Assembly: GCA_921293015.1 (NCBI GenBank)
Contig: OV121088.1
Location: 17,769,645-17,833,644 of the forward strand
Direction of reading: 5' to 3'
From: Phorcus lineatus
Taxonomy: Eukaryota; Mollusca; Gastropoda; Trochida; Trochidae
DNA: 64,000 bases
In this document: positions 1 through 64,000 of the stretch, piece by piece
Layout: each line of letters starts with the position of its first letter
How positions within the stretch are numbered: position 1 is the stretch's first letter
Made by a program: the position numbers and the translations under genes
The notes under the pieces: generated by a model
What the model saw: only the letters and a program-made list of their open reading frames with translations
What the model was told of the DNA's origin: nothing
Databases searched by the model: none

Positions 1-1431
1 GTAAATTGTTGTTTTGACATAACGTCTCTTGCAATAGGCAAAACTCAAGGAAGTCAGGATGGGATATATGTGTACATATAGCAATATATCTTAGATATAT
101 TAAGACGAAATGTTGAGTTAGTTAATTGTTTTGATATATTCGGAAACTAATCTCAAGTTAACACTCAGTTTCTGTTTCGGGCTGTAGGGGCGTTACTCTC
201 TAAACTTCTAACTCGTTATGTCCGGTTCGACTTTGTGACAATCGAATGAATCTCCGTTTCGGATGACAGGCGATCTTGTCTAATTGTATAACAGTCTGAA
301 ATTGACAGGCACCTTATATTTCAAGTATCCGATCCGCTCTCATTCAACTGGAAATGATAGAACCGTGTACGTTTCACAAACCCGTGATAGTCGCCGATGT
401 CGTGAAATAGACATTAGGGGAATCCCCTTATTGAAAGCTGTCGTTTCGGTTCTTGAATTCACATGTGTTACGGTGCCGTATTTGCATAGCAAATATAATG
501 AGTATCACATTAAATTGTTAAGTATCAATGCAATTGGCAATCTATTCAAATAAGACAATTTTCTTTCCAAAAATATCATACAATTATTTTGAACGAAAGG
601 AATGCACATACTTTTTTCAAACTAAAACCTGAGGATAATCTTAGAAAATAAATGAAGGCTAGAGATTCAAATCATTTTAGTGCTAATCCCTCTATCTCAA
701 ATATTAATGTAATATCATAATTCTTACTCAGAAATATATCGTCACGATTTTAACATGTTAGACTTTGAATTCAAATGAAGATCATCATCGAGTACATGTT
801 TAGTTCACAGCGTCCAGATACCTCAAAGTTTTCGAAAATTTATTGTCGCCCGCATTTCTTATCTTTTCCCTAAATCTACAAAGGGGGCGGGGCACGAACG
901 GGACTAATGAACCTATTTCCGTTACCTCGTTATCATATTGCATATGAACTTGGGGTCACCCTTTCGGGTGTCACATGTCAATTGTGTGACATTCATTGTG
1001 CAAATGGGATAGATCAAAGAAACAATTAAATGAGAAACTAATTCACACATGGAAGAAATTCAATCGTCGACTTCGACCATGCATAGATTTATATCAAATG
1101 TCAAATTTCGTGTTTTAAAAAGATAGTAAACTCACTTCATTGAGCCTAATGTTCAACTCTATAAATGTTTACAACTTTGCTAACATTGGCTAAATATTGT
1201 ATTGGAATATATATTGGTACTTAATTTATTATCCGCTTTCAAACGTGTTATGTAAACGGATGCACACAGAACAGAGAGAAACACTCTCCGTTTAAGATGG
1301 TAGGAGTACTTTCACCTTATCAAAAGAAGCATTCTTCAAATACAGCGTAAATAAGGCTACCATATCTATAGGTTTAGCTATGTGTAAATTATCTGTGCTT
1401 TAAAATCTAACAATGTTTTCTCCTTTTACAG
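1..1431 (+). other. 3' part of an NK4 intron
   Basis: The sequence ends in a pyrimidine-rich tract and AG at 1430-1431, directly before the NK4 coding exon, so it should be the last intron of that gene; the upstream exon, expected to carry the N-terminal TN/eh1 repression motif, lies outside the window. I see no exon in it. A somewhat GC-richer stretch at about 870-1010 contains a short inverted repeat (TGTCACA and TGTGACA around 978-1002) and could be an intronic regulatory element, but this is weak. Confidence 0.6.
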
Positions 1432-2000
1432 CAAAGCTCCACTGTCTGCCAGGCCACAGTCCCCCCAGGACCGCCCCGTCCCCCCAAAACACGGAGGGGG
1501 AGAAGACTAAGACCCCATCGACTAGCTCCGACTCCTCGGGCGAGTGTCAACTTCTCAAACAGCGACAGAAGAGGAAACCAAGGGTTCTGTTTTCTCAAGC
1601 GCAGGTATACGAATTGGAACGTCGATTCAAGCAACAGAGATATCTCTCCGCACCGGAAAGAGAACAGTTAGCGTCCATGTTGAAATTGACACCGACACAG
1701 GTCAAAATTTGGTTCCAGAATAGACGCTACAAATGCAAACGTCAACGACAGGACAAGAGTTTGGAACTTTCCGCAATGCAACCCCCACGTCGGGTAGCTG
1801 TGCCTGTTTTAGTGAGAGACGGTAAACCGTGCATGGGACAAAACATGACACCCCCTTATTCAGCCCCGTACAATGTCAACCCCTTTGCTTACTCAACTCC
1901 CAGTTATAATACGGTCCCTAATCACATGACCCAAGTGAACCAAATACAGCAAAGTGGATACGTGCAGCAACCAATACATCAAGGAATCCGTGCGTGGTAG
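1432..2000 (+). CDS. NK4: NK4 / tinman / Nkx2-5-type homeobox gene, last coding exon (5' partial)
   Basis: Sequence-specific transcription factor of the NK2 homeodomain class; family members (Drosophila tinman, vertebrate Nkx2-5) specify heart and dorsal or visceral mesoderm. The exon opens after the acceptor TTTTACAG (AG at 1430-1431) with the last two bases of a split codon and runs to TAG at 1998-2000. The homeodomain is at 1569-1748: it starts KRKPRVLF and has W48, F49, N51 and the Tyr at position 54 that marks the NK2 class and gives CAAGTG preference. It is followed by the NK2-specific domain [15 protein letters not shown] (1788-1832). The tail is rich in Pro, Asn, Gln and Tyr, and the protein ends GIRAW, a C-terminal box I know from Nkx2-5-type proteins. 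The homeobox is uninterrupted. The N-terminal exon is upstream of the window. NK2.1/NK2.2 are less likely because of the homeodomain sequence and GIRAW end. Confidence 0.95.
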
Positions 2001-2650
2001 TTGGGGGTCGTCTCAAAACTTTTGACTCTAATACTGATGGCGTATTAAGGCGTCGCTACCCTCTCAGGTAATCCAGAGCATTGCTCAGTGAAGACTTTTT
2101 TATAAAAGAGCTCCTTGCAGCAATGTTGGAACGACAGTCACTGCTGAGCAGGCTCTGGTAACATCGTGACGTTCAGATTGATTCGGATGTTTCCTTCATA
2201 TCACGGAGAGGAACGAACTAACGAACTTGACGATGTTGAGATTTCATGACAAGTCGTGAGATCGACGTTACAACCAACCACAGAGTGATATCAGAAACCT
2301 AAACCCATTTCGTGCATCCCAATCCGGTTTGCCTAAGTTCGTGGAAACTCGAAAATATTCAGTATTATTGAACACCTTCATTGATGATGTGGGCTTATGA
2401 AGAGATAGAGAACACTTGATGTATATATTGTAATATATAGATCTCATCTTCGTTATAAGACAGGGTACTTTACTGAAAGAAACAGTATTACTTTTTTCTT
2501 CATTTACAAAAAACTATTCAAACTTTGAAAAATTGACAGACACGGCAGTAGCTGTTGATGACAGAGTCCCAATGACCTTCAAGATGTAAATCTTTGTGTA
2601 TCATAGTTTTATCATTTCATCCGAATAAATGTTTATTTATCAGGTTACTT
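2001..2650 (+). other. NK4 3' UTR with polyadenylation signal
   Basis: Non-coding sequence directly after the NK4 stop. A canonical AATAAA lies at 2624-2629, followed by a T-rich, GT-containing stretch at about 2630-2660 as expected downstream of a cleavage site. The exact cleavage point cannot be read from sequence alone. Confidence 0.6.
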
Positions 2651-2850
2651 GTTTTATAGTCGTGATGTTTGTAGTCAAGGTAGTCTTTATTCAATTTAAT
2701 TGAAATCAGTTTTACCAAAACTCGTGCCCATTATATTTAGGTCTTACGTCAGGCTGATGTTAGCAACTAAGTAGTTATTAGCTAAAACGGAACTTTGACT
2801 TGTTTGCAAATGTCATTTAGATAATTAACAAATGTAGTATTTCATATTTT

Positions 2851-3008
2851 GGATCATACTGTCTGAAATAGTACACATTGTTTGAAACCACATCCTCAGA
2901 GTCAAGCAACACCGCCTGCACTGACCACACCAGCAGCTTACCATTCGACCACCAGGCCTCGAGGGACAAAAGGTTTAAAAGTGTGAACTATTTCAGATAG
3001 TATGGTCC
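2851..3008. mobile_element. Small MITE-like element with ~38-bp terminal inverted repeats
   Basis: The left end (2851-2889, starting GGATCATACTGTCTGAAATA) and the right end read in reverse complement (3008-2971, starting GGACCATACTATCTGAAATA) match over most of about 38 bp. The core of about 80 bp is GC-richer and has no coding capacity. Size, symmetry and lack of ORFs fit a non-autonomous DNA transposon. I cannot name the superfamily; no clear target-site duplication is visible. Confidence 0.6.
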
Positions 3009-3179
3009 CGAATAAAAAATATTTATATATCTTTTATAACTTAAACTTAACTTAAAACAATATTTTAAAGTCTTTTTAAACGTCAGTCAGCGTGTATTGT
3101 ACAAAAAACTTAATAAATTGAAAATGAGTTAAATTATTCACTGAAACACTAAAATCAGAACAGAAAAAGTTGTTGAGCC

Positions 3180-3240
3180 TCTAACGAGATTCAAACCCCG
3201 ACCTTTGGATCAGACACACAGCACGCTCTCCCAAATGATC
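3180..3240 (-). repeat. Degenerate tRNA-like (SINE-type) fragment
   Basis: On the minus strand a stretch resembling a tRNA D-arm/A box (GGGAGAGCGTGC) is followed about 25 bases later by a B-box-like GGGGTTTGAATCTC. No acceptor stem closes around it, so it is not a functional tRNA gene. It most likely derives from a tRNA-related SINE. Confidence 0.35.
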
Positions 3241-4555
3241 ATTCTTTGAAAACTTTCTTAATTGTTTTATAGTTTTTACAGTTTCCAAATATATTGTAAA
3301 CATTATCGTCACTATCACTTATACGAGGACCTGAAGGTAATTACATTAATTAAGCTTATATCACTAGTTCCCACCAAATCGTATCTCTATACTCTTCAAA
3401 CAAATAAAACGCAAAAGTAATTTGGATTATGTTAGACGCGTTTATCAGAAGCAATGACAATGAAACATTGCAACTGTAATATTTCTTTCCATCATTGTTG
3501 TGTAATTGTTTTCAGCTGTAACTCAAAAACGGGACAATTTTAACGTTTTCATTTGTTTATGAAGCATTTTATAGATATATTCACAAAAAATATTTTAGAA
3601 AACATTTCAACACCTTTCAAATAAGAATAGGCGCAAAAGCATTTGATACCTTTAGCCATAAAGGCATATATTGTTTCGCATTTTATTATTCGTTAACGTG
3701 GAAAAGAAGCTATCATTATACCACAACTGAGAGGCAAAAAAGAAAATGGCGCCATAGGTGAAATTGAAATTGTTGAGTCGCAAACTGCAGTTGCCCGACA
3801 GTTGGACTTTCATCAGAACAGCTTTTGCTGCCTTTTCGGACGGTTCCTGCTGAAATTCCGCCCAAAAGAGCCCGAGAAAGTGCATCTCAGAGGTACGGGC
3901 CAAACTCAGGATTCCTACATCCTCACAAACAACTATTCTTGCAAGAATCGTTTGAGCAACAAGGGTTTTCCACCAAAAAGACAAGTTAATACCCCACTTT
4001 TCAGAAACGTTGAATAATGCAGTCGCTTTTTGTGATGCTTGAAAGTCAAGAACCTGAATCTAAGAAAAATAAGAAAAGTCTGGTTTGGCGATGAATCACA
4101 ATTTCTCTTCATCGGCTAGATAGAAAATAACGTGCAATAATACTGTTTACCGTTGGAAAAAATACTCCAATTTCATTCAAATATAGTCACAAGATTTGGT
4201 TGAGACAGTGTAATTGTGTGAAGGGCATTAGCATTTCCTCATTTTTTTCAGTAATACAGGTACAAGGGGTACATCAACAACGTCGTTGATTATTCTGGCA
4301 GCATTATACACCACCTTACCAAGTCTAACGTTAAAATCTTGAAGTGACCTTTATAAGCACCAGAAATGACCCCTTTAGAACACTAATTGAAAAATTTCGT
4401 TACATAAATGTCACATCACGTCTTAGGCACATCAACGAAAAAACAGAAAATCACAACAAACAAAACCTGCAGTCACGTGGGCCAACTCTTTCTCAATAGA
4501 TATGCAATTTTCACTTTCCTACTCCTTAATTTATATGATAAATTGTATCTCGAGG
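3241..4555. other. Intergenic, no gene recognised
   Basis: AT-rich spacer. Short open frames on both strands at 3650-4017 overlap each other and show no recognisable domain. The stretch about 3720-3990 is somewhat less AT-rich than its surroundings, but I see nothing specific in it. Confidence 0.4.
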
Positions 4556-4836
4556 TTAGAGGCATTATTGCACGCTTTTCCGGTTCAAATTGGCTAGTTT
4601 AAGGTATATGAGGACATATAAGCAAAATTTTAATATTTCCGATATCGTTGTTCATGCGGATTTAATGCAACGTTGCATCAAATACTTCCGGCCTTATACG
4701 ATCAACTTTATACCTGAAAACGTACATATTTGCTTAATAACTTGCTTGAGTGCGTACCGTTAGTAATATCAAGAGTTATGTAGTATCTGTGCATTCGTTT
4801 TGTTTACAAAATATTGGTGTGCACTAGTGCGTTTAA
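4556..4836. mobile_element. TTAA-ended MITE family 1, copy A
   Basis: A 281-bp unit whose left end begins TTAGAGGCATTATTGCACGC and whose right end ends GTGTGCACTAGTGCGTTTAA; the two ends are imperfect inverted repeats of about 19 bp. The interior shares long blocks with copies at 13256-13885 and, in reverse, 49223-49452, for example TTAATATTTCCGAT, TTCATGCGGATTT and AGTATCTGTGCATTCG. There is no coding capacity. It appears to be an internally deleted relative of the longer copy at 13256. Confidence 0.7.
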
Positions 4837-6799
4837 GCAATTAACTTTGCGTTTCTTTTCGTGAAAAGTATATTATCATAAAAATAGGAAATAAAACATC
4901 TACCATTAGAAAAGTTTATTAACTGAATGTGAACTTCACGTATTTGTATATTAAAGTAACATTACAATAAGAACAGATGTGCTCACAATGGTTCAGTTAG
5001 TCGAACATTTACACTCTGACATAAAAATTTCGTCAAGGAATAAATAATTTAAGAACAAATATTCTAAAAATTGAAAAGGAGAGTGATAATTCTTCCTTTC
5101 CTAAAATCCAAGCTGACAAGTCTTCTTACAGACATACATAGGCGTTATCTTATTTAAGGGTTTGGCTGATAGACTTAGGTTCGTCGTACGATACAGTTCT
5201 CCTGAACTCAATGAAATATAGAAGAAATGCATGATATCTTTAACAAGACATTATCTCATATAATTCATTATAAACATTGCTTGAATCATAATTTTTCTCT
5301 TCCTGTTTCTGAAAACATATGGGTGTTGTCTATTTCCCTGTTTGCTAACTCGGAACTTTAGGAAACTCCTCCCCTTTTGTTATACATTATAGAGGTTAAA
5401 GTTCAAGGATGAGAAATGATAATGCATGTTATTGACGTGAAAACAAAGATATAACTGGACAGATAAAAGTAAATGTTTGCAGTTTCTGTAAAGGTTATTC
5501 GTCATTTCTATCAATTAAGAGGGTTTTTACCCAAAACGAGTGTAGTAGAAATTTTGGGAACTGACCCTTATTTGTGCTTTATATGCTTGAGTATAAAATC
5601 CTCTTTAATATATTGCAACTTTCACTATTTTGATTGGTAAGATAACTGCATTAATATTTTCGGAAGTTGGTCCAGGAATAGTTTGTTGTCCTTTAACGCA
5701 GATTGTAGTTAGATAATGATAAAGCTAATTTAATTACTGGAATGCGTTCAGATAAAAAATAATAATTTCAAAATATTTATCTTGAAAAACTGATCTCCAA
5801 AAAATATGTGAGTTTTATTGGGTTTTTCTTTTGTATGCATGAAACACATTAAAAATTCTACCAATTGGCGATGGGGAATCGTTTAGTTAGGACATTTTTA
5901 AAACGCCCTTCAACTAACAAAAACATGTTAAAGAAAGATTACGTACTTGAGACTATTTCTATTGTCTTGTCCTTCCATTGTTGAGTCTCAATACTAAATT
6001 TATGCACTGACCAGGTCTTAACTTTATCTTATTGAAAATAAATTAGCAGGCAAAAGAAATGTATCACCATATGGTAACACATATTGTTTTAAAAATGAAC
6101 ACTGAACATTGAATATATAATCTCTGCTGGGCAAACAATAACGGCAGTCAGAGAGGACCAAGGCATTTTGGAACCACAAGTTGTAGAATAGAAAACCAAG
6201 TTGATGAAAAAAATTATCTTAAAGTAAAAGAAAATTTGAAATCAAGGCCTGGTTCAACACAATGTTACAATACATGCGTCCACTAGGAGCATCATATATT
6301 TCACACACAGGTGAGTGAATAACGACATATGTAGTCTCCCGACACTGGCAACATGGCAGATATGTATGTCATTATTTACAGTCAGCTCAGTATGGATCCT
6401 GGATTTATTTAAGACTGAGTTTCTACGTTACATTCTTAGGTCAATTTACAAGGAACTTATATAATATCATATTAACGTAAACGTATTCACAATAAGCAAG
6501 CCTTCATAGAAAGAAATGATAAATGCATGAATATTAACAAAAAAAAAGGTGAAGAAGATATCTTTGAGCCTAATATGTAACTTTTAAAAGTGAAAGTTGA
6601 AAAAGTTAACGATAAAAGAAAGTGACATCAAAGGAGTTCTAAATGAACATTTCTAAAAAATAACATTGAGGACATAATGTCAATAATGTAGATATTTCTA
6701 CGACGTTTAGTTGAGGCACACCTACCAGTTCAAGCAATGCACATTATAACCTAGAAGAAACTGAACTTCCAAAGCAGTTTCTTAGCGCTTTGCGCGACC
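4837..6799. other. Intergenic, nothing recognised
   Basis: Strongly AT-rich spacer with no open frame of note, no clear repeat and no RNA gene visible. Confidence 0.4.
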
Positions 6800-7262
6800 T
6801 TAAAGAGCCACTCCGTGATTTTCATAACATATTGTTTACCTTTGATACGAACCTAAATGTTATATGTGGTGATATAAAATCAAACATCTTAATTTTTCAT
6901 GTCCAAAAGACATATGTATGACAAAGACTAAAACAAATCTAAAAACAACCTTATAAATGCAGAGGTGTAGTTATCATGTCCAATATACATGCATACAAGT
7001 TATATAACCTAACAAACACTATCAACTCCTAACTGCCCTCCTGGCTGTTTTAGATAAGTCTCCAAAATTACGTTTGACTATTTGACACGCGCCAATGTCC
7101 GGCTTTCGATCATAATTGCGACGTTCTACCTTCATAATGTCACTATAAAAAACACAATAAGCTTTAAAATGTGTCTTTTTGGTAACAGTCGATACTTCGC
7201 GCTCAATTGCAAATGATACCATTGATTAAGTTTGGCACGGAACTCACGGAGTGGCTTTTTAA
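6800..7262. mobile_element. TTAA-ended MITE-like element, family 2
   Basis: Left terminus TTAAAGAGCCACTCCGTGA (6800-6818) and right terminus TCACGGAGTGGCTTTTTAA (7244-7262) are inverted repeats of 19 bp with one mismatch; both end in TTAA. The element is 463 bp and has no recognisable transposase. A short minus-strand open frame at 7022-7222 inside the right half has no domain I recognise. The outermost hexamer TTAAAG is the same as in family 1, but the rest of the ends differ. Confidence 0.6.
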
Positions 7263-7589
7263 CGATCCGGTTTTCCGGTTTTCAGGTACCCATTTAAACA
7301 GCTGGGTGGACTGGGTGTATGTTTGACATTAAATGAATAGGAACACAACAGCAATAGACCCAGGTAGCAAATTGTTTGTATCTGGATCGGGACATATATG
7401 AGTTATTTTTTTGTGAGGGGACAATTTTCCATCTATATTTAAGTGAAACCTTCAAATAGAGCCTATATGCAAGCTGATATTTGACGTTGAATAACAACGT
7501 TTGATTTATCTTGATTTCCATTTCTTTGCCATTTAGTCCAAAGCCTCCATTATCTTTATTAACACGTGATATGCGTTAAATGATTTATT

Positions 7590-8530
7590 GAAATATTTGA
7601 CAGCTAAAAACGGTGGTGATCTATGGAGCTTATTGTTTATGGCTGAGTTGTTGCCGTGGTTTGAAAATTGTTTGGTCATTTGCACCATCAACAGAAATGC
7701 GAGTCATCATCAAAGAAACGTACACAAAGTTATTTTCTTAAAATTCAACATTGATAAAAAAAAATTCAACAGCATGAATAAGAGAGTTTGAAAAACAGCA
7801 TGTCAAGCCGCTATAGAAAGTAAACTATCTAATTCGCAATCTAACAATGCTAACTCTAGATGGCTTTTAGGACCGCATCGCTCAACTCGTGACAACACGC
7901 GTAAATCCTGAACTCCGTACTGCGACACTAGCAATGGCTCCTTCCAGCGATCATTACTTATGGTGCACGATGCACCGGGGTTGAGGATAGCGTAAATAAC
8001 GCTCACTGCAGGAGACAGCGTGGCGGTTAGGAGTCAGAACTGTTGTTATTTGTCTCGCCTTCCTTCCGAATCCTATCTGTCTCTTTCTCTGGCTTCTTTC
8101 ACAGTTTTCACCAAACTTTTTTCAGCATGGTCCGGTTTATTGCATCTGCTTTGAGCAACTCGGTAGGTCCGGAATTTATTGCATTCTTGGATGGTCTCAG
8201 ACTAAACGTAATGATTTCTTTTCACGAGACGCGATGGATAAGGAGGAGGATTTATTGGAAAGGGAATATATAAGATATATTATGATCTGAGTTCAACTTA
8301 TTTTGAAAGTTTTACCTTTAAAGCCCAAATAACAATGGAAGAGACTTTTCATTGTCTGATATGTTTTACACCGCGCTGCAGGACGATTGTTCTTCGCGCG
8401 TGCGATGATTGATGGCTTCAGACAATAACAACCTGGCGGCATGTTTTGACATCTACATCCCAAGCTCCCTACAGTCTCGCGATGCTCGGAGCTTCGTTTC
8501 TGTAATTACAACTGCCGTAACCAGCGGTTT
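7590..8530. promoter_or_regulatory. GC-richer island, candidate enhancer with a PBX-HOX site
   Basis: This block is clearly less AT-rich than the flanks and has short open frames on both strands with no protein similarity I recognise, a common look for conserved non-coding DNA. It contains TGATTGATGG at 8406-8415, an exact match to the composite PBX-HOX consensus, in a dense, CpG-containing stretch at 8370-8530. It lies about 6.4 kb downstream of the NK4 stop. The regulatory role is inferred from composition and motif only. Confidence 0.35.
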
Positions 8531-10369
8531 ACAATTACGCCAATATTTCTGCCCTGTAAAGTTTATTTTTAGAGTAAAGTGAAAAAAGCTGATATATCTT
8601 CAAGATTACAGTGCTGGAAAGATTGGTGATTCTACAATTACACGATGTACATCGACAATGACAGGTACGCCATGTCAATATCTTCATGACAGCCTGACAC
8701 ACTTTGCACGTGATTTTACCGAGGAGGAACTGAACCAGTGTAACCATATAGTGATGGCTCATGAGAACGTTTGCAACGAATAATTTAATCTACTTTTTGT
8801 AATTGTGTGCTCCTAAAACTGACTATAACTCAAAATACAGTTTCGGAATATTGAATTTCAATTTGAAGTAAACTTGTGGTATATTTGAGAGAGCAATCGT
8901 GAAAAGGCATTGGATAATAATTTGCTCAACGCGTCGTTGTTGTGGTTTGAGAAGATTATCATTTATAATGAGCAGTATGACAACATTAGTCATACAGTGT
9001 TTACTTAAATATATTGATTCTTTAAAAAGTGTATTTGAGTAACTGTCGTCTTAGCAATAACAGACGCAGGTGTCATAAGCCCTACAGGTTCAAAATTCAA
9101 AGAGAAGTTATATTCTTTCTAAATCGTAGTTATTAGTGTCGAATATCAAGTCAGACACTGGGAAAACAAGAATTTGTAAAATTGTAGGATTAAAGAAATC
9201 AACCAAAACAACCGAATTCTTATAAAGTCTCAGATTAAAGAAGAATATGCGATATGTTTTAGTAAGTCTTTATAAGTCTATCGTATTTTTAATCATCATT
9301 TCACCTCGATTACTCTCATAACCGCTAAACCGCACAATTGTTATCAATGGAAATTTCAGGAATGTTCGCTTTTATCTTACAGTTTTCCTAGATTTTTAAG
9401 CCAGAATTTTGAATTCTTACAAATAAGAGTTACATACCCTTGAAATCGAAAGTTCAAAGCACGATATATCGAAAATAAAGAGAGTTAATATCACACCACA
9501 AAATTAGGGCAAGTAGCTTTTTCTTACACAAGCGGGCACAAATATGCCGGGTATTAAACTTTTCATGATGGTAATTGGAATTACAGATTTTTCTGAAAAT
9601 AACTCGTGATCTGATTGGCTGCCAGAACAACTTTCCATTCATTCCATCAGTAAGTCTTGCATTCATGCGTCAACACGACTTTTTAAAAACATCGTTTACA
9701 TTTCCTATGGCATAACGTGAATGGTAGAGTGTTTTGTGTTTTGTTTTACTAGTTCTTTCATATAAGATTGTTTTGCTTAATATATGAACCATAAACACGT
9801 TATGAATTACTTGACTGCCCTAATGAGGCCGTGGCATAAACGTTTTTTGTCTCGCATGAATACAATGACCGAGATAACTTGCACCTCGCAGTCAGGATGG
9901 TGTTTCCAAAAGTACCATAAATGTTCTTGTATACCTGGGACTTGGGAAAGAAAGAGAATAACCAGCTAAAATCCCTGAATTAAGGTTTTTCTGTCCCTCG
10001 TGAATTATTGTGATAAATTCCTAGCTAAAGCTTGGAATCTAACACATTTGTTCTTGAATTTGACTCTTTGGAAAAATATTACTTCGAGAATATTTTTTGA
10101 TTTTCTGAGGGGAATAATCTTTCGAAAAGTGTTGTAAGAAAATATTGCTATGGCGACTGTACAAGAGCTTAGAAACTGACAGTCTTGGCTAAAAAGGTAG
10201 TCTTAGTTCTGTAATATTTATTATCTCAAAGATTACATCTTTCAGAAGAGTTTCCATTTAATAAGGGACGCAAAATAAAAAATATCACAGCTCCGACTAC
10301 TTTGAAGAATGCAAAGTTTCTCCAAACAAATGAATGCATGAAAGAGTAAGCGAGATGATGATATTAGCA
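8531..10369. other. Intergenic, nothing recognised
   Basis: AT-rich spacer with only short random open frames; no repeat structure or RNA gene seen. Confidence 0.4.
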
Positions 10370-10640
10370 CGTGGCCTGAATATGATCCAGAGGTGAAATC
10401 CCCACTTGTGAGGTCAGGGATGCTGTTGTCAAATATACAAATGCCATATTGAAACTATAGCCGATATGCCGCGAGCGCAGCATCAAAACGCCTGGAATTC
10501 CTGTTACCGGTCCAGATGTGCAGGGCAGGTGGAATTGGTGTCATAGACGCAAAAACTGGACGTTTGTAGCAGTAATTACAAGACGGAAGCGCCCGTGGAT
10601 TAAGAGGGCAAAGGCCGTCACTTAATATGGATATCATGCC
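10370..10640. promoter_or_regulatory. GC-richer island, candidate regulatory element
   Basis: About 270 bp of balanced composition with several CpGs (GCCGCGAGCGCAG, CCGGTCC) in an AT-rich setting. A 66-codon minus-strand open frame at 10455-10655 has no recognisable domain. Classified by composition only. Confidence 0.25.
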
Positions 10641-11950
10641 TTCTGAAATATACATAAAACGTACACATGTCTATTTCGTTCCAGATGAAATGTACAAATC
10701 CGAGTGTAGATGGTTTGTATATAGTATAAGCATTTTGAGGAAAACGTTTAATGTAGTATTTAATTACCAACAGTATTGAACATATAAAACATATTGTGAC
10801 GAGGAAACGGTACATATTGTAATTCTGCGTCATTTAAGGTTAAATTCTGTAAAATACCCAAACACATACTCCCCGCTATTTGCTAAGGATACCAACTGTC
10901 CACGCGTCGAATAAAGAAACATTTCCGAAAAAACAAGAAATAAGATGATATGGACACGCTGGTTTTGCCTCAAAGCCACTCTTATAACGCAAAATGCTTT
11001 CAGTCAAGAAGGAACAGAAAGAGTTTTTTTATGGCACAAATAAATCGAATGAAAAAATTCGACAGCAACACACTCAGTGAATTACAGGTTCGATCTAAGG
11101 CACGCATTGAAAACTAGCTTATTTGAGAATTAATATTAGAACGTTATTTTAGAGATAAATTCATAACCTTGAATGGTGTGATCCTTTACAGGGTGTTTGT
11201 ATGCTTGGTTAGAAACCAACTGAGCCCATGTGAATGTGTTTTCTCATCATTCACTTTGTCTCATTACATTTTAGGAGCCCCTAGACGGTAAGGACACCTC
11301 TTTACCAAAGTGTGCTGTCTTAATACACATCAAATTGAAAATCAATGACAACTTAATTATGACAAACGTTACATTTCAAAGTCTCAATTAAGAAGTTCGC
11401 CACTCGGATAACCAAAACAGTCTTCCTGCAATGGCCAAAACACTGAACTTTGTTAATGGATACGTAATGGTTATATAAGGGTTTTATAAGTCACTATTAC
11501 GCCATAATCAATAGCATGAACGTATTTATAGGATTAAAGATGGCATATGCATTTTCTTTCTACGTGATATATATAGTTAACAACTCTCCTTGTTAAACAA
11601 GCATTCCCAAGGGTAAAGTAACCAGTTGAACCTAAAGTAACCTGACATCACTAATTAGGAAAGGCTGCTAAGTTGATTAGGCCAGCAGCATAAATTATTT
11701 ATGGTTGTAGAGCATGTGCATTTATTTGATAACAAGACAAAATGTTCAAGGTCTTTCCCTTCCTTTCATCTAAGCACACACCGAGAAAACAACAAAAATT
11801 GACGTTTCATTTAAAGAAATCTCAATATATGTTTGTCATTTACCATTTGACTTGCTTGATAATAAGGAAACGCCCACTCCATTCAAGACATTCTCAATTC
11901 ATTCACATGGAGTTAACCTCATTTAGAGATTACCCATCTGTTCCCATGCT
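10641..11950. other. Intergenic, nothing recognised
   Basis: AT-rich spacer, no supported gene or repeat. Confidence 0.4.
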
Positions 11951-12720
11951 CTCTGCCATATAACACGTCGGGGATTCTCAGCAAGAACTACCTTGCAATG
12001 GCATTGCCATTCTGGGACCCGATCATCCTATCTACACTTCAAACCGACTGAAATCTACATCTCTTCATGTTATCTACATGTCGGCCTTTCATTCATAATC
12101 ATCGCCATGTCGACCTTATGTTGTCCGATACCGGTAGAAACATGCTGTTCCCGACACGGGCCTTGAATGAAAACTTCTCTCTTGTGAAATTCTCACATGA
12201 GCGTTACGCGATGTCAAAGCGAGGCTGGATATCGCGAGATCTCGGCGTGACGAGACGAGATATTATTACCGAGATTAAAGGGAGGCAAGTCTACCTACTG
12301 TCAAAGGCCAATTACAGAATATACCCTTAATTGCTGCCCGCTAAATAAATCACGTTGCCGTTTCACACGCCAAACGACACGGCACGGAAGCGTTTGATGT
12401 TACGTTAAACTTACGTTTCATTATGACGACGTCAAGCTGCGCACGCAATCAGGCGCAACCCAGGGCTCCTTGCAATTTTAGTGATGTCAGGTCAAGGAGT
12501 AAAGGTTGTATTTGACAACCGGTCGATGTTTTTACTTTTACTCGGGATAGCTTTTTTCTATTTATGATTTCTTCATGCAGATGAAATGTGTCCGAGCGTA
12601 CCCCGTGTTGAAACAGAGTGGTGTAGATAACAGAGTGACAGGTGTCACACGCGTAAGTCTTTGAGAATATTACCCATGTGACTTGTGATACCAACGCGGG
12701 TTGAACAAAGTATTCGACTC
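11951..12720. promoter_or_regulatory. GC-richer island, candidate regulatory element
   Basis: A broad patch of balanced composition with many CpGs (for example around 12130-12260 and 12350-12450). It includes a CRE-like GACGTCA (12428-12434) and open frames on both strands without recognisable domains. It could be a conserved non-coding element of the NK4-NK3 domain; an unrecognised exon cannot be excluded. Confidence 0.3.
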
Positions 12721-13255
12721 ATTTTCTATACATACCTAAACTTTTGTTTGAAGTTACTTAACATTTAGAGGAGAAACGTTCTGATGACTAATGAATATAA
12801 TAATGTTATAAGAACTATATCACAATTTGTAAACAACATATTTTGAATACAAAAATTCAACTGACCTAGCTGTGCTGCCTCTGATTGCTTCACTCATATC
12901 TACATCTAAGTTCGCCAGAAAGTTCAGTAAGAAAGAGGGTGGAGTTGGAGACAGGTCAACTTAGATAAGTTGTGTGGGGAGGTGAATCAGTGATAGGTTG
13001 GTTGGATATAAGGATAAGGAATGTTTTCTTGTCTGTTTTAAGAAAACCAATACCTGTAGCCGTTTTAAAAATCCATATAGCGCTCTTTCTGAACGTTTTT
13101 CAAAAGATATGTGGTTTGGGTGAAAATATACACTAGTGTGTGTGTCGAAATATAGTAGTCACTCTCTTAAAGCTATCTTACTTCTTCTAATGAATCAAAA
13201 ATCACTGGAATGCTAAAAGCATTTGTAGACATGCCTTTATCAGCAAATAATAATT

Positions 13256-13885
13256 TTAAAGGCACTAGTGCACGCTTTTACGGTTTAAATTGGCTATTTT
13301 AAGGTTTAAGAGGACTTATGCAATCACTTAAGCTTTCTATCGATGCAATGAAATACTTAAAATTCTTTACAATTGACCTGCAATCAACAATGAAAAAATG
13401 TAGAGAGCCGCTGTCGGCTTGGACATATAAAAAATCTAAGGTTAGCTGTGCACAAAACGGATAAATTAAAGACATTTGAAAGCGGCTGAACACTTATTAT
13501 GTGCAGCTGTTTAATTTACCTAAACTCTGAACTGAGAACAAATAATGGATTATGTTTTATGAAAGCAATGTTGTAAATAAACCGACTTAATAACACAGCT
13601 TTAGCATTGCTATTAGATTGACCAAAGCGGCTGCCGTTTCCGCTTTTTTGGTTATAAGCAAAATCTTAATATTTCCGATGTCGTAGTTCATGCGGATTTA
13701 TTGTAACGTAACATTAAATACTTCCGGTCTTTAAAAATTAACCTTACTACCTGAATACGTAAATATTCGTTAAATAACTTACGAGGTAGATTATTTGAGT
13801 GAGGTTCTTGAATAATATTGAGAAATATGCAGTATCTGTGCATTCGTTGTGTTAAAGAAATATTGGTGTGCACTAGTGCGTTTAA
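13256..13885. mobile_element. TTAA-ended MITE family 1, copy B (longest copy)
   Basis: The left end begins TTAAAGGCACTAGTGCACGC and the right end closes GTGTGCACTAGTGCGTTTAA, giving inverted termini of about 19-20 bp with three mismatches. At 630 bp it is more than twice the length of copy A, with about 300 extra internal bases (about 13330-13640) between blocks shared with copy A. It shares CAATGCAATGAAATACTT-like sequence with copy C, suggesting it is nearer to the parental form. No transposase is visible. Confidence 0.7.
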
Positions 13886-14112
13886 GTTTTCAACCATTCT
13901 TGATAAGCACATTATAAAATTGTCAACTCATCTGTCATTCTTCAACATAGGCACTAAATATTCTAGAGACGAATGAACCGATGACTTTATTTTTCTCTAT
14001 CCTTTCCTAAGCCAATCTGTTCTATAAAATCCTCTTCAAAACATGACAATATAAAAAACCTTTAAACGAGTTACTATTACGTTTCATGGTAATAAAAAAA
14101 GAACTTTGGCAG

Positions 14113-15013
14113 TATTAAGGTGATCTATTTCTATAAAGTACTTTAACTGTAATAAGGTTATCCATTTATATAAAGTACTCTAACTAATAAGTTTGTCCAT
14201 TTATATAAAGTACTGTAACTGTTATAAAGTGATCCATTTATATAAAGTACTGTAACTCTTATAAGGTTATCCATTTATATAAAGTACTTTAACTGTAATA
14301 AAGTGATACATTTATATAAAGTACTTTAACTGTAATAAGGTTATCCATTTATATAAAGTACTGTAACTGTTATAAAGTGATCCATTTTTATAAAGTACTG
14401 TAACTGTAATAAGGTTATCCATTTATATAAAGTATTGTAACTGTAATAAGGTTATCCATTTCTATAAAGTACTGTAACTGTTATAAAGTGATCCATTTAT
14501 ATAAATTACTTTAACTGTAATAAAGTGATCCATTTATATAAAGTATTGTAACTGTAATAAGGTTATCCATTTATATAAAGTACTTAACTGTAATAAGGTT
14601 ATCCATTTACATAAAGTACTTTAACTGTAATAATGTTATCCATTTCTATAAAGTACTTTAACTGTAATAAGGTTATCCATTTATATAAAGTACTGTAACT
14701 GTAACAATGTTATCATTTTATATAAAGTACTTTAACTGTAATAAGAATATCCATTTATTTAAAGTACTTTAACTGTAATAAGCTTATCCAATTATATAAA
14801 GTATTGTAACTGTGATAAGGTTATCCATTTATATAAAGTACTTTAACTGTGATAAGGTTATCCATTTCTATAAAGTACTGTAACTGTTTTAAGGTTATCC
14901 AATTATATAAAGTACTTTAACTGTAATAAGGTTATCCATTTATATAAAGTACTTTAACTGCAATAAGGTTATCTATTTATAGAAAGTATTGTAACTGTGA
15001 TAAGGTTATACAT
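14113..15013. repeat. 37-bp minisatellite, 24 copies plus a partial
   Basis: Tandem array with unit GGTTATCCATTTATATAAAG + TACTTTAACTGTAATAA (37 bp). I counted 24 full copies and a decaying 25th that ends at about 15013. Two subtypes occur at the unit start: most begin GGTTATCC, while five (about 14230-14540) begin AGTGATCC or AGTGATAC. In that subtype the junction with the preceding unit reads TAAAGTG, which matches the NK2-class TNAAGTG motif. Copies differ by a few substitutions and one 1-bp deletion. There is no coding capacity. Confidence 0.95.
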
Positions 15014-15099
15014 TCACTGTAATTGCTTCAGGTTTCTTCCAAATAAGTGCCTCAGATGTTTGACCGCAATGACGTAACAGTAAGAATGTATTTCCTACC

Positions 15100-15260
15100 A
15101 TTTTGACCCGGTCACCTTATCAGCTGATTGCAGCGACCACTGGTCAGGGGCAGGGGGTGAACAACTGGTATATTCTTAAATGCATCCACAATACGGATGT
15201 CCGTATCAGAGTTCCGGTCTGGTGACACAAGCCTTGCCACGCCTTTGTTCATACTTTGGA
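15100..15260. promoter_or_regulatory. Candidate regulatory island with GATA and E-box motifs
   Basis: Immediately after the minisatellite, a 160-bp stretch of balanced composition contains CTTATCAGCTG (15116-15126), a GATA site (reverse) directly abutting a CAGCTG E-box, plus further GTCACC/GGTGAC elements. GATA, E-box and NK factors cooperate in mesodermal enhancers of many animals. The assignment here is by motif only. Confidence 0.3.
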
Positions 15261-17029
15261 ATTTTATATATACTTGGTTGGGTAGAATTTATGTATTGAA
15301 ATATATTAATAAGATTCTGCACTGAGGTGAGCTCCAGTAATGCCTAGATCGAGCGAATTATAATTCTTAAACTAGACATTTACAAAGATAGACTGACTGA
15401 TGATTTTTTCAAAATTCCCTCGGAAAAGAAATAAAATGTTTTCGGCGTATATTGGTTTTAAACAAATCATCCAGATACGTGATACTTTTTAATGTTTGAA
15501 AAAGGTATGATTTTCTATTCAGAAATTAAGTCAAACCATTTGTTCATAATTAAAATATCTTTTCACAAGAAACAATGACCAAAAAAACCCAATAATTTAA
15601 AAACATGTTTCTATGTTTGAAACCAAAGTCGGGAAAAATTAAACGTACGTTATTTTCGAAATAACGAGATAAACGCAAATAACAGAACCTGGTGCTACAA
15701 TGAAATCTTGAATGAAAGTTAAAACAGGGCTATGGGAATATCAGCTGTCCAAGTTTCGTAATTGAAGAGATTTCAGATACTTTCTTTTATTATCATCTTT
15801 ATTTAGTTGCTTCGAAATTTAGATGTCAGAGTGGAAATATTGGTTTAGATATTCCGTATTCATTCCGAAGGATGATTAAATATACGCACTTTATGAAAAA
15901 TAAACATTTACAGAAAAAAGTAGTAAGTAAATCAAAATTTGTATTCATTTGTTGAGGGGTGAATATATCTACTGCTCTGATATGACGTGCTGGCAATGGT
16001 GGCTGACTATTAATGTGTGGATTTGAATCCTGCATGTGCTCGTCGTCAAATGCACAAATACACAAACTGCAGTGTGAATATGTTCTACTGATTATTGTCA
16101 AAATATACTTTCATACAAGTTTTTGGAACAAAGTGTTTAAACTGGATGTTTCGTTTAAGGAATACAAAGAACGGTAAACCAAGACGAAACTTATGTTGTA
16201 TGGTAAAGTCTTTGCTGATGTCAATGTCCCTTTAAGACACGCGCCTGATCTGCGTGTTCAGGAAGACAGAAGGAAGCTGGTAGGATATCTTCCAATGTGT
16301 TCCCTGTGTGTGTATCAGACAGACGGATACATCTTCTTATCGATACACCGTACAGACAGAACACACCGCGCAGGTCAATGTAGACTGACACACATTCTCC
16401 TTGACAATATAAATCAATTTTGACAGCACTGATTGAAACAGTAGAGCAAGTTGCATTGATTTAAGTTGCGCCTAGTGGTTGCCCTTGTTGTATTGCCAAA
16501 GTACGATTGAGGTTGTACTATTTGATGTTAATAGCCTTATCCTTAGTATAAGAAAAACAAAGTGAGTTGAGCATTTTTTGTGTATAATCCACCTAGACAC
16601 ATGTTGATAAACTGACCAAAAATAAAAACTTGACACTAAGTTTTTCTGGCACAAAAAAAAATTGTTTTAAATCAAGTATGTTGTGCAAAGATCAATTGGG
16701 TATGATCAGAAGACATAAACACATAATCACGTCTGTATTTAACTTCGGTAACGTTAATGACGTCTGAATACCCTCCTAAAGGAATTTCGCAGAATGAAGA
16801 GAATCGATCTGAGGTGATTAGTAACGATTTTGTCCACCTCTTGCGTCTCGTACAGCAACACAACGTCTCCTCATGAATCTTAGAACGTTAGTTAGTTAAC
16901 TTACATCTGCCATATTTCAATAATCGTCAACCAGATTTAAGCAAATGTCACAATCTGTTAATATGTAAAGATAAAAATGTGCTTATGAAAATATCGCTCT
17001 TTGTTAAACACGCACTATCGAAAATGACT
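15261..17029. other. Intergenic, no gene recognised
   Basis: Mostly AT-rich. A somewhat GC-richer patch at about 16190-16400 holds a 76-codon + strand open frame (16193-16423) without recognisable domains. No repeat structure seen. Confidence 0.35.
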
Positions 17030-17079
17030 TCTACCGTATATTAGATGTATATGTGTATATATCTGTGCTTATCATTATA

Positions 17080-17187
17080 TGATTCTTTCAACATATTGTC
17101 TGAAAATCATATTTCATTTGTATTCATTGTAAATGGGCCAATGGCCATCTTACTGAAATAAACTTCATTCATTCATTCATTCATTCA
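17080..17187 (+). mobile_element. 3' tail of a truncated LINE-type retroelement
   Basis: The stretch contains the short hairpin GGGCCAATGGCC (17133-17144), then GAAATAAA, and terminates in a (CATT)n run at 17164-17187. This hairpin plus short tandem tail is typical of non-LTR retrotransposon 3' ends, which insert 5'-truncated. The tail abuts the Tc1 relic, so the retroelement may have inserted into it. No reverse transcriptase coding is left. Confidence 0.5.
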
Positions 17188-17188
17188 C

Positions 17189-17345
17189 TGCCCGAGGAAG
17201 ACGTCGCCATTGCTCAACAAGGTGACTTTGAAGATCTTGCAACGTCTGTGGTGGATTAACGTGCTGACGAACACGTCGACCCAGTTCGTCCCAGTTCGTC
17301 CCAGTTCGTCCAAGGTAAATCGAGGTTCGTCACTAAAAACAATGG
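17189..17345 (-). pseudogene. Relic of a Tc1/mariner-type transposase (internally deleted, frameshifted)
   Basis: Read on the minus strand, 17345-17311 encodes IVFSDEPRFTL, the FSDE(S)RF block around the second catalytic Asp of Tc1-like DDE transposases. It is followed, in another frame, by DELGRRVRQHVNPPQTLQ...HLVEQWRRLP, which matches the late region (WDELGRRVR ... L..EW..IP) that normally lies well downstream. The segment between them, holding the last catalytic residue, is missing. A 10-bp unit (CCAGTTCGTC on the + strand) is present three times at 17281-17310 and moves the frame. N-terminal DNA-binding and first catalytic regions are absent. The element is dead. Confidence 0.75.
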
Positions 17346-18639
17346 AATTGGATGTTGGAAAGTGGATGTTGATATGTGTACAAGTATCGGTATGACAAGT
17401 ATGTATGTTTGAATGTGCTTCACTTAATTCCATTCCTTCAAATGCATGCATGATTGCTTGACATTTACTTTTGCAGTTCAGAGATTGATACTCAGCAAAT
17501 ATAGATTTGATATAAAATCGTTGAATATCATGAACATGATTTCTTATGATTCTGTTAAGAATATCAAACCAAGATAAGAGGTGAAAACTTTTTAATAACA
17601 TGCTAGGTTTGATCCCTGATCAAAATTGAGAATAAATTTCAAAATAAATACAACTGTAGTACAACTATTTCACAACTGTAAGTACTCAATTGCAAACCAC
17701 GTTTAAGAAAATGTAGTAAAGAAAGTTTTTATTCATTCTGCATATATTTATTATATGAGTAACCAAAATTAAACACGAACATATACTACATGCATATCAT
17801 GAATGAAGAAGTGATAATTGCGATCTCCTCATCTACTGTAAGTATGTACTGTAGCAGTTGGTGCTATCTATATCTATATCTCATTGAGTGAAGAACCGAA
17901 TTATGAATATATTTCTGTATTGTCTATTCGTCTCTCCAATATTTCCGCACTTAAGTTTCTAAGAACGGCGAGGATTGGTAACAGCTCAGTACTTATCTCC
18001 AAGTATACACATTTCCGATACTAAACTGGTCACTGCTCAACCAAACCACATTGGCTACAGTTCAGCAGTGTATCGCTGATGGGACGATTGTCATCAGAAA
18101 TAGGTTGTACTATAGCTATCCTTGTATTCTCTTCGTATCTTCCTAATTGTGACTCTTGACCTTTCAGAATAAAGGTCGTCATTAGTTAAACCTGTCAGCC
18201 AATCAGAAGACGTTTATTTATGTCAACGCAGATGTAATTGGTCATTCCACTTTCCTCAAAATCCCCTTATCTTTATATTTTTACAAGAGGAATAGTTAAA
18301 ATTTAATGTGTTTACTAAATATATTTATGTTCTTAGATTTTACCTCACACAATAAGTTCTTAATAAAATATTTAAATATTAATATCAACAGCATTATTTT
18401 CATACTCAAATTGCGCTGTGCATACATTTTAATTTCAGACAATAGTATAATTACAGGTCAATTTCAAGTTTTAGTGAATATTATAGTAGTTACACAGTCA
18501 GGAAAACATGTAAGCATGAGACTGCAAGACCAAGGTATGAATATTAAAAATCGTCTGTTAAGTGTAGATAATAGTAAACAGTAAGCCAATTAAAATGATT
18601 TTATGTCCGGCAATAATCAAATGAAATGCAAATGAGTTT
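17346..18639. other. Intergenic, nothing recognised
   Basis: AT-rich spacer. The minus-strand open frame through 17345-17601 upstream of the transposase block does not resemble transposase and is probably fortuitous. Confidence 0.4.
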
Positions 18640-18880
18640 ATTTAATGGTAATTGAACTTCAGTTGAATGCGAAAAGATCGCAAAAGTGCATACATGTTCG
18701 TTCCAGATCATGATCATTGAACACTTGTTCATTTCAGTTGATTGTAAATGAACGTTTGTTCATATCAATGGTAATAATTGAATGTATGTCAATTTCAGGA
18801 AATAAGTATTTCAGAAAAGCAGAAATGACTGTGGGATGCACTTCAAATGTACATAAGTTCATATCAGAAGAAAGTTCTAT
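18640..18880. repeat. Degenerate repeats built around TGAAC...GTTCA palindromes
   Basis: Two palindromes, TGAACACTTGTTCA (18718-18731) and TGAACGTTTGTTCA (18749-18762), lie 31 bp apart, with further variants (ATGTTCGTTCC, GAATGTATGTC, TAAGTTCATATCAG) on either side, each near a TTTCAG or ATATCA block. This may be a decayed tandem repeat of roughly 30-55 bp or a cluster of factor sites. Confidence 0.4.
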
Positions 18881-18899
18881 AAAGGACAATACGTGAAAG

Positions 18900-19090
18900 A
18901 GATGATCATCCCTTTTCCTCGGCTACCCCTTCCCCCTTAGCTAGCGTCTGAACGTTATTCCACGCAAGGCGCCACACACGACGATATTGCTTCTCATAGT
19001 TGTAGAATCCCGGTTGTAAGTACACTCACTGATGCGCTGGTCTACCTACCAGTGTGCCTTCCGCGCTTCTAACTGATTTCCCGTAAACAT
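18900..19090. promoter_or_regulatory. GC-richer island, candidate regulatory element
   Basis: A 190-bp patch with C-rich and CpG-containing sequence in AT-rich surroundings. It has no coding features and no specific motif I would rely on. Confidence 0.2.
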
Positions 19091-20159
19091 CACTCAAATC
19101 TATGGCAAACATCACTTCTTGAACATCACATGTTTTGCAATGATATTGACATTTGTGTTTGTTTTCCAATACTTTTTCTAAGTTTCGTAAAATTTTATTT
19201 ATTTAATTTTCAATCAGTCAATTTTTTTCTTGCAAACTCAAACAACATTTAACAGGTTTTTATTTGGTCTGTAAGATAATATTTCCAAGAATATGAAAGT
19301 AATGAAGGTAAGCTTATGTTTCTAAAAATGTTGCTTCCTGAAAATATTCCGTGATAAAAAGTAATATGAAATGTCATAATTATCGTAACACAAACTGAAA
19401 AGAATAAAGAATTTATCATTCTTACACAATTGTGTAAAAGAAACTTATATGAAATAGCATAACAATGGTTATGAAAAAGAAAAGAAAATGTAAATTGTAA
19501 TGAAAAGGAATTGAAGATAAAAATACTGGAACATTTTTAAATATCCATCATGTCACATTTAAACGAACTAATTGAATCAAATTAAATTATAATTACATGT
19601 AAACATTATGAAAAACTGTCAGTGTATTATCAAATACTTCAATATCGCGGCTTGAGCGTTTATCGGTCGTACACCTTATATAATGTTTTCCTCCGTACAT
19701 TGAAAACACTTGATTTAATGAGGCGAAATTCTGATTGACCTAAATTATGAACTTTGGCTACTTCTTCGCCGCCACACTGTCGCCTGTAGCGGAACCAAAA
19801 ATGACCTGCAATGTCGCGATATACTGTACGCTTCGCCAATTTAGTTCTTTTTACTGGCAGCTACATGCTTTGATGTGTGATGTTTATATATCTGATAATA
19901 TTAGACTGTGGGAATTATTACAACTGCACTTAATGTGAGGTCAGATTTTAATTGATCATTTTTTAAACTTTTATTTTGACACGAAATTGACACATTGTAG
20001 GATAGTCATGGAAATTGAAAAAGGTTTCGAAATGTATGCCAAATTGTTTAAATAAAAATATTTATGCAAAACAAAAATTCATAATCGTTTGGGTTGTTCT
20101 TCGAAACAAAAATAACGGTTTTTAAATTCGGAATATTGTTAATAATTTCGTCTAGAATA

Positions 20160-20380
20160 TTATGGCATTCATGAAGATATCAAAGTTTGCGAAGGTTTTG
20201 GTTTTCCGTTTCGCTCAAGCACTAAACATCGTGCTGCACGTGGGAATCTACACACCTTTCACGAGCTGCACAAGCGTATCGTCACGTGACACTCGACGCT
20301 TTACCTTTCCCCGCCCACCAACAAATCATCATCAAAAGCGTGACTGTACAACGTTCTCAAAACCGAATAAAGTTCTTTGA
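20160..20380. promoter_or_regulatory. Candidate enhancer with CSL, E-box and T-box-like motifs
   Basis: Within 220 bp lie two CACGTG E-boxes (20237-20242 and 20283-20288), an overlapping CGTGGGAA (20239-20246) that matches the Su(H)/CSL consensus YGTGRGAA, and ACACACCTTTCAC (20251-20263), which includes a T-box half site. The block is GC-richer than its flanks. The 72-codon open frame across it has no recognisable domain. Enhancer function is inferred from motifs. Confidence 0.35.
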
Positions 20381-22619
20381 AAACCTTTACTGTTATCTAA
20401 ACAAGATTAAAGAATAAGTTTACAGACAGATGATACATCAACAGATCTTATGTGTATCAGATTGCATAAACGACTTATAAAAGAGCTGTTGCGGACATTA
20501 AATTCAAGGATTTGAGATATGTCGTGAAATACGGAAGTTATATTGCCAAGGACTCTGAGCGAATCATTGCACCTTGCAGCGATTAAAGTATTCTGATATT
20601 AAACCACACTTAACTTTCCAAGATGGCGTTAAGTTTGACTACTTAGAGCCTTTCATCACTGGAAGAACGCTAAGAGTTTGAAATGTTGCATAAGTGTTTC
20701 ACCCCCGAAATATGATTTGATGTTTTCCATTCATTACGAAATATCGTAAAAGAATCGATTAAAATTTATTATACTAACTTCAAACATATATTTATTGCGA
20801 AAAAGTGTATATATTGAAGATAAGTGTTTATGTTTGATAACTTAAACAGATAGATTGGTTGTTTGTAATATACAACAAATCTAAGGTGCAGTGAAATTAC
20901 TTCAAATATAAAAGATAACAAACATTTTTAAAATCAACTGACCATTTTATAAAAAGGGAAAGATTTCCATCCAAATTTAAATCTTAATTTGTTAAAAACA
21001 ATTTTCAGCACAAGTCATAAGGTACATAAACTATTTAATATGAAAGAATATCAAATGGAAGGAAAATAAACTGTAAAACTGTACATTCTAAAAGCATCCA
21101 AACATTTGATCTACGGTTTAGATTAGTCTGTAGGCCAGACCCTGAAGTAAGGTAGGAGCCTAAGCGAGTCTATAAAAAGACTTTAAAGCTTGATTTCAGA
21201 AAATGAAGAAATTTCAGTCTCCTTTGCATTTCATTTAATATTTTTCGATTAACTGATGCATTTTTCATTTCAGAGGCTTATTGTTAGACTAGGTTTAGAT
21301 CTACATGTGCAACTACCAGAAAGACCATGCACAGATGATCTAAATCGATATTGTTTTATGATGTCAGTACCATGACTAATACTATTTATATTGGAAATGT
21401 TCAATTATTGACATCCCTCAATATAAAGATTGAATAATTACCATTATATTATTTTCGTCATTATAAAAGAAAGAATGCACACCTGTTAAAATATCTTTTT
21501 ATTGAAGCTTTCTATTGACGCAAACATTGACCTAGTATTCAGTCGACACGACCCTTGAGTCCTCACATCGACAATCATCCATAGAGATGAACGAAATGAG
21601 TTTATTCACAGTTTTCACGGTATATGTTTGACCAGCCGACAAACGTATTAACAAGTAATAAGAACAAATCGCCCTGAAAAATTGACAAAATCAACAACAA
21701 ATTAGTAAATGCAGTGTGTCGTGAAAGCATTTTAATTGCTAACGTGTAATAGGTATCACTATCAGTATTTTAAAAAACGCCAATGCAGGCGAACAAATAA
21801 AATAAAATGTTTTACGACAGGGGTACAGTTTTAAAAATATAGTGAAGGACGGTGATCGAAATGAGCACTCGAAATGCTGCATATCACACTGAGTACTTAG
21901 TGGAAGATGTACATAGATTTTGCTCAGCAGTGAAGGGAAGTTCAAGTTGTTTTCACTGAAAAACATCTATTTTGATAACATGGTTTGTTTATCAATCACC
22001 CATTCATAACGTTTCACAATGAGAAGACATGCTACCCTGGTTTTACTTAAAGATGTACTTGCTTAAGTAAAAGACAAATACACATTCACATTGTTATAAG
22101 TCTAGCTTTGTCACAAATGGATAAAATAAACATTTTAAAATGAAATAACATAATATTAATTACATAATATTCGATTCATAAACACACACAGTTAGGGCAT
22201 AGAAAATTTTACATTTAACTTTCGGTACGATAGCAATAAAGCTGATTAAGAATTGATTAGACCTTAACTGGTTCGATAAATATTAAATAATCAATAACAA
22301 TATACGATAAAGTTTGATAAAGCCTAGGGTTTCTATCTGAATTTATATAATTCATAACATTTATATAAAAAAAAAAAACTTTCTGATGCATAGTGTTCAA
22401 AGGGATATATGTTCATTCATATACATTACTGAAATTCAATCGCATACATGCTCAAATTTGTAGAGTGAATATCTGAACGTTATTTGTTATGCAAAAGAAA
22501 AACTAAGCAATTGAACAATATCTCATAAACATCAAAACATGGCTTCATTCTCACGGCAAAATAAGAACCAAACAAACTCACACAATGTTTACATACTAAC
22601 AATGCGAGTGCACGAGTGT
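20381..22619. other. Intergenic, nothing recognised
   Basis: Long AT-rich spacer with short random open frames only. Confidence 0.4.
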
Positions 22620-22770
22620 TTGTCTGTGTGTGTGTGTGTTAATTATAACTGGTAGATACCCGGTAGCGACCATACCGCGTCACTCACTTCCTGAGCCCCG
22701 CCGAGGTTCCGAGCGCTAATTGATCCTAGGCGTGAGACCAACACATCATAACTCCCCTAGACTGGGCCTG
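22620..22770. promoter_or_regulatory. GC-richer island after a short (TG)n run
   Basis: A (TG)8-like run at 22621-22640 is followed by about 130 bp of balanced composition including GCGCTAATTGATCC and CCGCGTCACTCACTTCC. Homeodomain core ATTA/TAAT motifs are present. Classified by composition. Confidence 0.25.
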
Positions 22771-24479
22771 GTCTTTAGAACAGTTTAAGATAAATAATAA
22801 ATGATTATTTACTGGACAAAAACATAAGGGTATTTGTAAATTTTGAAGTCGTAGACAGTGACATATTTTTTCGATGACATTCTGACGAGATATCATCATA
22901 ATAATCTACACACCTCTAATTATGTAACGTATTTTGTCCAGTATGGATATCAATAGAAATTCAAGCAGATATTACATGATAGAACGTATATAGACTTGGT
23001 CAAGTCTTTCAAATATTTTCATTTAACTGTCTATGTTTATAAGATAAAAAGTTGCGTTTGAAAATTCATTCATTGTTATTTGATACCCGAACATTTTGTT
23101 TAATAACAACTTTCTACACTATGGATTTGTTTCAAAAGTCTAATTGACTAAACATGATAGCCTCTTGAAGAGAAGGATTAATATTTAGTTTTTGAGATTC
23201 CTTTATCTCTGAAGCACTGTCATCCAATAAATGGCAGAATCTACACGAAGAGTCAACATGGAAAGAATAACTGTATTTTAGACTGACGATCTATGAAACT
23301 TTGATCCGCAAAACTATGAAATTGTTCATGAATATAAACATAGTTATGTGATTAATTGTATTACACAAATAAGATATGAAGCAAAGTAAAAATGGGGACA
23401 TAGCTAAATGTCTTTGTTTATTGATAATCACTTGTTTATCGATTTAATTCTGATGCATATCTAATCATAAGGAATAGTCTGATTTTCAACATAAGCAAGC
23501 GCGAAGCTCGAATATGTTTAATGTTAGATATAGGGTACTCTGTACATTGATAAGTCAGTAAATTGGCAGGTACTCGCTTGTTCATGTATCATTTCAAGTA
23601 AAAACATACTACGCTTTCGCGTGGCCACTACATTTAGATCGCAATGCTACGGACAGAGAGACCAAGTAATGTTTTGCCAGGAAACGCTTGTAAATATGGC
23701 CGTTGATATACATGCTCTCATAAGAAGAAATTCTATTTACAAAAGTATGCTAATTTACTGATATCAGTTTCAGGAACTATTGAACTAGCGGTCGGTAGTA
23801 TCTAAATCTGGTAGCCGGTGGCAACTGCTCATTTAAAACTGTGAAAATTGTGATTCCATTTCTGGATCAGTTTCGTGTGTGTTATTTAGTTTGAGTTTTA
23901 TTTGAATTTGAAATTAATAATAATTAAATGGGCCATTATGATGTATTGTCTTCTTCTGTTGGGGAGTTGCCTCAACCTAAAACAAAAACTACTTGTTATT
24001 AAACAGTCATGGTCAGTTTGATACGTCGACGTCATGTCTTAATAAATACACGTGCATTGCTAGGTACATCTTGCACGACATTAGTATAATTGCAAAGGAA
24101 ACGGTGGGTAAAGCATTATAGTCACGTAGAAACATTATTTTTTAGGTTGATTTCAAACCTTTTTTATCATTCTTTTGTATGTATCATGATGGTTAATCTT
24201 GACCTGACATGTTACGATAAAACAAACAAATTCGATTTTTTACTGGTTAAAATAACATGCACATTACATGCGTAAAATATTTTACGTTGCAACATAAATG
24301 ACGGAACTATTTTCAAAATTGCCACACAATTTCCGGAAATCCTCAAACAGGAAATATGCTCTATCGTCTGCACATCTTATCAGTACCAGGCACGCACTGT
24401 CGTCTGTCGTGTTGAAATTCCCCGTGTCACAAAAACAATATATCAAAGGAAATCTCGTGTTGTTATGACATGCAACTAG
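22771..24479. other. Intergenic, nothing recognised
   Basis: AT-rich spacer, no supported gene or repeat. Confidence 0.4.
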
Positions 24480-24499
24480 GCAGTGGACAACGAGACAAT

Positions 24500-24720
24500 G
24501 ACTATACTCACCATGGAAGGATCGAAACGAAACAATCTGATGAAAATGTATTTTGTTAAGATATGGTAAAAAGATGATGAGTACAATAAATGGGGTAGCC
24601 TACATGTACATGTTAGGAATGTCATCGTCGTCATTAACATGTCGTCATCTTTATCATTGTTGTCATCATCTCCATCATGATTCATATCATCATAGACCAC
24701 TTTCACAGTGGCAGTTCCCG
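24500..24720. repeat. Degenerate (ATC/GAT)n trinucleotide-rich tract
   Basis: The + strand is rich in CATCATC/GTCGTC-type triplets between about 24620 and 24700. This creates overlapping open frames with Asp/Asn- or His-rich translations on both strands. The frames are a by-product of the triplet composition, not genes. Confidence 0.6.
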
Positions 24721-25190
24721 TCCAAGATTGTTTCTCAGGAGCGCTTTCAGTAAATATCAACAAAATATATCAGTAATACACTGCATGTTTGCTTGGAGAA
24801 GATTGTCATTATTTACATTTGGACATCTTAGGGTGTTAGCTGTCCATAAACTCAGTTTGAGTTGATTCCAGACTGGACCCTAGACCGAGAATGACCAACC
24901 TAAAACCCGTTACTGGAATTGCATGGGGAAAGAAGAAGACCAAGTTGTTTGAATCTGTCACCGTTTGGTTTATCTTGTGATTAGACCAGGCAGATATTAT
25001 CGAGTTGGGCATTTATGATGAGAGGATTGCGTCTGACTTCATATTTAATGAAATAATTTAACTGGATCGCACATATGAGAGTTACCAAATGCAAGACAAT
25101 GTTTTATAATCAAATAAAACAATTCTTAATCGAATATACCATGTTCAGTTAAGCTATGCTAATCAGTTTCCCTACCTCAAATGATTGAAA

Positions 25191-25354
25191 GGTGTTCACA
25201 CAAAAATGGCCGCCAGTGGATTTTGCTTGATAATGTCTTCTACGACTACGGATGACCTGGTCGAGAAGACAATACATTAGGCAATTAACTATTGTGTATT
25301 TAAGAAAAATTGAAACGACAAAATTTTCAAAAAAAACGTATTAATGCCCCTTTA
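25191..25354. repeat. Dispersed repeat D, copy 1
   Basis: This shares a series of blocks in the same order with 29046-29210: ACACAAA..TGGC, TTTTG.TTGATA, CTACGAC.ACGGAT, TTTTCAAAAAA.ACGT and finally a GCC(C/T)C(T)TTTAA end. Read in reverse the end is TTAAAGGGGCA, resembling the ends of the other TTAA-ended elements in this window. Probably a decayed non-autonomous element; its left boundary is unclear. Confidence 0.5.
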
Positions 25355-27229
25355 AATGTAATATTTTGGAACAAATCTCTAAAAGGTTCGTTATTATATT
25401 GTGAATGCAGTCATAAGAGATAGAAATATATCTTGATGGAACAACTGTGTCATTTAAGAAAGTAGGCAAAGAGGTCATTTAGTAATATAAATTTGCAATA
25501 GAATATTTATCAAACAAACGTTGAGGGTTGAGTTATTTAACTTGTCTTGTCTTGTTTTATATTATTGGGAAGTAAAAAAGATATTCTTAAAACCAAAAAA
25601 TCAATCTCTTTATTTTTGACAAGACTGTCACTAAGACTTCGACAAACAGTTAGACTCTGAAATAGAAACTTGACGATAAATCTAATATTTGAAAAAAATA
25701 TTAGATAAAATGTAAAGGAAACTGAGAGGTAGTTCTTTATTTTCAGAAATCTTAAGAAGCTTCTTATAGACTTGTTAATCTTGCTATCTTTTTCCAGCGT
25801 CTGACTAACAGACTATTACATTGTGTGAATGGAACTTGATTATATGTCTTCGTTCTATTGAAAATTTATTTGTAATACCGGAAAATTGCTGGACAAAATT
25901 CAGTCCAAGGTGATTGCCAGAAAGGGGCCACTTAGAAGGTGAGTGAAAGGCATATGTTTCGTCAAGAAAAACTCAAAATTTCATACATCAGATTATGTAT
26001 GATATATACTCATCTTGTTTTATCTGTTCAAATACACTGGGTGTCCTAAATTACCTTTTCAAATTAGGTTTTGGTCAGAATGTAGGAAACTTCTTAATAA
26101 ATTTTTTATTGACATATATAACCTTCTTGGGCATTAATTTGTTGACGCATCACTATCTCATCTAGTCGAGTAGCAAACTTTCACCTGTACGTCCCGGAAT
26201 CGATACATCTCAACTAAAGAAACGAAGCTTAAATGTGACATGCAGCTGTCCTTACAAATGCATTTTTGATTTAAGGGTATTTCGAGTAAGAAACAATATA
26301 TGAACAATTCATTTTTTATTTGCGGGGTTGGTACTATAGTGGTAACAGTTTACTCTGTATGAGTATGTAAGCAGTTTCACTGCATCAGCTGCTTTGACAG
26401 AAACCTATGAAAATTCAAAATTTTCACTCTGGCCTACAGGGTTCATTCTTACATGTTCTCGGGGCTAAAAGTTCAACGAAATGACTCATTCAATCAAGTA
26501 TTATGTAACGTGGTGTAATTTAACGCCATGATTACAACTTAATGATCCATCAACGAATTCGACGCTGAAACCCGTTGTGGGTCACGTATGTTAGTAGAAC
26601 GTGTTATAACATATAGTACTCTAGTACACGTTTCTTTGTAAAAAAAAACAAATATATACTCCTTGCCAAACGAAAATAAAAATAATAATTTTAATGTTTT
26701 AGACAGGAAGAGACAAACAGACAAACGTTTGGATTTTATAAAACTATTTTTTCGCGAAAGTCACATGAGAAACTTAATTTGTTGGCGTAGACATTGAAAC
26801 TCTACATCAAAACAAGAAACGACATTAAAACGAGACCAAAAAACTAAAACTACGAACTAAGCATCAACGTGTTGAGTGCTACCACCGAATTAAACACAAG
26901 TGTAAATAATAATTGGTTATCCATTAAACGAGACAAAAAAGATCGTTAGAATTTCGAGTTGTCGTTCAAAGGTGGAATCTTTCGAAGGGAAAATATCACA
27001 GTCATGCAATCCACATCATACATAAAAATTGTGTAAATGACGAATGATTAAACTAAAGAGAATAACAACTAAGGCTTATAATCAAAGCTATATTCTATTG
27101 ATGAAGGAGATCGAGAAGGTATGATTTTATGTATTGATTTAAAAAAATCCTATTGTTGATGATACCTTCTGATTAGTATACGTTTTAGTTTCATAATAGT
27201 TAATAATTCAAAGTTTGTTACTGATCTAA

Positions 27230-28200
27230 CGACATTCGGTCTGACGAAAATGACGTGAAAGGGATGGGTCGCTGAATTTTTGCACAAACGCTTCAAAAAT
27301 CGTCAGAATACATCAAAGCAATTGCGTTATTTTTGCGCAAATAGTTTGCTAATAAGTGGTTATCAGAAAGTATATAAATTCCGCATTTTCATTGGGGAAT
27401 CAGTTACACCTTTGCACGTGTAATGTATCTACCTAAACGATTAAATTTCTTGCCGTGGCAATTTAATGCCTGAGCCTAAACAATTAATCTTGTCCTCGCT
27501 TCCGACACACTGCCGCCGAGATGACACCCGTCTATCTACTGGCGCCTAACACGAGGCCTATAGATTTCTGGTGTCTTTCAAGAATGGAAGAGCAAGAAAG
27601 GCAACGATTCTGTAGTCAAACCGTGTACGTTTACCATGTCTGTGTAATTTCGGATTCTGCTCAAAAAACAAATGCTGCGTTCGAGCAGACGAATCCAAAG
27701 TTACGACGTTGTCCCGCTTTACGGCACATAACCATAAATTTCTTTATATGTCGTTAAATCGCCACTTGTTTCAAACATCGAAGATAAATGCTTGTTAAGC
27801 GATGTGATGGATCTCTATTTCAGTTTGACATGATTAAATCGCTATATACCGCTACGACGCGCAGTAACGGGGGACTAATTGTTTATACCAAAAGACGTCT
27901 GGGAAAAGATTTCAATGTTGGTGGCGGGAAATAAGATGCGGATGAAACTAGCAACCCCTGAGTGTTTTGTAAACAAGGCAATAGATGTGTTGAGAGATGG
28001 ACGTGGCCATTATTAACGATTTTCATACGAGATTGTGTGCTTTAAATTGCGGAATAATCGCCTGAGTGAACCATAAAGGAACTATTTTAGTTCGCGGAGT
28101 GTTACAAATGACGGCAGAAACAAGAGTTAATAACATTTTCACTCGCTCAAGACATGGTCTACATTCGCTTCTACTCATCTAAATGAGAGTTAAGCCAGAT
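27230..28200. promoter_or_regulatory. GC-richer island, candidate regulatory region
   Basis: About 900 bp of mixed composition in the middle of the NK4-NK3 spacer, with CpG-containing segments (27480-27730, 27840-28010) and several homeodomain cores (CAATTAATC, GATTAAAT, CAATTTAATG at 27438-27490). The 78-codon open frame at 27521-27757 has no recognisable domain. I classify it as a candidate conserved non-coding element. Confidence 0.3.
28105..28128. repeat. Direct repeat, copy 1 of 2
   Basis: CAAATGACGGCAGAAACAAG and the next four bases recur at 28537-28560 with one substitution (GACGACAG). The copies are 432 bp apart. See the matching entry. Confidence 0.6.
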
Positions 28201-28536
28201 TGCCATGTTTTATTTCAAATATACTTTTATTAGTGGAATGAACAAATTCACCCAGTTCCAAATGTCGTAACACGGCCATCAAACCGAAACAAATTGCCGA
28301 TTCTGCGCATGTTGATTGGTCGTTTTATTATTCAAGAAGAAGTATTCAAACTGCCAACTTAAGTAAATACCAATTAAAATTTTATAACGAAGACAGGGTT
28401 TTATGAACTTTTTAATTGAATTAAAGTAAAACTTTACCTTATTCAAACAAACTGTGTGACAGCAACAATATTTATAATGCTAGTTGTTTGAAACATATCC
28501 TAACAGGTTGTTGATCAATTTCATTTTTCATAATTT

Positions 28537-28560
28537 CAAATGACGACAGAAACAAGAGTT
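28537..28560. repeat. Direct repeat, copy 2 of 2
   Basis: A 24-bp sequence identical to 28105-28128 except one base. Flanking sequence is not obviously duplicated beyond a few bases, so this is a short direct repeat rather than a clear segmental duplication. Confidence 0.6.
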
Positions 28561-28983
28561 TATGATATTATGTATTATTTCTAAAATATAATTTCAACCT
28601 TCTTGATTTAAAACAAATGCATTTTAAAGTTGGAGAAATTGTTGTACATGTACATACATGCGTTTCTTACTAATGAAAACTTATTGTTATTATTCTTTAA
28701 AGTTCCCTACGATCTGATCATATAGATTCCACAAAACAATTGTCTGATTGTGATAATTTTTTTAGACTACTTATTCATCAAAACTTTTACAACGCCACGT
28801 GTAAAGTATTGTCATTACTGTACAATCGTACACAAAGCCAACTTGAGGATAAAGTCTGTCCATATGATGGTTGTGGTATTCAAACTTGTCAGACTTTGGC
28901 TTTTATGGGGCAGTAGAACGATATTTTAGATAGATAAAGTTTCCTTAAAAAATTTTCCAAATTGCAAGGCAACTTTTCAAACC

Positions 28984-29210
28984 CTAAAGAAGCAGTTTTA
29001 AAACGGATATACTCTGATTGGTTAATCTATGAGAATCTATTTTCCTACACAAAGTGGCTGTCAATGGTTTTGTTTGATACTTGTTTATTTCCTCTACGAC
29101 AACGGATTGTCAGGCTTAACAATGGGACATAACCCTCTGTGGACATTTGATATAAACTAATGTTTATTGAGCAGATAACATTTTCAAAAAACGTGCTTTT
29201 GCCTCTTTAA
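28984..29210. repeat. Dispersed repeat D, copy 2
   Basis: Second copy of the element at 25191-25354, with shared blocks from about 29046 and the same terminal pattern (TTTGCCTCTTTAA at the right end). A possible left end at 28984, CTAAAGAAGCA, matches 9 of 11 bases of the right end read in reverse (TTAAAGAGGCA), hinting at terminal inverted repeats. Confidence 0.45.
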
Positions 29211-29639
29211 AAATAGCTAGTTATGTATAGTTATCAAAGTATCCTAGATCCCTAAATCGATGGAGTTTTATTCACTTTTGATTTTTTCTTAAGTAGACTT
29301 TACTGAATTAGTTCGTGTTGGGTCTAATTTACATCAATAACAGATTGATACAGGAAAGTATATTTCAGTAAATATTATTTTCATATTTCAGATTGAATTG
29401 AACTAGAAGTGTAAAATAATGAAGCCATGTTTGTTTATGTTAAGAAACAGCTATTAACAGTTATTAGATTCATTTGTAAAATTTATCAAATGTACTTATC
29501 AACGAAGTTATTTAAAATGTTATTGTAAAGATCTAAAATTTCATTGGATGTTTAAATCAATGTAGGTACCCTTGTTATCAATATTATATAAGGCAAAGAC
29601 TATATTTACACAAAAGAGATATGATAACACATACGTGAT

Positions 29640-30130
29640 AACATAAAGATACCTTGGTACCTCGAGCGATTCTTGCAACGCTTTGGACTCGCGTCTGTTA
29701 TATGTCTTTTTCTGATAGAGAAGTCTTCAGAGATAAATAAGTATATCTTCTGTCGGATAAAATAAACATTGTTAATTCTTTGATAGTATAGAAGACGAAA
29801 AACGTGAACAAATTGTAGCTTCCCCGAATCAAGATCAAATTCTTAGAATCCCGTCTTTGAGATTACTCGCCGTGTCAGTCAACAAACGAGTGAGGATTCT
29901 TTGAACAAAACAGCGACTTTCCCCTCTATCGTTTGTTATCTACTTCGCTTAATAGCTCCGCGGATAGAATTAATAGAATTTGGGAGTTCTCTTCTCCTTG
30001 ACATTCCCAACCGGTGCTGTGTAGATTTTGACTCCCCAGGTCAAAAGATCCGTGTACGACTTTGCAAGAAGGACCAAACTAACATGCCCTCAATTACAAC
30101 TTTAATTGTGAGGCGTCGCTAGCGTAAACA
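29640..30130. other. Mixed-composition stretch, no gene recognised
   Basis: Somewhat GC-richer than its flanks at 29820-30130, with a 73-codon + strand open frame (29901-30122) that shows no domain I recognise. It could be a regulatory element. Confidence 0.25.
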
Positions 30131-30299
30131 AACCGCCGACGGAAGTAGGAAAGGGGGGTAACTCCCTCTTCAAAGCTAACGGCTTGTCACTGATAAAAGA
30201 TTATTTAAACCTGAATTTAGAATTATTAGAAGTCTGTTATAAGGTCGCCAGACACACATAACTTAAATGGAGTTGATTTCATGAAACATGAAACAAACT

Positions 30300-30800
30300 G
30301 GAAAATATACGAGGTGTCCAAAAGAATCACACAGAAAACTCCGTCAACTTAGATACACATGGAATTGGTGCACCCGCTTGAATAAATATATCGACTTCCC
30401 ATGAAGAGCTGTATGCACGGATATGAAGTGCGCCTTGTAGCAGAATCAGTATCGAGGGCAAACACAGTGCCAATCAGCAACTACAAAGGGTATTGCCATT
30501 GTTACTGTTGAAGGAAGAAATTCGGACGATGATGAACTCCTATAACAAATAAAATACAAATGAGGTCTTCTTTCGAAAAATCACACAGAAAGAATCTGAT
30601 GAGTTTGTTTTTGGGCATGCGCCTCCAACAACCAGCGAAGGCGTCACTGGTTCAGTCCCGGGATAGATCGGTATCGACGTATCCTATCTATCTTATGGTC
30701 GTACCTGGCGATTCCTGTTCTACAACTTACGGCTCTTTCCGAAGATCGTCTGTCGAGAGTAGCGAGATATGGATGGTTGTTGTGGATTGTTAAGATTCGG
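30300..30800. other. GC-richer stretch of unknown nature
   Basis: Balanced composition with a 77-codon + strand open frame (30560-30793) and alternative open frames. A phrase around ATCACACAGAAA occurs twice (30327-30338 and 30580-30591). No domain, splice pattern or RNA fold is convincing. It could be a regulatory island or an old repeat. Confidence 0.25.
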
Positions 30801-31159
30801 TCTAAAGATAAACGTATACTATCTCATGGTAAGATTTATATATTTTTAGAACTAAATTTCAATCAAATTAATTACAAATATCTAAAGTAAAAAAGCACAC
30901 ATCGTAAGACTGCTGTCTGCATGTCTAGGCGATATAAATTGTTCGTGAAAGCTAAAGCCACATAAGTAGGTCCATTGACACAGTTACATAGGATATATGC
31001 ACGTGTTAAGTGTCTCTTGTAGGAGCCAAGTATTAACTCCGGTACTTATTAACATGGAAACTAACAATGCTTACACTTTATGGTGGAATCACGTGTCTGT
31101 TTACACTGACAGTAATGTTTTGAACTATTAATGTGACATTGTAATATAAGTTGGTTCTT

Positions 31160-31590
31160 CTGCGTTGATTATAATGAAACCGGAACGACGACGGTGATAC
31201 CGATATTGTTAAAATAAGATGAAATTACGACTTAACGGCAACGACAATAACGATGAAAGTGACGATGAAATTGTTGACAAAGACGAAACATGCTATCACA
31301 ATAATGAAAATGCTGATGGTGACAACAGTATTGATGAGTGGTGATGATGGCGGCGATAAATCACAATGACGCCGATTATGAGGCTAATGACAATAACGAT
31401 GTTGACGTTCATCCTGATGAAGATGGTAATGGTGATGACAAAGATTGTATGGATGATGTTGATGACGGTGAGGGTCACAGCGACGACCACAACCATTATA
31501 TCGATGATACCGTCAATGTTGAGGTTAATCACGATGAAGATAATAGTAATGATGACATCGATTGTAAGGGTCGAAGTGAAGATTGACGAT
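31160..31590. repeat. Degenerate (GAY)n trinucleotide tract
   Basis: A long run of GAT/GAC/AAT-type triplets with irregular spacing. Because of the triplet bias, three frames stay open at once (31338-31586, 31366-31608 and, on the minus strand, 31296-31532), giving Asp-, Met/Thr- and Ile/Val-rich translations. This is low-complexity DNA, not a gene. Confidence 0.75.
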
Positions 31591-31609
31591 GACGATTTAA
31601 ATGCTTAGT

Positions 31610-35570
<3,961 letters not shown>

Positions 35571-35588
35571 GGAAAGATAAAAAAAGAT

Positions 35589-35633
35589 AAAAAAAGTGGG
35601 GGGCTTGGGGGGGCTTAGCCCCCCACTTTTTTT
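35589..35633. repeat. Perfect 17-bp inverted repeat with G-rich loop
   Basis: Arms 35589-35605 (A7 then GTGGGGGGCT) and 35617-35633 (AGCCCCCCAC then T7) are exact reverse complements around an 11-nt G-rich loop. It lies 20 bp after the (GA)n run. It would extrude as a strong hairpin and contains G-runs of 6-7. Confidence 0.9.
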
Positions 35634-35868
35634 CGAAATGTTTTTTTTTTCAAATTGACTATTTTCCCCTTTCTACTACATATTTCCCAATAACTGGTCT
35701 AGTATTGTTACAAAACAGTTACTATGCACTACTTTGAGGGAAGGAATTTAACTGACTTCAGTATTATGTCCTAATTGATGATAAGATGGGATAAGCAGCC
35801 AGCAAGTTTCCTTTTTTTTTTTTTTTGGTTACAAAATTTCAATTCAAGATCCCCCCCGCACCCCCGCA

Positions 35869-35894
35869 CCCCCCCCCCCCCCCCCCCCCCCCCC
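35869..35894. repeat. Poly-C tract
   Basis: A run of 26 C, preceded by CCCCCCCGCA-type units from 35851. The proline-rich open frame across it is an artefact. Confidence 0.9.
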
Positions 35895-35899
35895 TCCAA

Positions 35900-38890
35900 C
35901 ATGAGCCAACAGAATTAAAAAATCAAACGTACCGGTTCGCTTTGAAGAGTGGACTTTGTAATCTTTGCCCTAGACGAGTTATTTCCCTGGTTCTACTACA
36001 TATTTTACGGCAGCTTCTTCTGATTATCGTTTCAGAACTTGTTGAAAGGAAAAAAGGAAACAAAGTATTATATAGTAGAAATGAGTATAGTAGAACATGT
36101 CTATTAAAATAAATGGCGAGATAGAAGCATCTACAAAGAAATATTTCATACAATTAATGAATTCATTAAATCAAGCAATTATAGCACTTAGATTTTTTTG
36201 TACAAGCTGAAGGAATGGATTTGAAAAGAACGTTGATGACATTAACGTATTTATGGCTTTGCACCTCCGTTATACTTTAATATGATAATCATAAACATTC
36301 AAAAGAAACGATACAAACAAAATCGCAAAATAGTTTAATCCACGGGTGATTAATACGATTGAGACACTAGCACACAATTTCTCAGACTCAATTTGAAACA
36401 TCATCTTTTCATATTTACGAAAAACATGCATTTTAAAAGAAAGTATCATTTTTTTGTTATCAGCTAGGCGAGATGGCAGAGTCTAACTGAAAACGTTTGC
36501 TTGTTTGATAACGTACTACAACCAAATAATTTCCAACAAGGTGCATTATATCGACAACTTATCGCCCTTACTTTATCAGTTTAAAACTTAAATGGCAAAC
36601 ATTCCGTCAAAAAAATATTAAATTGAGTTTAAATCACCCCATGTTGGTATAAAAATACATAAAATAAAAAGTATCTTTTCTGTGGATAGATCTTCACAAG
36701 ACATACATGTATGCTTATCAAATGCATTCAAAATCGACTGTATCCGAATAATCTTGATTTTGACGATTTAATAAAACTTGCGTTTCTTTTGACTCTAGTT
36801 TATTTTGAAACAAAACTTAATTAATAAAATATACAATTACAAATAAATGCAGTTTGAGAGTGTTTAGGAATTCAAACCATGTTTTTCAATAGTCATATCA
36901 ATTCTTTCAGCCATTAACAATAACTTATTTTTTCGATCCATATTGTCTCAGAAGTGTCTTATATACAAGAGAAACTGACAGAATGATAAATGATTAGTTC
37001 GTATTACATGAGTTTAAAAGTTTCTTTCCATCCAACTTATTGAATAAAATACGTTAACAAAGTAAGTGCGAGATATCCGTGCTGCACGTGCAGTGGTCAA
37101 AGGGAAGTAACTCGTAAAGTGTTATCGGTAGGAAAACAGTCAACAGAATTCAAGTATCCAAATGGAGTAATGTATATACATGTATATTAATGCCTGTTTG
37201 TATTCATTTATACTGAAGAGGGCACTGTCCTATAATCGAAGTCTAGTGCGACATCAATTTAAGCTGAGACAAGAGATATGTCACACAGTATAAGAATTTT
37301 CGCTGAATTTGATGTTTCAAGCGCAAATAATTCACGGTAATTCTTGTTTAAGAATGGATTTCACAATACCATGAATAATGATAATGTAAGTGAACGAATC
37401 GTTTGATAATAAAAACAACAAAATAAACAAAGGGTGTGATGCAATTCTTATCACACAGCATTAACACTTCGTCACTTTAAAAAATATTATTATGATATAT
37501 ATAAACACATATATATGATCATTACAAATATGATCAGCAAACATTTGAAACACTTGGAGGTATTTCACATTTCTTAATTTCATTTTTATTTAGTTTGTTT
37601 TAACTTTTTGATTTTTTAAGTCGTTTACCACGGACAATGCATTTAAATAACGCTTGCTTCACCACCAACACACATGATTATATGCTACACAATGAATGGT
37701 AGTTGGAGACGTGATTATTAGTTCTAAAAATATTATATACATGTATGACAGGCAAAAAATATAACCTATTGAAATATATGGATTAAATAAGATTTTAAAT
37801 TGTAACAATGATATATTGTTGTATTTCAAGAAAGAGTAATTGCATTCATATAACATTTTTTTCAATTCATTAATTATTGTTATTTATTTATTATTATCAT
37901 GAGTGTTGCTGGTTGTCTTGAGATTAAGGTTTCTAAAAATGTGAAATCAAATTCAACAGAGAAATATTTAACAACTCTAAATGTTTTCTTATCGGACAGA
38001 AACATCTATTGTATGATGATATATAAACATCATCTATCAGTTCGAGGTATGTTAGTATCCAAGATTAAGTTATGTTGAGAAAAAAATGCTATTTTTAGAC
38101 AAGTGAATAGATAACTCTCCATTTTTCTGTGATAAAAATTACTTGTTACATGTATAAAAGTATTGGAACTTACAAAATCCTAAACCTTAAAGGAGAAATG
38201 CAATAAAACCCTGTCAGTATAAACTGTAATCACAACTGTAAACTGTAATGCGAAAAGGCGTTTAAAGAAGAGTTTGATTAGCGGTTTAAACTATACACCT
38301 GGAAAAAGTTTTACATTAATGATATTCGATTGATAAGGATTCAGTTCATATAAGAGTGTTTGTCTAAGATTAAAATCTAAAAAAATATGCAGAAATTGCC
38401 ACGTTTCTCATCTCAAATCAGTCCTCGAATTAATCCTAATATTATAGTACATCAACAATATTTGGTTTTAAGAGGTTGATGACGTTAGTTACCCACGTAA
38501 GCCAATTACTGGAGACATAAGACAAGAAAGAAGTTGTAACGTCGTAGACACAATTGACTGCCCCACAGGGTCTTCTAATTGACTAAACCAGACGCCAAAC
38601 CTGTATGCGAGGCCCTCAGTTCAATCCGTTTTGGTAAAAGGAACTATAAACATATCTAGAAGTCGTACATGTATGTGTCTTGTTATAGGTTGCTGAACAT
38701 GGTTACGCATTAAGGGGAAGTTTGCTGGTGCAATATTTTTTCCAGGTATATGAAACAATCCTGGGCTTTTAAGGCAATTAGAATGTGTATGATCGAAACC
38801 TTTCGAAACATGATTACTTTTTACCAAAAAAAAAAAATTTCTTATCTATTTATATAAATGATATATATGATGTTTGATGTGTGAAGGATA
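35900..38890. other. Intergenic, little recognised
   Basis: AT-rich spacer. The only motif I note is a perfect 12-bp palindrome CTGCACGTGCAG (37082-37093) containing a CACGTG E-box, followed by GGTCAAAGG (37096-37104), a nuclear-receptor-like half site. No gene supported. Confidence 0.35.
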
Positions 38891-38894
38891 AGCT

Positions 38895-38970
38895 GAAACA
38901 CAACAGTCGTATTTGACATCTGAAACTTACGTTTAACACAACAGTTGTATTTGACACAGGAAACTTAACG
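38895..38970. repeat. Two-copy tandem repeat, ~40 bp unit
   Basis: ACACAACAGTCGTATTTGAC and the following GAAACTTA recur immediately as ACACAACAGTTGTATTTGAC with GAAACTTAA. The two copies differ by a few bases. Confidence 0.7.
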
Positions 38971-39295
38971 GTTATCACAAAGTGTACGCACAAGAACGAT
39001 GGTTATTGTTATGAATATTCAGTACAATCCTAATGTAATTACAATTTCTTAGAATACCAAGCTTGAATAATAATACTTCTAACTAATCTTACGATAAAAA
39101 TTGGTCACAAAAATTATATTTTCAAGAAGCATGTAATTAATTCGGTCACTATCCGTACATTACCACAGTATCACATTTGAGTTTTAATGATTTGCGGTTT
39201 TTTAACCTTTTTAATGTATGTTTATTTCATGCATACCAAAATTCAAACTATTGAAGGCTTTTTTCTTTGGTTCTTTTTTCTATTGACGACTTACA

Positions 39296-39359
39296 AATTT
39301 GTAAGTTAATGAATTTGCAAGTTAAAGAATTTGTAAGTTAATGAATGTGTAAGTTAATG
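39296..39359. repeat. 16-bp tandem repeat, 4 copies
   Basis: The unit AATTTGTAAGTTAATG is repeated four times; copies 1 and 3 are identical, copy 2 has two changes and copy 4 one. Just before the array, ACTTACAAATTTGTAAGT forms an 18-bp palindrome (39290-39307) spanning its start. Confidence 0.9.
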
Positions 39360-39639
39360 TCTATTTCTTGTTTTAATGCCATCTGTTTATAACTTGCAGC
39401 ACTAAATCCAATATTTGAAGTGCTTTGACCAAACCGACTGATCGCTGAAATACACTTATTCAGGTGTCTGCGCTTAAAACATACTAGTTAAAACCATTTG
39501 TTATTTCAAGTTATAATTCATTTATAACAAATATATACACTCTAACATTTATTTCCAATGATTACAGATAAGTTGCTGTAAATTTTTAAGTTAATATCTG
39601 TCAATAATAAACTTCAAAATGTAGAAGAAAAGATTATGT

Positions 39640-39905
39640 TACTGGCAGCTTGACGCGCATCATTAGCTTACGGGAGCACGTGCACTTAAAGCAACTCGTG
39701 GCTACAATGTTTGTGGTTTGGAGCATGTTTTCAATATCGTCTGTCTAAACAGGAAACGCTTACTCCCGTCCGGAGCAGATCGCCGGTGCATGTGCCCAGT
39801 GGTCAGTTGCGTGTTTATTTGACCAGTGGTGAGACCACGCTGTCTCCTGGCCGTGGAGTTTACACTACAGCCTGTCTGCCATCTAACCATTAGCGGTGCA
39901 GAAAC
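39640..39905. promoter_or_regulatory. GC-richer island, candidate regulatory element
   Basis: Balanced composition with AGCACGTGCACTTAA (39675-39689), which joins a CACGTG E-box to CACTTAA, the reverse of the NK2-class motif TTAAGTG. Overlapping 60- and 72-codon frames on opposite strands have no domain. Regulatory role inferred. Confidence 0.3.
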
Positions 39906-40977
39906 ACACAAATAAACCAACTGTAATATTTAATGCATTTCGCTTACTATCCAATTTTCGTAAATACCACAAGCGCTTGATCAAGTCATCCGTAAAATTG
40001 AAAATTGTTTCAAACTGACTTTCATTTAAAATGGACTATGCAGATACTTTATCAAAACAGATGGGTTTTATTTATATATTTAAGCATCTTGATACTGATA
40101 ATGTATTTCTCACAATTTTATTTGAACTGATACTTTCAGTTTTATCTCAGTTCAATGGTTATCAGGTATTTTTCGAAAATTATTTTCTTATTAATACATT
40201 AAACGACGCAACTCTTGAAAAAAAGCAAATTAAAAGAATCATTATTCAGTCATGTAGGGATAAAGAGATAAGTGTAACTTTAGATTCTATGTGTAAATAC
40301 TATTATACATACCCTTTAATTTTCTTCACAAATATTCGAGTTACTTAAAACGGTATTTTACTCTAGAATGTATTACAAAACAAGATCTCCCCAAGAAAAT
40401 TCCCTTTGAACAAATCCATGCACAAGGCTTCGTCAACGTCTCAAGAATAGATCAACTGACTGGTGAATTACATTCAGTTATATCGTCTAGAATTCATGGA
40501 TAAGTAAACTCATTTAAATGCTATATAATCCTTATTTTAGTGCATTCATTTGGCTAGATTTATTTCAAAGAAACACCTCAATGTATCATCTTTTTAGATT
40601 CTCAAAATCTGTTATTATCTATAATCTGATAGTTGGAATTGTTTTCTTATAAAATGAGAATGCCGTTACTTCAATTAAATATTTCCTTAATGTGATACTC
40701 TGTGGTTTCCAGTCTTTCATCCATTATTAAGGCATTGTAAAAGGAATGCATTTCAAAATCATCCAACCGTTAGTACAAATCATATGTAGCTATGAAAATA
40801 CACATGGGTGACATATATAATTTCACAATATTGAATATTCTTTGATATCCTAATAAGAGATGAGAATAAAAATTCTTCTATAATTTAAAGTTACTGTTGG
40901 TCTAAATCGTATCAGACAAAATTATATGCTCATCAAACAGGACACAATTAAATAACGATCATGATTCGAACACCAAC

Positions 40978-41345
40978 ATGATCAAACAACGATTATTTCA
41001 ATCTCCCAGTGAGGTCAAAACAAATTTAGCTACATCTGTCAAGGAACCAAACACCATGGCTTTGAATTTACGACCAAACAACATTATAAAGCAGTCGACA
41101 CAGCATGGGGAGACGTTTACATGTTTTCCAAACAGTTTGAGCTTTAACAACGTGCGATCTATCCAACTAAAGTTTGATCAACGCGTTGGGTCATGCTGGG
41201 CCTATTTTTATTTAGTTTTACGGTACCGGCAATTTACAGGAAAAGCTGGCGGGGTGTCCAAGTTTGATCTTCAGGATATGCTCGCAAGAGTCTTGCAAAG
41301 AATAGACGGCTCGGGGATGGCGAGATTCCGCGAGGATTAAGTGAC
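40978..41345. promoter_or_regulatory. Island with a 120-codon open frame; candidate conserved non-coding element
   Basis: The + strand is open for 120 codons (40978-41340, ATG to TAA), the longest unassigned ATG-initiated frame in the spacer, but its translation shows no domain I recognise. The DNA contains CTATTTTTATTTAG (41200-41213), close to a MEF2 site, and two AAGTTTGATC blocks (41169-41178 and 41259-41268). I favour a regulatory island over a gene; a small exon cannot be excluded. Confidence 0.3.
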
Positions 41346-42639
41346 CTGCTACCCTCAACTTTGGGCTCATCGAAATCGAAAACCGATATTGTAAGCTTCA
41401 ATGGCACATGTCAAAACAATCATTTAATTGTATGAGCCATCATTAGTTCCGTTTTATGAACAGTATTGTTAGTATTTTAATAATTTCAGAGGTTCAGATT
41501 GCAGTACCGACAGGTTGATAAAAAGGGCTACCATTTAAACCATTGTACAGAATGCTTTCTTAGATTTGTTTAATATCTAAATGAATGTCGCTGAAGTCAT
41601 AAGAAATGTATATGAATTTAATTATGCATTTTTTATCACATTTGTCTAATGGTTTAAATATATGAATTTTAAAATTCTATTTCTACTATAGTTGGACAAA
41701 ACTTTTTTTTAAATCGTACACATCATTATCGTTAAATATGTACAGTTTTTAGTAATTTATAAAACATTTGTAAACCAATAATACACCGAAAAACTCTGAA
41801 GACGATAACACTTTATCAGATATGAAATCAAAGATAAACTGAATAGATTCGTTAGATATAAATAGCCATAAAATGTATCTTTGCAGCATATATTCAAAAA
41901 ACTAGTTGTTATACTCCAAGATTGATACCTATAAACGAGGCCAATCCCAATGCATAGCAGAGCCAAACTTGTTTCATCGCCACATGCAGGGTTTTGTGTG
42001 TACCTTATCAGTTCGGGAGGAGGAGGGCATTATGATATGACAGCATAATTCAGTTTGCTCAGCTGAGTAGGCACACGGGGCATTAAAACTTAAATTGAAA
42101 AGATAATCGCACACATTGTGGAGGATTTCTGTCTTATATGAGTCACTTGATTGTCATAGTTATTTCTTGTTATCAACCACTGACACAAGCGTATTACGGC
42201 TTAGTCTCGCTAATTTATCTGCAAGGACGCAAATACTTTAATACCCTTTGCAAGTGAACTAACTCCTGTCTTTGTAATCATGATTTACTTAAACAGTTTA
42301 TAAACTTCTTTAGTTATCTAAGGCTTACTCGTGTAGCATATTATTGTACTTTGTGTGTGTAATAAGGTTGAATCAATCAGCGTTTATTTGTCTATAAGGA
42401 CAACAGACAAACCGGTATTAAGCAGACCATGCTTTATTGTTTTCACTGCAAGTCTCTCTTTACATAAATTATCTTTATTGACAAAGAATTGGTGGTTTTA
42501 CTAATTAAGGCCAGTTCTTGGCAAACATAAGAAGATAATTTTTTGTGCGTCAACCATTGAAACTAACACGTTATACCTTATCATAACAGATATGCACGAT
42601 CCACGACTATACCACATCAATGTATTTAAATGTCTAATA
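41346..42639. other. Intergenic, nothing recognised
   Basis: AT-rich spacer with no supported feature. Confidence 0.35.
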
Positions 42640-42970
42640 TGCAATATGGAGTAACCTGCTATATACAATTTCTATGCACTTCCATCCCATATATATACAG
42701 TATATATGCAATATACAATAAACATGCAATTTGCAATATACCTGTAATATTCATTATCAATACACATACAATATTCAACACATATCAGACATGAGATATA
42801 CAAGATGCGCACAACATCAAATGAAAAATAAATGAACATGACAGTATACAATATACAATATAAATGTGATGCAATGCACAGTAAAAATGCAACAAACATT
42901 GTGCATGCAATATTCACCACGTATACACTATACAAGGCACATGTAATTCACAAGCAACACACTTAAACAT
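42640..42970. repeat. Degenerate short-period (ATGCAATATACA-like) tract
   Basis: About 330 bp with frequent recurrence of GCAATATACAAT, ATACACAT and AACATGCAAT at irregular spacing of roughly 10-20 bp, a decayed short-unit tandem repeat. The tyrosine- and cysteine-rich minus-strand frame at 42672-42935 follows from this repeat. Confidence 0.6.
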
Positions 42971-43577
42971 TCAGCATACAATTAATTTGCTTTATATTGC
43001 TTTATATATTTATTGAATACAAGGCATATACACATACATTTATACAAGGCACAACATATGTGAACAACATATCGTCTATGACAAAAAATTTTAAATATAT
43101 TTTTTTCAATGGATGTTTCATTCTTTCGAGTTTCGCCTTTTTATATTTTGTATCACATTTATTAGCTTATTTCCTGAAAAGTCATTTTGAGCATTACGAA
43201 ATCGAATAACTAACATATCATGAAAGTATGAAAGTACAAACAAACTAAACCAATTTAAATAACATATTTGTTAGTATCTATAATCTTTACATAATAGGAA
43301 TATATTTTGTTTATCGTACTATACAGCCCGGTGGCATACTGCAATAGTATCAGTGTTTTTGTAAGATTTTTGTGTAATAATACAATGTTAATATTTGTTT
43401 AAATTATTCGATCAAGATTTAATTGTTGATAAGTAATAATATTGAATGATGAATGAAAGGCTACAAAGAAGATATTATAATTGTAATATTCATGAATCAA
43501 GAACACGACAAAATAATGCTATGGTTATCGTTCATTCATACGAAAAGTTATTAGATAATTATTGTTTTTCCCTTCCT

Positions 43578-43617
43578 CCCCCCCACCCCCCCCCCCCCCC
43601 CCCCCCCCTCCCCCACC
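43578..43617. repeat. Poly-C tract
   Basis: C-run of about 40 bp with single A and T interruptions; the Pro-rich open frame here is an artefact. Confidence 0.9.
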
Positions 43618-44939
43618 TTTTCATCTAATCCCGCAGACATTCCAAATCAAATAATGTACATTTGTGTAAGCATGGTTACGGACAAGTACTTGCGAATCAC
43701 GTATGTATTGATTAATTACGATACAAGTTAACCAGTATATTGAATGAAAGTACTTATATATTATTGATTTTAATATTTCCACGTTGTTCATTCACAGTAA
43801 CGTTAATCTGTATATAATCCCTTTACGTGATAAAGACATAAGTGTCATAAATATATTGATAATACTTGTCTTGTGAATGAAATACTGTCAAATACATTTC
43901 TGAAGGGTCAAAGATGCCTACATCGGGAGGTCCTATCTTGAAATGAAGTGCATGATTACAGATATGTATCTATGGTAGAGGTAACAGAATACTAGAAATG
44001 TCACAACCTCCAAAATAATCAATAATTAATTCTGTAATAATGGCATAAGCCCCCCGTGATAAGACTCCGTGAATGAAATGGGGGACAGATTTAAGCGTTC
44101 ATTCACAGTTGGGGGATCAACAAATTAGCTATTGACAGCAATAGATTATGATGGACAAATCCAGGCTTGCTTCGATTGCCTGCACACTGGCATGCTGTCT
44201 GAAATACGCATCGAACACTTGAAATGTACATGGTACCTCTTCAACATGGTCATTTGGTTGCCTTGTTGTTTCCATACAGTATATTCAAGGGTAGGTATAT
44301 CAATTTGTGTTGTAAAACTTATACCTTAATTACTAAGCAAAGTACAACTTGATAATGGTTTGCTACATAGGGTATGTACAATACAGGCGTTTACTACTTT
44401 TTAAAGATCATAACTTCCTTGTAAAGATTACTGTTATATCTTGAACATGACATCTGAAAATGTCAACCATTTCATTTTTCATTTTACTCTCATCCCAACA
44501 AGAAAAGAGCAAAGATATTGTTTATAAAAAAATGCTTCCTTTGAAAAGATGAAGATCACAAGGCAAAGTCAGGGCCTATAATATGTCAAAAACACTTACC
44601 TATCACTGACTATAACCAAAAGTATCTGACAAGTGTTCATAATTAAATGACATTATATATATACGCTTGACAGGTAAACATAACCTGTGTATCATCCTGT
44701 AGTCCTGCTTCATGACTGTGTATATAAAGGAGCCTTTTGTACAGTCTACGTCCACATTCAGCAAGTCTAGATTGACTGAATACACTTAAACCCCAAACTG
44801 CAAATGAATGATATTATCCCCTTGCCAGGATTTATAAGCTATAAAGTAGCTATTTCAAAGTCTCCCCATCAATAAGACATATATCATTTTGCTTGCATAA
44901 AACATTGAATGATTAAGGATTCTGGAAACATATGTTAAT

Positions 44940-45440
44940 ACATTCAATTTGTTAAACTGGTATAATGCAAGCCATATTTCAAGATTTGTTGACACTTTGA
45001 TATGTTTTAAGTTACGACAGTCAGGTAAAGAAAACCTCACTTTTCCATGGTCCATTCACAACTTGTTTTGGAAAAAGATGAAAATATTGTCAGAAAAGTT
45101 CTCAACTGGAAACATAACATTTGGCGCTGCATCTTGTTGTCGTCGCTTGCGGCTATATCTTGATTTTATTTTTTTATCCAATGGATGTCTTAGTAGATTT
45201 TCGTTAGTCAACCAGTTTATCTGGATCATTGTCCTATCAAAACGAGAATCGCCAAAGGTCGTTGGAGGTTGGTCCATGAAACTAACAGTCGGTTTTGCAC
45301 AGGCGGGTCCATGTGAGGCAAGACATGAGACAGGACCCTCGCTCCAAGATAGCAGCCTCATTTTCAGATATCAGCCTTGCTTTCAGACAGCAGACCCGGA
45401 AGTGTGAGAATAAAACTGCCAACATAACGGAGTGGGTGCT
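44940..45440. other. Mixed-composition island with long open frames on both strands
   Basis: The + strand is open for 152 codons (44949-45407, from TTG rather than ATG) and the minus strand for 101 codons (45056-45361). Neither translation shows a domain I recognise, and the two frames exclude each other. Balanced composition at 45110-45440 suggests a regulatory island or an old unrecognised insertion. Confidence 0.25.
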
Positions 45441-46799
45441 ACCTGTCTTGGGCTGTAGATAGTGGAGAGAGGGGATTTTCTTGAGGTGTTTTTCTTCACG
45501 GTAGTTCAAAATAAGGCATCAGAAAATAATTCATTCACCTGGTATTCATACATGTAGATATTCACATTTAACAATAATATAGGTTTGCTTTGTTAAATAC
45601 TGCCAGCTCCCGATTTCAATTGCGATACGATTGTATATGTTTTGATGTATGTATCATTTAAATGTATCTAGAATTGATTGTACTAGCTGATTACAGTTTT
45701 GATTGACATGGCCGTCACCGTCGGTAGTACTTAGCAACGCATTTTCAGAATGGACGTTATTTTGTAAAACCGTCATCTAGATAATAAAATATCATAAAGA
45801 TATCATATGTTGTTACTTGATATTGATAAAAATAATAAAGAAAGTGCAATCTACCAACAGTATGCGTTAAATTGAATATCGAGGAGTAAGAGTGACCTAC
45901 TTTTATTTTTCAGCTGCGCTTACTTCGTAAGTAAGGTAGGTAAGCTCAGTGTAAGGCAAAATGTTCTATATTAGGGCCGTTAAATTTAGAAAATACGAGG
46001 TCACACAAAGGTATGAACCAGAGGATAATTCCGACCCCCTCCCCTTATTTCCATTATTATCATTTTGTAATCAATGTTCATAAAAATCGTTCTTAATATT
46101 GCTTAAATGGAAAATGTCCTCAAAATTTATTTCAACACTAGCTGTTCGTCTAAATAATGTTAAGTTTGATGAAAATACTTTATGAAAAATTCCCTTTCTT
46201 AAAAAATTGATTTTAGAAAAAAAATCACAGTGTGTTTACAATATACATGCTTATCAACGTTTTATCACTAACGATAACCCATATTTGTGGATGTGTTTAT
46301 TAACATGTGTTTAAGTCAGGTGACAAATACGTTGTAAAATATGTGGTAAACTAAAGTAAACATAATCTTTACTGTAAGCCGTTTTTAAATTAGCAAATGC
46401 ACTGTATAGTAAACATTATGTACTACAAACACGTGTATCATATCTATATAAGTGCATATTGCCAACATGATAATATTTAGGATTAACCAGATAAAAGGAT
46501 ATCCGCAAATTAAACTTTTGGTATTTTTTCGTGACGGGATATAAATAGTCAGATTGATTTACTAATCGCATAGCACATTATTGTAAATTATTATTATTCC
46601 AAATCTAGAATAAAATGAAATAAAGTCGTATATGAGAGGTGAAAGTCTTGACCTTTAGTTTCAGAATGTGAGCTGTTTTATTATAGGTCCATCAGTTTGT
46701 TTTGTCTACAAGCTCCAAAAGAGGAATTCTAAGACAAAGATGTGTCAATAAAACAAAATAAGTTAGACTTTGTTATTTGTTGTTATAGCAGCCTATTTT

Positions 46800-46930
46800 A
46801 AACCACAAAGGGGGTCGTTGATAGAAGAGGGATTCGAACTCAGAACCCCTAGACGTTAAACTATTCTAAGCCAACACTTACTGCGAGGTACTCTTCGCAG
46901 TCTTATCTAAGTCCCCTCTACCCTAAGTGC
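46800..46930 (-). repeat. tRNA-derived SINE-like fragment
   Basis: On the minus strand an A-box-like TTGGCTTAGAATAG is followed by a good B box GAGTTCGAATCCC (complement of 46829-46841). Spacing is tRNA-like but no acceptor stem closes, so this is a tRNA-related repeat, not a tRNA gene. Confidence 0.45.
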
Positions 46931-47214
46931 TGGATTTAAGAATGCTTATGCTCATTTCGGCACACCCCTCCCCTGAAAGCACTAACCCCTACGACTCTGA
47001 AACAGTAGGGGTCGGGTAGCAGTGGGTACCCTCGGATAGGAAAGATTTGTGTATTCCAAATTCACATGCTGGGAAATGCAAACTAAAAATGAAACAGGTC
47101 AAAGGTTAAGTGAAAGATTTTTTGATTCATTTTGTTCCTTTTCCTTGAAATAAAGATTTTATCAACAATATCGTGATAGGTATAATTTTCTAACTATATA
47201 TGTGACAACGTTAA

Positions 47215-47330
47215 GTGAAAAGGTACAAATTGGGATTCGAACCGACACCACCAGAGTTAGACACTGATGATATGCAAACACTGACTATCCTGTCACTCTA
47301 CCCACTGAGCCAGCATGGCAGTCAAGGTAG
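47215..47330 (-). repeat. tRNA-derived SINE head
   Basis: On the minus strand, GCTGGCTCAGTGGGTAGAGT (complement of 47295-47314) is an almost perfect D-arm/A box, and GGTTCGAATCCC (complement of 47232-47243) a perfect B box. The acceptor ends do not pair and the middle is too long for a normal tRNA, so a Pol III-type SINE head is more likely than a tRNA gene. The adjacent (CAAT)n run may be part of the same insertion. Confidence 0.6.

Positions 47331-47332
<2 letters not shown>

Positions 47333-47365
<33 letters not shown>
47333..47365. repeat. (CAAT)n tetranucleotide repeat
   Basis: About eight tandem CAAT units directly beside the SINE-like sequence. Confidence 0.9.
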
Positions 47366-47469
47366 TCCTCGAAAGATATAAGAAGTATAATGGCAGTAAT
47401 GCTTACCAAGGGAAATATGAAATATTTACGAATAACCTAATCAAAAGATTTATCGTTCAATAAGACACA

Positions 47470-49222
47470 CAATGTCACATGAAGCAGTATGTATTGTATT
47501 TGTAAATGTAAAACAGTATGTAAACGATGTGAGATTTTATGAATGACCTAAACAGATCACTTTCACAATGGTAATATTAAAACGTCATACTTTTTTCTTA
47601 CATCGTTACACACTTGGCGTTATATTGATGTAAAGGAGTATCACAAAACTTGATTTAATTCATACATGTCAGTTTCACCCTCTAATATGTATAGCGGAAA
47701 TGTTTATCATATGTTCTAAGGCATCGAGGCTGGGAAAGTGTTGAGAGTGATACTAGTGTTACATACCATTACTATTATTCCAAAAATACTATCAGTCAGA
47801 TTATCAATTACAAATTGTCCTACCAAATAACCTAAAAGAGACCTGTAAATATACATATAACTCCTTCTCCGATGTCGTGTCATCTATAACAACCACGTGA
47901 ATATGCGTCACAAGGGGGTAGCTTTAACAACCCCCTCTCACAGGTAATACAAATCAAGAGGGCTTAGGGGGAGCACGGGTCCCGATCTATGAATTACTAA
48001 GATTTGAAGCATTAAGTGTTATATCTGGCAAATGTGACCCTTTCTACAATCGTATCGACTTTATGTGACTCACTAGCGGAGAATTTTAAGCTTCAGATTT
48101 AAACCCCGTGAATTTAATCTCCAACAGTTAATCTTAATCCCCCTTTGTCCCATGGCGAGAAGATACAGGTGTACAAAATTGAGAGGGTTTCTTTGTGAAA
48201 AAAGCACTGCAATGTACGACGCATTTTTTAATTTACGAGTGAAATGTGTTTCAATCGTTGCTAAGTGGGGAATGGTATTATACAAAGTGCACAGTTAAGA
48301 AATCCTAGTGATAGTATTTTTATGTAAATTATTCAGCATACAGTTGAAGGTATGAAGGTATGTCAATTGTCAATCTCTACATTACATGTACTTTAATTTC
48401 ATATGTCAATTGTCACATAAGAACATTTGATCTAAAATTTAGTCAAACCGGTTAAACATTATCACTTATATTGTGGTAATTATGTCGACAGATTTTATTT
48501 CGATTAAACTGTCTCTATTATCACACAATCTATTTCAAATAGAATCTGAATGCAAATTTTCTAAAAGTTGTTGAGTTCTTTTATGAGGAGGCCCTGCTCC
48601 TTGTCACGAGTTAATAGAGAGTTTGATCCAACCACAACTAATTAATATTATGTGCATTCCCTAACCACATGCGGGCTATTTGCAGTAATGCTGGACGTGG
48701 TACTGGTCACTAGGATACCGCCTCTGAACAGATTGTTGGAATCTCAAGCGGGTCCTTTTTCTAAATGGGATGTGATAGTGTAAATTTATATTTTTTAATG
48801 ATCTATTTTACACTGCCATGCTTTTGTCTAAAACACTATATGATACATAGATATGTTTTCCAAAAACTTCGACTAATATCTTCGAAAATGTTATTCAGCA
48901 TGAAATAAAAATATAGGGTAGTAAATTATCTCCGGTATGAAAATTGATTTGTTAGTTATTTAACAACAATAAATTAAAATGAAATAACATTTGATTATGT
49001 TTGTAATGTTGTGATTTTATTCAACATTAATTAAGTAAAATATGTAAAAGGTTTTCAAGTACGACTTGACAAATGTCATAAACCATTTGGGCAGTATCAT
49101 TGAAACATCAGAACTATGTATATTTTGACGTTATTCCAGCAGCTTGTCTAACCATCATACTTCACTATCTTCACAGACGAGTAATGAAACTTCACCAGGT
49201 ACAGTACTTTTCAATTTTGTTG
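47470..49222. other. Intergenic, nothing recognised
   Basis: AT-rich spacer; short G- or C-rich stretches near 47910-47990 are without recognisable function. Confidence 0.35.
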
Positions 49223-49452
49223 TTAAAGGCATAGCGCATACCAATATTTCGTAAATTTAGAATGCACACATATTGCAAATCTCTTGATATTACTAACGAT
49301 CCGCACTTCGTTTTATATCTCTGCGGAAATCTGATTCTTTCATTCTTGATGAAAGTCAAGAATAATAAGTATTTCATTGCATTGATAGAAAACTAGAGTG
49401 AGTGTCATATCCTTATATGCCTTATAATTTGAACCGAAAGAGCGTGCTTTAA
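49223..49452. mobile_element. TTAA-ended MITE family 1, copy C (inverted)
   Basis: In reverse complement this reads TTAAAGCACGCTCTTTCGG, then AATGCAATGAAATACTT, CGTTAGTAATATCAAGAG, TGTGTGCATTC and ends AAATATTGGTATGCGC...TTTAA. It therefore matches both copies A and B in order. It shares the TTAGTAATATCAAGAG block with A and the GCAATGAAATACTT block with B. It is 230 bp with no coding capacity. Confidence 0.65.
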
Positions 49453-49494
49453 TGGTACTAACTGCATCTACCTCAACTACTACTCCTATTGCTA

Positions 49495-49524
49495 CAAGTA
49501 GTAGTAGTGATGCTTCTACTACTG

Positions 49525-49559
<35 letters not shown>

Positions 49560-49560
49560 G

Positions 49561-49603
<43 letters not shown>
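49495..49603. repeat. (ACT)n trinucleotide microsatellite
   Basis: About 29 ACT/CTA units (49516-49603) with one GCT interruption near 49560, preceded by a short inverted copy (GTAGTAGTAG) at 49498-49507 that could pair with it. Confidence 0.95.
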
Positions 49604-50589
49604 GATTTCCTCCTAATACTTCTCACAGTAACAATCCTACTAGTAGAGATACTTGATACAACTCTGTACGAGATGATTCTGCATTTCTAAAATCACGAAG
49701 TATGTCTCTTTCTCTCTACGTCTACGTTTATATTATTATTCAGTTTTTACTTATTTCAATTAATTCGAAACATGTCTACATTGTTTATATTAATAATGTT
49801 TACATTTCATATACGTGGAACATCAACGATAATGTATTTCTTCATTTTACACAACGATCAGGTAATGAACTACAGGGTTTGTTTCATGTATTCTTATCAA
49901 AATGAATGAAACCCTTGATCAAAGGAGATACTTCATAAATATGAATTTAATTTTCAACTGAAGGGGATGATCAATTGAAGCAAAGTACAAGTCAAACACA
50001 TTATAGAGATATTTCAATTTCATGGACACATTGTCGAGACCAATAATCTCGAAATAATTAGTTCATCGACGATATCCCCGAAACGACATGCACGAATACC
50101 ATTTATTGTAAACCGCTGACATATTGATATCTCCAAATAGGGGTCTGGAAATACCCTTAAGGGTTTAAGTTTTAAAACTAGGGGAAGAAATGACCTCAAA
50201 TAGATATTGTCTCGTTAAAGATTACGTCTCCGCCAGACATCTATAATTGTGAAATAGACCTGTGTTCATTTCACTATATCGATGTACATAGCAGACCACA
50301 CGCAGTAATCTTCAGCATTAAACTCATGGTGTGTGTGTGTATATCTCCTAAACATACCGTGCAATTTCATTATAGACTATCGCACGCTGCGCGCATGTTA
50401 AGCTACGTTTCATAAGCAGGTGATTGCATTACCATATTTCTATTTCAAAATCGTTTTCAGAAATTCGCAGTATTTCAATAAAGATCTTTATTTGTTTGTC
50501 TTTAACTGCCGATTTATAAAGCAGCATTTGCCATTACCTCATAGTTTTCTCAAGTTTGAGTTCGTCTATAAACAATTATAGCGAAAACA

Positions 50590-50994
50590 GGGCCGCCGCT
50601 TCACTCGCAAATTTCTGTATCGGTTGAATTATTTTCTTCCAAACGCCGACGAATGTCATTCGAGCGCTCAACGGCCCATCTGTGAAATCCATTCCGTTCT
50701 TTATGTGGTGTGCTGTCAATCAAACCCAAAACGAGGCGGGCCGAGGGTCTTGGCCGCTCGTGCGCCAATTGTCACGCCTCTTCGATTGCAAATGAGGCAG
50801 ACGATATTTAACACCAATGGACGTGTTTTAAGACTGAGGAACGCCAATTTGGCGTCGAGAGTCAATGAAATTTGCTAACTGATTAATTCAAAGGTGAAAA
50901 CCTTCTTCGAAGATACTCGGGTTGCTTTTTGTAAAACAACACATATCGTCTGCGGTTTGCAAGTGTTCCAATCTTCGTGTCGTCTGCAAGCCAA
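50590..50994 (+). promoter_or_regulatory. NK3 proximal promoter and 5' UTR region
   Basis: A CpG-containing block directly upstream of the NK3 start codon, distinctly GC-richer than the spacer before it. It holds CTGTCAATCA at 50713-50722, the reverse of TGATTGACAG, an exact composite PBX-MEIS/PREP site. It also holds ATTGCAAAT (50785-50793), one base from a POU octamer, and a CCAAT box (50814-50818). There is no obvious TATA box. The transcription start cannot be placed from sequence. An in-frame stop at 50932-50934 shows that coding does not extend upstream. Confidence 0.55.
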
Positions 50995-51358
50995 ATGGAA
51001 GTGCGAAACCAGACGACAGTTTTAACTTCCTTTTCCATTGACCATATCCTAGACAGGAGGGAAAAAGAAGACCAAACACTTTCAAAACAGAGTACTTTGT
51101 CAGAACTTCATGGACTCGACTTACGAGTTGCTTCTGAAATCTCCGACTGCGGGAGTCGGTTGTCTTGTAAGTCAAACGAGGAAGGGGATTTTTCGGATGG
51201 GGACTCCAGCGTTCTTACTGACCCCTCCAGTCCCGCCACTTACTGTGAGTCAAGCAAGGACCTGGACATTTCAATGGTCAGCGACAGTGAGGGCGATAAC
51301 GAAGATGATGACGACGACTTAGATGTAGAATCGTGTGACGTCACAGACATTCAGAAAG
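50995..51358 (+). CDS. NK3: NK3 / bagpipe / Nkx3-type homeobox gene, exon 1
   Basis: First coding exon of a homeodomain transcription factor of the bagpipe/Nkx3 family, known for roles in visceral mesoderm and skeletal patterning. The ATG at 50995 is the first Met codon after an in-frame stop at 50932; codons 1-121 are in this exon. Residues 11-19 (TSFSIDHIL) form the TN/eh1-type Groucho-binding motif at the position expected for Nkx3 proteins. Residues 98-111 are a highly acidic stretch (DSEGDNEDDDDDLD), also typical before an NK3 homeodomain. The exon ends AAAG before the donor GTTTGT (51359-51364), leaving one base of a split codon that matches the phase of exon 2. The frame stays open into the intron to 51630, but that part looks non-coding. 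Confidence 0.9.
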
Positions 51359-54300
51359 GTTTGTGCCGTTTTTTTACATCTCTTAAATGTATTAACGGTA
51401 CCAATTTTGAGATTTGCTATTTTGTATCGTGTTGTATATTTGCAATCAAAGTTTTATTTAAGCAGGACAAATCCATAAAACATTTATTGACAAAAGGATA
51501 TATTTATATTTCTTTATTGGTGTTTTTGCGTCATGAAAAGTTGCTAGTAGTTTTGGTAGTTATTTTGATGTCAAAAACATTTTTGTGTGTGACACTTTTT
51601 CGAAAATATAACAGTTTTAGATTCATATAATCTTATATAATTTGATCTCGTTTGGGTTTTTAAGAACGTCTATCTATTTTGCGCTAGTAATACTTGCTCT
51701 ATAGTTTCATGAAGTCGCAATTATATTGAAATAACTACTTTTGTGTCTTATTAAAGTTGGACTATAGATATTCAAGATACTAATGTGATGCTATTTAAAT
51801 AGGATTTAAGATAGAATATTGTCAATGCTTCAACAAAAATTTATTAGAAAATGTAGTCGCTGAAATCACCATGTTGCAATTTAGGTTAATTATTACGTGG
51901 TTCAAGCAAGAATTGATGGGTCAATGAGCAACAACTATTTAAGAAATATATTTGTCACAATGATCTTATTGTTTAACTCTAACTTTTGCCAAAATGTTGC
52001 TCACACATACGAATAAGTGTTATCATAAGTTCGGTCAATATCATATCATAACCAATAAGATATTTCACTGTTGATAATAGATACATGACAAAATAATATC
52101 CAATGATGTATGATTAAGCCGATTCGTTTAGTCCTAGTTTTGAGTAATGTCATTTAATAATCGAAATATAAATGTCATATTAAGAACTTTCGAATGTTAC
52201 ATTCTTGACATGCTATGGTGTATTGTTGCCATCCTTATAATCTTATGAAGAAAGAAAAATGCTTAACAAATAAAGCATGAAAATATATCCAAATTTATAA
52301 CGTGTTCAGTAATAACGATCAACGCTTTCTTTCGAAATGCAAAGTTTTCATATTGTTAAATGTGTAATGTATATGTACACAGGACGATTTGACATGATGT
52401 ATATCGACACGAGCTTGAAACACACATGACAGCTTCCTTATCACTTTAACACATGTGTATTTCAATCTTAGATTCGGTTGAAATTGAAGCGCCTGTGAAA
52501 GATCTGGCAGCGGCATTTTGAAAACGGCAGTGAACGAGATTTTGAAAATCCAAAATAAACAATAGAATTTTTTTTATAAAAGGACACCGAAGAGATCATG
52601 AATTTAATTAATTTTGCAGCTTTCCTTTGAGGATGTCTCATGTGAGGTCAAAGAATTAACCATTCTTTAAAAAATTAAGATATAAGGGTAAAAGTTGCAT
52701 GTCAATCTGTTCGTGTACTTAAAATTTTCTAAATTCTAGTTTTCATTTAAAAATGATAATAATGTTACTGAATCTTTATCTTTCGATTTGTTTCATTCAC
52801 TGCTGTTATACGGATTTTTATTTGATACTTTCTAATATATTGGAGAGAGTAGTTTTCGGTTGTGATATATATAATATATATTACACATGAACACATATCA
52901 ATGATACGAAATATTGAGATAAATATACGATATGAAATGAGCTTTAATAACATCAAATTCAAAACTTAAGATATAAAATGCACTTTATATCAGTTTTTAT
53001 GAGCACGATACCCATAATTCCGAAACGTAACATTTATGCAAATACATAGTATAACAGCAATGCTTTTCGATAAGTTTTCTGCAACATTCTTTTTTTACAG
53101 TTAAAATGATTCAATGAGAGTTAGATACATTCTGAGACTTCATTGCAGACAAAAACAGCTTATTTTAAAACAGTTTATCGTTCCTAAGAATGAACTCTTA
53201 GAAAACTTGAAAAGGGAATAAAGGCTGCTACATCCAGCTAAACGCTTCTCTCTTTGGATTTAAAATATAAACTGATAGAAAGTTTATGTTCAAACAAGAA
53301 ATAATAAACAACCCAATATTTTATAAGATACCTTTTTTTATCAAATGACAACCTACTGTACCTAAGATTTCCTGTTACAGTTAAACAATCTAACGTCAGG
53401 TCTCTATCAGTGAAGAGCATTAGATAGGGGAGGTATCAAATATAAATGGAATTGACAGCTGTGTATTGATTTATATATCGACTGCTCTGTAATCGACATA
53501 GACGATTCATATTATTTAATTGGACATGTACGTATAAACGAACTTGCCCTGTGGAATGAAAAAAATGATTTATTAATATTGTTGCTTTTATCCGCACGGG
53601 CATGAAAGCAAAAAGCTGAAATCATTATTCATTTCAAATGTCATATGTAACTAAGTTTGACCATATAGTCAGATTTAAAAGTCCTTAAATAATGATAAAG
53701 AATCAATTTTTCTAGAGTAACGTTTTGGCTAAATTTTAAATTAAAAAGTGATATCATACGGACGTTTTGAAACACTATTGAATTTTTTCGGTAGATCATT
53801 GTCGGTAGTGCGGCCTTGAAATTAGATAAAGTCTAGGCAAGTCCAAGATAAATCTTGATTGCTTTATTTCTGAAGATAAAGAAAATTCCGAAGGTTTCAT
53901 TTCCTATATTTCTTAATTCTGAATTTCGGAGAAATTTTAATTTCTGAGATACCCGTTTCAGATATCTAAAACCAGATTATTCCTTTGAACATGATGCATA
54001 ATCATTGATAAGATTTGGAAATCAGAAACCATCATGTTTGCAACACAAGACGGTGATATAGTATAAGTTTATAGCTAATTAAATAGCTCCAAGCTCCCTT
54101 GATAATTGAGAGATGATATACCAACAACATTATTTTGGTAGACATTGTAACAAATCTTGAAATTAAAAAAGGAAACCATCCAAATAGTTAGTTAGTTATA
54201 ATACATTCTAACATGACACGAAAACTAGAATGAAAATACTGCTTTCTGATTGGTTACCAAAATCAATTTTGGAGTGATTATTTCGCCGATAATCACCTCT

Positions 54301-54588
54301 AAATATTTACGACCGATTCACATTCATACGCGCACGTTTACAAACTCCATTCGTTGTACTTACTGTTTTCATCGCCTTAGACAATAGCAAAATGAATTTT
54401 AAATCAATTCTATACAGACATTGAGAAAACCGTATTTTTTAATGACATTTAGAAGATAAATCCATCCTGTGATATAATTTTTTTCGAAGTAGGGGCCTAG
54501 TTTATTTTGTTATCACAAAATTTTCGGACCAAATTTTAATTTAAAACCGAGCTCGCTTCTTACCGTAACGCGCGGTAATAGCGATTCG

Positions 54589-54595
54589 TCAAGTG
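54589..54595 (+). promoter_or_regulatory. NK2-class binding motif TCAAGTG in the NK3 intron
   Basis: An exact 7-mer TCAAGTG followed by A. It lies at the right edge of a GC-richer patch (54545-54620) that includes a TTACCG...CGGTAA inverted repeat. Weaker than the three octamer sites further into the intron. Confidence 0.3.
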
Positions 54596-55062
54596 AACAG
54601 AGGGGACGTACGTTATTCTTCAACTTTCCTTCCCTTTCATCCCTCTCATAAGCTTTCTTGATAGTTTATTCAATTAGTTCACATCTTGCGTGAGAAGTTA
54701 CTGCTAGCAGTAAACAACTACTTTCAGAGTAACGTCCCTTGATTTGGTCAGTCCTTGTCGGTATTGTAGGGGTGGTAGGTGTCCTATGTATTTACGTAAA
54801 AAACGTAACTCTGATGGGATAAACAATCTGTCTTTTGTTGATTTATCCTCAATGAAATATATACTTAAGGGTTTTATTTAAAACCTGTTGGTTTATGCTT
54901 TGATATATATTTTTTTATCATTGAAGCGCGTTCTTTGAAAATGAACTGTACCGTAGTTTCGAAAGCAAGTGGAACCGGTCTGTGCTGGTTCGACCTAATC
55001 ACATCGTTGTTGCGCAAGGCGAATTAGTTCCTCATATGATTTCTAATTAGTCATGTTAGAAT

Positions 55063-55226
55063 GGAGATAAATCCCTTCTGTTTTTTATTTTGGGGTTGTA
55101 TATCGTGCATTTTTCACCCCTAAATTAACATTTCAAACCGAGCTTGCGAGGTTTGAAATGTTAATTTAGGGGTGAAAAATGCACGATATACAACCCCAAA
55201 ATAAAAAACAGAAGGGATTTATCTCC
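55063..55226. repeat. Perfect palindrome: 77-bp arms, 10-nt loop
   Basis: The left arm 55063-55139 and right arm 55150-55226 are exact reverse complements over all 77 bases, separated by GAGCTTGCGA. I compared the two arms base by base. Arms begin GGAGATAAATCCCTTCTG. There is no coding function; a minus-strand open frame running through it is incidental. A perfect match means the structure is recent or homogenised. It could be a fold-back MITE, or if transcribed in the NK3 pre-mRNA, a long perfect dsRNA hairpin. No clear target-site duplication is visible. Confidence 0.97.
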
Positions 55227-56029
55227 TAAGTAATTCATTTGCAAAGCTTTATTCTTAATCTTGCAATTTAACGAGTAGTAAAACGAAAACATCAAAGCGT
55301 AAAGTTCTACATAAAATATATATTCACCTTTGTGAAATCGTCTATGAAAGTAACAAATGTAATTGCTTGTAAAATTACACTTGAGGAAAGATTTGATTGA
55401 CATTTACACGGGGTTGTAGATTGCTTGTGATTGATGCGCCGACAGCTTGGACTGCTATCTACAAGGTGAAATACACATCACCTGTCACTTTGCACGCGCC
55501 CTGCATGCAGCAAGTGTATACAATTGTAAACAGCTGGGAATTTATTGCTATAAAATTATCAAAACATTTTCTATTGACCCGGCTAATCTTTTCATATTGT
55601 AAATCACTGTTTGTATTAAACAATAGTAAAACTATTCTGATTCGATATTCAGCAATCATCTCTATTTCCTTGTGTTTTAATTGTGCTTTTCAATAACTTA
55701 ATTATTCAAATTCATTGTAATAGTATCCTTTCTATCTCTGCCTGGTTTTAAAGAAAAATATTTAAGTTTTAAAAATATATCCATCTCTTAATTGAATATG
55801 TTATATTGTTTGAATTCGTAATCGAAATTAATCGATTTAGGTTTCTTAAAAAACAGCATAATCTCCCATGGCATTATCAACAGGATCAACCTATAAAAAT
55901 CAACTCTTTCAAAACAAAAGCGAAACACTTAGAATATTACGGCAACACTATCAAAGATAAGCTAATAAATCAGGAATCAAATGGCAATATTTCTTAACAT
56001 GATATCTCTTAAACAGTTATCTGATTGAC

Positions 56030-56200
56030 CACCTGGTATTGTCCAGTTCTTGACCACATGTCCAAGCCCACGCTGTCTCAAACCAGCACCCCACTCCCCA
56101 CCCGTCGTAGCGCCACCTCATACATCATTCTACCTGGTCTATTACCACTTGAACGGGTTGTTAGGCAGGGATGCAGTTAGGGGTTATCTTGAATGTTTGA
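56030..56200. promoter_or_regulatory. Intronic GC-rich island with a Tinman-type octamer
   Basis: A C-rich block of about 170 bp carries CCACTTGA (56145-56152), the reverse of TCAAGTGG, the preferred NK2/Tinman site. It is one of three such octamers in this intron. Candidate NK3 intronic enhancer, inferred. Confidence 0.35.
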
Positions 56201-58729
56201 AAGATATGATGAGATTTTCACACAATGTCTCCATAAATTACGCTTTTACAGGACGCGAGCATGTTTTATTGATTTATTGTCACTACACTCTATCATAATG
56301 AACGCCATATGAACATTAAAAAATAGATGCAGTTATGAGTTCAAACAATGTTGTTCTTCGGATTATGACTAAAGGTTGTGATCAAATATTTATAGCTAGA
56401 ATATAATTTAATCTCAAACTCACAAGGTCACATATAAACAATTTTATTTGTATCAAATATTCAGAATCATCCAAATGAAGATTGCCATACCATCATAATC
56501 TTTGATTGTAAGTTTCCCTACAAAATAACGTGATGTATCTAAAATGGTCTTCATACATGTTTTATTGCGAAAAGTTTTTCATTAAAAAGTTTGATAAACT
56601 GTTTTTTTTCGAGACATGGAAAGTATTTACTCTTATTCCCGCTTAATGTACAAAACTGATCGTGGTCGCTTTGTAAAAAAGTCACATTACACACCCGTTC
56701 ATGTCATAACCTGCAAGTTTTGTGCCAGCATAACACAACGTGATGTAAGTAAAGATGTGACGATACATGAACTCTTTGGAGTATAATTTGATTTCTCCCT
56801 CTTTCTCTCTGCTTTATTAATGACTGTATGTGTATGTAAACAGTGAAATGAATTGCTTTAAAACCTACCCAGGTTGATGAGCCATGTTTTAACACAATAG
56901 TAACATTAGTAACGAAGAAAGCTAAATTTTGACATTGCGGTAATTGAAATGCTAACTTTTGATATTTGTTTAAGCTGCGAAGAAACGATTAAGATAATAC
57001 TGCACATATCAGTTGGAGTTGGAAAATGAATGAAAACCGCAGCAAACACACTTACACGGCAAACGTGCAAATAAGTAATGACGGGTTGATCTGCACTTTA
57101 CCAATGAAGTGTTGATTGTCTTAAAACCGTGTGAGAGATATAATAAACAAAAATCCGTAAAATAAAAACTCTAACTAATCAACTAATTGTTGTATTTCAA
57201 CATGCTTAAATTAAGAATTTCATTAATATATCCCCAAAATTTCTGATAAATTCTACAGCTGTCAATTGATTTTTTAATAGTGAAAGCTACCATTAATATC
57301 AAGGAAGAGTGACAAGATGTGATATTTTCACAATTTAAAATACAGGATTCCGTTACTGGTCACCATGCGCCACTCGTGAAATACAGGATCTCATTGTCAT
57401 ATCATTCGTTTGATTTAAACTGATATTTGACTTACTTCCTTATTTTCAGTTTCCAGTGATTCAATTTTCCATGGCTAAGTTTTAGGACGGTCACCTACAT
57501 GTAAATCAAATAGATCTGAGTGCAAGTTTCCACAGACTTCCATAATAGTTACAACAGCACAAGAGGATTGAGAACCCTTGTAAAGCGTCATGTTCCATTT
57601 AAACGTCTCTAATTGACCGAGACAGTTTAGGATCAGACAGAACAAGGATAAGACACGGGGAAAACTAGAGATGATTTCAAATGAGGCGGGTAATGGACGC
57701 AAAGACGCCACTTTTTCTCAGAGAACTCATTCAAACTAGAAATACTCTCTTAAGAATCCCATCAAATTTCTTGTAGACCTTAAAAACACAGTAACTGTTC
57801 TTTAATATACACGCCCAAAAACTAACCAGTCCACGACGACTTAATGATAATGTTCAAATTTTCTTTCTTGAAAATTAAAATGTGATATTCCTAAATGTTA
57901 AATAGGGTTAATATTCATATAATGTACTTTCTCCCAGAGCGCTGTACTCCTCGTGAGTTTTAATCCTTTTTTAAACAAAATTAAAAACAGACTTTACAAT
58001 TACCAAAAAGCATATATATTTTGCTTCCAATTACATTTGTTCACAAAGAGACTGAAATTAACATTTTATCAAAACAGCACTTGTTCCTGGTAGTCGGCTA
58101 AAGAACTATACTATATCAAATGTGCCATTTAATTATCACATTGAAACATGCATTTTTCGATAATATTATGTTATAATAAACTTCTACTTTGACATTTTGT
58201 TAATTGCATATTTGAATTGAATATGAAACTGTTCAATGCATTCCTCTAAGTGATGCTGAATTTATTTTTTGCATCGTGCCATATCATGACACTTTGTTCT
58301 TGTCTCGTTCGCTAATATATATTCTTATCAAATCAAATTAATACATATCATGCGTCGTATATTAGTTTGAAAATTATAAACACTGTTCTGGTTTGTTCCT
58401 CAGTGTTATGTTGCCAAATCTTTTGTATCATTTTTACTTTATTTAGTTTGCTCACATCATTTTTAAATTATATTGAAAGTTTACATAACTATGCAGTGCT
58501 GATTACATCTTCCATATAATGGTATTGACGTGAATCTGAAATTATTGTGCCCTTCCCTAAAAGTACGGCAAAAATATATTTCGGATCATTTTCCTGCGTG
58601 ATCATTTACATATTAATGTGACATTAATACCAAATTTTCGTAAAATTAAAAACTGCAGAATCTGTAAATCAGATCGCTGTTTGAATATACATGGGCACAA
58701 CAACATTGTTTAACTAAGACAAACGATGA

Positions 58730-58910
58730 AGAACACTTTCGTCAGTTCTTGGGAGGAATGCTTGAAGAAATAAAGCATTCTGCATCTGTTCTTGATCACG
58801 CATAAAGTCTCACGCAGTATTGCCACGGGCTTGCAGTGTCTTGTGCACGCAATGTATGCTTTTGTCATCATCATTCGCTCTACGTGCACGAGTTCAGTTT
58901 TTGCATTGTC
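58730..58910. promoter_or_regulatory. Intronic GC-richer island
   Basis: Balanced composition with GCACGCA, ACGTGCACG and CACGCAG elements, including a GTGCAC palindrome repeated in two places. Candidate regulatory element by composition only. Confidence 0.25.
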
Positions 58911-59839
58911 AATGTTAACATATGTTTGAGAAAGTCACCAGCGATGTTCGCTTTCTTTGCTTAATGCATTATATGCCTGATAGTGTGATAACAATGGGTA
59001 TATAGGGGATGGTGTCGTTTTCAGTTATGTATGCTAAAATTGATTCTCTAAAAATTGTGTCAATTGTATATTAACAATGCACTTGCACTTCCAATGTTTT
59101 TATTTAAATCAATTATTGAAAATTATTAGACTTTTTGTTTATGAAATGTTAACATATTTATATTTTCTAATTGATTTAAATTCAAATATCGTCAAATAGC
59201 ATATACATGACATGATGTAATAAGAGTGGGGAAAAACTGCATACACATACACAAATGCTACTTACTGTAATCATCTCTACTGTTTCTTATTAATATCATA
59301 TCTTTAATGATTATTGGGACATCTTTAATCTAATGTGATATTTAAAAACCTCACAGTTTACCAAATAAGCAATTTAATAAGTGTCTTGCACAATGACTGT
59401 GTACTAAGATGAAAGCGTATTGTCAACAACCTTGAGATCGCCTTTCCCTAGACAAAAATACATTAAGAATTGGAAAACAAACAACAAATTCACAGGGTTG
59501 GACCAAAATGTCAACGAAAACTGTTTCAAGGATAAATTTTCTTTCCGGAAGTAGATGGCAATGCCACATTATTGAACAAAAGTACATTAACGCAACGATT
59601 TATTAAACAAGAGATGGAATTTTATATCAAATTACTAATGTAATTGTTGGATTGATATTTCTACTTTCTTGCTGAATTAATCATACAATTGATTGCCTCC
59701 CTATTCAATTTTTTAAACTTTATGTTAATGCAACTAACTTCAAGTTTCGTGGAAAGAAAAATTATCTTCCTTCGCTTTTACTTAGTTTACAAATATAGAT
59801 TTCGCCCATGTGTTGGTTGATGTCAGATTTTACAGTAAG

Positions 59840-59950
59840 GTGCAATCGATCGACCATCACTTGCCGTGTGCTAATCGCAACACTGTAAGCCACACAGTGG
59901 GCAGTCACACACATGTGCAGATCTATTTCACTTTGTCGCTTTTCTATCTG
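59840..59950. promoter_or_regulatory. Intronic GC-richer island
   Basis: A short block with GCTAATCGC (homeodomain/Otx-like TAATC core), CACACATGTGCAG (E-box CATGTG) and CACTTGCCG. Candidate regulatory element, weakly supported. Confidence 0.2.
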
Positions 59951-60323
59951 TAATTAACAATCTTCTCTGTACAAGATAACCTAAACAGATGTTCTATTTG
60001 TCGATTTCATCACCTAAGAAATATATCATAGTGTGATAAAGGTTGAATTAAATGGAACGAAGTAATAAACCACATGGTAAAAGAGGAGTTATCATTTATT
60101 GATGAATAGAGCAAATTAAAAAATTATTTTTATGTTATTTTCAATTACCAGCACTTGTACCTTTTGGTTTCAGAAACAATGAAAACGTTATATTATCACT
60201 GTCGTAATAACATTAATTGGTAACACGGGAAATAACAGTTTTGAATAAGACTTATAGTCTTTACGGTCAATTGTTCATTATACAACTATAATATATATAT
60301 ATAACAGTTGTATAAAGTGGTTG

Positions 60324-60374
60324 CATGTATGGCCTGAAGAGGCTCGTTGAGCTGAAAGCGCTAGCCATTATATG
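60324..60374 (+). ncRNA. Hammerhead ribozyme-like motif (type I)
   Basis: The sequence fits the hammerhead core. Stem I 5' strand CATGTATGGC (60324-60333) is followed by CTGAAGA (60334-60340, matching CUGANGA). Stem II is GGCTC-GTT-GAGCT (60341-60353), closed by a G-U pair, then GAAA (60354-60357). Stem III is only AGCGCT (60357-60362), self-complementary, then U-A as the UH cleavage site (60362-60363). The stem I 3' strand GCCATTATATG (60364-60374) pairs with the 5' strand by five pairs, one bulge and five pairs. Very short palindromic stem III is known for hammerheads of Penelope-like elements and retrozymes. A 9-bp inverted repeat (60279-60287 with 60306-60314) and TA-rich runs flank it. 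The G-U pair at the core may weaken activity. It is probably a remnant of a retroelement in the NK3 intron. Confidence 0.6.
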
Positions 60375-60879
60375 GATTGTTTTTACTTCTTACTTCATAT
60401 TTGTCAATGTATATATATATATGTTTTTCATTCCTCAATGGAGGGTATATGTGCGGTGACTTACGTCATTATTACACTATAGTCACACGTACAAACTCTC
60501 AAACCAGAATATTAATAAAACTTATCAAAGGTTATAAAATCAAATGAAGTATTCACAACTGCATTTGTTTAAGATTAATACGTTTTATTTTAATTTGTAA
60601 TGACGGTAACAATTATAAAATTATATATAATTTATTTTGATAATTTTAGACCGAAGTATTCAGCAGGAAAATTCGATCACTTATTTAGATCAGAATGTTA
60701 TCTCGCAAAATGAACATATGTACATAAGTACATCGGCACTATCCCTTTAAAAGTTTCGGATGTAACAATGACATATTTACAAGAAGGGTGTACGTGTGTC
60801 TCTACGTGTTCAGGTGTATGCTATCATGCCAATCTAGTAAAGTGAACTTCTGAAACACTTTTAATTCTTGACAGTGGCT

Positions 60880-61220
60880 ATCAAATCTCGAGAGGTTCCC
60901 ACTAACAGTGATCGGAAATCAGCCACTGCTCTCTCGTGACCTCCCGCGAGATCTCGCTGTCACAGCGACATCTATCTGTCACTCAAAACGAGGCTATTGG
61001 CCGACATTTTCTTTTGCCAATCGGTTGTTAGACTTTAAGGTATTTTGACGATTGTATTGATCACCGTTGGTCTCACGGAGTAGATAAAACTGGTTCGTAT
61101 TTAGTTCAACACTAGACTCACTCGGTGAAGTGTTTGAGAAAGAGTCCATTCATAAGAATTAGATAGTTTCTTGTGATAAGGCTTGTATGACTAACAGATA
61201 ATGCCATTTCCCACTTGAGC
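60880..61220. promoter_or_regulatory. Intronic GC-richer island with a Tinman-type octamer
   Basis: The block at 60890-61120 is among the most CpG-rich in the intron (CTCCCGCGAGATCTCGCTG, paired CCAAT-like GCCAATCGG at 61016-61024). Just after it, CCACTTGA at 61211-61218 is the reverse of TCAAGTGG. It lies 1.1-1.5 kb before the homeobox exon. Candidate enhancer. Confidence 0.35.
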
Positions 61221-62012
61221 TTGACACTGATAGTAGTTTTTAAAAAAAAATTCAAATACAGGATTTGACGTTTTCCCTAAACATGATTTTTCTAGAATTG
61301 TAGAAGGAAAAGTGATTTGAATGCCCATACCTTCTGTGCTTGATCCCAGGCCTTTCAATAAGTTTTTTTAACTAGACGTGGCAAATACTATTCGAAAAAT
61401 TCGTTTGATTGTCCTCCTTGAAGAGCATTTAGGATTGGAAGTGATGAAGAATTACGACACTTTTCTTCCTTTTATTGTCTCATTCAACTGCTCAAGAGTG
61501 GCAAGTGTCTGTATAACCTTTGTTGATCAACCTTATTTGCAACAATGCCGAGATAACCAATGTGATTGTAATTATTCGCGCATGAGACTTTTCAAAAGAC
61601 AACTGGTCGGTTGGAAATTTGTTTATTATCCATATATGCCAAACTATTTGTTCTGTTCACTGTACCTTTTAAAAACAGCAGATTTGTCTAACTGTTTTAC
61701 AGTCCGTTTCTGAACAATATATTTATCAGTTATATTGCAAAATACGGAGAAATTAGAAAACAAAACTTGTGTCACATATGGCAGTTTTAGACAAGGGTTT
61801 TATCATACTATTATGTGAAAACGACATTTGAGGAAACATTCCTGTTTTGCATGTATTTTATTCATACACGATTAAAACTCAATGCAGGTGAAACATGTTA
61901 CTAAAGATATGAATGCGGTTGCTGTAATAAAAAGAAGCACAGAATCCTTAGACAAAACAACGTAGAGAAATGAAGTGATTCATAGCCGCGTCGAGTATTA
62001 GAGGCCTTGCTA

Positions 62013-62025
62013 TGACGTCAAGTGG
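62013..62025 (+). promoter_or_regulatory. Overlapping CRE and Tinman-type site
   Basis: TGACGTCA (62013-62020), a perfect CRE/ATF palindrome, overlaps TCAAGTGG (62018-62025), the optimal Tinman/NK2 octamer, 335 bp upstream of NK3 exon 2. Overlap means the two factor types could compete or cooperate. Function is inferred from motif match. Confidence 0.4.
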
Positions 62026-62340
62026 CATTGATGATCAGTTTTATTATAAATCATTCGTTAGTTTTAGGCTCTTCTATCAATGTATATATGTTGTCTTGAT
62101 AACAGTTTTAATGAGAAAGACGGTCATCTTTCTCCACCTATTGAGAAAACAACAAGCAAGATGGTTGACCCGGAAATCGATAGGACAAAATTTTTGTCAA
62201 CATGTAGTTTGTGATAGTTTTTCGCATGACAAAAAATATTTATGTGGTGTTTTGTGGTCACCCTTGTTTATAATACAATACAACATGTTTAATATGATTA
62301 AAAATTAATAACACAAAAACGTGTACAACCAGCTATATGA

Positions 62341-62751
<411 letters not shown>

Positions 62752-63165
62752 CCTATGATGGTCAGAGGTCAGTCAAAACACTGAACGTGAGATTAAACAA
62801 TTCAAAAGAAAAATTCAGTTGAATTTCCAGATGAGTACTAAGAATTGGAAATGCCATGGATGAACAGCTAATTGGTTCTGTCTTACCACAGCGTAACGGA
62901 CAAAGAGAACTATGACACTGAACCATGACACTCATGGTAGTCATGGTAGTGGATTCGACTTGTTCGACTTATATGACATTTAAGATAGACGATTCTGGTT
63001 ACAGTTTGATAATTAGAAAAAGAATAATTAATTATTATTAAATGAGAAAAGTAAGCTATTCTGATTAAAAGATTTTGTGAAATAACTAAATATTTCCGAA
63101 TTTGTAAAGCAGGAAATTATTTTTAATTATTTTTGTTGTCAATAAAAACTTCTTTGATATATTTG
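62752..63165 (+). other. NK3 3' UTR with polyadenylation signal
   Basis: AT-rich non-coding sequence after the stop with AATAAA at 63141-63146 and a following T/GT-rich stretch. A second AATAAA at about 63219-63224 could be an alternative. Confidence 0.6.
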
Positions 63166-63229
63166 AATAAGTGTAAAATTATTTTATTTTCTTCTCGTTT
63201 TTTTGTGGCCTTGCTTTTAATAAAGGGAG

Positions 63230-64000
63230 AAAGTTAAGATTACCACAAGGTCCCTAATTTCCCCATTTTTCTCGTTTAAGGTATATGTTAACTGAAATAT
63301 ATTTTGAAATGTTTGTATTCTGTATAATGGTGTAATGCATTGCACTGAAATCGTTGAACATATGTTAAACAAATATCACCATTTCTGTTAAAAATGCCTT
63401 TTCAATGTCGATATTATCGTTGAAGAGACACACGGTCTAGTCAATGTATGTATATATAGATATGTACTTGTTGATATTTTCAATCATTGTTACGTTTATT
63501 GAAAAGTGCTACATTATGTTTTCTCAACATCAACAAGGCTCATAATTACCCCTGATCTGAATGCCACAGATGTCCCAATTCGTGATTTTACAGGTTTCTG
63601 TGTGCTGCTATATACAATTATTTCATATATATGTTCTTTCCTACAGATATCTGAAAAGAGCCTACTGCAATCACAAAAAGTTAACAATTTTGTTTTTCGC
63701 TTTTCCTGTATTTTGAAACGAAAGTTATGTCCAAAGTGTTATTTATTTCTTTTAAAAGCTTAACTGGAAATTCTTGAACATTTCACTGTGCCTCATTATA
63801 TTATATTACTGTAAATAAACTTATTTCATCTTATAACGTCATCTTTATGGGTTTTTTAAATTGTCTCCGAGCTGGGAAATTTTCGTTCAGTACTCTTCAC
63901 ATATATTCAAACTTCACACTGAAATAAATCGTCTTTTGGCGGATTGATGTCTAAAGTAGCTCCTAATTGCCTAGTGCAAAGTTATTGAGAACACCCCCTA
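63230..64000. other. Downstream flank, nothing recognised
   Basis: AT-rich sequence after NK3. The 85-codon open frame at 63506-63763 starts from a TTG-type codon context and shows no domain. No further gene is supported before the window ends. Confidence 0.35.

Follow-up and report, generated by a model that had tools for sequence, protein, structure and literature searches.

A motif resembling a type I hammerhead ribozyme lies within an intron of a homeobox gene of the gastropod Phorcus lineatus, which raises the question of whether it acts on the RNA of this gene or is the trace of a mobile element. The window analyzed here is a whole stretch of 64,000 nucleotides of contig OV121088.1 (assembly GCA_921293015.1), read on the forward strand. 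The intron is 11,001 bp long, with the donor GT directly after position 51358 and the acceptor AG directly before 62360, in phase as read by eye. The exon from 62360 encodes a homeodomain according to Pfam, which says homeodomain only. The gene name NK3 comes from the initial annotation and is presumably correct. The following features make up the intron and the hammerhead.

51359 to 62359, + strand: NK3 intron holding the copy (splice sites, in phase, identified by eye; the exon that follows encodes a homeodomain)
60324 to 60333, + strand: hammerhead stem I, 5' strand (minimum-energy fold)
60334 to 60340, + strand: core CUGAAGA (sequence; CUGANGA pattern common to families B, C and D, described below)
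60341 to 60353, + strand: stem II, GGCUC-GUU-GAGCU with a GUU loop (fold and family comparison)
60354 to 60356, + strand: conserved GAA (sequence and family comparison)
60357 to 60362, + strand: stem III, AGCGCU, self-complementary and loopless (family comparison and self-duplex energy)
60363/60364, + strand: predicted cleavage site, after A17 at 60363 (hammerhead rule)
60364 to 60374, + strand: stem I, 3' strand, with a bulged U at 60368 (minimum-energy fold)

The conserved core was found in order at the place claimed in the initial annotation, with CUGAAGA, GAA and, as the NUH before the cut, U60362-A60363, which together represent a type I core. In the minimum-energy fold, stem I comprises ten pairs and one bulged U (60324 to 60333 versus 60364 to 60374) and stem II five pairs, of which the one adjacent to the core is G-U; stems I and II fold, giving a three-stem arrangement open at stem I. 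The self-complementary AGCGCU would pair only as a dimer, in a 6-bp helix between two RNAs, or else as a single A-U pair capped by the tetraloop GCGC; the self-duplex was computed at -8.3 kcal/mol. The fold also allows the copy's own letters to make another, outer stem I with six pairs. Overall, the fold was not more stable than those of shuffled sequences (z = -0.28; 70 of 200 shuffles equaled or exceeded its stability). Hammerhead ribozymes cut after A17, and the cut predicted by this rule lies 1,996 nt upstream of the acceptor on the sense strand, in agreement with the claimed position about 2 kb before the homeobox exon. Judged by its letters, the hammerhead-like motif in the NK3 intron is confirmed as real, and it is a predicted ribozyme.

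A strict hammerhead descriptor yielded two matches in the window (two on the + strand, none on the - strand), one of them the motif at 60324 to 60374, and none in 20 Mb of Markov sequence searched on one strand. The other match, at approximately 15390 to 15458 (about 15397), has a loose stem III region of 20 nt and is probably accidental. In the whole genome, the pattern CTGANGAN{8,20}GAAAGCGCTA occurred 263 + 281 times (544 matches), while the reversed pattern gave 0 + 0. Since both the strict descriptor in Markov sequence and the reversed pattern in the genome returned nothing, the motif is more than a chance occurrence. Rfam did not report a hammerhead for the whole window at the gathering score, for positions 60200 to 60500 at E values up to 5, or for 60315 to 60385 at E values up to 10, so that the window copy lacks the significant match, such as to RF00163 (Hammerhead_1), that the initial annotation had asked for; a related family (family B, below) does match. 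A search with RF00163 against the whole genome gave 0 matches with 73 of 101,392 candidates scored and was uninformative, as no control genome matched either.

The other genomic copies with the same core that the initial annotation had called for were present in the hundreds. A 25-nt piece of the hammerhead with up to 2 mismatches matched the 958-Mb genome 691 times (reversed control, 0), and the 41-nt hammerhead with up to 3 mismatches matched 313 + 313 times (626; control, 0). An exact 30-mer did not occur in viral contigs. For a query of 201 bases around the motif, scoring of 40 of the 821 candidates yielded at least 55 matches; some were partial, and most spanned query positions 71 to 173, i.e., 60320 to 60422 of the window, at approximately 91 to 94% identity. 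Copies with this hammerhead, here named family A, are scattered over many contigs and extend upstream to differing lengths. In the window, homology begins 14 nt before the core, and blastn with seven loci of the Penelope-like elements (PLEs) described below found a single place only, 60320 to 60422. The limits of the copy and its surroundings are as follows.

60278 to 60315, no strand: palindrome centered on TA, shortly before the truncation point; its 19-nt arms are 89% complementary
60320 to 60422, + strand: 5'-truncated 3' end of a family A PLE (shared unit in genome DNA matches; long copies reaching an open reading frame with GIY-YIG; homology limit)
60410 to 60422, + strand: TA tract (repeat I5) closing the element copy on its 3' side; other copies likewise end in TA tracts

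For comparison, 57 other copies were taken from 78 alignments, leaving out partial and duplicate ones and those from the window; some loci had been retrieved by the hammerhead pattern, which makes the core appear conserved. The window copy differs from the majority of the 57 at 6 of 103 positions, all outside the core, and lacks one further base in the alignments, while the 39 nt at 60330 to 60368 equal the family majority throughout. Position 60353 is T in 56 of the 57 other copies and C in one. The G-U pair beside the core, which had been read as a sign of a dead fragment, is thus a trait of family A as a whole as judged by this comparison, and decay cannot be read from it.

Long copies revealed the nature of the element. 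In one family A locus (L035), an open reading frame ends in a GIY-YIG domain (Pfam, E = 3.4e-7), and the stop at 1400 is followed 115 nt later by the start of the hammerhead at 1515. The frame of family B contains GIY-YIG (E = 9.2e-11) together with a reverse transcriptase domain, RVT_1 (E = 1.6e-5), whose 25.1 bits are under the Pfam cut-off of 29.6, and the two frames are 55% identical over 484 positions. The reverse transcriptase of family A rests on this likeness to B, since RVT_1 was not found in the partial A frame at E values up to 1. Reverse transcriptase and GIY-YIG in one frame are therefore features of the long copies, with the B domain under its cut-off, and not of the copy in the window. 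Among NCBIfam models, the B frame weakly matched a group II reverse transcriptase (E = 4.6e-6, far under the cut-off) and the A frame none; a PDB sequence search with the L035 frame gave 0 matches at E values up to 1. A first look at the genome yielded 1,018 GIY-YIG candidates, and all 150 that were scored were over the cut-off.

Hammerheads past the stop codon were found in four families. The distance from stop to core is 115 nt in family A, 168 to 173 nt in family B (in four copies whose frame ends at the usual place; two copies with earlier stops have 186 and 374 nt), 154 nt in family C, and 108 nt in family D. Stem II consists of G-U, G-C, C-G, U-A, and C-G in A; of G-C, A-U, C-G, and C-G in B; of an A-A mismatch at the base followed by five pairs in C; and of nine pairs from A-U in D, in which stem I has only three unbroken pairs. 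Stem III reads AGCGCU in A, AGUACU in B, AACGUU in D, and AUAUGCAUAU, a 10-mer, in C, where it is mispaired in one of 11 copies (L092). The core is thus kept and stem III is self-complementary in each family while the letters of the stems change, and, apart from the A-A at the base of stem II in C, these different letters pair. An alignment of families B to E with MAFFT (E being the motif described below) did not line up the stems and GAA.

Of 30 GIY-YIG loci, 23 are followed within 500 nt by the family B hammerhead, two carry variants of it (L074 and L088), two belong to family C and have its own hammerhead (L061 and L062), and three (L068, L070, and L072) are without one. A further 20 loci were assigned by their ORF ends, by eye, to family B (7), C (12), and D (1), and the descriptor detected hammerheads in the D locus and five of the seven B loci. 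None of the 12 C loci gave a match, and relaxing the descriptor on 11 of them did not change this; the C motif was seen by eye in L089 and L092, and the pattern derived from it occurred in 10 of the 12 and in L061 but was missing in 2 of 13 C loci. The descriptor run that gave B and D set no minimum for pairing in stem III (two pairs were required in the run first showing B), so the self-complementarity in B and D was not selected by the descriptor. The match of family B to Rfam Hammerhead_1 scored 27.1 bits (E = 2.9e-5), short of the gathering score of 34, and the D hammerhead with up to 3 mismatches matched the genome 86 + 96 times (control, 0).

A further hammerhead-like motif, here named E, was observed on the - strand of L062 at 3036 to 3079. 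Its stem III reads AUACUAGUAU, it matches Rfam Hammerhead_1 weakly (19.3 bits, E = 0.011), it is tied to no family, and a 34-mer from it occurs at least three times among the matches listed for contig C1. Looser patterns also gave an excess: CTGANGAN{8,20}GAAAN{4,10}TA matched the genome 13434 + 16555 times versus 7836 + 6471 for its reverse, beyond what the described families account for, and CTGANGAN{6,24}GAAACGTH 718 + 824 times versus 171 + 192. Several matches of the latter belong to repeat families that contain a hairpin, for instance CTGATGAAGGGGGTCCAACGGCCCCCGAAACGTT, and are possibly other PLE-type hammerheads.

The arrangement of family A copies was analyzed for the first 100 of the 626 copies, all exact, on contigs C1 to C7. 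Within 8 kb, 21 neighbor pairs were present versus 0.5 expected; 17 were head-to-head, none tail-to-tail, and four were on the same strand, at spacings of 80, 1524, 3730, and 3751 bp. Such a bias is compatible with fold-back synthesis or with both target strands being primed. Several minus partners end with an extra stretch of approximately 50 nt. Tandem arrangement was read for family B only, at L087, where the ORF ends at 1773, the hammerhead lies at 1955, and the next frame runs from 2612, placing the hammerhead some 650 nt ahead of that frame as well. For family A, only the two same-strand spacings of 3730 and 3751 bp might reflect tandem units joined by a hammerhead-bearing pseudo-LTR.

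In searches with 25-nt pieces and up to 2 mismatches, the tail matched 719 times, the hammerhead 691 times, and a piece approximately 53 to 77 nt upstream of the core 299 times (controls, 0); 5' ends therefore pile up just upstream of the hammerhead. Of 18 junctions in loci derived by the pattern, 8 lie 19 to 34 nt upstream; of 38 in loci from the 201-base query (a set that is biased to window-like copies and includes the window copy), 20 lie 10 to 27 nt upstream; and of three in GIY-YIG loci, one lies 12 nt upstream. For family A, a hotspot of 5' truncation can be placed at about 10 to 53 nt upstream of the core. By eye, this region contains an inverted repeat, CAACG-CATTATC-CGTTG, from which fold-back synthesis may be primed. 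The junction of L033 has a palindrome resembling the one at 60278 to 60315 of the window.

Five of 34 distinct tails in the loci examined are without hammerhead: L046 (- strand, two places), L014, L058, and L082. By eye, they start 6 nt before the cut in L014, at the cut in both places of L046, and approximately 3 and 10 nt after it in L058 and L082, respectively. Each of the five adjoins an inverted copy, and microhomology between this copy and the L046 joints clouds the starts at the cut. With 719 tails versus 691 hammerheads, there can be only few copies starting at the cut genome-wide.

Taken with the 5' truncation, the head-to-head inverted copies, and the AT-rich targets, all of which characterize PLEs, these results make it very probable that the copy in the NK3 intron is the dead, 5'-truncated end of a family A PLE in a TA-rich stretch that has kept its hammerhead and, as a lone copy, would be silent or very weak. 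Among the options raised in the initial annotation, the PLE thus stands as a 3' end and the dead fragment as a truncated one, while the retrozyme falls away. Such a small non-coding element, spreading as circular RNA by means of PLE enzymes, would share the type I hammerhead and low GC content given for animal retrozymes in passages of PMC7229834; we consider it very improbable here and rejected it, as the long copies are coding and none of the four same-strand spacings given above (first 100 of 626 copies, up to 8 kb) falls between 150 and 450 bp. Next to no weight is left for a chance resemblance to a hammerhead. The missing Rfam match of the window copy and a fold no more stable than shuffles would suit it, yet the empty Markov and reversed-pattern controls and the comparison of four PLE families, each with a hammerhead past its stop and with different but pairing stems, led us to reject a chance match.

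A stem III without a loop points to a hammerhead that acts as a dimer. In transcripts of the element, pairing of two hammerheads via their self-complementary stems III would lead to cutting after A17, and transcripts of tandem elements would carry two hammerheads in one RNA. The lone, 5'-truncated copy in the intron is probably silent or very weak, because its stem III is loopless, blastn revealed no second copy in the window, and truncation removed the outer part of the family's stem I: in the fold of L025, stem I extends outward into upstream letters that are absent from the window copy. Little or no cleavage of NK3 RNA would be expected, and the motif probably has no special role in the gene. 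That the copy is a PLE end whose hammerhead is nevertheless active, either singly or in trans through PLE transcripts, so as to cut part of the NK3 pre-mRNA or the intron after excision, is unlikely. Its full match to the family majority at 60330 to 60368, the second outer stem I of six pairs, and the abundance of identical hammerheads in the genome speak for such activity; against it stand the three features just named and the weak cleavage of a comparable axolotl stem III as a monomer (reported in part of PMC7229834). The cleavage of NK3 pre-mRNA considered in the initial annotation is therefore unsupported, given hundreds of like hammerheads, a stem III without loop, and the missing outer stem I. 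A long shot, with even less to recommend it, is that PLE hammerheads are adapted to pairwise action, in keeping with a stem III that stays self-complementary while its letters change between families, and that the stray sense copy is cut in trans when element RNA is abundant, which, if true, would link a developmental gene to retrotransposon activity. Recruitment of the copy as a regulator of NK3 appears as improbable as the retrozyme: its sense orientation and the conserved intronic hammerheads of amniote genes (described in passages of PMC6155905) would agree with it, whereas this hammerhead recurs in copies scattered across many contigs; the six differences from the majority all lie outside the core, which by itself proves nothing. 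The dead PLE end remains our preferred reading, and the case shows that a motif in a single intron can be retrotransposon debris rather than gene regulation.

In passages of PMC7761336 and PMC6155905, PLE hammerheads are described as usually without helix III and perhaps dimeric, with their role open; their in vivo activity and role are called "still a mystery" in PMC7761336. The minimal hammerheads of PLE pseudo-LTRs treated there resemble the present ones in the type I core, the reduced helix III, the position beside the PLE ORF, the dispersed non-coding copies, and the suggested dimer action; they are usually without helix III, whereas a self-complementary 6-mer (10-mer in family C) is found here. 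The idea of dimer action could naturally be tested on the four PLE families of this one genome, each with a differently lettered self-complementary stem III. In Anolis, the Poseidon PLE named PAc likewise combines reverse transcriptase and GIY-YIG with a hammerhead in an ORF-adjacent repeat and uses AT-rich targets of which both strands are cut and extended, according to portions of PMC11167929. Its hammerhead overlaps the ORF start, in contrast to the 108 to 173 nt past the ORF stop observed here (and, in one B tandem, additionally some 650 nt ahead of the frame that follows); PAc cleavage required protein, and insertion did not require cleavage (same portions of PMC11167929).

Head-to-head inverted copies and junction palindromes are also described in the main text of a paper on rotifer Penelope elements (PMC3846280), in which the word hammerhead occurs 0 times; the optional 3' tail on one of the inverted repeats described there resembles the approximately 50 extra nt on minus partners. 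The axolotl hammerhead HHR_Amex1, as presented in sections of PMC7229834, has a stem III of one pair with a palindromic tetraloop, similar to the A-U pair capped by GCGC that is conceivable here; its monomer cleaved 6% in an hour and the dimer did so better. The axolotl and other animal retrozyme hammerheads in these sections reside in non-coding tandem repeats of approximately 170 to 400 nt, whereas those reported here reside in an ORF-bearing retrotransposon. Among the titles listed by literature searches run without the species name, none concerned this element.

Elsewhere in the window, a tandem array with a 37-bp unit and 24.9 copies was observed at 14098 to 15014. Two ORFs with a homeodomain were detected by Pfam, at 1404 to 2000 and 62341 to 62751, which we take to be NK4/tinman-like and NK3-like, respectively; an NK4-NK3 linkage thus seems to lie inside the window.
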